Source: Alphaproteobacteria bacterium (lineage in GTDB: Bacteria > Pseudomonadota > Alphaproteobacteria > Rhodobacterales > Rhodobacteraceae). Taken from it: a DNA stretch of 40,533 bases. Every line of letters starts with the position of its first letter. Positions within the stretch are counted from its first letter, which is position 1. Positions 1 to 40,533 of the stretch are shown piece after piece. A program made the translations under genes and the position numbers. Below the pieces are notes generated by a model that ran no database searches, was not told where the DNA came from, and worked only from the letters and a program-made list of their open reading frames with translations. The stretch lies in assembly GCA_029289325.1 (NCBI GenBank), contig JARFTV010000039.1, positions 1 through 40,533 on the forward strand, given 5' to 3'.

Positions 1-723
1 GCGGGTGCGGATCGTCACGCTGTCGCGGGCCAGGAGGTCCGCTTCCATGGCTGCCAGCCAGCCCTCGACCGGCTGGCCATCGACCTCTGCCTGATCGACG
101 GGGGCACGGCCGCCCAGCACCGGGGCCTGTTCCAAGAGGATCACGCGTTGACCGGCATCCGCCGCGGCCTTGGCGGCCTTGAGCCCCGCGACCCCTGCCC
201 CGATCACCAGCACATCGCAGAAGGCATAGGCCTGTTCGTAACGGTCCGCGTCGCGCTCGGTCGGTGCCAGCCCCAGACCTGCGGCGCGACGGATGATGGG
301 TTCGAACAGGTGCTTCCACGCCGGGCGCGGGTGGATGAAGGTCTTGTAGTAGAAGCCCGCGGGCATGAAACGCGAGGCATAGTTGTTCACCACACCCACG
401 TCGAATTCCAGACTGGGCCAGTGGTTCTGCGAGCTGCATTCCAGCCCGTCGAACAACTCGGTCGTCGTGGTGCGCTGGTTCGGCTCCAGCCGCCCGCCGG
501 ACCCGAGATTCACCAGCGCGTTCGGCTCTTCCGGCCCCGAGGCGACGATGCCGCGCGGGCGGTGATACTTGAAGCTGCGGCCGACCAGAACCTGGTCATT
601 CGCCAGCAGCCCGGCCGCCAGCGTATCGCCCTGGAAGCCTTTCATGCGCTTGCCGTTGAAGGTGAATTCGACGGGTGCGGTCCGGTCGATCAGCCGGCCG
701 CCCTTGGCGAGACGCGTGCTCAT
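1..723 (-). CDS. soxA: Sarcosine oxidase alpha subunit, N-terminal part (runs off the left edge)
   Basis: The first 241 codons of a heterotetrameric sarcosine oxidase alpha chain are present; the rest lies left of the window. The N-terminus (MSTRLAKGGRLIDRT) is followed by the Fer2_4-like domain with the family string VGRSFKYHRPRGI, then an NAD/FAD dinucleotide fold with GAGVAG near residues 174-179. The alpha subunit binds NAD+ and, in its missing C-terminal half, tetrahydrofolate; the complex demethylates sarcosine to glycine with methylene-THF and H2O2. The ATG at 723 overlaps the soxD stop as ATGA, which indicates translational coupling. It resembles soxA at 21236-24133 but is clearly diverged. 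The identification is firm; the substrate is inferred from the family. Confidence 0.93.
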   Translation of the reverse strand, partial: MSTRLAKGGRLIDRTAPVEFTFNGKRMKGFQGDTLAAGLLANDQVLVGRSFKYHRPRGIVASGPEEPNALVNLGSGGRLEPNQRTTTTELFDGLECSSQNHWPSLEFDVGVVNNYASRFMPAGFYYKTFIHPRPAWKHLFEPIIRRAAGLGLAPTERDADRYEQAYAFCDVLVIGAGVAGLKAAKAAADAGQRVILLEQAPVLGGRAPVDQAEVDGQPVEGWLAAMEADLLARDSVTIRTR

Positions 724-1043
724 TTGTAGCCCTTCCAGTCAGGCCGGCGGGCCTGGATCTTCGCGATGATGTCGGCGGGGGGTTCGGAAGTCTGCGCGGG
801 GTAGGTCCCGAACACCTCCAGCGTGGCGGTGCAGCGGGCGGCAAGGAACCACTTGCCGCAGCCGTAGCTGTGCCGCCAGCGTTCGAAATGGACGCCTTTG
901 GGGTTCTTGCGGGCGAACATGTAGGCTTCGAACTCCTCCGGAGAGGAGCCGGGCCCGAAGCGCTTCAGATGCGCCTCATAGCCGGGGGAGAGCTCGGTCT
1001 CTTCGGCCTTCACGCCACAATATGGACATTCAAGGATCAGCAT
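720..1043 (-). CDS. soxD: Sarcosine oxidase delta subunit
   Basis: A 107-residue protein beginning MLILECPYCG. It carries the zinc-site pattern of SoxD: Cys6 and Cys9 in a CPxC knuckle plus His58 and Cys62 (RHSYGC). The conserved core AYMFARKNPKG lies between them. SoxD is a small structural subunit that caps the alpha/beta interface and holds zinc. It overlaps soxA by four bases. It sits downstream of an FkbM-type gene instead of directly after soxB, which is unusual. The C-terminal 30 residues extend beyond the second copy at 20973-21239, which has only 88 residues. Confidence 0.93.
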   Translation of the reverse strand: MLILECPYCGVKAEETELSPGYEAHLKRFGPGSSPEEFEAYMFARKNPKGVHFERWRHSYGCGKWFLAARCTATLEVFGTYPAQTSEPPADIIAKIQARRPDWKGYK

Positions 1044-1071
1044 GGCGGTCCTTCCGGGTGATGCAGTGGGA

Positions 1072-1821
1072 TCATTCCTCGACCTCGGTCTGACCGATGC
1101 CGCGGTTGAAGAAGGTAAGAAGCTCGTCCAGCGGGACGCTCAGGCCCGGGGCCAGCCCGGCCAGCCAGCCGCCGACCCGGAACGGGGCGAGTCCGGCAGA
1201 CTGCAGAAGATCGACGATGGCCTCGTCTGCGGGCGTTGCCGCGACCGAGCGGACAAGGACCAACGTCGGGCCGACCTCGGCGAGATCGACGCTGCGCAGC
1301 ACCTGTTCCTCATGCCCACCGGCATTGACCACCAGCACATGAGCGGTCTTGATCCCAAGCTCGCTCAGGACGGAGTCCAGGCGGATGAAGGGCACTTCGA
1401 CGCTTTCGAGATCGGCCTCGGTGGCACCGCGCGGCAGGATGCGGTCCCGGATGATGGAGGCGCGGTGCCGCGCGAGCTTGGGGTTCCGTTCCAGTGCCTC
1501 GGGCGTCAGGAAGTGCAGCGGCAGGTTCGCGGCAATGTCGGAAATGCCAAGGTTCAGCACCGCCACGCGGTCGCTGGTGGCGTGCAGCGCCTCAAGCGCG
1601 GCGAAATGGGCGGGATGCGGCTCGATCAACAGGCCGGACCAGCCTTCATTGCGGAAGCGGTCCAGAAGGCCGGGGCCGCCCGCGCCGGTGCCTGACCCGA
1701 CCTCGACCGCAAAGACGCGGCCTTCGTGGCGGTCATGCGCAGCGTTGAGCAGCATGGCTAGGATGGGCGCGTCCAGTCGCCACGGACGGCGCATCCCGAA
1801 AGTGCCGAGGGGGCGGACCAT
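1072..1821 (-). CDS. FkbM-family SAM-dependent methyltransferase-like protein
   Basis: A 249-residue protein with a class I methyltransferase fold. The SAM loop is near residue 42 (VEVGSGTGAGGPG), followed by an acidic ribose-binding strand (LLIEPHPAHFAAL). A second half with VEVPFIRLDSVLSELG matches the FkbM pattern, in which an Asp-containing strand follows a threonine or valine stretch. FkbM enzymes O- or N-methylate small molecules and glycans; the substrate cannot be read here. It lies 28 bp upstream of soxD and inside the soxB...soxDA unit on the same strand, so it is probably co-transcribed with them. No SoxBDAG function requires it. Confidence 0.7.
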   Translation of the reverse strand: MVRPLGTFGMRRPWRLDAPILAMLLNAAHDRHEGRVFAVEVGSGTGAGGPGLLDRFRNEGWSGLLIEPHPAHFAALEALHATSDRVAVLNLGISDIAANLPLHFLTPEALERNPKLARHRASIIRDRILPRGATEADLESVEVPFIRLDSVLSELGIKTAHVLVVNAGGHEEQVLRSVDLAEVGPTLVLVRSVAATPADEAIVDLLQSAGLAPFRVGGWLAGLAPGLSVPLDELLTFFNRGIGQTEVEE

Positions 1822-1845
1822 GTCTCAGCCCCCGCAGTCTGAAAG

Positions 1846-1869
1846 GGCGGGCGCCCCAGGGCGCCCGCC
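1846..1869 (-). terminator. GC hairpin between the membrane-protein gene and the fkbM-like gene
   Basis: A perfect 10-bp stem pairs 1846-1855 with 1860-1869, leaving a CCAG loop. On the minus strand it is followed only by CTTTC, so the T tract is weak. It lies 8 bp after the stop of the upstream gene. It could be an intra-operon attenuator or a 3'-end stabiliser that lowers expression of the fkbM-soxD-soxA part relative to soxB. It may also be a partial terminator. Confidence 0.5.
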
Positions 1870-1876
1870 GCAAGGG

Positions 1877-2203
1877 TTACGGCTGGGCCGGAGCCACAGG
1901 CTCGGCCTCGCCAGCCGGGGCAACAGGCTCGGCACCGTCAACCGGGGCCGCGGCGTCCGGGGCGGTCGGCTGGATGGTGAGGTTGGTCGAATTGTCAACC
2001 GGAGCCGCCGGCGGCTCGATTGTGACATTGGTGTCGCTGCCGGTCGGCGTGGTGGACACGGGGCCCGGTCCGCCGAACACAAGCCAGAGGATGAAGCCCA
2101 CGGCAACGACAAGCCCGCCGACGATGAGAGCCATGCTCGCGCCGGAGGTTTCGGTCGTGCGGGTTTCGCGGACGTAGGTCTTGTAGTTGTCCTGGTCAGC
2201 CAT
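1877..2203 (-). CDS. Single-pass membrane protein with Pro/Ala/Val-rich tail, unknown function
   Basis: A 108-residue protein that I do not recognise as a named family. Residues 1-22 are polar (MADQDNYKTYVRETRTTET). Residues ~23-46 form one strong transmembrane helix (MALIVGGLVVAVGFILWLVF). The rest is a low-complexity Pro/Ala/Thr/Val-rich tail of about 60 residues with repeated EPVAPA-type units, probably periplasmic. The start at 2203 has GGAGA upstream; a longer frame starts farther upstream but lacks a ribosome site and reads into non-conserved sequence. The gene follows soxB by about 100 bp on the same strand, which suggests an accessory role in this operon. Confidence 0.7.
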   Translation of the reverse strand: MADQDNYKTYVRETRTTETSGASMALIVGGLVVAVGFILWLVFGGPGPVSTTPTGSDTNVTIEPPAAPVDNSTNLTIQPTAPDAAAPVDGAEPVAPAGEAEPVAPAQP

Positions 2204-2306
2204 TTGGAAATCTCCATGCAATGATGAACTGGCATGGAAACTCGCCCCCCGGTAAGGGGGTTCCGGCGCTGCGGCGCATCGGCAGAAAGACGCCGCCGTC
2301 CGAACA

Positions 2307-3554
2307 TCAGTGCGCCACCCCCGCGGCGACGGATTCGTCGATGAACTGGCCTTCCTTGAAGCGCCACATGCTGAACTCGGCCGCAAGCGGGCCGGGCTCG
2401 CCCTTGGCCATCAGTTCGGCCATCGCCCAGCCCGAGCCGGGGATCGCCTTGAACCCGCCCGTGCCCCAGCCGCAGTTGATGAAGCAGTTGCCAAGCGGCG
2501 TCTTGGAGATCAGCGGCGAGCGGTCGCCGGTCATGTCCACGATCCCGCCCCACTGGCGCAGCATCTTCAGCCGGCTGATCATGGGGAAGGTCTCGACCAG
2601 CGCGCGGAGCGTCTCCTCGATGTGGTGGAAGCTGCCGCGCTGGGTGTAGTTGTTGAAGCCGTCGGTGCCGCCGCCGATCACCATCTCGCCTTTGTCGGAT
2701 TGCGACATGTAGCCATGGACGGTGTTGGCCATCACGACCACGTCCATGCAAGGCTTGATCGGTTCCGAGACAAGGGCTTGAAGCGCCACGGCCTCGATCG
2801 GAAGGCGGAAGCCCGCCATCTCGGCCAGCTGGCCGGAATGGCCGGCGACGACCATGCCCAGCTTCTTGCAGCCGATGAAGCCCTTGGTCGTGTCGATGCC
2901 AGTCACGTTGCCGTTTTCCGACCGCACGCCCTTCACTTCGCAGTTCTGGATGATGTGCATCCCCATCGCCGAGCAGGCACGGGCATAACCCCAGGCGACG
3001 GCGTCGTGGCGGGCGGTGCCGCCGCGGGCCTGGTAGAGCGCCCCGAGTACCGGATAGCGCGGGCCGTCGATGTTGATGATCGGCACCAGCTCCTTGACCC
3101 GCTGCGGCGAGATCCATTCCGTCTGCACGCCCTGCAGCGCATTGGCATGGACCGTGCGCAGATAGCCGCGCACTTCATGATGGGTCTGGCCCAGCATCAG
3201 CAGGCCCCGCGGACTGAACATGACGTTGTAATTCAGCTCCTGGCTCAGCGTCTCGTAAAGGCTACGAGCCTTCTCGTAGATCGCGGCCGAGGGGTCCTGC
3301 AGGTAGTTCGAGCGGATGATGGTCGTATTCCGCCCGGTGTTGCCACCGCCAAGCCAGCCCTTCTCGATCACCGCGACATTGGTGATGCCGAAATTCTTGC
3401 CCAGGTAATAGGCCGTGGCCAACCCGTGGCCCCCTGCCCCCACGATAATTGCATCGTAGGACGCCTTGGGTTCGGGCGAGGCCCAGGCCCGCTCCCATCC
3501 CATGTGGTAGCGTGCTGCCTCGCGGGCGATGGCAAAGACCGAATAACGCTTCAT
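2307..3554 (-). CDS. soxB: Sarcosine oxidase beta subunit
   Basis: A 415-residue flavoprotein of the D-amino-acid-oxidase fold. The FAD-binding motif is VGAGGHGLATAYYL (residues 38-51). The family signature GGGNTGRNTTIIRSNYL follows at ~69-85. His183 in ARHDAVAWGY is the expected site of covalent FMN attachment in heterotetrameric sarcosine oxidases. The C-terminal region contains the GWGTGGFKA motif. This subunit holds both flavins and does the N-methyl oxidation; it should be cytoplasmic. It is the first gene of the minus-strand operon. It is paralogous to the beta subunit at 19707-20963 with near-identical spacing of motifs. Confidence 0.95.
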   Translation of the reverse strand: MKRYSVFAIAREAARYHMGWERAWASPEPKASYDAIIVGAGGHGLATAYYLGKNFGITNVAVIEKGWLGGGNTGRNTTIIRSNYLQDPSAAIYEKARSLYETLSQELNYNVMFSPRGLLMLGQTHHEVRGYLRTVHANALQGVQTEWISPQRVKELVPIINIDGPRYPVLGALYQARGGTARHDAVAWGYARACSAMGMHIIQNCEVKGVRSENGNVTGIDTTKGFIGCKKLGMVVAGHSGQLAEMAGFRLPIEAVALQALVSEPIKPCMDVVVMANTVHGYMSQSDKGEMVIGGGTDGFNNYTQRGSFHHIEETLRALVETFPMISRLKMLRQWGGIVDMTGDRSPLISKTPLGNCFINCGWGTGGFKAIPGSGWAMAELMAKGEPGPLAAEFSMWRFKEGQFIDESVAAGVAH

Positions 3555-3627
3555 CGGGGCCTCGTCTGGAAGATCGGACCTTGCGTCCGTCTGCTCTCTC
3601 TATGATCGGTTGCCGGTTTTAGCCGCA

Positions 3628-3685
3628 GACATTCGCGGCACAATCGGGAAATATGCGACATTCGGCGACGCGTCCGGGATTGTGC
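3628..3685. promoter_or_regulatory. Repeat-rich divergent promoter region of soxB and ccmI
   Basis: The 213-bp gap between soxB (minus) and ccmI (plus) holds two kinds of repeat. GACATTCG occurs as a direct repeat at 3628-3635 and 3657-3664, spaced 29 bp. GCACAATC at 3638-3645 and its exact inverse GATTGTGC at 3678-3685 have centres 40 bp apart. Such spacing suits protein binding on one face of the helix. I cannot assign a regulator. No clear -35/-10 pair is visible by eye. Confidence 0.4.
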
Positions 3686-3767
3686 GGGAGCCTGCGGCCG
3701 ATTGCCCCTTTCGTGGACTGTCCCGAAGGACTACATCGGGCGCGACGGAACATCGCGGGCGGCGGCA

Positions 3768-4979
3768 ATGGCGGATTGGGATTTCTGGGCAGTGGCGCTG
3801 CTGGCCGCAGTGGCGGTGGCGGCCCTTCTGATCCAGGCGCTGCGCCGGGGCCGGGCCGAGGCTGCCACGGCCGAGGCGGACCTTGCCGTCTACAAGGACC
3901 AGATGGCAGAGATCGCCCGCGACCTTGCGCGAGGCACCATCGGCACCGATGAGGCCGAGCGTCTGCGCGCCGAGATCGGGCGCCGGGTCCTTGACCTCGA
4001 CCGTCAGCGCGGGGCCGACAGCCGGTCGTCAGAGGCACCGGTCGCGCCAGTGGCGGTGCTGGTCGCGGCGACGATCCTGGGCGGCACGCTCGCCGGCTAC
4101 TGGTATCTCGGCGCGCCCGGCTATCCCGACCTGCCCGTCGAGCGCCGCCTTGCCGCAGCCGATGAACGCATGGCGAACCGCCCGAGCCAGGCCGAGGCAG
4201 TGGCCGTGGCCGCCCGGATGCCTCCACCCGAGGCGGACCCGGAATTCCTCAGGCTGATGGACGCCCTGCGCACCGCCGTGGCCGAACGCCCGGACGAACT
4301 TCGCGGGCTGGAACTTCTGGCGCGCAATGAGGCCGCGCTTGGCAATTTCCCCGCCGGCGAGGCGGCGCAACGCCGGCTGATCGAGCTGAAAGGAATGCAG
4401 GCAACGGCGGAAGACCATGCCGCGCTGGCCGAAATCCTCATCGCGGCGGCGGGCGGCTATGTCTCGCCCGAGGCGGAGGCCGAATTGCAGCAGGCGCTGG
4501 CGCTGGATCCGACCGAGGGCCTTGCGCGCTATTACGCGGGCCTGATGTTCGTGCAGGGCGGGCGCTATGACCGCGGCTTCGCGCTCTGGCGCGACCTGCT
4601 GGAGACTGGGCCGGCAGATGCTTCCTGGATCGAACCGCTCCGGGCGCAGATCGAGGAAGTCGCCTGGCGCGCCGGGGTGAGGTACAGCCTGCCCGCCCAG
4701 CGCGGTCCCTCGGCTGGCGACATGACGGCTGCCGCCGAGATGAGCCCGGAAGAACGTCAGGCGATGATAGAGGGCATGGTCGCGCAGCTTTCTGATCGAC
4801 TGGCAAGCGAGGGCGGCAATGTCGAGGACTGGAACCGCCTGATCCGGTCCCTGGCGGTGCTGGAGCGGCTGGATCAGGCGCAGGCAGTCTATGACGAAGC
4901 GAAGGTGCGCTTCGCCGGGCGGCCAGCCGAACTTTCCTTCCTGCGGCTGGCTGCGGTGGAAACGGGGCTGAACCCGTGA
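3768..4979 (+). CDS. ccmI: c-type cytochrome biogenesis protein CcmI (CycH)
   Basis: A 403-residue inner-membrane protein of cytochrome c maturation system I, which holds apocytochrome c for the CcmFH heme ligation complex. The start at 3768 puts the first helix right at the N-terminus ([20 protein letters not shown]), as in the family. Then comes a cytoplasmic coiled-coil-like loop ending in LDLDRQR and a second helix at ~95-115 ([18 protein letters not shown]). A long periplasmic TPR domain follows, with helix pairs such as [20 protein letters not shown] frame extending upstream would add 22 polar residues ahead of the helix and was rejected. The stop overlaps the ruvX start. Confidence 0.9.
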
Positions 4980-5449
4980 TCTGTGCGTCGGTCGAGGATT
5001 TCGTCGCCGCCCTGCCCCCGAACCGGGCCGTCGCGGGCCTTGATCTCGGAGACAAGACCATCGGTGTCGCGCTCTCGGACCTACGGCGGCAAGTGGCCAC
5101 TCCGATCGAGGTGATCCGCCGCGAGAAATTCACGCTGGATGCGGCGAAGCTGCTGGCGCTTTTGTCCGCGCGCGGGGCGGCCGGGATCGTCCTTGGCCTT
5201 CCGCTGAACATGGACGGTACGGTCGGCCCCCGTGTCCAGGCAACCCAGGCCTTCGCGCGGAATTTGGAAAAGCTGACCGACCTGCCGATCTGCTATTGGG
5301 ATGAGCGGCTATCCACCGTCGCGGCCGAACGGGCGCTTCTGGAGGCGGATACGTCCCGGAAGCGTCGGAAAGAGGTGATCGATCAGGTGGCGGCAGGCTA
5401 TATCCTGCAAGGCGCGCTGGACCGGATGGCGCATCTTGGCAGCAGGTGA
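4976..5449 (+). CDS. ruvX: Putative pre-16S rRNA nuclease / Holliday-junction resolvase homologue RuvX (YqgF)
   Basis: A 157-residue RNase H-fold protein. It has the first acidic strand [15 protein letters not shown], the [13 protein letters not shown] loop, the [15 protein letters not shown] strand with the second acid, and a terminal [14 protein letters not shown] with the third. YqgF processes 16S rRNA 5' ends. The GTG start at 4976 overlaps the ccmI stop codon (GTGA), so the two genes are translationally coupled. Confidence 0.93.
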
Positions 5450-5465
5450 TGGCGGGAGTGGCGGA

Positions 5466-5696
5466 GTGAAGGACGACGTCTGGAAACGCGACGAAATCGC
5501 CTCGCCTTGCGTGAAGCTTTGCGTCGTGCACCCCGAGGAACGGATCTGCGTCGGCTGCTACCGCAGCATCGACGAGATCAGCCGCTGGTCGCGCATGACC
5601 CATGAGGAACGCGCCACCGTGATGGAGGATCTGCCCTCCCGCGCGCCGCGCCTGTCAAAGCGCCGTGGCGGGCGGCAGGCCCGGCTGGACCGTTAG
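5466..5696 (+). CDS. DUF1289 family protein
   Basis: A 76-residue Cys-rich protein, if started at the GTG at 5466. The core SPCVKLCVVHPEERICVGCYRSIDEI has the four-cysteine arrangement (CxxxC...CxxC) of DUF1289, followed by W and the conserved HEERATVM helix. A metal or Fe-S role is likely but unproven. A TTG at 5436 would lengthen it and overlap ruvX; the GTG is preferred because it sits downstream of a GGGAG/GGCGGAG stretch and gives the usual family N-terminus. It lies 16 bp after ruvX. Confidence 0.85.
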   Translation: MKDDVWKRDEIASPCVKLCVVHPEERICVGCYRSIDEISRWSRMTHEERATVMEDLPSRAPRLSKRRGGRQARLDR

Positions 5697-5765
5697 CCAG
5701 GCGGAGTGCCTGCGGCACGGAGTCTTGAGGGCGCCGGCGCGGGACTTCGCCCGCTTGGCTTCCGC

Positions 5766-5812
5766 CTGGGGGCATTCTGCCCCCAGACCCCTTGAAGATA
5801 TTTGAGGAAGGG
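5766..5812. repeat. Hairpin plus AAGATATTTGAGG tail: Rhodobacterales-type intergenic element / terminator
   Basis: An 8-bp stem (5766-5773 with 5779-5786, loop ATTCT) reads CTGGGGGC...GCCCCCAG. It is followed by ACCCCTTGAAGATATTTGAGG. From general knowledge, Rhodobacterales genomes carry many intergenic elements with a GGGGG-CTGCCCCC stem followed by GAGGATATTT-like sequence. This copy lies between the converging DUF1289 (plus) and 2OG-oxygenase-like (minus) genes and probably ends transcription from both sides. It is the only copy I found in the window. Confidence 0.55.
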
Positions 5813-5817
5813 AAAGC

Positions 5818-6558
5818 CTAAGGGTTGGTCAGCCAGTCGCTGACGCTCCGAAGCTGCGGGCGCAGGTATGCGATCATCCGACCCTCGGCCGGGGCTTCAT
5901 CCAGCGGTTTCCAGGCGGCGACGCCGTGCAGCGTCAGGCGGTGGAGGAGCGTGGCCTCACCGGGCATTGCGATTAGTTCGATCCGGCGGCAGGAGGCGAA
6001 GACCTCGCGTCGGGCCTGTTGGTAGGGGACGGTGAGGTCGATCTCGCCCCAGGTTTCGGGCGGATGCGGGGTCAGCGCCGCAAGGAGGGCCGCGCGAAGG
6101 ATCTCGTGGCTACCCTCCCAGACCGTCAGGGGGGAGGCGCCGGTCCGGTTCAGCGGAAGGCCCAGGATCCAGGCATGGGGCTCCTTGACCATGCGGCGCT
6201 TGTCGGGGCCGATGGGGAGAAGACCGTCGAGATGGGCCGCATCGCGATCGCGGCGGAAGGCGAAGGCGGCGGGCGTCTCCTCGGGCGAGGGCTGGGGATA
6301 GCCCGGGCGAATGACCGAGAGCTGCGCCCTGTGCAGGGGTTCCGGAGCAAGCGGTAGAGCCTCCCAAGGGAAGGGCGTGCTACCGATGCTGCCGTCCGGC
6401 GTATTCGGCAGCGCATCGACACCGACGAACCAGGTGCCACCGCAGCGCCACGGCTCGGCGCTGGTAGCGAGCACGATCTGCCCGGCCTCATGGGCGGACC
6501 TGGCCCAGGCAGCGATGGCCGGATGCGGACCGATCCGCCGCCAACCCCGTTCTACCAT
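5818..6558 (-). CDS. Phytanoyl-CoA dioxygenase-like 2OG-Fe(II) oxygenase (putative)
   Basis: A 246-residue protein beginning MVERGWRRIGPHPAI. It has a possible facial triad: His and Asp in RDAAHLDGLLP, a distal His in ATLLHRLTLHG, and an Arg in EGRMIAYLRP that could bind 2-oxoglutarate. Between these lies ILGLPLNRTGASPLTVWEGSHE, which resembles the core of the phytanoyl-CoA dioxygenase family, where WPGSH-type motifs are common. The substrate is unknown. The ATG at 6558 overlaps the end of the upstream permease gene by seven bases, so the two are likely co-transcribed. Confidence 0.6.
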   Translation of the reverse strand: MVERGWRRIGPHPAIAAWARSAHEAGQIVLATSAEPWRCGGTWFVGVDALPNTPDGSIGSTPFPWEALPLAPEPLHRAQLSVIRPGYPQPSPEETPAAFAFRRDRDAAHLDGLLPIGPDKRRMVKEPHAWILGLPLNRTGASPLTVWEGSHEILRAALLAALTPHPPETWGEIDLTVPYQQARREVFASCRRIELIAMPGEATLLHRLTLHGVAAWKPLDEAPAEGRMIAYLRPQLRSVSDWLTNP

Positions 6559-7370
6559 CCCAGAACCTTGCGCAGCATGTTCAAGGCGACCAGTGTGAGG
6601 AAGATCGCGAAGGCGCGTTTCAGGGGCTTGGGGTTCATCGCATGGGCCAGCCGCACGCCCAGCGGCGTGGTCAGAAGCGTCGTCCCGATCACCACCAGGA
6701 AGGCCGGCAGGTTGACTGCACCCACGGTGTAGGGCGGCGCTTCCGCGACCGGCAGGAGCAGGAAGCCGAGCACCGCCGGCACCGCGATCAGCACGCCAAA
6801 GCCCGAGGCGGTGGCGACCGCCCGGTGGATGGGCATCCCGTACAGCGTCATCAAGGGCACCCCGAAGGTGCCGCCGCCGATCCCCATCATCGCCGAGAAG
6901 AAGGCCACCGCACCCGCCAGGAGGCTGCGGACCGGCTGGCCCGGCATCGCCTGTCCCAGCCGCAAGCTGTCGCGACCGAAGGCCATCCACAGCCCTGCCA
7001 GTCCCGCAAGCACCCCGAACACCGCCTGCAATGTCATCGACGACACGCGCGTGGCGACGAAGGTCCCAACGGCGGCGGCGATCACCAGGGTCGGCCCCCA
7101 GGTCTTCAGGACTTCCCAGTCGACTGCGCCCTTCTTGTGGTGCGACGATACGGATCGGATCGACGTGATGACGATCGTCGCCATCGAGGTCGCCACACAG
7201 ACCTGCATCAGCTGGTCGCCCCCATAGCCGAGGCTGCCGAAGGCGTAAAAGAAGGCCGGGACCAGCACGATCCCGCCGCCCACGCCGAGGAGGCCCCCGA
7301 TCACCCCGGCAAAGGCGCCGATCACCAGAAGCGCGGCGAGCATCGGCAGAAGAATGGAAAGTTCGGGCAT
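6552..7370 (-). CDS. TauE/SafE (DUF81) family permease
   Basis: An integral membrane protein of 272 residues (283 if started at 7403). It has about eight helices and two internal repeats, each with a glycine-rich loop: GVIGGLLGVGGGIVLVPAF and SAMMGIGGGTFGVPLMTLYG. These are the hallmarks of TauE/SafE exporters of sulfite, sulfoacetate or other organosulfur anions. The 7370 start has AGGTG six bases upstream; 7403 has a weaker AAGGG. The substrate cannot be inferred from context; the partner gene downstream is a putative oxygenase. Confidence 0.85.
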   Translation of the reverse strand: MPELSILLPMLAALLVIGAFAGVIGGLLGVGGGIVLVPAFFYAFGSLGYGGDQLMQVCVATSMATIVITSIRSVSSHHKKGAVDWEVLKTWGPTLVIAAAVGTFVATRVSSMTLQAVFGVLAGLAGLWMAFGRDSLRLGQAMPGQPVRSLLAGAVAFFSAMMGIGGGTFGVPLMTLYGMPIHRAVATASGFGVLIAVPAVLGFLLLPVAEAPPYTVGAVNLPAFLVVIGTTLLTTPLGVRLAHAMNPKPLKRAFAIFLTLVALNMLRKVLGW

Positions 7371-7518
7371 GTCGGGCACCTGTCGCTCAAGCCATCCGGA
7401 CATAGCCCGGCCCTTGGCGGCTGACCAGTGACAAAGGCTCTGGCCAAGCTGGATACCGAATGGTATGCAGCGCCTCCGCCGAAGGCGAATACTGTCCCGT
7501 CATCCAATAGGCATCCCG

Positions 7519-8712
7519 ATGTCCGATCGTATTCTCCGCCCCGCGCTGGTGCTGGGCCTTCTGTCCTGCGTCGGCCCCTTCGCCATCGACATGTACCTGC
7601 CCGCGATGCCCACCATCGCCGCCGAGCTTGGAACGACGGCGCAGGCGATGCAGGGAACGATCATCGCCTATTTCCTTGCCTTCGGTCTTGCGCAACTCGT
7701 CTACGGGCCATGGGCCGACCGGTCGGGCAGGAAGCCACCGCTCTATGCCGGGATCACGATCTTCCTTCTGGGCTCGGTCTTCTGCACCTATGCGCCGACG
7801 GTGGAATGGCTGCTGATCGGCCGTGCCATCCAGGGGCTTGGCGGGGCAGCGCTGATGGTCGTCCCGCGTGCGATCATCCGCGACCTGCATACCGGGCCGC
7901 AAGCAACGCGGCTGATGGCGGCGGTGATGATGGTGATCTCGGTCTCGCCCATGCTGGCGCCGCTGGCCGGATCGGGGCTGATCGCGGTATGGGACTGGCG
8001 GGCGATCTTCGGCGCGCTGGCGCTGGCCGCGGTTGCAAGCCTGGTCATCCTGGCGCTCTTCCAGCCTGAGACTCTGCGCCCCGCCGATCGCCGCCCCATC
8101 AACGCGCTAGAGATGCGCCGGGGGGCAGCGGTGCTGCTTGCCGATCCTCTGTTCATGGGGCTGACCTTTCTCGGCGGCTTCGGCATGGCAAGCTTCTTCG
8201 TCTTCATCGCCAGCGCGAGCTTCGTCTATACCGGAGCCTTCGGGCTTTCCCCCACCGGCTTTTCCATCGCGTTCGCGGTCAATGCGATCGGTTTCTTCGC
8301 GGCCTCGCAGATGGCCGGGCCGCTTGGCCTGCGCCATGGCGCGCCGACGGTCATGGCTCGGGCGTCCCTGGGCTTTGCGGCTTTCACCGTGGCGCTTTTC
8401 GTCCTGGCCCTGGCCGGAATGGTCGGCCTCTGGCTATGCGTGGCGGGGCTCTTCCTGGCCAACGCCTGCCTTGGCCTGATTATTCCGACGGCGATGGTCA
8501 TGGCGCTGGATGAACACGGCGATATCGCGGGCCTTGCCTCCTCGCTTGGTGGCACGCTGCAGATGCTGGCGGGCGGAGCGATGGTCGCCGCCGTGGGTCC
8601 GTTCTTCGACGGAACCGCCACGCCGATGCTGGGGGCCATAGCCCTGTGTGGTGTGCTGGTCCTGGCGCTGTCGCGGCTGGTCAGGTCGCGTCAGGCGGCC
8701 GCGCTGGCCTGA
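7519..8712 (+). CDS. MFS drug-resistance transporter, Bcr/CflA family
   Basis: A 397-residue protein with twelve predicted helices. It shows family signatures: FAIDMYLPAMPTIAAEL in helix 1, the motif-A loop GPWADRSGRKPPLYAG between helices 2 and 3, and RAIQGLGGAALMVVPRAIIRD in helix 4. Bcr/CflA members export drugs and some amino acids by proton antiport. The start at 7519 (MSDRILRPALVL) is chosen because an upstream in-frame ATG adds an Arg-rich stretch that is probably untranslated. Its 3' end overlaps dusA tail to tail by 22 bp. Confidence 0.9.
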   Translation: MSDRILRPALVLGLLSCVGPFAIDMYLPAMPTIAAELGTTAQAMQGTIIAYFLAFGLAQLVYGPWADRSGRKPPLYAGITIFLLGSVFCTYAPTVEWLLIGRAIQGLGGAALMVVPRAIIRDLHTGPQATRLMAAVMMVISVSPMLAPLAGSGLIAVWDWRAIFGALALAAVASLVILALFQPETLRPADRRPINALEMRRGAAVLLADPLFMGLTFLGGFGMASFFVFIASASFVYTGAFGLSPTGFSIAFAVNAIGFFAASQMAGPLGLRHGAPTVMARASLGFAAFTVALFVLALAGMVGLWLCVAGLFLANACLGLIIPTAMVMALDEHGDIAGLASSLGGTLQMLAGGAMVAAVGPFFDGTATPMLGAIALCGVLVLALSRLVRSRQAAALA

Positions 8713-9710
8713 AGCTCGGCCAGGGCAGCGTCCACCACCTCAAGTCCAGCGCCTTCGCGCGTGGCGCGTTCCGACAGGATGCGCCGCCAGCCCCGCGCGC
8801 CCGGACGGCCGAGGAAGAGCCCAAGCATGTGCCGCGTGATCTGGTGCAGGCGCCCGCCCGAGGCGAGATGCCGGGCGATATAGGGCCGCATCGCCTCGAC
8901 CACGGCAAGACGATCCGGCGCATGGCTCTCGCCCCACAGCGCGTCTGCCCCGATCAGCGTATTCCCCGGATCATGATAGGCCGCACGGCCGATCATCACC
9001 CCATCGAGGCCGGCGTCAAGGAACCCCCTCGCCTGCTCCAGACTGGTGATCCCGCCATTGATGCAGATGGTCAGCTCGGGGAAGCGCTCCTTCATGCGGA
9101 GCACCAGATCATGGTCCAGGGGCGGGATCTCGCGGTTTTCCTTCGGGCTCAGCCCCTGCAGCCAGGCCTTGCGCGCATGGACGATCACGTGGCGCACCCC
9201 TGCCGCGGCGATGGTCTCGATGAACTGCGGCAGGATCGTCTCGGGATCCTGATCATCCACCCCGATCCGGCATTTCACCGTGACCGGGACGTCCGTCTCG
9301 TCCATCATCGCGCGAACGCAGTCGGCGACAAGGCCCGGCCGCTCCATCAGCACGGCGCCGAAACAGCCCGACTGAACCCGGTCCGAAGGGCAGCCGCAGT
9401 TCAGGTTGATCTCGTCATAGCCCCATGCCCCGGCGATCCGCGTGGCGGCCGCGAGTTCCACCGGGTCCGAGCCGCCCAGTTGCAGCGCCACCGGATGCTC
9501 GCTGTCGGAATAGTCCAGAAGCCGCGCCTTCGGCCCATGCAAGATGGCGGGGGCGGTCACCATTTCGGTGTACAGCATCGCCCGCCGGGTCATCTGGCGG
9601 TGGAAGACCCGGCAATGCCGGTCCGTCCAGTCCATCATGGGGGCGACAGAGAGCCGGTGCGCCTGCGAGGCAGGCGACCCCATGGAGAATAAGGATCTGT
9701 TCTCAGACAT
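8691..9710 (-). CDS. dusA: tRNA-dihydrouridine synthase A
   Basis: A 339-residue FMN enzyme that reduces uridine in the tRNA D-loop. Signatures are SVAPMMDWTDRHCR at residues ~21-34, the catalytic Cys in EINLNCGCPSDRV, VHARKAWLQGLSPKENR, and FMN-phosphate motifs INGGI and DGVMIGRAAY. A second ATG at 9683 would remove nine residues; neither start has a strong ribosome site. dusA 5' ends are a known integration site for phages and islands, and the region beyond this 5' end carries the copper/oxidase block. Confidence 0.95.
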   Translation of the reverse strand: MSENRSLFSMGSPASQAHRLSVAPMMDWTDRHCRVFHRQMTRRAMLYTEMVTAPAILHGPKARLLDYSDSEHPVALQLGGSDPVELAAATRIAGAWGYDEINLNCGCPSDRVQSGCFGAVLMERPGLVADCVRAMMDETDVPVTVKCRIGVDDQDPETILPQFIETIAAAGVRHVIVHARKAWLQGLSPKENREIPPLDHDLVLRMKERFPELTICINGGITSLEQARGFLDAGLDGVMIGRAAYHDPGNTLIGADALWGESHAPDRLAVVEAMRPYIARHLASGGRLHQITRHMLGLFLGRPGARGWRRILSERATREGAGLEVVDAALAELQASAAA

Positions 9711-9775
9711 CTACGCTGCCGTTTCCTGCCATTTGCCGCCCTTTCCCGCCGCTTATGGGCGGGGCGGATGAGGGC

Positions 9776-9817
9776 TGGCACCATATTGTACCAGCGTTGG
9801 CACCAGAAACTGGCACC
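9776..9817. repeat. Three TGGCACC repeats upstream of dusA
   Basis: TGGCACC occurs at 9776-9782, 9798-9804 and 9811-9817 in the 329-bp non-coding gap between dusA (minus) and the copper/oxidase block (plus). The first copy belongs to an imperfect palindrome, TGGCACCATATTGTACCA. The other two form a 13-bp direct repeat. The role is unknown: an operator for dusA or for a divergent promoter, or a remnant of an attachment site. The rest of the gap holds the two sites listed next and no convincing gene. Confidence 0.4.
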
Positions 9818-9856
9818 GAAAGAGGCGCGCATAGCACAGCCTGACAAGTGCGAAAA

Positions 9857-9896
9857 GCGACATGTCGCGTTGCACGGGCGCTTTTGCGGACATGTC
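9857..9896. promoter_or_regulatory. Tandem GACATGTC palindromes, RegA/PrrA-like
   Basis: A perfect 12-bp palindrome, GCGACATGTCGC, lies at 9857-9868, and GACATGTC recurs at 9889-9896. The centres are exactly 30 bp apart, close to three helical turns. GCGAC-AT-GTCGC matches the half-site style described for the redox response regulators RegA/PrrA (GCGNC...GNCGC). It lies 90-120 bp upstream of the FNR box, so it could be an upstream activator site for the oxidase block. The regulator is inferred, not shown. Confidence 0.45.
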
Positions 9897-9973
9897 GTTC
9901 GCCCGCCTCCGAGGCAGCGGTTCGAAGCAAGGCGGCCGCTTACAGACGCAGAGCCGGCGCCGACACGCCTTGG

Positions 9974-9987
9974 TTGATCTGCATCAA
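9974..9987 (+). promoter_or_regulatory. FNR/FnrL box
   Basis: The sequence TTGATCTGCATCAA is a perfect match to the FNR-family consensus TTGAT-N4-ATCAA. Its centre at 9980.5 would place a class II start site near 10022, about 18 bp before the ATG at 10040. This argues that the copper/oxidase block is induced at low oxygen, as expected for a respiratory or nitrogen-oxide enzyme. A Dnr/Nnr-type NO sensor could read the same box. Confidence 0.8.
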
Positions 9988-10039
9988 GGCGCCCTTTGTG
10001 ACGGCAGTCAAACTCCCTTCCAGCGAAAGGCTGGGAACG

Positions 10040-10426
10040 ATGGCCGCGATTCGACGGTTCGGAAGGGGCGAGACTGACCGCAGAGGGTGGATCCTGCTGC
10101 GCTGCTTCGCCGTCGCGCTGGTCATTCTCGGCCTCGGCCTGACCAGCCACGTTCCGGCAGATATGCACCCCTCCCCCCACGCACATGCCCATGTGGAAAT
10201 GGCGGTTCAGCATGATCTGACAGCCGCGACCGATGGCTGCTGCGAAACCGACGGGGCTCGGCATGGCGAGGCGTGCTCCACTCATGCGCCTTGCACGATC
10301 TGCCAGCCCGGACAGACGGCCTGGCAGGTGCCCCCGCTTTCCTCTGTGTCTCTCGATGTGCCACAACCCGGGGTACCCGAGGGGCTGATCTGCGATCCAG
10401 CCAGTCGCCCACCCAAAGCCGTGTGA
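10040..10426 (+). CDS. His/Cys-rich membrane-anchored protein, DUF2946-like
   Basis: A 128-residue protein with an Arg-rich N-terminus, one helix at ~21-38 (CFAVALVILGLGLTSH) and a periplasmic tail rich in metal ligands. The tail has HPSPHAHAHVEM followed by a Cys/His cluster (CCETD, HGEAC, CTIC). This layout resembles DUF2946 proteins found beside copper genes. It is the first gene after the FNR box and may bind or deliver copper for the oxidase subunits downstream. The start at 10040 is chosen because the frame upstream is Arg/Ala-rich and lies across the FNR box. Confidence 0.65.
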   Translation: MAAIRRFGRGETDRRGWILLRCFAVALVILGLGLTSHVPADMHPSPHAHAHVEMAVQHDLTAATDGCCETDGARHGEACSTHAPCTICQPGQTAWQVPPLSSVSLDVPQPGVPEGLICDPASRPPKAV

Positions 10427-10433
10427 CCGGCCC

Positions 10434-10449
10434 GACAGGTACGCCTGTC
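10434..10449. other. Small hairpin in the gap before subunit II
   Basis: GACAGG-TACG-CCTGTC forms a 6-bp stem with a four-base loop eight bases after the stop of the upstream gene. Flanking GGCC blocks could extend it imperfectly. There is no T tract, so it may be a processing or stability element rather than a terminator. The rest of the 210-bp gap (10427-10636) shows no convincing gene. Confidence 0.3.
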
Positions 10450-10636
10450 AGTTGGCCCGGCCGGGTCCCAGACCATGCTGATCCGGCATCCTGCGTAACC
10501 AAGACGCCCGCTGGACCGCTGTAGATGCGGCGATGCAGGCATCCAAAGTCTGGTTCCGGCCCGCAGTCCGCGCTTCCGCAAAGAATGCCCTTGCGACGCG
10601 GTGATCCGGGACCTTCGCGAAAGATGGTGTCCTTCG

Positions 10637-11350
10637 ATGACAGACAAACCCCATTTCACCACCCGACGCGGCTTCATCGCCGCGGCCGGCTTTGGCGGCA
10701 CGGCGCTTTACGGGCTCTGGGTCGGCTACGGCGCCGCACCCGGACCGCTCGCCGTGTTCGGTGCCCCCCATGGCGAGACGGCTGGGGGCCACGCGGCCCC
10801 TGTCGATGCGCAGCCGTCCAAAGCTGACACCCTGACCCCAGAGGCCTTCGAGGCGCGCGTGCGCGACTTCGTGTCCCGCTTCGGCGAGGCGGACGGGAGC
10901 GTGCGGCCCCAAGCCGGTGTCCCGAGCCAGACGGCAAAGTCTGAAGCCGCGACACATGGGTCGCATGGCGGTCATGGCGCTCACGGCAAGCAGGCTTTGG
11001 AAACGCATGCTTTCGAACCCGCTCTGGACGCGCATGCCCACCGGGCGGCCGCCGCACCGATAGATGTCTGGCTGCAGGCCGGGCAGTTCTTCTTCGAGCC
11101 GGCGCATCTGCGCCTCGCGACGGACCAGCCCTACAGGTTTCGAATGATGGCCACCGACGTCTCGCATGGCGCCTCGATCCAGTTCGGGGCCGGGGGTCGG
11201 ATGATGCGGCTTCGCCCGAACCAATTGGTCGAGACCGAAATCACCCTCCAGCGGCCCGGCGAATTCCTGATCTACTGCACCTATTATTGCGGCCCGGCGC
11301 ATGATGTCATGCAGGCCCGGCTCAGCGTGACGGAAGGGGGTGCGGCATGA
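10637..11350 (+). CDS. CuA-type cytochrome c oxidase subunit II with Tat-like signal and His-rich linker
   Basis: A 237-residue protein. The N-terminus has TTRRGFIAAAGFGG, a twin-arginine-like motif before a single hydrophobic helix. Residues ~40-140 are a flexible linker with a His-rich stretch (HGSHGGHGAHGK and DAHAH). The C-terminal cupredoxin domain keeps every CuA ligand of ba3-type subunit II: His177 (DVSHG), Cys214 and Cys218 (YCTYYCG), His222 and Met225 (AHDVM). It would accept electrons from cytochrome c or a cupredoxin and pass them to subunit I. NosZ, another CuA protein, is also Tat-exported. It overlaps subunit I by four bases (ATGA). Confidence 0.88.
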   Translation: MTDKPHFTTRRGFIAAAGFGGTALYGLWVGYGAAPGPLAVFGAPHGETAGGHAAPVDAQPSKADTLTPEAFEARVRDFVSRFGEADGSVRPQAGVPSQTAKSEAATHGSHGGHGAHGKQALETHAFEPALDAHAHRAAAAPIDVWLQAGQFFFEPAHLRLATDQPYRFRMMATDVSHGASIQFGAGGRMMRLRPNQLVETEITLQRPGEFLIYCTYYCGPAHDVMQARLSVTEGGAA

Positions 11351-12993
11351 CCCGCCCGCTGCAAGACCGCCTCGGCCGTCTGTCAGGCTCCGACCGGCTG
11401 CTGATTCAGACCATGTCCGGCATTGCCTTGATTGCCCTCGTGCTGGGCATTGCGGGCGGAATCGGCGTCGCACTGGCCCGCGCGGGCTGGACCGACCTGA
11501 TCCCGGAAAGCGGCTATCGGCTTCTCACCCTGCACGGGGTCGCGGTCTTCTTTTACTGGCTTTACCTGGCACAGGGCGCGATCCTGCTGGCACTATGCGC
11601 CGGGGAAAGCGGAGACGGGCTGCGGAGTCGCGGCCTGGCCTGGTTGGGCCTCGCGCTGATGCTGGGGGGCATGGCGCTGTCGTTGGGCGCCATCTCGGAT
11701 GGCACGCCGCTTCTTTACAATGGCACGCCGGAGCTCGCGGTCCACGAACTCGGGCGGCTGGCCCTGTTCAATGTCGGGTATGTCCTCCTTGGCCTCGGCC
11801 TGCTCGCGCTGCCCCTCGCCGGGGTGGCTACGCTGCTGTCCTCCGTCCGGCGCGCGGGGTCCCTGTCGGCCACCGGCTTTGCGCTGTTCGCATGGGCCGG
11901 GTTCCTGGGAGTGACCGGCTTCGCGCTGATCTATGTCTTCGCGCCGGGCCTCTTTTGGGCGCTGGGTTGGGGCGGCATGCCGGCGAACCACAGCACCAAC
12001 TGGCACATCGTCTTTCACAACATGCATTACCTGCCGCTGATGGCCACGGTCATCATCTGGTATGTGCTGATGCAGGACCTGCTCGGGGTGAAATCGGTCT
12101 TCGGCGCCCGGTTCTCGAAGCTGGTTTTCGCGGCCTATCTCGTCTTCGTGCCACCAACCTCGCTTTACCACATGTTCCTCGAGCCCGACCTGCCGGGCGC
12201 GGTGCGCATCGCGGGATCGCTGCTGTCGCTCTTCGTCAGTGTGCCGACGCTCACCGCCTTCCTGATCATCGTGGCCTCGATCGAGCTTCATGCCCGCAGT
12301 CGCGGTGGACGCGGGCTGTTCGGCTGGATCCGGATGCTTCCCTGGCATGAGCCCGCCATGGCCGCCGCGGGCCTTGCGATGGTGAACATGGCCTTTGGCA
12401 TCACGCTGGCCTTCGTCCTGATCCAGGCCGATCTGGCGCCGCTTCTGTCGGATACGTTCTTCGTGCCGGGGTATTTCCACTTCTTCACGGTGGGAACGGT
12501 CTCGCTCAGCCTGCTTGCCGCCCTTGCGCTGATCCTGCCTGCCCTGTCCGGGCGGGGATTGGCCCTGCCCCGCCTGGTGCGCTTTGCCCCGCATCTGGCC
12601 ACGCTGGGGCTTCTGGCCTTTGGCGGAGCCGGGGTCGTGGCAGGATATCTGGGCGTGCCGCGCCGGGTGATCGATGCAGGCTATGGCGGCGAGGCCCCTG
12701 CCCTCTGGTCCGCGCTGATGGGCTGGGTCGCCGCCGGCGGAGTGCTGATGGCGCTGGCGCTGATCGCCTTCGCGCTTTCCGTCGCCGCGACCCTGCTGCC
12801 CCTGCAGGCGCGGCGGGCTGCCCCGCCGCCGCACTGGGACGCAGTCGTCCAGCCCCGACCGGGGACTGCTGCTCTGATCGGGCCGCTCGCCGTGCTGGTG
12901 ATCGTCCTCGGCATGTATGGCGCGACCGCGGCCGGGTTCCAGATCATGCGCTCCTTGCCGATCGCGGCGGCGGGTGGCGGCCACGCCCATTGA
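11347..12993 (+). CDS. Heme-copper oxidase subunit I-like protein, ba3-type family, with altered active-site ligands
   Basis: A 548-residue membrane protein with about 14 helices. It aligns with the B-type (ba3) family through blocks such as SRGGRGLFGWIRMLPW, LFVSVPTLTAFLIIV and GYLGVPRRVI. The low-spin heme ligands His63 (LHGVAVFF) and His378 are present. In helix VI, HNMHY gives His224 as a CuB ligand and Tyr228 at the His-Tyr crosslink position. In helix VII the CuB pair His-His reads Tyr274-His275 (LYHMF). In helix X, HFH reads Tyr376-Phe-His378 (VPGYFHFF), which replaces the proximal His of the high-spin heme. Raw codons (TAC at 12166, TAT at 12472) confirm both. Activity could be O2 or NO chemistry, or electron transfer only. 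Confidence 0.88.
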   Translation: MTRPLQDRLGRLSGSDRLLIQTMSGIALIALVLGIAGGIGVALARAGWTDLIPESGYRLLTLHGVAVFFYWLYLAQGAILLALCAGESGDGLRSRGLAWLGLALMLGGMALSLGAISDGTPLLYNGTPELAVHELGRLALFNVGYVLLGLGLLALPLAGVATLLSSVRRAGSLSATGFALFAWAGFLGVTGFALIYVFAPGLFWALGWGGMPANHSTNWHIVFHNMHYLPLMATVIIWYVLMQDLLGVKSVFGARFSKLVFAAYLVFVPPTSLYHMFLEPDLPGAVRIAGSLLSLFVSVPTLTAFLIIVASIELHARSRGGRGLFGWIRMLPWHEPAMAAAGLAMVNMAFGITLAFVLIQADLAPLLSDTFFVPGYFHFFTVGTVSLSLLAALALILPALSGRGLALPRLVRFAPHLATLGLLAFGGAGVVAGYLGVPRRVIDAGYGGEAPALWSALMGWVAAGGVLMALALIAFALSVAATLLPLQARRAAPPPHWDAVVQPRPGTAALIGPLAVLVIVLGMYGATAAGFQIMRSLPIAAAGGGHAH

Positions 12994-13003
12994 AGGAAAG
13001 GAA

Positions 13004-13201
13004 ATGGACATGAAATTCGACACGATCCTCATCTTCACCATTGCCGGCGTCTGGTCCGCCCTTGCCCTTGCCTATGCTCTCGCGCCTTGGCCGGGGATGA
13101 TTGGCTACGCCTGGGTCTGGGGCTTCGGCGCGACCCTTTTCCTGGGGCTCGGGATGGCCCTTCGAGCCGCAGGAAGGCGCGCAGAGAGGGCTGAGCAATG
13201 A
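13004..13201 (+). CDS. Two-helix small membrane protein of the oxidase block
   Basis: A 65-residue protein beginning MDMKFDTILIF. It has two hydrophobic helices (residues ~5-26 and ~32-54) joined by APWPGM and ends in a basic tail. The ribosome site AAGGAAAGGA is strong. It lies 10 bp after subunit I and is a good candidate for a small accessory subunit, like the short subunit IIa of ba3 oxidases, although I see no sequence identity that proves this. Confidence 0.7.
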   Translation: MDMKFDTILIFTIAGVWSALALAYALAPWPGMIGYAWVWGFGATLFLGLGMALRAAGRRAERAEQ

Positions 13202-13263
13202 ACACGACCCCGGATCTTGCCGACAGGCCGGAACCACAAACTCTGCAAACGAAGGAAACGACG

Positions 13264-13818
13264 ATGAAGACGTTCACGACATGGGCCATGGCCCTTGGTG
13301 GCGCGGTCCTTCTGGGGAGCAGCGTCTTGGCGCAGACAACCGATGACGGCCACGCCGAGCATCATCCCGACACGGCAGAGCCAGCGGCCGAAGCAGAGGC
13401 TCCCACTGGGGACGGCCCCGCACTGCCCGGCATGGGCATGATGACGCCGGAAATGATGCAGATGATGCACGGCATGATGATGGGCGCTGGAAACCCGTCC
13501 GGCATGATGGCCTGCCCCGGGATGCAGGGCGGTCCGGCCAGCATGGCGATGCCGGGAATCGCCGGGCAGACCCCACAAGGCCCACAAGCCTTCCTGTTCG
13601 GAGCGCCGCTTGACGCGCCCGAGGAAATGACGGTGGATCGGGTGCGGGCCTTGCTGGAAGACGAGCTCGCGATGCTGGGCAATCCCCGCCTGAAGCTCGG
13701 CGACATCAGCGCCGCGGACGATGGCAGCATCATCGCCGAGATTCTGACCGTGGATGACTCATTGGTCCAGAAACTCGCGTTCAACCGTTACCCCGGTCTC
13801 GTGCGCCAGATCGACTGA
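13264..13818 (+). CDS. Met/His-rich periplasmic copper-binding protein
   Basis: A 184-residue exported protein. The signal peptide MKTFTTWAMALGGAVLLGSS ends in VLAQ. It is followed by an acidic, His-containing linker (DDGHAEHHPD) and a Met-rich core (PGMGMMTPEMMQMMHGMMM, then GMMACPGM) suited to Cu(I) binding. The C-terminal domain (~120-184, DRVRALLEDELAMLGNPRLK ... VQKLAFNRYPG) looks like an alphaproteobacterial PepSY-like module seen in other Met-rich proteins. The start at 13264 has GAAGGA upstream. An ATG at 13198 overlapping the previous stop would put 22 polar residues before the signal, so it was not used. Confidence 0.8.
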   Translation: MKTFTTWAMALGGAVLLGSSVLAQTTDDGHAEHHPDTAEPAAEAEAPTGDGPALPGMGMMTPEMMQMMHGMMMGAGNPSGMMACPGMQGGPASMAMPGIAGQTPQGPQAFLFGAPLDAPEEMTVDRVRALLEDELAMLGNPRLKLGDISAADDGSIIAEILTVDDSLVQKLAFNRYPGLVRQID

Positions 13819-13829
13819 TCCCGGCCGGG

Positions 13830-13844
13830 GCGGGACCGTCCCGC
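13830..13844 (+). terminator. GC hairpin after the Met-rich protein gene
   Basis: GCGGGA-CCG-TCCCGC forms a 6-bp stem with a three-base loop twelve bases after the stop. There is no T run. It could be a partial terminator that sets the ratio between the oxidase/copper-binding genes and the ATPase, which starts 46 bp downstream. Confidence 0.35.
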
Positions 13845-13890
13845 GCGGTCACGGACCGGATCAACTTGGCAAAGCAGCAGGAATCGCAAC

Positions 13891-16023
13891 ATGACCCATG
13901 ATCCACTGCAGGACCATTCCAGACACCACGGTCCGCCCGGCCATGGGCATCATGGCGTCACGACGACCCAGCCGCAGGGGCAGACCGGCCACGGCGGGCA
14001 TGGGGGCCATGACCACTCGGTCATGGTCGCCGATTTCCGTCGCCGCTTCTGGGTGACCCTCGTCCTCACACCGCCGGTTCTGCTGCTGTCGCCGATGATC
14101 CAGCACTGGTTCGGTCTGGCAGACACCCTGCGTTTCAGCGGCGACAGCTATGTCCTCTTCACGCTTTCGACCATCGCCTATCTCTACGGCGGCTGGCCGT
14201 TCCTGACCGGGTTCACCGCAGAGCTGCGCAAGGGCCAGCCGGGGATGATGACGCTGATCGCGCTCGCGATCTCCGCCGCCTATCTCTTTTCGGCAGCCGT
14301 GACCTTCGGCTTTCCGGGTGAGGAGTTCTACTGGGAACTGGTCACGCTGATCGCGATCATGCTGCTTGGCCACTGGATCGAGATGCGGTCGGTCATGGGC
14401 GCGTCGCGGGCGCTGGAAGAACTTGTCCGGCTGCTACCGGACAGCGCCACGCGGCTGGCCCCGGACGGCACTCCGGAAGAGGTGCCGATCACTGCGCTCA
14501 CGCCGGGTGATCGGGTGCTGGTGCGGCCCGGCGCGAAGGTGCCGGTAGATGGACGGATCATCGAAGGCGCCTCTGCCTTCAACGAGGCGATGCTCACCGG
14601 AGAATCGCGCCCTGTGTCCAAGGCGGCAGGAGCAACGGCCATCGGCGGTGCGATCAACGGGGCCAACGCCGTCACGATCGAGGTCACCGCAACCGGCGAC
14701 GCCACCTATCTTGCGCAGGTCATCGACCTGGTCAGGAAGGCGCAGGCCACCCGGTCCCGGACCCAGGATCTTGCCAACCGCGCCGCGTCCTGGCTGACCT
14801 ACATCGCCCTGACCGTCGGTTTCGGAACGCTGTTCGTCTGGTGGCTGGTGCTTGATGCGCCAATCGCCTTCGCGATGGAGCGGATGGTGACGGTCATGGT
14901 GGTTGCCTGCCCGCATGCGCTTGGCCTTGCCGTGCCGCTGGTGGTGGCGGTCAGCACCTCGCTTTCCGCAGGCAATGGCCTCCTCATCCGCGACCGCGCC
15001 GCTTTCGAACGGGCGCGCAACCTTGACACGGTGGTGTTCGACAAGACCGGCACGCTGACCGAGGGGCGTTTCGGCGTCAGCGACATCGTCCTTCTGGACG
15101 GCGGCGACGAGACGACCGAGCTTGCCTTTGCGGCGGCGGCCGAAAGCCAGTCGGAGCATCCGATCGCGCATGGCATCGTTGCCGAGGCCCGGTCCCGCGG
15201 TCTGACCATTCCCAAGGCAAGCGCGGTCAGCAACATCACCGGCGAAGGCATCGTCGCCGAGGTCGACGGCCAGGATCTGCGCATCGTCAGCCCCGGGCAT
15301 CTGGCGCGCCAGGGCAAGCCCATTGCGCATGAGGGGCTGAAGCGACTTGAAGGCGAGGGCAAGACGGTCGTCGTCCTGCTGCGCGACGGGGTGCCGCGCG
15401 CCCTCTTCGCGCTGGCCGACATCCTGCGCCCGGAATCGCGCGCGGCCATCGACGAACTGATGTCGCTCGGCATCACGTCGGTCATGCTGACGGGGGACGC
15501 CGAAGGCGTGGCGCGGACGGTGTCCCGGGACCTTGGCATCACCGAATTCTTCGCCGAAGTCCTGCCCGACCAGAAGTCGCAGAAGATCGAGGAACTGCAG
15601 GCGCGCGGCCGCATCGTTGCGATGGTCGGGGACGGCGTCAACGACGCCCCGGCGCTTGTCGTCGCGGACCTTGGAATCGCCATTGGCGCGGGAACAGACG
15701 TCGCCGTGGAATCCGCTGATGTCGTGCTCGTCCGCAGCGACCCGCGCGACGTGGCAGCCATCCTGAGCCTGTCGCGGGCAACCTATCGCAAGATGGTCCA
15801 GAACCTCATTTGGGCGACGGCCTATAATGCCATTGCCGTGCCGATGGCGGCGGGCGTGACCTTTGGCACCGGCTTCATGATGACCCCCGCCGTGGCGGCC
15901 GTGTTCATGTCCGCAAGCACCGTCATCGTCGCCATCAACGCCCAGTTCCTGCGATCCTACAGGAGGCATGGACGAGTCATCGCCTCACACGGACGTCCGC
16001 CGAGTGCCTTGCCGACATCCTGA
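13891..16023 (+). CDS. copB: Copper-translocating P1B-type ATPase with CPH motif (CopB-like)
   Basis: A 710-residue heavy-metal pump. The cytoplasmic N-terminus is His/Gly-rich (HSRHHGPPGHGHHG, GHGGHGGHDH) and has no CxxC domain. The actuator loop has MLTGES. The transport motif is Cys340-Pro-His342 (VACPHALGLAVPL), which is the P1B-3 (CopB) type and is linked with Cu2+, Cu+ or Ag+ rather than the CPC of CopA. Asp384 in DKTGTLTEG is the phosphorylation site; SEHPIAHGI is the HP motif; MVGDGVNDAPAL is the hinge. Its place after the oxidase and Cu-binding genes suggests it loads or clears copper in the periplasm for this system. Confidence 0.93.
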   Translation: MTHDPLQDHSRHHGPPGHGHHGVTTTQPQGQTGHGGHGGHDHSVMVADFRRRFWVTLVLTPPVLLLSPMIQHWFGLADTLRFSGDSYVLFTLSTIAYLYGGWPFLTGFTAELRKGQPGMMTLIALAISAAYLFSAAVTFGFPGEEFYWELVTLIAIMLLGHWIEMRSVMGASRALEELVRLLPDSATRLAPDGTPEEVPITALTPGDRVLVRPGAKVPVDGRIIEGASAFNEAMLTGESRPVSKAAGATAIGGAINGANAVTIEVTATGDATYLAQVIDLVRKAQATRSRTQDLANRAASWLTYIALTVGFGTLFVWWLVLDAPIAFAMERMVTVMVVACPHALGLAVPLVVAVSTSLSAGNGLLIRDRAAFERARNLDTVVFDKTGTLTEGRFGVSDIVLLDGGDETTELAFAAAAESQSEHPIAHGIVAEARSRGLTIPKASAVSNITGEGIVAEVDGQDLRIVSPGHLARQGKPIAHEGLKRLEGEGKTVVVLLRDGVPRALFALADILRPESRAAIDELMSLGITSVMLTGDAEGVARTVSRDLGITEFFAEVLPDQKSQKIEELQARGRIVAMVGDGVNDAPALVVADLGIAIGAGTDVAVESADVVLVRSDPRDVAAILSLSRATYRKMVQNLIWATAYNAIAVPMAAGVTFGTGFMMTPAVAAVFMSASTVIVAINAQFLRSYRRHGRVIASHGRPPSALPTS

Positions 16024-16025
16024 TC

Positions 16026-16048
16026 GGTCCCGGCTGCTTGCCGGGACC
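16026..16048. terminator. Bidirectional terminator between copB and doeD
   Basis: A perfect 9-bp stem pairs 16026-16034 with 16040-16048 (GGTCCCGGC/GCCGGGACC), with a TGCTT loop. It sits between the converging 3' ends of the ATPase gene and the aminotransferase gene. T tracts are short on both sides. Confidence 0.65.
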
Positions 16049-16066
16049 CACCCTTGTCGTCCGGTA

Positions 16067-17440
16067 TTAACCCAACACCGTCTTCACGGCGCGTTCGGAT
16101 GCGGCGATCACCGTATCAGCCTCAGCACGGGTCATGCACAGGGGCGGCGCAAATCCGAGGATATCACCCTGCGGCATCGCCCGGCCAATCACACCTTCTT
16201 CCAGCAGTGCGGCAGCCACCTGCGGGCCGACCTTTCTCGCCGGATCGAAGAAGCGTCGATCATCCCTGTCTTCGACAAACTCGACCGCTGCAAGCAACCC
16301 GTCCCCGCGCACCTCACCGACATTGGCATGTCCAGCCAGCGCGGTGGCCAATCCCGCCCGCAGATAGGCGCCCGTCTCGCCCGCGTTCTGCACTAGGTTC
16401 AGCTCGTCAATCAGCTTCAGGTTCGCCACACCAGCCGCCGCGCACAGGGGATGGGCCGAATATGTCCAGCCATGCCCGATCGGCCCGAACTGGTCCGAGC
16501 CCTGCACCAGGACGTCCCACATGCGCTGCGACACGATGGAGCCCGACAAGGGCGCATAGGCCGAGGTCAGGCCCTTGGCGATGGTGATCAGGTCCGGCTC
16601 CATCCCGTAATGGACCGAGCCGAACATGGTGCCCAGCCGGCCGAAGCCCGTGACCACTTCGTCGGCGACCAGCAGAATGTCGTATTTCGTCAGCACCGCC
16701 TGGATCGCGGCCCAGTATCCCTTGGGCGGGGGCACGATGCCGCCGGTGCCCAGGATCGGCTCGCCGATGAAGGCGGCGATCGTGTCGGGGCCTTCGGCCA
16801 GGATCAGCTCTTCCAGTTTCGCCGCACAATGGGCGCTGAACTGCTCCTCGGTCTGGCTGCGGTCCTCGCGGCGGAAGTAATAGGGCGCCTCGGTGTGCAG
16901 GATCGGCGCGCGCGGCAAGTCGAAATGCGCGTGGAACAGCGCAAGGCCCGTCAGGCTGCCGGTCATCACGCCCGAGCCGTGATAGCCCCGCCAGCGGCTG
17001 ATGATCTTCTTCTTCTCGGGCCGGCCCAGGATGTTGTTGTAATACCAGATCAGCTTGATGTTGGTCTCGTTCGCGTCCGAGCCGGAGAGGCCAAAGTAGA
17101 CCCGGCTCATGTTGGCAGGCGCGCGTTCGACGATCATCCGCGCAAGGGTGATCGACGCCTCGGTCCCATGGCCGACATAGGCGTGGTAATAGGCCAGCTC
17201 GCGTGCCTGTTCGGCGATGGCCTCGGCGATCTCGGTCCGGCCATAGCCCACGTTCACGCAGTAAAGGCCCGCAAAGGCGTCCAGGCTGCGCTTGCCCGTA
17301 CTGTCGACGATATGGCAGCCCTCGCCGCCCGTGATCATCCGGCGCGGCGTGTCGCCCCGGGCGTGCATCCCCATATGGGTCGAGGGGTGGAAGAAATGGT
17401 CGCGGTCCCAGGCGTTCAGGTCGTTGTCGCGGTCAAGCAT
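16067..17440 (-). CDS. doeD: Class III aminotransferase, probable diaminobutyrate transaminase of ectoine catabolism (DoeD)
   Basis: A 457-residue PLP enzyme. The N-terminal DRDHFFHPSTHM block, the SGSDANETNIKLIWYYNN helix, Asp260 in VADEVVTGFGRLG and the Schiff-base Lys289 in ITIAKGLTSAYAPLSG are all in place. Class III enzymes of this branch use putrescine, beta-alanine, taurine or diaminobutyrate. The neighbours (aldehyde dehydrogenase, AsnC regulator, ectoine hydrolase and DoeB nearby) point to conversion of L-2,4-diaminobutyrate to aspartate semialdehyde, as in the asnC-ssd-atf unit of Ruegeria. A GABA/polyamine role remains possible. Confidence 0.82.
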   Translation of the reverse strand: MLDRDNDLNAWDRDHFFHPSTHMGMHARGDTPRRMITGGEGCHIVDSTGKRSLDAFAGLYCVNVGYGRTEIAEAIAEQARELAYYHAYVGHGTEASITLARMIVERAPANMSRVYFGLSGSDANETNIKLIWYYNNILGRPEKKKIISRWRGYHGSGVMTGSLTGLALFHAHFDLPRAPILHTEAPYYFRREDRSQTEEQFSAHCAAKLEELILAEGPDTIAAFIGEPILGTGGIVPPPKGYWAAIQAVLTKYDILLVADEVVTGFGRLGTMFGSVHYGMEPDLITIAKGLTSAYAPLSGSIVSQRMWDVLVQGSDQFGPIGHGWTYSAHPLCAAAGVANLKLIDELNLVQNAGETGAYLRAGLATALAGHANVGEVRGDGLLAAVEFVEDRDDRRFFDPARKVGPQVAAALLEEGVIGRAMPQGDILGFAPPLCMTRAEADTVIAASERAVKTVLG

Positions 17441-17459
17441 GGTTGGTCCTTTCCCGCGC

Positions 17460-18953
17460 TCAGGCGGCGGTGTCGATGCAGAGATATTTCAGTTCGGTGA
17501 AGGCTTCCAACCCGTGGCGCGAACCCTCGCGGCCAAGACCGGACTGCTTCCAGCCGCCAAAGGGGATCGGGCCGCCGGTGATCTTCACCCGGTTGACGGC
17601 CACCATACCGAACTCCAGCGCCCGGGAAAGCCGCAAGGCGCGGGCCCCGTCGCGGGTGACGACATAGGCCACAAGGCCATAATCGGTGGCATTGGCCCGG
17701 GCGATGACCTCGGCCTCACTGTCGAAGGGCAGGACCGAGGCGACGGGGCCAAAGGTTTCCTCTTGATGGATCAGCGCATCTTCGGGGGCGCCGGTGATCA
17801 GGGTCGGCATATAGGCCAGCGGCAGGTCAGGGTGAACATGGCCGCCGGTCACGACCTTGGCGCCGCGCTGGCGGGCGTCGTCAACCTGCGCCGCGACCTT
17901 GGCAAGGGCGCGGGCGTGCATCAAGGGGCCGATATCGGTGTCAGGGTCCAGACCAGGGCCCACCTGCAGCACGGCAATACGGGCCGCGAAGCGGCGGGTG
18001 AACTCCTCCAGCACCGGCCGTTCGACATAGATCCGGTTCGCCGCCAGGCAGTCCTGCCCCGAAGTGGCGAATTTCGCGTCCATCGCGATCTGCACCGCGC
18101 GGTTCAGGTCGCTGTCGGCAAAGACGATCAGCGGAGCGTGGCCCCCGAGCTCCATCACAAGGCGCTTCATCGTCGGGGCGCATTGCGTGGCGATCAGGCG
18201 GCCGATCTCGGTCGAGCCGGTGAAGGACATCGCCCGCAGGCGCGGGTCGGCGCACATCCGACCGACGATCGTGGCCGCGTCACCCGGAACCACGTTCAGC
18301 ACCCCCGCCGGCAGGCCCGCGCGTTCGGCCAATTCGGCAAGCGCCAGCGCCGAAAGCGGCGTCTCGGCCGATGGATGCACGACGCAGGTGCAGCCTGCCG
18401 CCAAGGCCGCCGCGACCTTGCGGGTGATCATCGCGCTGGGAAAGTTCCATGGCGTGACCACGCCGACCGGGCCAAGCGCCTCGCGCCGGACGATCATCTC
18501 GACATCGCGCAGATGCGGGGTCACGCCCTCGACATTCACCCGGGGCGCCTCGCCGGCATACCAGTCCAGGAACTCAGCCGCATAGGCGATCTCGCCCCAG
18601 GACTCGGCCAGGGGCTTGCCCTGTTCAAGCGTCATCAAAAGCGCAAGGTCCCCGACCGACTCACGCATCAGCCCGGCCCAGCGGCGCAGGACCTGCGCCC
18701 GCTCCTGCGGCAGGCGCGCAGCCCAAGGCCGGAAGGCACGCTCGGCAGCGGCGACGGCGGCGTCGGTCTCGGCAGCGCTCAGCGCTGCGACCCGGGCCAC
18801 AAGCGTCCCGCTCGCCGGATCCGTCACCGCGAAATCCGCCGCCCCCGGCCCGGCCGTCCAGCGCCCGCCGATATGGCCGAGGGTCCGCAGCAGCGCCCGG
18901 TCCTGCAGACGGGACAGCGCGGGATGTGACGGCGGCGGGGCGTGAAGGGTCAT
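17460..18953 (-). CDS. doeC: Semialdehyde dehydrogenase, probable aspartate-semialdehyde dehydrogenase of ectoine catabolism (DoeC)
   Basis: A 497-residue ALDH of the GabD branch. The catalytic Cys302 lies in TSGQDCLAANR, the general base Glu268 in MELGGHAP, and FTGSTEIGR is the NAD loop. The start at 18953 has AGGAG eight bases upstream. One oddity: the lysine expected in the VLKP-type strand that contacts the cofactor ribose is His193 here (VVHPSAETPLSAL). It lies 19 bp upstream of doeD in the same operon and would oxidise aspartate semialdehyde to aspartate; succinate semialdehyde is the alternative substrate. Confidence 0.83.
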   Translation of the reverse strand: MTLHAPPPSHPALSRLQDRALLRTLGHIGGRWTAGPGAADFAVTDPASGTLVARVAALSAAETDAAVAAAERAFRPWAARLPQERAQVLRRWAGLMRESVGDLALLMTLEQGKPLAESWGEIAYAAEFLDWYAGEAPRVNVEGVTPHLRDVEMIVRREALGPVGVVTPWNFPSAMITRKVAAALAAGCTCVVHPSAETPLSALALAELAERAGLPAGVLNVVPGDAATIVGRMCADPRLRAMSFTGSTEIGRLIATQCAPTMKRLVMELGGHAPLIVFADSDLNRAVQIAMDAKFATSGQDCLAANRIYVERPVLEEFTRRFAARIAVLQVGPGLDPDTDIGPLMHARALAKVAAQVDDARQRGAKVVTGGHVHPDLPLAYMPTLITGAPEDALIHQEETFGPVASVLPFDSEAEVIARANATDYGLVAYVVTRDGARALRLSRALEFGMVAVNRVKITGGPIPFGGWKQSGLGREGSRHGLEAFTELKYLCIDTAA

Positions 18954-19071
18954 GGTCGGAACTCCTGCGTTTCGCCAAAGTCTGGCGCGGCTCGGGCAGA
19001 GAGGGGGACCATTTCCTCCCCTTCCCATGGACCGGACCGCCTGTCCGCTACGGCACGCGTAGAGAAAGTCT

Positions 19072-19548
19072 CTAATCCTGGACGAAAAGGCTCATCGGCA
19101 GATCGCTGCCTTCCTTCACCGTGCGGGTCACGATGTAGGTGAAATAGCGGTCGATCCCGATCTCGTCCGCCAGAAGCCGGTCGATGAGACGCTGATAGGC
19201 GTCGATGTCACGGGCGACGACCTTCAGGATGTAATCCACCCCGCCACCGACCGACCAGCAATCGGTCACCGCCTCCTGCGCAGCGATGGCGCGTTCGAAA
19301 CGGTCGAAATCCTGCTGCCGGTGGTTGGCCAGCGTCACCTCGACCAGCACGGTCGCAAAGGGCGCGACCCGGCGCGGAGCAAGGCGCGCGTGGTAGCCCG
19401 CGATCAGCCCCGCCTGCTCCAGCTTGCGCAGCCGCAGCCAGCAGGGCGTGGGTGACAGGCCGACCAGGTCCGCCAGACGCAGCTTGGTGATCCTCCCGTC
19501 GCGCTGGACGGCGGCAAGGATTCGCAGGTCGATCGCATCCAGTTTCAT
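19072..19548 (-). CDS. doeX: AsnC/Lrp-family regulator of the ectoine catabolic genes (DoeX-like)
   Basis: A 158-residue regulator. The N-terminal winged helix (KLDAIDLRILAAVQRDGRIT, then LRLADLVGLSPTPCWLRLR) is followed by a RAM ligand domain (VEVTLANH, WSVGGGVDYILKVVARD). Lrp proteins form octamers that wrap DNA and respond to amino acids; in other ectoine users the AsnC protein next to ssd/atf has this role. The start at 19548 has AAGGGGG upstream. It is divergent from soxB2, and the promoter region between them holds the two operator-like palindromes. Which regulator binds them is not settled; the FCD-type GntR at 32189 competes. Confidence 0.85.
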   Translation of the reverse strand: MKLDAIDLRILAAVQRDGRITKLRLADLVGLSPTPCWLRLRKLEQAGLIAGYHARLAPRRVAPFATVLVEVTLANHRQQDFDRFERAIAAQEAVTDCWSVGGGVDYILKVVARDIDAYQRLIDRLLADEIGIDRYFTYIVTRTVKEGSDLPMSLFVQD

Positions 19549-19567
19549 GACGGCCCCCTTACGCCCG

Positions 19568-19582
19568 CATAATGTGCACAAC
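19568..19582 (-). promoter_or_regulatory. TGTGCACA operator plus CATTAT -10 for the AsnC-like gene
   Basis: On the minus strand this reads GTTGTGCACATTATG, identical over 15 bases to 28964-28978 upstream of eutB. TGTGCACA (19573-19580) is a palindrome, and CATTAT directly after it is a plausible -10, giving a start site about 14 nt before the gene. The conservation of the non-palindromic ATTATG part between the two loci supports this reading. Confidence 0.65.
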
Positions 19583-19633
19583 GAGGCGGAAATTGGAAGC
19601 ATCTACCGAGCTGTCAACGCCCTCACGGCCATA

Positions 19634-19661
19634 TTGACAGATAGTTGTATACAAGTAAGAA
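19634..19661 (+). promoter_or_regulatory. soxB2 promoter with TTGTATACAA operator
   Basis: TTGACA at 19634-19639 is a perfect -35; TAAGAA at 19656-19661 is a possible -10 at 16 bp. The 10-bp palindrome TTGTATACAA (19645-19654) sits between them, where a bound repressor would block polymerase. The FCD/FadR class of GntR regulators often binds TNGT-N3-ACNA-like sites. The core TGTATACAAG recurs at 29043-29052 before ehuB. Confidence 0.65.
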
Positions 19662-19706
19662 AGGCAGCCAATCGGCCACAGGCGCCGGGGATCGGGAACG
19701 GGAACG

Positions 19707-20963
19707 ATGCGCAACTCGGCATTCAACATCCTGCGGCAAGGGCTGACCGGAAACCGGGGCTGGCCCCGCACATGGCGCGACCGGACACCGAACCGGCGCT
19801 ATGACGTGGTGATCGTCGGTGGCGGTGGCCACGGGCTGGCCACGGCCTATTACCTGGCGCGGCGACACGGTCTGCGGAACATCGCGGTTCTCGAAAAGGG
19901 CCATATCGGCGGTGGCAATGTGGGGCGGAACACCACCGTCATCCGCTCCAACTACCTTCTGCCGCCGAACACCCAGTTCTACGAACACTCCATGCAGCTG
20001 TGGGAAGGCCTCAGCCAGGAGCTGAACTACAACGTCATGTTCTCGCAGCGCGGCCAGATCGTCACCGCGCATTCCGAGGACCAGCTCGACAGTTTCGCCC
20101 ACCGTGCCAATGTGATGCGCGCCAACGGGATCGAGGCCGAGATCCTGGACCGCGCCCAGCTGCGCCGCGTGCTGCCCTATCTCGACTGGTCCGACCGGCA
20201 GCGGTTCCCGATCTGGGGCGCGATCCTGCAGCGCCGGGCTGGCACGGCGCGCCACGATGCCGTGGCCTGGGGCTATGCCCGTGCCGCCGACCGGCTGGGC
20301 GTGGACATCATCGAGAATTGCGAGGTCACTGGCATCCGGCTGGAGGCGGGCCGCGTCACTGGCCTCGACACCACACGGGGAGAGATCGCGGCCGACCGGG
20401 TGGGCCTGACGGTCGCGGGCCACACGACACAGCTCTGCCACATGGCCGGCATCACCGACCTGCCCATCGAAAGCCATGTCCTGCAAGCCTTCGTGACCGA
20501 GCCTGTGAAACCCCTCGTCCACCACGTCGTCGCCTATGGCGCGGACCATTTCTACATCAGCCAGTCCGATAAGGGCGGTCTCGTCTTCGGCGGCAGCCTC
20601 GACGGCTACAACTCCTTCGCCAGCCGGGGGAACCTTGGCATCGTGCGCGAGGTGGCCGAGGCCGCCATCGCGCTGATGCCCTGCATCGCGCCCCTGCGCC
20701 TTCTGCGGCACTGGGGCGGGATCATGGACATGACCCCGGACGCAAGCCCGATCATCAGCCGGACCCCGGTGGAGGGGCTCTATCTGAACGGCGGCTGGTG
20801 TTACGGCGGATTCAAGGCGACCCCGGCGTCCGGGGTCTGCTTCGCGCATCTTCTGGCCACGGGCGAGGATCACCCGCTGGCGGCGGGCTACCGGCTGGAC
20901 CGGTTCCGCACCGGACATCTGATCGACGAGGCGGGGGCCGGTCCCTTCGCCTGGCTGCAATAG
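19707..20963 (+). CDS. soxB: Sarcosine oxidase beta-like subunit, second copy
   Basis: A 418-residue flavoprotein with VGGGGHGLATAYYL at ~37-50, GGGNVGRNTTVIRSNYLL, and His183 in ARHDAVAWGYARA for covalent flavin. It is full length and all motifs of an active beta subunit are kept. It is a diverged paralogue of the copy at 2307-3554, with different residues around the substrate side of the C-terminal half (WCYGGFKATPASG). It opens a tight soxB-D-A-G operon inside the ectoine region under the TTGTATACAA operator, so its natural substrate may be an N-methylated or cyclic amine other than sarcosine. Confidence 0.92.
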   Translation: MRNSAFNILRQGLTGNRGWPRTWRDRTPNRRYDVVIVGGGGHGLATAYYLARRHGLRNIAVLEKGHIGGGNVGRNTTVIRSNYLLPPNTQFYEHSMQLWEGLSQELNYNVMFSQRGQIVTAHSEDQLDSFAHRANVMRANGIEAEILDRAQLRRVLPYLDWSDRQRFPIWGAILQRRAGTARHDAVAWGYARAADRLGVDIIENCEVTGIRLEAGRVTGLDTTRGEIAADRVGLTVAGHTTQLCHMAGITDLPIESHVLQAFVTEPVKPLVHHVVAYGADHFYISQSDKGGLVFGGSLDGYNSFASRGNLGIVREVAEAAIALMPCIAPLRLLRHWGGIMDMTPDASPIISRTPVEGLYLNGGWCYGGFKATPASGVCFAHLLATGEDHPLAAGYRLDRFRTGHLIDEAGAGPFAWLQ

Positions 20964-20972
20964 GAGGAAGCG

Positions 20973-21239
20973 GTGCTGCGCATTCCCTGCCCGTGCTGCG
21001 GGCCACGCGACCATGACGAGTTCCGCTATGGCGGCGACGCCTCGGTGCCACGCCCGGCCCCGGACGACCCGGACCCCGAGGCGTGGCACGCCTATGTCTA
21101 CCGCCGCCAGAACCCCAAGGGCGCGCACCGGGAATATTGGCAGCATGTCCTGGGGTGCCGGCAATGGCTGGTGGTCGAGCGGGATACGGTCAGTCACCGG
21201 ATCGGTTCGGTCGTGATGGCGCGGGAGTGGCAGGCATGA
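20973..21239 (+). CDS. soxD: Sarcosine oxidase delta-like subunit, second copy
   Basis: An 88-residue subunit starting at GTG with AGGAGG upstream. The zinc ligands are kept: Cys6 and Cys9 (CPCC), His58 and Cys62 (QHVLGCRQW), with the core AYVYRRQNPKG. It is about 20 residues shorter at the C-terminus than the first copy. It follows soxB2 by 9 bp and overlaps soxA2 by four bases (ATGA). Confidence 0.9.
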   Translation: MLRIPCPCCGPRDHDEFRYGGDASVPRPAPDDPDPEAWHAYVYRRQNPKGAHREYWQHVLGCRQWLVVERDTVSHRIGSVVMAREWQA

Positions 21240-24133
21240 CCCGGCTGTCACAGGGCGGCCGGATCGACCGCAGCCGGATGCTTCGTTTCACCTTCGACGG
21301 CCGGACCTTGACCGGCCATCCCGGCGACACGGTCGCCTCGGCGCTTCTGGCCAACGGCATCCGGCTGGTCGGTCGCAGCTTCAAGTATCACCGCCCGCGC
21401 GGCATCCTTTCCGCCGGGGCGGAAGAGCCGTCGGCGCTGGTGACGCGCATCACCGGCGACCTGCGCGAACCGAACCTCCCCGCAACCATGCTGGACCTGG
21501 CCGAGGGGATAGTGATCGAAAGCCAGAACCGCTGGCCCTCGCTCAGCTTCGATCTGCAGGCGGTGAACGGCCTCCTGGCACCGTTCCTGGGCGCGGGGTT
21601 CTACTACAAGACCTTCATGGGCCCGACCAGGGGTGCCTGGAAGGTCTATGAGCACTTCATTCGCAAGGCCGCAGGTCTGGGCCGGGCTTCCGAGGCTGCG
21701 GCCTGGGAAGCCGCGCCGGTGCGGAGCGACTTTGCCGATCTTGCGGTGATCGGCTCCGGCCCCGCCGGTCTTGCCGCCGCGCTGGCCGCTGGTGCGGCCG
21801 GGGCGCGGGTCATGGTGATCGAACAGGATGCGGTGCCGGGCGGACGGCTCCTCGACTGCCCGGAAGCCTCGGTCGAGGCGGCGTGGCGGCGCGCGGCCCT
21901 GGACCGGCTGGCCGGGATGCCCTCTGTCCGGGTGATGACCCGGACCACGGCCTTCGGCCTTTACGACGGCAATTTCCTTGGGCTGGCCGTCCGCGACGAC
22001 GCATCCGGCATTGGCGCACTGGTGCAGCTTCACGCGCAGCGCATCCTGCACGCGGGCGGCGCGCTGGAGCAGCCGCTGGTCTTCCCCGGCAACGACCGGC
22101 CGGGCGTGATGCTGGCCGGTGCGGCGCGGCGCTATCTCACCCAGTTCGGCGTGCTCGCCGGGCGGCGGGTGCTGGTTCACTCCTGCACCGACCACGCCTG
22201 GCAGACGGCCTTCGATCTGGCGGATGCCGGGGCCGCAGTGGTCATCGCCGACCAGCGCCCGATGCCCGCCGCCCTTGCTATCGCCGCGGGTTCACGGGGC
22301 ATCCGGGTGATCGACCAGGCGCGGATCACCGCCACCCGGGGCCGCAGCGCCATCCGGGCCGCCCGGGTGGAAAGCCCGACCGGGACGGAGTGGATCGCCT
22401 GCGACCTCCTCTGCACCTCCGCCGGCTGGTCGCCCGCGCTACACCTGACCTCGCATCTCGGCACGCGGCCGATCTGGCTCCCGGAGCTGAACGCCTTCGT
22501 GCCGGGCCCCTTGCCGCCCGATCAGGCCGCCGCCGGGGCCGTCACCGGGGCGCTGACCACAGGCGCCGCCATCGCCCAGGCGGCGGAAGCCGTTCGCGCG
22601 CTGGGGTTCGCTGCCGAAGCGCCCGCCCTGCCCGATCTTCCCGAGGAACCCCACGCGCTTACCGCGCCCGTCCAGACCACTGGCCGGGGCAAGGCCTTCG
22701 TCGATCTCCAGATGGACGTGGCATTGTCCGACATCGCGCTGGCCCGGCGCGAGGGGTTCGAGGCAGTCGAACTCCTGAAACGCTACACCACCACCGGCAT
22801 GGGCACCGATCAGGGCAAGACTTCGAACCTCGCCGCGCTGCGCGCGATGGCGGACCGACGCGGCATCGCCCCGGCCGAGGCCGGAACCACCGTCTTCCGC
22901 CCGCCCTTCACGCCGGTAAACATCGGCACCCTGGCCGGCCGCGCCCTTGGCCAGCACTACAAGCCGATCCGCCACAGCCCGATGCACGACTGGCATCTCG
23001 CCAACGGGGCCGAGATGATCGAGGTCGGCCTCTGGATCCGCCCGTGGTTCTACCGCGCGGCGGGCCCGGACGCCGGAGCCGCCTACATCGCCGAGATGAA
23101 GACCGTACGCCAGGCGGCGGGCCTCATGGACATTTCCACTCTCGGCAAGATCGAGATCACCGGACCGGATGGGGCCACGCTGCTTGACCGGGTCTACGCC
23201 AACGGCTTCGCGAAACTGCCCGTGGGCCGCGCCCGTTATGGCGTAATGCTGCGCGACGACGGGATCGTGATGGACGACGGCACCACTTCGCGACTGACCG
23301 ACGAGCGGTGGTTCATGACGACCTCCACCGCCAGGGCCGCCGAGGTGCTGTCGCGGCTGGAGTTCCTTCTGGACACCGCCTGGCGCGACCTGCGCGTTGC
23401 CGTGACCTCTGTCACCGACGAATGGGCCGCCATGTCGATCGCCGGGCCGCAGGCACAGGCGATCCTGACACGGGCGCTGCCGGACCTCGACCTCTCCGAA
23501 GCGGCGCTGCCGCAGATGGGCGTGCTTCAGGCCACCTGGCGGGGCAGCCCGCTCCGCATCCTGCGGATAAGCTATTCCGGCGAATGGGCCTGCGAGCTTC
23601 ATGTCGGGGCGCGGGCGGGCGAGGCCCTCTGGCGTCATCTGCTGGAAACCGGGGCGCCGCTTCTGCGGCCCTATGGGGTGGAGGCGCTTGGGGCGCTGCG
23701 GGTGGAAAAGGGCCATGTCGCGGGACCCGAGATCGACGGCCGCACCACTCTGGCCGATCTCGGCATGGGCCGGATGGTGGCCAAGCGCAACGCCTATGCC
23801 GGGCATGTCCTGTCGCGACGCCCCGCGCTTACCGCCCCCGACCGCCTGCAACTCGTCGGGCTCGACTGTCTGGAGCCCGACAAACGCCTCCGCGGCGGGG
23901 CGCTGATCTACGGCCCCGGCCAGCCCGAAAGCGGCCACGGCCAGGGCCGCGTCACCTCGGTCACCTTCAGCCCCGAGCTTGGGCGCTACATCGCCCTGGC
24001 CCTGTTTGCCGGGGGGATGGCGGCCGAGGGGCAGGAGGTGGCGACGGTCCACCACATCCGCGGGGAAAGGGTGCGGGCGCGGATCGTCTCGCCGCATTTC
24101 CTGGATCCCGAAGGCGAAAGGATGAAAGGATGA
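21236..24133 (+). CDS. soxA: Sarcosine oxidase alpha-like subunit, second copy
   Basis: A 965-residue chain of normal length. The N-terminal Fer2_4-like domain has VGRSFKYHRPRGI at ~45-57. The dinucleotide fold has GSGPAG at 173-178. A middle Rossmann part carries the GTDQGKTSN loop. From ~580 on it is an aminomethyltransferase (GcvT-like) domain, including MTTSTARA and the EWACELHVGA segment, which binds THF and captures formaldehyde. The start at 21236 is set by the ATGA overlap with soxD2. An intact folate domain implies that the substrate still yields a one-carbon unit. Confidence 0.93.
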   Translation: MTRLSQGGRIDRSRMLRFTFDGRTLTGHPGDTVASALLANGIRLVGRSFKYHRPRGILSAGAEEPSALVTRITGDLREPNLPATMLDLAEGIVIESQNRWPSLSFDLQAVNGLLAPFLGAGFYYKTFMGPTRGAWKVYEHFIRKAAGLGRASEAAAWEAAPVRSDFADLAVIGSGPAGLAAALAAGAAGARVMVIEQDAVPGGRLLDCPEASVEAAWRRAALDRLAGMPSVRVMTRTTAFGLYDGNFLGLAVRDDASGIGALVQLHAQRILHAGGALEQPLVFPGNDRPGVMLAGAARRYLTQFGVLAGRRVLVHSCTDHAWQTAFDLADAGAAVVIADQRPMPAALAIAAGSRGIRVIDQARITATRGRSAIRAARVESPTGTEWIACDLLCTSAGWSPALHLTSHLGTRPIWLPELNAFVPGPLPPDQAAAGAVTGALTTGAAIAQAAEAVRALGFAAEAPALPDLPEEPHALTAPVQTTGRGKAFVDLQMDVALSDIALARREGFEAVELLKRYTTTGMGTDQGKTSNLAALRAMADRRGIAPAEAGTTVFRPPFTPVNIGTLAGRALGQHYKPIRHSPMHDWHLANGAEMIEVGLWIRPWFYRAAGPDAGAAYIAEMKTVRQAAGLMDISTLGKIEITGPDGATLLDRVYANGFAKLPVGRARYGVMLRDDGIVMDDGTTSRLTDERWFMTTSTARAAEVLSRLEFLLDTAWRDLRVAVTSVTDEWAAMSIAGPQAQAILTRALPDLDLSEAALPQMGVLQATWRGSPLRILRISYSGEWACELHVGARAGEALWRHLLETGAPLLRPYGVEALGALRVEKGHVAGPEIDGRTTLADLGMGRMVAKRNAYAGHVLSRRPALTAPDRLQLVGLDCLEPDKRLRGGALIYGPGQPESGHGQGRVTSVTFSPELGRYIALALFAGGMAAEGQEVATVHHIRGERVRARIVSPHFLDPEGERMKG

Positions 24134-24600
24134 CGATGCAGACCGCCCTTGCCCCTACCGATTGCCCGATCCTGCAGGCCGATGGCTGGCCGGGATGCGA
24201 GGCCGCCTTCGAGACTGCCCTGTCGCGCCAATGGGGCGTCACCCTGCCAGCCACAGTCGGTGACTGGATTGCCACGACCGAGGCCCGCATCCTGCGCCTC
24301 GCGCCGCGTCGGTTCTGGTGGATCGGCGACGGCCCCATGACTCCCGCGTCGCTGGACGGGGCGGGCACGCTGACACCGCTGGCCGAGGGGCGCGTCGCCT
24401 TCCAACTGGACGGCCCCGCCGCCCGCGCTCGTCTGTCCGAGTTCATCGCGGTGGACTGGGACGAGATTGCCTGCCGCCCAGGTCGGGCGGTGCTGGCGGG
24501 GATCCATCGGATCCCGGTCTGCGTCCTGCGCCTTGCGCCGGAACGGTTCCAGCTGATCGCCCCGCGCACCTTCGCCCGCTCGATCGCAGAGCTGCTGTAG
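24130..24600 (+). CDS. soxG: Sarcosine oxidase gamma-like subunit
   Basis: A 156-residue protein, short for SoxG, which usually has 180-200 residues. It keeps the RRFWWIGDG strand, a repeated LRLAP segment, the DEIACRPGRAVLAGIHRIPV block and the closing IAPRTFARSIAELL. It is distantly GcvT-like and packs against the alpha subunit. The ATG at 24130 overlaps the soxA2 stop; a second in-frame ATG at 24136 is possible. It is the last gene before a strong terminator. Confidence 0.85.
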   Translation: MTMQTALAPTDCPILQADGWPGCEAAFETALSRQWGVTLPATVGDWIATTEARILRLAPRRFWWIGDGPMTPASLDGAGTLTPLAEGRVAFQLDGPAARARLSEFIAVDWDEIACRPGRAVLAGIHRIPVCVLRLAPERFQLIAPRTFARSIAELL

Positions 24601-24603
24601 AAC

Positions 24604-24623
24604 GGGGGGCCGGAAGGCCCCCC
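24604..24623. terminator. Bidirectional terminator with GGAA tetraloop
   Basis: A perfect 8-bp stem, GGGGGGCC (24604-24611) with GGCCCCCC (24616-24623), is closed by a GGAA loop of the stable GNRA class. It fills the 25-bp gap between the converging soxG2 and M24 genes and serves both strands. Confidence 0.8.
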
Positions 24624-24625
24624 AC

Positions 24626-25774
24626 CTATTTCAGGATCGGCCCCGGATCGGTCCGGTTCAGCACCTCGGCCCCCTCCGCCGTCACCAGCACGGTGTTCGA
24701 CACGAAGTCGTCTCCCTGCCCTGTCCCCATCAGCCAGGACAGGACATGGAAGGTCATCCCCTCGGCGATCACCATGTCCGAGGTCGGACGCAACCCCACC
24801 ACCGTATTCCCTCCGGTCCAAGACGGCGGCAATCCCACACCCACGGCATAGCCGCAATGGTGGCGTCGGTAATGCGCCAGCCCCGCAGCATCGACCACGT
24901 CTTGCCAGGCCTGGTAGACTTCCGCAGCCGGTTTGCTGGGCCGCAGCGCCGCGACCACGGCGTCGAAGGCCGAGCGTGTCACTTCGGCCATCCGTGCATC
25001 GGCATCGGAAATCCCCCCGATCCGCACCAACCGACCCAGCGGCGCATGATAGCGCGAGACGCAGCCGGCCAATTCCAGGAACACCGGCTCGCCCTTGCGA
25101 TAGGCACCCGAGCCCCAGGTCGTATGCTCTTCACCCAGCCGCGCGCCGGGGCGGATGAAGGGGCCGAACCCCGGCGGATGCCCCCCGGCACGGGTCATCG
25201 CGGCCAGACATTCCGCCACCACATCCACCTCGCGCGCGCCGTCATGGATCGCAGCGATGGCGGCCCCGGTCGCGGCATCGGTCACGGCCGCGGCCCGGCG
25301 CATCAGGGCCTGTTCCTCGGGGCTTTTGACCAGCCGCAGGTCGTCGATCAGCCCTCCCAGATCCTCCCACCGGGCGGACACCTGCGCGGTCAGCGACCCG
25401 GCAAGCCCATAGCTCATGCCCGAGGTCCAGGTCTCCAGTCCCAGCCGCTCCCCGGCCAGACCTTTCTCGCACAGGACGCGCGCGGCCTCGTCGGCAGCGG
25501 TCTCGTTGTCGGGGTGACCGCGGAACTCGGCCAGTCGGACCTGCTTGGCGATCGTCACCCGCTCCATCGCCCGCGTCACAAGGACGGGTGTCCCGGTGAC
25601 CGGCAAGATCAACAGATGCGGCGCGAAATAGCCCCAATGGTCCAGCCCGGTCAGCCAGAACACGTTCTCGGGCGAGGCAAAGACCCCGCCCGCCAGCCCC
25701 CGCGCCGCCAAGGCCGCGCGCACCCGGTCCAGCCGCGCGGCAATCTCGGCGTCGGAAAAGGGATTGCCCTCCAT
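24626..25774 (-). CDS. Second M24-fold (pita-bread) hydrolase, DoeA/creatinase-like
   Basis: A 382-residue member of the M24 family: creatinase N-domain (~1-130, SPENVFWLTGLDHWGYF) then the catalytic pita-bread domain. The His before the active-site strand is kept (EEHTTWGSG). The dinuclear metal ligands of true aminopeptidases are not: the usual D-x-G/GYxxD-ITR strand reads LELAGCVSRYHAPLGR. It is therefore probably a metal-free C-N hydrolase like creatinase or ectoine hydrolase, possibly for hydroxyectoine or another cyclic amidine. Its ATG shares a base with the doeA stop, so it is coupled to doeA and ends the operon. Confidence 0.78.
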   Translation of the reverse strand: MEGNPFSDAEIAARLDRVRAALAARGLAGGVFASPENVFWLTGLDHWGYFAPHLLILPVTGTPVLVTRAMERVTIAKQVRLAEFRGHPDNETAADEAARVLCEKGLAGERLGLETWTSGMSYGLAGSLTAQVSARWEDLGGLIDDLRLVKSPEEQALMRRAAAVTDAATGAAIAAIHDGAREVDVVAECLAAMTRAGGHPPGFGPFIRPGARLGEEHTTWGSGAYRKGEPVFLELAGCVSRYHAPLGRLVRIGGISDADARMAEVTRSAFDAVVAALRPSKPAAEVYQAWQDVVDAAGLAHYRRHHCGYAVGVGLPPSWTGGNTVVGLRPTSDMVIAEGMTFHVLSWLMGTGQGDDFVSNTVLVTAEGAEVLNRTDPGPILK

Positions 25775-26958
25775 CACGACACCACGATGAGGTCGCGCGG
25801 CGCGTCGCAAAGCCGCTCGCCCCCGCTGGCACCCACGACAAAACTTTCCGAGATCGCCGCGCCATAGTCCTGCAACCAGAGGCCGGACTGGATGTGGAAG
25901 CACATCCCCTCTTCCAGCACGGTTTTGTCGCCCGGACGCAGGCTCGCGGTGCGCTCGCCCCAGTCGGGCGGATAGGCCAGACCGATCGGATAGCCCACCC
26001 GGCTGTCCTTGCGCATCCCGTGCTTGCGCAGGACCGCCTGCCACGCCGCCTCGACCTGTTCCGCCGTATTGCCCGGCCGCGCCATTTCCAGCCCGGCATC
26101 GACGCCCTCGACGATGATCTTCGCCAGATCCCGGATCTCTTGCGGCGGGGGGCCGATGTGGAAGGTCCGGGTCAAGGGCGCATGATAGCGGCGGCGGACC
26201 CCGGCGATCTCCAGCATGGCCAGCGCGTTGTCCGGCAAGGGCTTGTCGGTCCAGGTCAGATGCGGGGTAGAGGTCCCCTCGCCCACCGGCATCAGGGGCA
26301 CGATGGCGGCATAGTCGCCCCCGGCCCCGGGGACCCCGCGCGTCAGGGTGTCCAGCACCGCCGCGATCACATCCTGCTGCGGCACGCCTGGGCGCATCAC
26401 CCCGGTGGCCCGCTCGATGGCCGCGGTGCAGATCTGCCCCGCCTCCCGCATCAGCGCCAGTTCGGCCGGGGATTTCACCAGCCGCGCCCAGTTCACCAGA
26501 TCGCGGTTGTTGTCGAAACGCGCCTCGGGCAGGCCTGCCACCAGATGCTGGTGACAGCGCGCCGTATAATAATGCGCGTCCATCTCCACCCCGATCCGCG
26601 CCCGACCCCAGCCCCGGTCGCGGATCAGCTGCGCAAGCTCGTCATAGGGATGCTCGACCTGATGCTGCACCAGCCGTTCCGAGAAGGGAAAGATGTCACC
26701 GTCCGGCAGATAGGTGGTGATCCGCGCCGATTTCGCGTCCTGCGCCCGGCCGAACCAGATCGGGTTGGCGGCATCCACATGCAGGACCACGCATTGCGGC
26801 ACATAGAAGGACCAGCCGTCGAAGCCGGTCAGCCAGCACATGTTGGCCGGATCCTGGCAGACGATCAGGTCGAACCCCGCCTTGCGCATCCGCTGCTGCA
26901 CCTCACGGGTGCGGCGGGCGTATTCCTCGGGCGGGAACAACTTGTCGAATATCTCCAT
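25774..26958 (-). CDS. doeA: Ectoine hydrolase (DoeA/EutD)
   Basis: A 394-residue M24-fold protein that opens the ectoine ring to N-acetyl-2,4-diaminobutyrate. It keeps family strings I recall from DoeA: NMCWLTGFDGWSFYV, GGDYAAIVPLMPVG, PHLTWTDKP and GYPIGLAYPPDWGERTASLR. The likely catalytic His233 is present, while metal ligands are replaced (Glu250 and Pro261 in the usual Asp positions), as expected for this metal-free branch. The ribosome site AGGAG lies before the ATG at 26958. It is third in the eutB-eutC-doeA-M24 operon. Confidence 0.87.
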   Translation of the reverse strand: MEIFDKLFPPEEYARRTREVQQRMRKAGFDLIVCQDPANMCWLTGFDGWSFYVPQCVVLHVDAANPIWFGRAQDAKSARITTYLPDGDIFPFSERLVQHQVEHPYDELAQLIRDRGWGRARIGVEMDAHYYTARCHQHLVAGLPEARFDNNRDLVNWARLVKSPAELALMREAGQICTAAIERATGVMRPGVPQQDVIAAVLDTLTRGVPGAGGDYAAIVPLMPVGEGTSTPHLTWTDKPLPDNALAMLEIAGVRRRYHAPLTRTFHIGPPPQEIRDLAKIIVEGVDAGLEMARPGNTAEQVEAAWQAVLRKHGMRKDSRVGYPIGLAYPPDWGERTASLRPGDKTVLEEGMCFHIQSGLWLQDYGAAISESFVVGASGGERLCDAPRDLIVVS

Positions 26959-26972
26959 CTGGGTCTCCTGTC

Positions 26973-27959
26973 TCAGGATTGGATGACGGTGCCAGCCCCG
27001 GCGCCGCGGGCGGCCTGCAGGGCATGGGTGGCGATTGCGGTGTCCTGCGCCCCGGTGCCGGTCAGGTCGCAGATGGTGATGTCACGGTCGTCGCGCCGAC
27101 CCGAAGCCTGCCCCGCAACGATGGCCCCCAGTTCCGGCGGGTCGCGGTCGACAAGCACGCCCGCCGCGCGGGCAGAGCGCAATTCTCCCAGCAGCGCGGC
27201 CTGGCTGACCCGGTCGCAAACATAGAGATCGGCCCGTGCAATGGCGGCCGGCTCGATCTCGCATTTCCCCGCCTGATCCGAGCCCATGGCGGTGATGTGC
27301 AAACCCGGATGCAGCCAGTCCTCCCGCAGGATCGGCTCACGCGAAGGGGTGGTGGTGACGACCAGCTGGCTTTCCCGCACCACCGCCTCGGCCGGAGCCA
27401 CCAGCGCCTCGATCCCCAGCCGCACCGAAATATCGGCAGCACAGGCCGCCGCTGCCTCGGGGCGGCGGGCCCAGACGAGGACGCGAGAGAAGGGCCGCAC
27501 CAGATGCGCCGCCTCGATCTGCAGCCGGGCCTGCACGCCGCCGCCCAGCACCCCCGCCGTGGTGACGACCGAAGGCGCCAGATGCCGCGCCGCCACTGCC
27601 CCCGCCGCCGCCGTCCGCACATCGGTCAGATAGCCGTTGTCCAGAAGCAAAGCCTCGACCAGCCCGGTCCGGGCGGAAAACAGGATCATCAGCCCGTTCA
27701 GGCTGGGCAGCCCCAGCTTCGGATTGTCGAAAAACCCCGGACTGACCTTGATCGCAAAGCCGTCGAAACCTGGGATCCAGGCGGTCTTGACGTCAACCTC
27801 GCCATGCACCGCCGGAAGGTCCATCGACAGGATCGGCGGCATCACCACCTCGCCCGAGGCCAACGCGCGAAAGGCGTTCTCGACCACCTCCACCGCTGCG
27901 AGGTCCATCCCCACGCAGCCACGCAGCTGCGCCTCGGTCAGGACGAAGATATCTCTCAT
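26973..27959 (-). CDS. eutC: Ornithine cyclodeaminase-like ectoine-utilisation protein EutC
   Basis: A 328-residue protein of the ornithine cyclodeaminase/mu-crystallin family. It shows KTAWIPGFDGFAIKVSPGFF for substrate contact, the LLDNGYLTDVRTAAAGAVAA helix and the NAD loop GVLGGGVQARLQ. In ectoine users EutC works with EutA and EutB in converting hydroxyectoine to an ectoine-pathway intermediate; the exact step is not established here. The ATG at 27959 overlaps the eutB stop (ATGA). doeA starts 14 bp downstream. Confidence 0.85.
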   Translation of the reverse strand: MRDIFVLTEAQLRGCVGMDLAAVEVVENAFRALASGEVVMPPILSMDLPAVHGEVDVKTAWIPGFDGFAIKVSPGFFDNPKLGLPSLNGLMILFSARTGLVEALLLDNGYLTDVRTAAAGAVAARHLAPSVVTTAGVLGGGVQARLQIEAAHLVRPFSRVLVWARRPEAAAACAADISVRLGIEALVAPAEAVVRESQLVVTTTPSREPILREDWLHPGLHITAMGSDQAGKCEIEPAAIARADLYVCDRVSQAALLGELRSARAAGVLVDRDPPELGAIVAGQASGRRDDRDITICDLTGTGAQDTAIATHALQAARGAGAGTVIQS

Positions 27960-28957
27960 GTCCGGTTCTCCACGGTGATGTCGCCCAGCTTTACCGGCGC
28001 GCCATGCGCCACGGTCAGAAGCTGGGTCATGTCCACATTCTCGCCCGAGACGATCAGCGCCGTCGGCCCCCTTGCCCGCACCTTTCCGGTCAGCAGCGCC
28101 GCCACACCCACTGCCGCCGCGCCCTCGACGACCCGGCGTTCCTGCAAGAGCATCCAACGCATTCCCTGGTAGATCTCCGCCTCGTCCAGCAGAATCACCT
28201 CGTCGACCAGATCGCGGCACAGCGCGAAGGTGTGACGATTCGCGAGCCCGATCCCGCCCCCCAGCGAATCGGCCAGCGTCGGGAGTTCCTCCACCTCGAC
28301 CGGCCGCCCCGCCGCAAGGCTTGCCGCCATCGCCGCGCCGCGCTCCATGCTGATCCCGATCACCCGGACCGAGGGCTTCAGCGACTTTACCGCCACCGCG
28401 ATTCCGGCCAGCAGCCCGCCGCCCGACAGCGGCACCAGAACCGTGTCGAGGTCCGGCCGGTCCTCCAGCAGCTCCAGCCCTATGGTGCCCTGCCCCGCGA
28501 TGACCTGCGGATGGTCGAACGGCGGCAACTGGACCAGCCCCTCCTCCGCCGCCAGCCGGTCCGCCATGACCTGCGCCTCGTCCTGGCTTTGTCCATGCCG
28601 CACCACCCGCGCACTCAGGGCCGTGACCGCCTCCACCTTGACCTGCGGCACCAGGGACGACAGGCAGACCGTCGCCGGGATCCCCCGGACCCCCGCCGCA
28701 TGGGCGACCGCGCGCCCGTGGTTGCCGGTAGAGCAGCAGACCACCCCGCGCCGTGCCTCCTCCGCGCTCAGACTGGCGATGGCATTCGTCGCACCGCGCA
28801 GCTTGAAGGCCCCCGTCGGCTGCAGGGATTCCAGTTTCAGCAGGACTTCGGCCCCCAGCTTCCGTGACAGCGCGGCGGGAATCAGCGGACTGCGTAGCAC
28901 GCCGCTTTTCGGCCCCAGCCGACGCGCCGCTTCACGTATTGCTGAAAGATCCACCAT
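27956..28957 (-). CDS. eutB: Threonine dehydratase-like ectoine-utilisation protein EutB
   Basis: A 333-residue fold-type II PLP enzyme. Lys52 in PTGAFKLRGATNA is the Schiff base; CSTGNHGRAVAHAAG holds the phosphate and LSGGGLLAG the cofactor. EutB takes part in hydroxyectoine breakdown; a general threonine/serine dehydratase role is the alternative. ATG codons at 28957 and 28966 and a GTG at 28975 are in frame, none with a ribosome site. The shared CATTAT -10 would put the transcript start at about 28957, so this mRNA may be leaderless and the 28957 start is preferred. No eutA gene is present in the window. Confidence 0.82.
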   Translation of the reverse strand: MVDLSAIREAARRLGPKSGVLRSPLIPAALSRKLGAEVLLKLESLQPTGAFKLRGATNAIASLSAEEARRGVVCCSTGNHGRAVAHAAGVRGIPATVCLSSLVPQVKVEAVTALSARVVRHGQSQDEAQVMADRLAAEEGLVQLPPFDHPQVIAGQGTIGLELLEDRPDLDTVLVPLSGGGLLAGIAVAVKSLKPSVRVIGISMERGAAMAASLAAGRPVEVEELPTLADSLGGGIGLANRHTFALCRDLVDEVILLDEAEIYQGMRWMLLQERRVVEGAAAVGVAALLTGKVRARGPTALIVSGENVDMTQLLTVAHGAPVKLGDITVENRT

Positions 28958-28963
28958 ACCGTC

Positions 28964-28978
28964 CATAATGTGCACAAC
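28964..28978 (-). promoter_or_regulatory. TGTGCACA operator plus CATTAT -10 for eutB
   Basis: The minus strand reads GTTGTGCACATTATG, a 15-base exact copy of the site before the AsnC-like gene (19568-19582). The palindrome TGTGCACA is at 28969-28976. If CATTAT is the -10, transcription starts on or next to the ATG at 28957. Confidence 0.65.
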
Positions 28979-29021
28979 CTAGCGGGATACCCAACGCGAC
29001 ACAGGCAGATTGCATTGGTTA

Positions 29022-29052
29022 TTGCGGGAAGTCTAGCCATGATGTATACAAG
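29022..29052 (+). promoter_or_regulatory. ehuB promoter with overlapping TGTATACAAG operator
   Basis: TTGCGG at 29022-29027 and TATACA at 29045-29050 are separated by 17 bp, a good sigma-70 layout. The palindrome TGTATACA (29043-29050) covers the -10 exactly, and the ten bases TGTATACAAG match the soxB2 operator. A repressor bound here would block the promoter directly. Confidence 0.68.
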
Positions 29053-29108
29053 CAAAGGACGCGCCACAGAAGCGCGCCACCGAAAACGCACCAACAACGG
29101 GAGCCACC

Positions 29109-29975
29109 ATGACCATCCTCTCAACGCTTTCCCGCCGCGCGCTTCTGACCACGGGCGCCGCCTGTGTCCTCGCTGCGCTGGCCGCCACCTCGGCCATGGC
29201 CCAGACCGCGCTTGAGCGGATCAAGGAGCAGGGCTACATCCGCATCGGCTTTGCCAACGAGGCCCCCTTCGGCTATGCCACCCCCGACGGCAAGCTGACC
29301 GGCGAAGCCCCCGAGGTCGCCAAGGCCGTGCTGGCCAGGATGGGCATCACCGAGGTTGACGGCGTGCTGACCGAGTTCGGCTCGCTGATCCCCGGCCTCA
29401 AGGCTGGTCGCTTCGACATCATCGCCGCCGGCATGTTCATCAACCCCAAGCGCTGTGCCGAGATCGCCTTCTCCGAACCGTCCTACGGCATCGGCCAGGC
29501 CTTCCTGGTCCCGGCCGGCAACCCCAAGGGGCTGACCGACTACGGCTCGATCGTCGCCAACCCCGAGGCGAAACTGGCCGTCATGTCCGGCGCGGTCGAG
29601 GCTGACTATGCCAAATCCGCCGGCGTCCCCGACGGCCAGCTGGTCGTCCTGCCCGACCAGTCCAGCCTGCTGGCCGCCGTCCAGTCGGGTCGCGCCGACG
29701 CCGCTGCGCTGACTGCACTCTCCATCGCCGACATGGCTGCCAAGGGCGAGGGCGTCGAATCCGCCAAGCCCTTCGGCGAAGTTGCGGGCACCTCGGTCAA
29801 GGGCCACGGCGGCTTCGGCTTCCGGCAGGAAGACACCGACCTGCAAGAGGCGTTCAACGCCGAGCTCAAGGCCTTCCTCGGCTCGCCCGAGCATATCGCG
29901 CTGGTCGAACCCTTCGGTTTTGGCGCCGACTACCTGCCGAACAAGACGATGGAACAGCTCTGCGCGGGCGAATAA
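29109..29975 (+). CDS. ehuB: Ectoine/hydroxyectoine ABC transporter, substrate-binding protein EhuB
   Basis: A 288-residue periplasmic binding protein of the polar-amino-acid family. The signal peptide begins MTILSTLSRRALLTTGAA, with an SRRALL twin-arginine-like motif, and ends at TSAMAQ. The mature N-terminus contains GFANEAPFGYATPDGKLTG, closely like EhuB of Sinorhizobium, whose aromatic residues cage the ectoine ring. FINPKRCAEIAFSEP supplies the Arg that binds the carboxylate. It is first in the ehuBCDA-gntR-doeB operon and follows the operator-controlled promoter. Confidence 0.9.
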   Translation: MTILSTLSRRALLTTGAACVLAALAATSAMAQTALERIKEQGYIRIGFANEAPFGYATPDGKLTGEAPEVAKAVLARMGITEVDGVLTEFGSLIPGLKAGRFDIIAAGMFINPKRCAEIAFSEPSYGIGQAFLVPAGNPKGLTDYGSIVANPEAKLAVMSGAVEADYAKSAGVPDGQLVVLPDQSSLLAAVQSGRADAAALTALSIADMAAKGEGVESAKPFGEVAGTSVKGHGGFGFRQEDTDLQEAFNAELKAFLGSPEHIALVEPFGFGADYLPNKTMEQLCAGE

Positions 29976-29986
29976 CCTGACGTCGG

Positions 29987-30010
29987 CGGCCGGCGTTCGC
30001 GCGCCGGCCG
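29987..30010 (+). terminator. Hairpin between ehuB and ehuC (partial terminator)
   Basis: A 9-bp stem (29987-29995 with 30002-30010, loop TTCGCG) is followed by TTTCTTGTTC. Such hairpins after binding-protein genes commonly reduce read-through, so more binding protein than permease is made. Confidence 0.65.
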
Positions 30011-30034
30011 TTTCTTGTTCGGAAAGGATGACGC

Positions 30035-30763
30035 ATGGGACTCCGCGGTTTGGCGGGTCTCCTTGCCCTGACCATTGCCACGATCTGGTATCTGTCAGGG
30101 CTTGAGGACTACAGGATCTTCGTTCCCGGCCTGGCCCAGGGCGCTGCCATGACGGTGCAGATCACCGCGGCCGCCGCCGTGCTGGCCGTCACCGCCGCGC
30201 TGGTCGCCGCGCTGCTGAAGCTGTACGGGCCCGCCCCCCTGCGCTGGCTTGCCGTGACCTATATCGAGATCTTTCGCGGCACCTCGGCGCTGGTCCAGCT
30301 CTTCTGGCTCTACTTCGTCCTGCCGGTTTTCGGGATCACGCTCGAGGCCTACACCGCCGCCGTCATCGGCATCGGCCTCAACATCGGCGCCTACGGGGCC
30401 GAGGTGGTGCGCGGGGCCATCGTCGCGGTCCCCCGCGGTCAGTGGGAGGCGACCGTGGCGCTGAACATGTCCCGCGCCCAGGCGCTGCGCCGGATCATCC
30501 TGCCGCAGGCATTCGCCGCGATGATCCCACCCTGGGGCAACCTGTTCATCGAACTCCTCAAGACCACCGCGCTTGTCTCGATGATCACCCTTGGCGACCT
30601 CGCCTTCCGGGCGCAGCAGATGAACCAGACCACGATGAAGACCGTGCAGATCTTTACCCTCGTCCTTCTGATCTATCTTGCGATGTCGCTGGTCATCACC
30701 ATCGCCATGCGCCTGCTGGAACGCCGCGCCGGACGTGGCATCCTCCGCGCGAGGGCCGCGTGA
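30035..30763 (+). CDS. ehuC: Ectoine/hydroxyectoine ABC transporter permease EhuC
   Basis: A 242-residue inner-membrane permease of the HisM family with about five helices. It carries the TYIEIFRGTSALVQLFWLYF segment and the EAA loop (GAIVAVPRGQWEATVALNM, then RIILPQAFAAMIPPWGN) that docks on the ATPase. A GGAAAGGA ribosome site precedes the ATG. The stop shares one base with the ehuD start. Confidence 0.88.
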   Translation: MGLRGLAGLLALTIATIWYLSGLEDYRIFVPGLAQGAAMTVQITAAAAVLAVTAALVAALLKLYGPAPLRWLAVTYIEIFRGTSALVQLFWLYFVLPVFGITLEAYTAAVIGIGLNIGAYGAEVVRGAIVAVPRGQWEATVALNMSRAQALRRIILPQAFAAMIPPWGNLFIELLKTTALVSMITLGDLAFRAQQMNQTTMKTVQIFTLVLLIYLAMSLVITIAMRLLERRAGRGILRARAA

Positions 30764-31415
30764 TGTGGGATTGGGGCTTCGCGCTGGAAATCCTGCCGAC
30801 GCTGGCGAAAGCGGCCATCGTCACCGTGCAGGTCACGCTCCTCGGCTTCCTGATCGCGCTGAGCCTGGGCCTCGCGCTTGCCGCCGCCCGGATCATGCAG
30901 CCCTGGACCGCCGTCCCGATCTCGCTGGCGGTGGAACTGATCCGCTCCACCCCGCTCCTGATCCAGATCTTCTTCCTCTATTTCGTCGGCCCCTCCTTCG
31001 GCCTGACCCTCGACGCGATGACCGCCGGCATCCTTGCCATCGGGCTGCACTACGCCGCCTACTGCTCCGAGGTCTATCGCGCCGGGTTCGAAAGCGTCCC
31101 CCGCGGCCAATGGGAGGCGTCGGTCGCCCTGAACCTTGGCCGCTGGACCACCTTGCGGGACATCATCATCCCGCAGGCGATCCCCCCGGTCGTCCCCGCG
31201 CTTGGCAACTACCTCGTCGCGCTGTTCAAGGAGACCCCGCTCCTTTCCGCCATCGCGGTGATGGAGCTGATGCAGTCGGCCAAGATCATAGGCTCGCAGA
31301 CCTTCCGCTACAACGAGCCCATCACCCTTGTCGGCCTATTCTTCCTGGTCATGAGCCTGGCATCCGCCTGGGCCATCCGGCGGGTCGAGGCGGGCATCAA
31401 CCGGAGATACAGGCG

Positions 31416-31419
<4 letters not shown>
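30763..31419 (+). CDS. ehuD: Ectoine/hydroxyectoine ABC transporter permease EhuD
   Basis: A 218-residue HisM-family permease. It has VELIRSTPLLIQIFFLYF and the EAA loop ESVPRGQWEASVALNLGR followed by IIIPQAIPPVVPALGNY. It pairs with EhuC to form the heterodimeric channel. It overlaps ehuC by one base and ehuA by four (ATGA). Confidence 0.88.
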
Positions 31420-32188
<769 letters not shown>

Positions 32189-32192
<4 letters not shown>

Positions 32193-32884
32193 AGGACCAA
32201 CCCGACATCGAGGATGAACGCCCGACCACGCTGGCGCGGGAAAGGTTCAACACGATCTACCTTACCCTGCGCGACCGGATCTGCCTTCTGGACTACGCCC
32301 CCGGCACCCGGCTGGGAGAGGAAGAGCTTGCCCGCGAATTCGGCGTCTCGCGCACCCCCCTGCGCCGGGTCCTCTCCCGGCTGGAATCCGAGGGCCTCGT
32401 CGAAAGCCGCCACGGCGTCGGCACCTTCGTCACCACCGCCGACCTGCCCAGCCTGATCCAGACCTACCGGCTGCGGATGGAACTGGCCCCCCTGATCGGC
32501 AAGCTCGACCCCACCCCCCCGGATACCGCCGCGCTCGACCGCATCCGCGCCCTGATCGCCGCCTGCGACGCCGCCCGTCTGGCCCCCGACCCGCGCGAAT
32601 TCGCCCGGATGAACATGCTGTTCTTCCAGCAGGTCGTCGAGATCATCGGCAACCAGCCCCTGCGCGAGATCACCGAACGGCTCTACTACCTGACCCACCG
32701 GATCTGGCTGACCTTCATGCCCCAGCTGAACCTTGCCGCCGAGACCGACGCCTTCCTTCGCGAGATGACCGACACCCTCGCCGCGCTGGAGATGGGCGAT
32801 CTGGAAGCGGTCGGCTACATCCGCCGCAACCACATCTCGATGAGCCTGCGGCGCATGACCACCTTCGAACCCCAGGTGCCCTGA
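32189..32884 (+). CDS. GntR-family regulator, FCD type
   Basis: A 231-residue regulator. The winged helix (~24-85) includes LGEEELAREFGVSRTPLRRV and SRLESEGLVESRHGVGTF. The C-terminal all-helical FCD domain lacks the His usually seen in its first metal-binding helix (MNMLFFQQ where an NxxFH-like motif is common), so it may bind ligand without metal. It is not EnuR, the MocR-type regulator with an aminotransferase domain known from other ectoine users. FadR/FCD proteins often bind TTGTATACAA-like sites, which makes it the best candidate for the operators at 19645 and 29043. Confidence 0.85.
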
Positions 32885-33880
32885 ATGCGACCCTCTCCGA
32901 TTTCCGCCACGGTCGATTTCGACCGCGATGGCGTCCAGCACGGATTCCTCAAGCTGCCCTACAGCCGCGACGACGCGGCCTGGGGGTCGGTGATGATCCC
33001 GATCACCGTGGTCAGGAACGGCGCGGGGCCGACGGCGCTTCTGACCGGGGCGAACCACGGCGACGAATACGAAGGCCCGATCGCGCTCTTCGAACTGGCG
33101 CGCAGCCTTCGGGCCAAGGATGTGACCGGCCGCGTCATCATCGTCCCCGCGATGAACCAGCCCGCCTTCGCGGCCGGCACCCGGACTTCGCCCATCGACC
33201 GGGGCAACATGAACCGCAGCTTCCCCGGCCGCCCAGACGGCACCGTCACCGAAAAGATCGCCGACTATTTCCAGCGCGTCCTGCTGCCGATGGCGGATGT
33301 GGTGCTCGACTTCCACTCGGGCGGCAAGACGCTGGATTTCCTGCCCTTCTGCGCCGCCCACATCCTCCCCGACAAGCGGCAGGAGGCCGAAGCCTTCCGT
33401 CTGGTCCGCGCCTTCGGTGCCCCCTACAGCGTCAAGATGCTCGAGATCGACGCCGTCGGCATGTATGACACCGCCGCCGAGGAAATGGGCAAGGTCTTCG
33501 TCACGACGGAACTTGCCGGCGGCGGCACCGCCAGCGCGCGCACCGCCGGGATCGCGATCCGCGGCTGCCGCAATGTCCTTGCCGCAGCGGGTATCCTCGG
33601 CGCTGCTGTCGATGAGCAGCCGACGCAATGGCTCGACATGCCGGACGGTGACTGCTTCACCTTCGCCGAGGACGCGGGACTTCTCCGCTTTCTGCTCGAT
33701 CTTGGCGACCGGGTGGAGAAAGGGCAGGTCATTGCGATGATCTACCCCACCGGCCGCACTGGCCTTGACCCGATCGAGCTTCGCGCCAACCGAAACGGTC
33801 TTTTCACCGCCCGCCATTTCCCAGGCCTCGTCAAGCCCGGCGATTGCGTCGCCGTCGTTGCAGAGGTCATCGACGGCTGA
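32885..33880 (+). CDS. doeB: N-alpha-acetyl-L-2,4-diaminobutyrate deacetylase (DoeB/EutE)
   Basis: A 331-residue zinc enzyme of the AstE/AspA (M14-like) family. Zinc ligands His58 and Glu61 lie in GANHGDEYEG and His144 in LDFHSGG; the catalytic Glu209 is in TTELAGGG. It removes the acetyl group after DoeA has opened ectoine, giving diaminobutyrate for DoeD. It starts directly at the gntR stop and ends the plus-strand operon. Its separation from doeA, on the opposite strand, differs from the usual adjacent doeAB order. Confidence 0.9.
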   Translation: MRPSPISATVDFDRDGVQHGFLKLPYSRDDAAWGSVMIPITVVRNGAGPTALLTGANHGDEYEGPIALFELARSLRAKDVTGRVIIVPAMNQPAFAAGTRTSPIDRGNMNRSFPGRPDGTVTEKIADYFQRVLLPMADVVLDFHSGGKTLDFLPFCAAHILPDKRQEAEAFRLVRAFGAPYSVKMLEIDAVGMYDTAAEEMGKVFVTTELAGGGTASARTAGIAIRGCRNVLAAAGILGAAVDEQPTQWLDMPDGDCFTFAEDAGLLRFLLDLGDRVEKGQVIAMIYPTGRTGLDPIELRANRNGLFTARHFPGLVKPGDCVAVVAEVIDG

Positions 33881-33957
33881 AGTCCGTCGCCCCGGTCTCG
33901 GCTTTGGCCCGCAGGTCCGGGCTGACGACCAGCGTCTAGCGGATCGGGGCCCTGGAT

Positions 33958-33971
33958 CCCGCCCGGGCGGG
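33958..33971. terminator. 14-bp GC palindrome between doeB and the next minus-strand gene
   Basis: CCCGCCCGGGCGGG is perfectly self-complementary and could fold as a 5-bp stem with a CCGG loop. It lies in the 159-bp gap between two converging genes. There is no T tract; the terminator role is a guess from position. Nothing else is seen in the gap. Confidence 0.3.
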
Positions 33972-34039
33972 CGGAGGCAACGCAATGCGAACAACGGCGC
34001 TGGCCCCGCCGATCCTGGACATTCGCGCGATCCCTGGCG

Positions 34040-35032
34040 TCAGCCTCCGGTCTGAACCCGGATCAGCCTGACCTGGTCGGCCGTAAGATAGCCGGTCGCG
34101 GTCTCGGCCTCATCTGCCTGCCAGTCGCGAATGGCCCGCCGCGTGCCCGGCCCGAACACCCCGTCGGTCCGGGCCGTATCATAGCCCAGCCGGGTCAGCC
34201 GCCGCTGCAGGTCCGCCTTTTCGGTCCGGGTCAGGTCCAGAAGACTTTCCTCCAGCGCCGCTTCGCTATCCGCCCCGGGAACCGGAGCCGACGCGCCTGC
34301 CTGGCTCGCGATCAGCTTGACCTGCGCCTCGGTCACATAGCCCGTTTCCCGCTGCCGGTTCGCCTTTTGCCATGCCTTGATCGCCGCCCGGGTCTTCGAT
34401 CCCCACAGCCCGTCAGCCACCCCCGGATCATAGCGCAGGTCGGAAAGCTGCCGCTGGATCTGCACCCGCTGCGCCCGGGTCAGCTTCAGCGCCGCCTCGA
34501 CCGCGGCGGGGCTTGCGCCGGTGTCATCCGTGGGCGGCGTGGCCACCGCGCCGCGGAGGAGGAGCTTCAGCTGCGCCTCCGTCACATAGCCGGTCACCGC
34601 GTCGCCCCGGTCGCGCTGCCAGGTCGCGATCGCGGTCCGGGTGTTCTTCCCCCAGACCCCGTCGGTCCCGTAGGTTCGATAGCCAAGCCGCGTCAGCTCC
34701 CGCTGGACCGCGACCCGCTGGGCGAAGGTGATCCCCAGCCGCGCCTCGGCCTGCGCGGCAGCGGCGGCCGAACCCTCGACCGGGGCACCCAACCGGGCCA
34801 GCGCGCGCTGCGCCTCGGCCCGATAGGCACCTTTCGGGAACCGGGTCAGATAGTTCCGGTAGGCCGTGATTGTGTTCGCCTCCTGCGCCGCCGCCCAGGC
34901 ATTCCGATCCAATTCCTGCTGCAACAGCGTCTGCGCGAGGCCGCCGATCACGTCCTCAAGATCCTGCGCCTGGGCAGGAGCGGTCATGCCAAGGCCCGCC
35001 ACCAGGACGAGCGGCAGGGTGAACATGCGCAT
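34040..35032 (-). CDS. Secreted protein with three peptidoglycan-binding domains
   Basis: A 330-residue exported protein. The signal peptide MRMFTLPLVLVAGLGMTAPA ends at QAQ. After a helical stretch come three PG_binding_1 repeats at about 95-165, 180-245 and 260-325. Each has the pattern VQRELTRLGY ... DGVWGKNTRTAIATWQ followed by TGYVTEAQ. It has no catalytic domain, so it is likely a wall-bound structural or scaffold protein. The start at 35032 has GGAGG five bases upstream; ATGs further 5' are less well placed. Confidence 0.85.
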   Translation of the reverse strand: MRMFTLPLVLVAGLGMTAPAQAQDLEDVIGGLAQTLLQQELDRNAWAAAQEANTITAYRNYLTRFPKGAYRAEAQRALARLGAPVEGSAAAAAQAEARLGITFAQRVAVQRELTRLGYRTYGTDGVWGKNTRTAIATWQRDRGDAVTGYVTEAQLKLLLRGAVATPPTDDTGASPAAVEAALKLTRAQRVQIQRQLSDLRYDPGVADGLWGSKTRAAIKAWQKANRQRETGYVTEAQVKLIASQAGASAPVPGADSEAALEESLLDLTRTEKADLQRRLTRLGYDTARTDGVFGPGTRRAIRDWQADEAETATGYLTADQVRLIRVQTGG

Positions 35033-35160
35033 GTAAGCCTCCATCACGGTTACGGCGCGGGGCCGCTTTCCCTGGATAACGCCCAGACTTCGCCATGGTT
35101 GCAAGCGCTCACTGGTCAGATGCCTTCGGCATGTTACCTTTTCCGCCGAAGGAGCCGCCG

Positions 35161-35553
35161 ATGACCCTGACCCTCTACCTCGCCACCGCCGCCGTCTTCC
35201 TGATCCTTGATGCGATCATGCTGACCGTGGTGATGAAACCGCTCTTCACCCGCCACATCGGCCCGCTGATGGCCGAGCCGATCCGCATTGCCCCGGCCGC
35301 GCTGTTCTACCTCGCCTATATTGCGGGCGTGGTCTACCTCGTCTCGCTGCCCGCGCTCAGGACCGGCGCGCCGGTGCTTCTGCCGGCCCTGATCATCGGC
35401 CTGATGGCCTATGGCACATACGAGTTCACCTCGTGGTCGATCATGCGGGACTGGCACTGGACGATGGTCGTGACCGACACGCTCTGGGGGGCGTCCCTCA
35501 CCGCCGTCTCGGCCTGGTCCGGGGTGGCGATCACCCGCATGATCCATGGCTAG
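35161..35553 (+). CDS. DUF2177 family membrane protein
   Basis: A 130-residue protein with four helices. It matches the DUF2177 pattern: an early LDAIMLTVVMKPLF helix, the middle LFYLAYIAGVVYLV helix, the YGTYEFTSWSIMRDW loop and WTMVVTDTLWGASLTA. The function is unknown. The ATG at 35161 sits just after a GGAGCCGCC stretch. It is transcribed alone or with the ArsC-like gene 80 bp downstream. Confidence 0.82.
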   Translation: MTLTLYLATAAVFLILDAIMLTVVMKPLFTRHIGPLMAEPIRIAPAALFYLAYIAGVVYLVSLPALRTGAPVLLPALIIGLMAYGTYEFTSWSIMRDWHWTMVVTDTLWGASLTAVSAWSGVAITRMIHG

Positions 35554-35633
35554 ACCCTTTGCGGCCCGGCCCGCGATGTGGTACCAGCCGACAACCCCTT
35601 GAAACCAAACGTCCCCACGGATGGATGAAGCCC

Positions 35634-35960
35634 ATGATCCTTTACGGCATCCCGACCTGCGACACCTGCAAGAAGGCGCTCAAGGCGCTTCAGAACGCCG
35701 GCAAGGAGGTCAGCTTCCGCGACATCCGGGCCAATCCGCTGTCGCAGGCCGAGGTTGACCGCATCGTGCAGGAATTCGGCTCCAAGGCGGTGAACCAGCA
35801 GTCCACCACCTACCGCAGCTTCAACGATTTCCTGAAAGCGTCTGAACCCGAGGCGCAGATCATGGCCCAACCGACCGTGATGAAACGGCCGGTCATCCAG
35901 GATGGGGATCGCTGGTATCTGGGGTGGGACAGCGCGACCGAGGCCGCGCTGACCGCTTAA
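35634..35960 (+). CDS. ArsC/Spx-family thioredoxin-fold protein
   Basis: A 108-residue protein beginning MILYGIPTCDTCKKALKAL. It has a CxxC at Cys9-Cys12 and the conserved KRPVIQDGDRWYLGW segment of the YffB/Spx/ArsC family, whose Arg stabilises the active-site thiolate. Members include glutaredoxin-coupled arsenate reductases and uncharacterised reductases; no other arsenic genes are nearby. An ATG at 35625 (MKPMILYG) is an alternative start. The 3' end overlaps the cold-shock gene tail to tail by four bases. Confidence 0.82.
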   Translation: MILYGIPTCDTCKKALKALQNAGKEVSFRDIRANPLSQAEVDRIVQEFGSKAVNQQSTTYRSFNDFLKASEPEAQIMAQPTVMKRPVIQDGDRWYLGWDSATEAALTA

Positions 35961-36163
35961 AGCAGGCGCAGGTCTCCGGCAGACTGCTTGCCGTCACGGC
36001 CGGACTGCAGTTCGTAGCCGATCTTCTGGTTGTCGCTAAGGCCCTTCAGCCCCGCACGCTCGACCGCCGAGATATGCACGAACACGTCCTTCCCGCCGTC
36101 GTCCGGCGCGATGAATCCATAGCCCTTGGTAGCGTTGAACCACTTCACGGTGCCTGTCGGCAT
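35957..36163 (-). CDS. CspA-family cold-shock protein
   Basis: A 68-residue single cold-shock domain. It has the start MPTGTVKWFNATKGYGFI with the RNP1 motif KGYGFI, and DVFVHISAVERAG with RNP2. It binds single-stranded RNA and DNA as a chaperone. The 202-bp gap upstream (36164-36365) holds its promoter region and a long 5' leader could fit there; I see no specific motif. An AGGAG ribosome site lies upstream of the ATG. Confidence 0.93.
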   Translation of the reverse strand: MPTGTVKWFNATKGYGFIAPDDGGKDVFVHISAVERAGLKGLSDNQKIGYELQSGRDGKQSAGDLRLL

Positions 36164-36365
36164 TCCGCTTCTCCTCTCAGAACCCCCCGCGGCGCCATTG
36201 CCGCGGGCCGTGCCACCAGGTCTTCCAGGGCTTCGTTCCGAGAGCCGTGCAGGAATTCTGTCGTCACTGCCGCGATGATGCCTAGGATTCGTCGAAAATC
36301 AAGAAGCAAGGCGAACCGACGCCCCGGTCGGCAACCGGAGCGTCCGATTTTCGGGCAATCCGGCA

Positions 36366-38306
36366 TCAACCGGGCGGCAGGGCCTCGAATCCAAAGGCTG
36401 CGACGGCGGCGTCCAGCGTCATCGTCTCGGTCCGCGTCTCGCCCAGACGGCGGACAGAAACCGTGCGGCCCTCCACCTCCTGCATCCCGATGGCAAGGAT
36501 CACCGGGACCTTGCCGACCGAATGTTCGCGGACCTTGTAGTTGATCTTCTCGTTGCGCACATCCGCCTCGGCCCGGACCCCAGCCTTGCGCAGCGTGGTC
36601 ACGACCTCGTTCACGAAGGGATCCGCGTCCGAGACGATGCTGGCCACCACCACCTGCCGCGGCGCCAGCCAGAACGGCAGCTTGCCGGCATAGTTCTCCA
36701 GCAGGATGCCGATGAACCGCTCGAAAGACCCCAGGACCGCGCGGTGCAACATGACGGGGCGGTGCTTCATCCCGTCTTCGCCGACATATTCCGCATCCAG
36801 CCGCACCGGCAGGTTGAAGTCGGCCTGGAAGGTGCCGCACTGCCATTCGCGCCCGATGGCGTCGGTCAGCTTGAAGTCCAGCTTCGGCCCGTAGAAGGCG
36901 CCGTCGCCGGGGTTGATCTCATAGGGCAGACCCAGCCCCTCGATGGCCTTCTGCAGCGCATTCTCGGCCTTGTCCCAGATCTCGTCGCTGCCCACCCGCA
37001 CGTCGGGCCGCGTCGACAGCTTGATGTCGAACTTCTCGAAGCCAAGATCGCGATAGACACTGGACAGAAGCGAGATGAACCCCGCGCATTCCGCCTCGAT
37101 CTGGTCCTCGGTGCAGAAGATATGCGCGTCGTCCTGCACGAAGCCGCGCACCCGCATCAGCCCGTGCATCGAGCCGCTCGACTCATACCGATGGCAGGAC
37201 CCGAACTCCGCCAGTCGCAAGGGCAGGTCGCGATAGGACTTCAGGCCCTGGTTGAACACCTGCACATGGCAGGGGCAGTTCATCGGCTTCAGCGCGTTGG
37301 TGCGCTTTTCCTTGGCGCCCTCTTCGTCCACCTCGACGATGAACATGTTCTCGCGATAGGCCTCCCAGTGGCCCGACTTCTCCCACAGCACCCGGTCCAC
37401 GACCTGCGGCGTCCTGATTTCCTTGTAGCCCGCCTGCCGCAGACGGCCGCGCATGTAATCCTCAAGCTGGCGATAGATCGTCCAGCCGTTGGGGTGCCAG
37501 AACACCATGCCCGGCGCTTCTTCCTGCAGGTGGAACAGCTCCATCTCGCGGCCCAGCTTGCGGTGGTCGCGCTTGGCGGCCTCTTCCAGCATGGTCAGAT
37601 GCGCCTTGAGGTCGTCCCGGTTCCGGAACGCCACGCCATAGATGCGCTGCAACATCGGCCGCGAGGCATCGCCCAGCCAGTAGGCCCCGGCGACATGCGT
37701 CAGCTTGAAGGCATCGGCCGGAACCTGCCCGGTATGCTGCAGATGCGGTCCCCGGCACAGATCCTGCCAGTTGCCATGCCAATACATCCGCAGGTCCTCG
37801 CCTTCCGGGATGCGGGCGATCAGCTCCAGCTTGAAGGGCTCCCCCCGGCCCCGGTAGTATTCGACGGCGCGGGCGCGCTCCCAGACCTCGGTGCGCACCG
37901 GATCGCGGGCGTTGATGATCTGCTTCATCCGCGCCTCGATCTGGCTCAGATCCTCGGGCGTGAAGGGCTCTTCCCGGTCGAAATCATAGAACCAGCCATA
38001 GTCGCGGACCGGGCCGATCGTGACCTTCACCTCCGGCCAGATCTCCTGCACCGCGCGGGCCATGATATGGGCCAGATCGTGCCGGATCAGTTCCAGGGCC
38101 GGGGCCTCATCCTTCAGCGTGTTGAGGCTGATCGTGGCATCCGTCGTGATCGGCCACTGCAGGTCCCAGTGCTTGCCGTTCACCTGCGCCGAAATCGCAG
38201 CCTTGGCCAGCGACGGGGCGATGGAGGCCGCCACCTCGGCAGGCGTCACGCCCGCGTCATAGCTGCGCTGGTTGCCGTCGGGAAATGTCAGGGAAATCTG
38301 GCTCAT
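36366..38306 (-). CDS. thrS: Threonyl-tRNA synthetase
   Basis: A 646-residue class II synthetase of normal length. The N-terminal TGS domain ([17 protein letters not shown]) is followed by the editing domain, including [12 protein letters not shown] with its HxxxH-type motif. The catalytic core has the zinc Cys in [13 protein letters not shown], motif 2 [17 protein letters not shown], and motif 3 in [17 protein letters not shown]. The C-terminal anticodon-binding domain ends the protein. It is transcribed alone; the 161-bp gap upstream shows no T-box or other leader structure that I can recognise. Confidence 0.97.
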
Positions 38307-38467
38307 GGCCGGCTCCTCGTCGGTTTGGCGCCCACGGAACGCCCGGTTGCGGGTTATGTCGCGCCGTCTTGCCTCTGCGCCGGGGCTAAGTCAAGCCATG
38401 CGCGAAACTTCGCCCGGCGCTTTCTTGGCCCCTCACCTTGGCCGTGCGACGGCTTATATCTCGCGCC

Positions 38468-39253
38468 ATGACCACATTCCTCTCCACCCCGCACGGCCGC
38501 CATATCGCTTACCACCGCACCCCCGGCCGCGAGCCGGGCGTGGTCTTTCTGGGCGGCTTCCGGTCCGACATGACCGGCTCCAAGGTCCTGCATCTGCAAG
38601 CCTGGGCCGAGGCGACGGGCCGCAGCTTCCTGCGCTTCGACTATTCCGGTCACGGCCAGTCACGCGGGACGTTCGAGGAACTGGCGATCAGCGACTGGCG
38701 CGCCGATGCCGCCGCGCTGATCGACGTGCTGACCGAGGGTCCGCAGATCCTCGTCGGCTCGTCGATGGGTGGCTGGATCGCGCTCTTGCTGGCCCGCGAC
38801 ATGCCAGAGCGCGTCGCGGGGCTGGTCGGGATCGCCGCTGCCCCCGATTTCACCGAACGGATGTGGGAGGAAGAGCTGACCCTGGCCGAGCGCACCCGGC
38901 TGATGGAGGACGGCGTCTTCTACCGTCCCTCGGACTATTCGCCCGACCCCTATCCGATCACCCGCCACCTGATCGAGGACGGGCGCGAGAACCTGGTCCT
39001 GCAAAGCCCGCTGCACCTGCCAATTCCGGTGCGGCTTCTGCAAGGGACGGCGGATGTGGACGTGCCCGCGTCGGTCGCGCTGAACCTTCTGGAGCATATC
39101 TCGTGCCCCGACCTGCGGCTGACGCTGGTCAAGGGCGCGGACCACCGCTTCTCCTCGCCCGACTGCCTGCAACTCCTGACCCGCTCGCTGGAAGAGATCC
39201 TCGCCACCAGCGAGGCCCCGGCCGAGGCTTTGCCCATATCGAACATCGTCTAG
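38468..39253 (+). CDS. Alpha/beta hydrolase
   Basis: A 261-residue serine hydrolase. The nucleophile Ser99 lies in the elbow GSSMGG, preceded by FDYSGHGQSRG. The acid is probably Asp in QGTADVDVP and the base His in KGADHRFSS. It is like the palmitoyl-thioesterase/ABHD10-type proteins found widely in alphaproteobacteria; the substrate is unknown. The ATG at 38468 is chosen over one 30 bp upstream because it begins the conserved first strand. Confidence 0.88.
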   Translation: MTTFLSTPHGRHIAYHRTPGREPGVVFLGGFRSDMTGSKVLHLQAWAEATGRSFLRFDYSGHGQSRGTFEELAISDWRADAAALIDVLTEGPQILVGSSMGGWIALLLARDMPERVAGLVGIAAAPDFTERMWEEELTLAERTRLMEDGVFYRPSDYSPDPYPITRHLIEDGRENLVLQSPLHLPIPVRLLQGTADVDVPASVALNLLEHISCPDLRLTLVKGADHRFSSPDCLQLLTRSLEEILATSEAPAEALPISNIV

Positions 39254-39364
39254 GACAGAGAACCGAAGACCAGTCTCCGGTTCCCGCTTTCCCCTCAGAC
39301 GCTTATGCAGTAGCGTTCAGGTCTGACCGCCACATATCACTGCAAAGATCCCGCATCTCCCGCC

Positions 39365-40084
39365 ATGAGCGAACCCGTCGTCCTGATCCCTGGCTTCATG
39401 GCCGACGCCCGCAGCTTCATGCCGCAACTCGTGGCGCTTGGCACCACGCGGCCCGTGATCCTCGTGACCCCGGCGCAGGCCGACACGGTGGAACAGCTGG
39501 CCACCTCCGCCCTCCCCGCCCTGCCCCCGCGTTTCTCGCTGGTCGGCCACGGGCTCGGCGGCAATGTCGCGATCGAGATCCTTCGCAAGGCCCCGCAGGC
39601 GGTCAGCCGCATCGCCCTGATTTCCACCGATCCCCTGCCTGAACCGGCCGAGCAGCGCGCCCGGCAGGAGACGCTGGTCGTCGCCGCCCGCACCGGGCGC
39701 CTGGCCGACTGCATCGCGCAACTTGTGCCCGCAACCGCGCTGCATGACGCCCCCTGGCGTGGGGAGGTGATGGCGCTGGTGCAGGACATGGCCGCCACTC
39801 TGGGGACCGAGCAGTTCCTGCGTCAGCTGCGGATGATGCAGCGCCGCCCGGACCAGCAGAAGACGCTGCGCAAGGCGAATGTGCCGACGCTTATCCTTGC
39901 GGGCGCCGCCGACACGATCGTCCCCCGCCGCCGCGCCGAGTTCCTGGCCCGGATGATGCCGCAGGGCTGCCTGGAAATCATCGCCGAAGCCGGCCACCTG
40001 CCCCAGCTTGAACAGCCCGAAGCGGTGACGAGCGCCCTGCAGATCTTCCTCTCCGGCCGCCTGCCGACGCTGATGCTCGGCTGA
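39365..40084 (+). CDS. Alpha/beta hydrolase-fold protein lacking the nucleophile Ser
   Basis: A 239-residue protein of the hydrolase fold (VVLIPGFMADARSF, then the elbow LVGHGLGGNVAIE). The usual G-x-S-x-G reads G-H-G-L-G: the Ser position is Gly63 (codon GGG at 39551). The other triad members look present (Asp in GAADTIVP, His in AEAGHLPQ). It may be a non-hydrolytic member, for example a lyase, binding protein or cofactor-free enzyme, or an inactive paralogue of the hydrolase just upstream. Confidence 0.83.
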   Translation: MSEPVVLIPGFMADARSFMPQLVALGTTRPVILVTPAQADTVEQLATSALPALPPRFSLVGHGLGGNVAIEILRKAPQAVSRIALISTDPLPEPAEQRARQETLVVAARTGRLADCIAQLVPATALHDAPWRGEVMALVQDMAATLGTEQFLRQLRMMQRRPDQQKTLRKANVPTLILAGAADTIVPRRRAEFLARMMPQGCLEIIAEAGHLPQLEQPEAVTSALQIFLSGRLPTLMLG

Positions 40085-40141
40085 TCCTCCTCAAGACTTT
40101 CCGGCATTCGTCGGAGGATCCCCCCGCGCACGGAGTGCGCG
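40083..40141. terminator. Two hairpins between the hydrolase gene and phaZ
   Basis: GATCCTCC (40083-40090) pairs with GGAGGATC (40113-40120) across a 22-base loop. Then CGCGCAC (40125-40131) pairs with GTGCGCG (40135-40141) across a GGA loop. Both lie between converging genes and can end transcription on either strand. Confidence 0.55.
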
Positions 40142-40153
40142 ACGCGCCGGCCC

Positions 40154-40533
40154 TCAGGCCGAGGCCAGCGCGATCTTGGCCTTGGGCTTGCCCGCCGCCT
40201 TGTCCAGGAAGTTCAGCACCAACGGGCGGATGTTCAGACGCCAGCTCTTGCCCGCGAAGATGCCGTAATGGCCCGCGCCCGGCTCGACGTGGTTGGCCTT
40301 CTTCGACTCGGCCAGTCCGGTCAGCAGGCCCAGCGCCGCGACGCATTGGCCGGGGGCCGAGATATCGTCATTCGCACCTTCCACCGTCATCACCGAGACC
40401 CGGGTGATCGCCCCCATGTCCACCTTGCGCCCGGCAACGACGAATTCATTGCGCGCGATCTCGCGGTTCTTGAAGATCCGCTCGACGGTCGACAGGTAGA
40501 ATTCGGCCGTCATGTCCATCACGGCCAGATATT
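40154..40533 (-). CDS. phaZ: Intracellular polyhydroxyalkanoate depolymerase, C-terminal part (runs off the right edge)
   Basis: The last ~126 residues of a PhaZ-type depolymerase. It contains MDMTAEFYLSTVERIF, the strand with the catalytic Asp in VMTVEGANDDIS, and the His in VEPGAGHYGIFAGKSWR, followed by the closing helix VLNFLDKAAG. The nucleophile region lies outside the window. It degrades stored polyhydroxybutyrate in the cytoplasm. The apparent start at 40522 is internal; the frame continues upstream. Confidence 0.88.
   Translation of the reverse strand, partial: YLAVMDMTAEFYLSTVERIFKNREIARNEFVVAGRKVDMGAITRVSVMTVEGANDDISAPGQCVAALGLLTGLAESKKANHVEPGAGHYGIFAGKSWRLNIRPLVLNFLDKAAGKPKAKIALASA

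Follow-up and report, generated by a model that had tools for sequence, protein, structure and literature searches.

Genes and ligands at the locus

The genes considered here lie in the window, i.e. the whole 40,533-nucleotide stretch of alphaproteobacterial DNA that was analysed, and include a CuA-bearing subunit II, a subunit I, a small membrane subunit, a Met-rich protein and a P-type ATPase, which we take to be of the copper-exporter type (Table 1). An earlier note on this DNA had described the first two as a ba3-type oxidase with intact electron entry and two replaced active-site ligands, and rereading of the sequence gave the same ORF positions and the same two Tyr codons. Pfam and NCBIfam searches gave no match for the Met-rich protein. 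Read by eye, short ORFs resembling the small Cys/His-rich ORF of the window precede subunit II in several other loci, and TauE/SafE-resembling ORFs are found near some Azospirillum loci.

Table 1. Coordinates of the genes and key codons in the window
Feature	Positions	Strand	Basis or remark
Sulfite exporter TauE/SafE family gene, upstream	6552..7403	-	
Small ORF with Cys/His-rich stretch, upstream	10040..10426		Pfam search without match
Subunit II	10637..11350	+	Start ATG 10637; GTG 10601 upstream is a possible alternative start
Subunit I, haem-copper-oxidase fold, 548 aa	11347..12993	+	ORF reading, alignment, fold matches
Codon CAT, His227, family-invariant	12025..12027	+	Direct reading, family rows
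Codon TAC, Tyr274 (ba3 CuB ligand His282 replaced)	12166..12168	+	Direct reading, alignment
Codon TAT, Tyr376 (ba3 haem-a3 proximal His384 replaced)	12472..12474	+	Direct reading, alignment
Small membrane subunit, about 65 aa	13004..13201	+	Homologues in family loci
Met-rich protein, signal-like start	13198..13818	+	Related ORFs in loci L002 and L005
P-type ATPase, His-rich N-terminus	13891..16023	+	Pfam E1-E2_ATPase and Hydrolase

Subunit II is composed of an N-terminal TTRRGF anchor helix, a His-rich linker and a CuA cupredoxin domain, whose ligands His177, Cys214, Cys218, His222 and Met225 have aligned counterparts in the ba3 CuA domain and are invariant in all 74 subunit II rows (two of them second copies from the same genomes). 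Profile comparison of subunit II gives Thermus CuA domain 2cua as a match (E 4.7e-16) and the CuA domain of nitrous-oxide reductases as a weaker one. In the AF2 model (overall pTM 0.62), residues 10-30 and 68-82 are helical, and a beta domain with pLDDT mostly above 90 starts at 142.

The Pfam model PF00115 (COX1) scores 114.7 bits on subunit I, for a cut-off of 34.8, and fold matches agree with a COX1 fold of 12 helices; pLDDT in the AF2 model is lower near 271-300 and 351-370. In the phmmer alignment with Thermus ba3 (best match 4g71, E 7.8e-24), the ba3 motif HHQF pairs with YHMF and VPGHFH with VPGYFH, with no gap at either motif. Two ligands are thereby replaced, ba3 His282 by Tyr274 at CuB and His384 by Tyr376 at the proximal side of haem a3, and four positions are retained, His283 as His275, His386 as His378, His233 as His224 and Tyr237 as Tyr228, the ba3 numbers being those that we take to apply to the matched positions. 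The low-spin haem ligands His63 and His378 are intact, so that the six-His hallmark set is represented by His63, His224, His275 and His378, the other two being Tyr274 and Tyr376. The electron entry, the retained residues and the two replacements are thus as the earlier note had read them. That some other His might take over as ligand through a misalignment, an alternative which that note had raised, has been rejected since the motifs pair gap-free; besides the known ligands, the only His present in 85% or more of the subunit I rows are His227, His220 (76/84) and the C-terminal residue.

The cross-link position, four residues past the first CuB His, is Tyr in 84/84 rows (window included), which makes Tyr228 a candidate cross-link Tyr by position. 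As for the K-path analogue, which we take to comprise Tyr244, Tyr248, Thr302, Ser309 and Thr312 in ba3, Tyr239, Ser294 and Thr301 are retained, and Val235 and Ala304 stand at the positions of ba3 Tyr244 and Thr312.

Conservation of the two tyrosines

The earlier note had raised the question whether homologues share both Tyr, and they do. A contig scan by six search peptides, from which 80 loci were kept of 101 relatives, and the pattern-free search of the own bacterial family described below gave 83 family loci with 80 distinct sequences, all of which have Tyr274 together with Tyr376; positions 224, 227, 228, 274, 275, 376, 377 and 378 read H, H, Y, Y, H, Y, F and H in 83/83. Two of the six search peptides included a Tyr, which favours Tyr in retrieval, but if the Tyr274 peptide is left out 75 of the 80 scan loci can still be retrieved, as can 36 if the Tyr376 peptide is omitted and 21 if both are. 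Moreover, among 198 genomes of the own bacterial family, a pattern-free search found the own genome and three close relatives (identical to L007, L033 and L078), and a profile search through 385 genomes of the class added five members to the own genome. All five are Tyr/Tyr; two of them (L157, L158) repeat L060 and L063, and three (L160, L161, L162) are new. The peptide-free searches thus gave eight loci, 8/8 Tyr/Tyr, five of which repeat scan sequences. In the class search, family members scored at least 512 bits (336 for the second piece of one split member), as against at most 186 bits for eNOR-like genes, a label used here for Gln at the Tyr position. Among 398 genomes sampled from the phylum a close relative was found in the own genome only, and the family is therefore rare; its carrier records include Rhodobacterales, Azospirillum, Rhodoferax, Hydrogenophaga, Azoarcus, Thioalkalivibrio and Nitrincola, among others, and the species Azospirillum brasilense and Hydrogenophaga pseudoflava are among the carriers.

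No one-Tyr intermediate was found among the rows read, and the 53 outside relatives (47 eNOR-like and 6 ba3-like, with five weaker matches each from the phylum and class searches excluded) all have both His, position 368 being His in 53/53 as well. A decayed, misassembled or misread ba3 gene, a reading to which the loss of two hallmark ligands could lend itself and which the earlier note had tied to homologues with both His, is refuted by the shared Tyr pair, the open frames and the conserved partners and keeps virtually no probability: such homologues are found outside the family, and every member of it examined is Tyr/Tyr.

No NCBIfam model matches subunit I at E 0.001. According to the methods section of PMC3084760, a classifier of haem-copper oxidases discarded sequences without the six conserved His, and it is because of this filter and the missing NCBIfam model that the family would have been overlooked. 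Among the literature matches listed, a scope that leaves subscription papers aside, no published account of the Tyr/Tyr family was recognised.

Pocket, neighbourhood and possible function

The surroundings of the high-spin haem have been compared in 32 family rows and 19 outside rows (12 eNOR-like, including L134, and 7 ba3-like). Besides the two Tyr, H63, H224, N225, H227, Y228, H275, H378, A364, S368 and D369 are invariant in 76 rows, and the His, Tyr and Asp of this set also in the 84-row alignment. At position 368 the family has Ser and 19/19 outside rows have His (ba3 His376); position 364 is Ala in the family and Asn or Asp outside (ba3 Asp372), and position 369 Asp in the family versus Asn. 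Position 355, in helix IX, is Ala or Ser in the family and Gly in 19/19 outside rows, position 354 is Phe or Leu in the family and Thr, Gly or Ser outside, and position 352 is mixed (Gly in 14/32 family rows and in 19/19 outside), so that the helix-IX change is not uniform. Furthermore, position 223 is Phe in the family and Gly in 15/19 outside rows, and position 227 is His in the family, Gln in 47/47 eNOR-like rows and Val in 6/6 ba3-like rows (mutant 4g71 omitted). Several of the changed positions are presumably high-spin-haem contacts or oxygen-path lining in ba3/aa3 enzymes, and we take ba3 Gly232 and Val236 to line the oxygen channel. Phe223 and His227 occupy these last two positions, the sites of the ba3 mutants G232V and V236x according to PDB titles. 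The low-spin side is unchanged (His63, His378, Arg439, Arg440).

Since further pocket positions are altered, the two Tyr are part of a change that involved the pocket as a whole, and since the positions of ba3 Asp372, His376 and the helix-IX Gly are replaced too, the high-spin haem may be gone; judged from the alignments, its loss would be at least as likely as a haem ligated by Tyr. The earlier note had not listed these additional positions, nor the invariant His227 (in the motif HNxHY), which lies close to the CuB position, Met232 and Met276. The last residue of subunit I (12988-12990 in the window) is His in 81/84 rows, often as GGH or HxH, and His227, Met232, Met276 and this C-terminal His are possible further copper ligands.

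The partners of subunit I are conserved. Homologues of subunit II are found in 74 loci and of the small subunit in 70 (84 counted including the window, three loci doubled), the latter as a rule directly downstream of subunit I. The subunit II linker is His/Met-rich and in L019 (5117-5995) consists over a long stretch of MDHG-type His/Met repeats, which we take to be copper-binding in style and which are possibly a copper store. Pfam neighbours in example loci include a P-type ATPase, multicopper oxidase, plastocyanin-like cupredoxin, CusF, DUF411 and DUF2933, as well as ICMT, an LTXXQ protein and a response regulator; CusAB (by eye) and Met-rich proteins likewise recur. About half of the loci lie in a copper neighbourhood: with nine marker queries, matches were found in the flanks of 43/81 family loci (the 80 scan loci and the window) and in 1/20 control flanks (19 eNOR-like, 1 ba3-like), and with flanks of at least 10 kb in 39/61 and 1/19, respectively (Fisher 8e-6), a contrast that is biased upward by the choice of queries from the family's own recurrent neighbours and by the relatedness of the loci. 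The single control match is the lone ba3-like flank, the eNOR-like flanks giving 0/19.

None of the nine markers was found in the flanks scanned of the remaining 38/81 loci, including the whole of an uncultured gammaproteobacterial group (L064, L066, L070, L075, L079, L080). This group has a conserved neighbourhood of its own, with BNR-like, MBL-fold and TlpA-like ORFs nearby (by eye), and the complex possibly has a different role there.

A second association is with denitrification. Scored as TIGR04244 over its cut-off, nosZ was found in 21/42 host genomes chosen for spread from the 80 scan loci, in 51/197 genomes of the own bacterial family, including 4/4 carriers, and in 43/299 phylum genomes (own genome included). 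Deduplicated Rhodobacterales carriers have it in 12/13 cases versus 47/193 controls (Fisher 1e-6), where the carriers are 11 of the 42 chosen hosts plus G000 and G012 (G121 and G156, the L033 and L078 genomes, being counted once) and the controls are the 197 own-family genomes minus four carriers, on the assumption that the named carriers belong to that same family. Among the 21 hosts without an over-cut-off nosZ, three (G592, G601 and G608) show matches that are long but weaker and may represent another nosZ clade. In L004 (5279-13641), subunits II, I and III directly precede ORFs read as nosR, nosZ and nosD, the position of NosZ being consistent with the match found over the cut-off in the L004 genome; NosR and NosZ queries gave no match in the other 80 of the 81 loci scanned. 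An NsrR-like regulator was read by eye upstream of the three-gene unit of L004, which in this one locus is directly connected with N2O reduction.

We tentatively interpret these results as a distinct haem-copper-oxidase family whose members form a CuA/haem-b membrane complex for copper redox chemistry, without the standard haem/CuB centre for O2 or NO. The CuA subunit, subunit I and the small subunit would act together in copper homeostasis. The CuA and low-spin haem sites would be retained, the latter presumably with haem b, and the high-spin haem would be altered or lost, the old active site holding copper by means of His224, His227, His275, Tyr228 and perhaps Tyr274. The His/Met-rich linker of subunit II would gather periplasmic Cu(I), the probable substrate, which would be oxidised, and electrons would travel via CuA and haem b to, or possibly from, the respiratory chain. 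The guess of copper chemistry in the earlier note is favoured by the genes around the loci. The most specific version, in which a mononuclear copper site, formed by three His together with one or two Tyr, has replaced the high-spin haem and in which CuA and haem b tie copper oxidation or reduction to respiration, is possible and in itself rather doubtful.

The earlier note had also envisaged a Tyr-bound high-spin haem. Such a haem would have Tyr376 as proximal ligand, as in catalases, opposite a copper site, with O2, peroxide or superoxide chemistry, for example in the disposal of oxidants arising from copper stress. Invariant Tyr376 occupies precisely the proximal position, Arg439-Arg440, Tyr228 and part of the proton-path set (Tyr239 in 83/84 rows, Thr301, Ser294) are retained, and the copper context would suit such a role, but the changes of ba3 His376 to Ser, Asp372 to Ala and Gly to Ala/Ser at 355, and the bulkier Phe223 and His227 at the Gly232 and Val236 positions, speak against this proposal, and we regard it as somewhat unlikely.

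The nosZ association could point to a denitrification role in place of a copper role. The complex may be a structural or assembly factor, i.e. a silent CuA/haem protein delivering or sensing copper for NosZ, NirK or CuA/CuB in denitrifiers, as the enrichment of nosZ in the hosts and the L004 arrangement would suggest; this is unlikely, given that half of the chosen hosts are without an over-cut-off nosZ, that adjacency to nos genes occurs in 1/81 loci and that invariant redox-site residues suit catalysis better than scaffolding. A new type of nitric oxide (or other N-oxide) reductase, related to eNOR, is very unlikely, for despite the kinship with eNOR-like enzymes and the frequent nosZ, the marker position is Tyr and not Gln, Asn, Asp or Glu, the proximal His and one CuB His are missing, and a further COX1 match of the own genome, in a frame of 453 aa, may be a cNOR; the NO chemistry suggested in the earlier note has found no positive support, frequent as nosZ is among carriers.

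The six His ligands are used as a criterion for admission to the superfamily, and a conserved family that lacks two of them and has its electron entry intact means that the scaffold has been reused. In the Tyr/Tyr family, nature has in this sense already run the experiment of removing the proximal His and the third CuB His, from which their roles may be learned. If the copper role is true, respiration and metal defence are connected in a way not seen before, and if the copper-redox interpretation holds, denitrifiers would gain a copper defence without a soluble multicopper oxidase.

Relation to known haem-copper and copper enzymes

In a quick maximum-likelihood tree of 51 rows, a long branch (length 2.9, SH-aLRT 100) sets the 32 family rows apart from 12 eNOR-like and 7 ba3-like rows; since the program also issued a warning that long branches meet, the deeper placement is unsure. 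The ba3 (B-family) cytochrome c oxidases are among the nearest solved folds, with 25% identity to Thermus thermophilus 1ehk and 22% to Aquifex 7deg in structural alignments, and share with the family the CuA subunit II and the Tyr at the cross-link position. The family differs from them in Tyr274 and Tyr376 for two of the six His, and in His227, Ser368 and Ala364. The designation ba3-type therefore stands as regards the fold, but not as a class assignment, the family being a separate long-branched clade which does not conform to the six-His rule. Four further COX1 matches in the own genome exceed the cut-off; respiration is therefore probably covered elsewhere, and the Tyr/Tyr complex is probably not its sole oxidase.

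The eNOR-like enzymes are the best-scoring non-family relatives in most Pseudomonadota genomes with a match, at about 24-30% identity, and have the six His plus Gln at 228 in 47/47 rows, whereas the family has Tyr228 and two His missing. Their subunit I genes (L085-L091, L100-L128, L163-L171) recur in the Pseudomonadota draws, including the own bacterial family. To our knowledge, no Tyr proximal ligand occurs in bNOR, sNOR, gNOR or nNOR. These four are described in PMC11388526 as B-family-related NO reductases, bNOR having once been named CuANOR. The marker of eNOR is given as Gln at alignment position 323, i.e. the Tyr position (PMC8756737), where sNOR has Asn, gNOR Asp and both cNOR and qNOR Glu (Table A4 of the same paper). 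With Tyr228, the family falls outside eNOR, sNOR, gNOR, cNOR and qNOR, sNOR and gNOR being set apart by these published marker residues; a plain O2 reductase or a NOR of one of these five types has been rejected on the ligand and marker residues.

Finally, the job proposed for the complex is that of the multicopper oxidases CopA/CueO, periplasmic Cu(I) oxidases which are encoded nearby in 8/81 loci. These are soluble proteins of an unrelated fold, with neither haem nor CuA.
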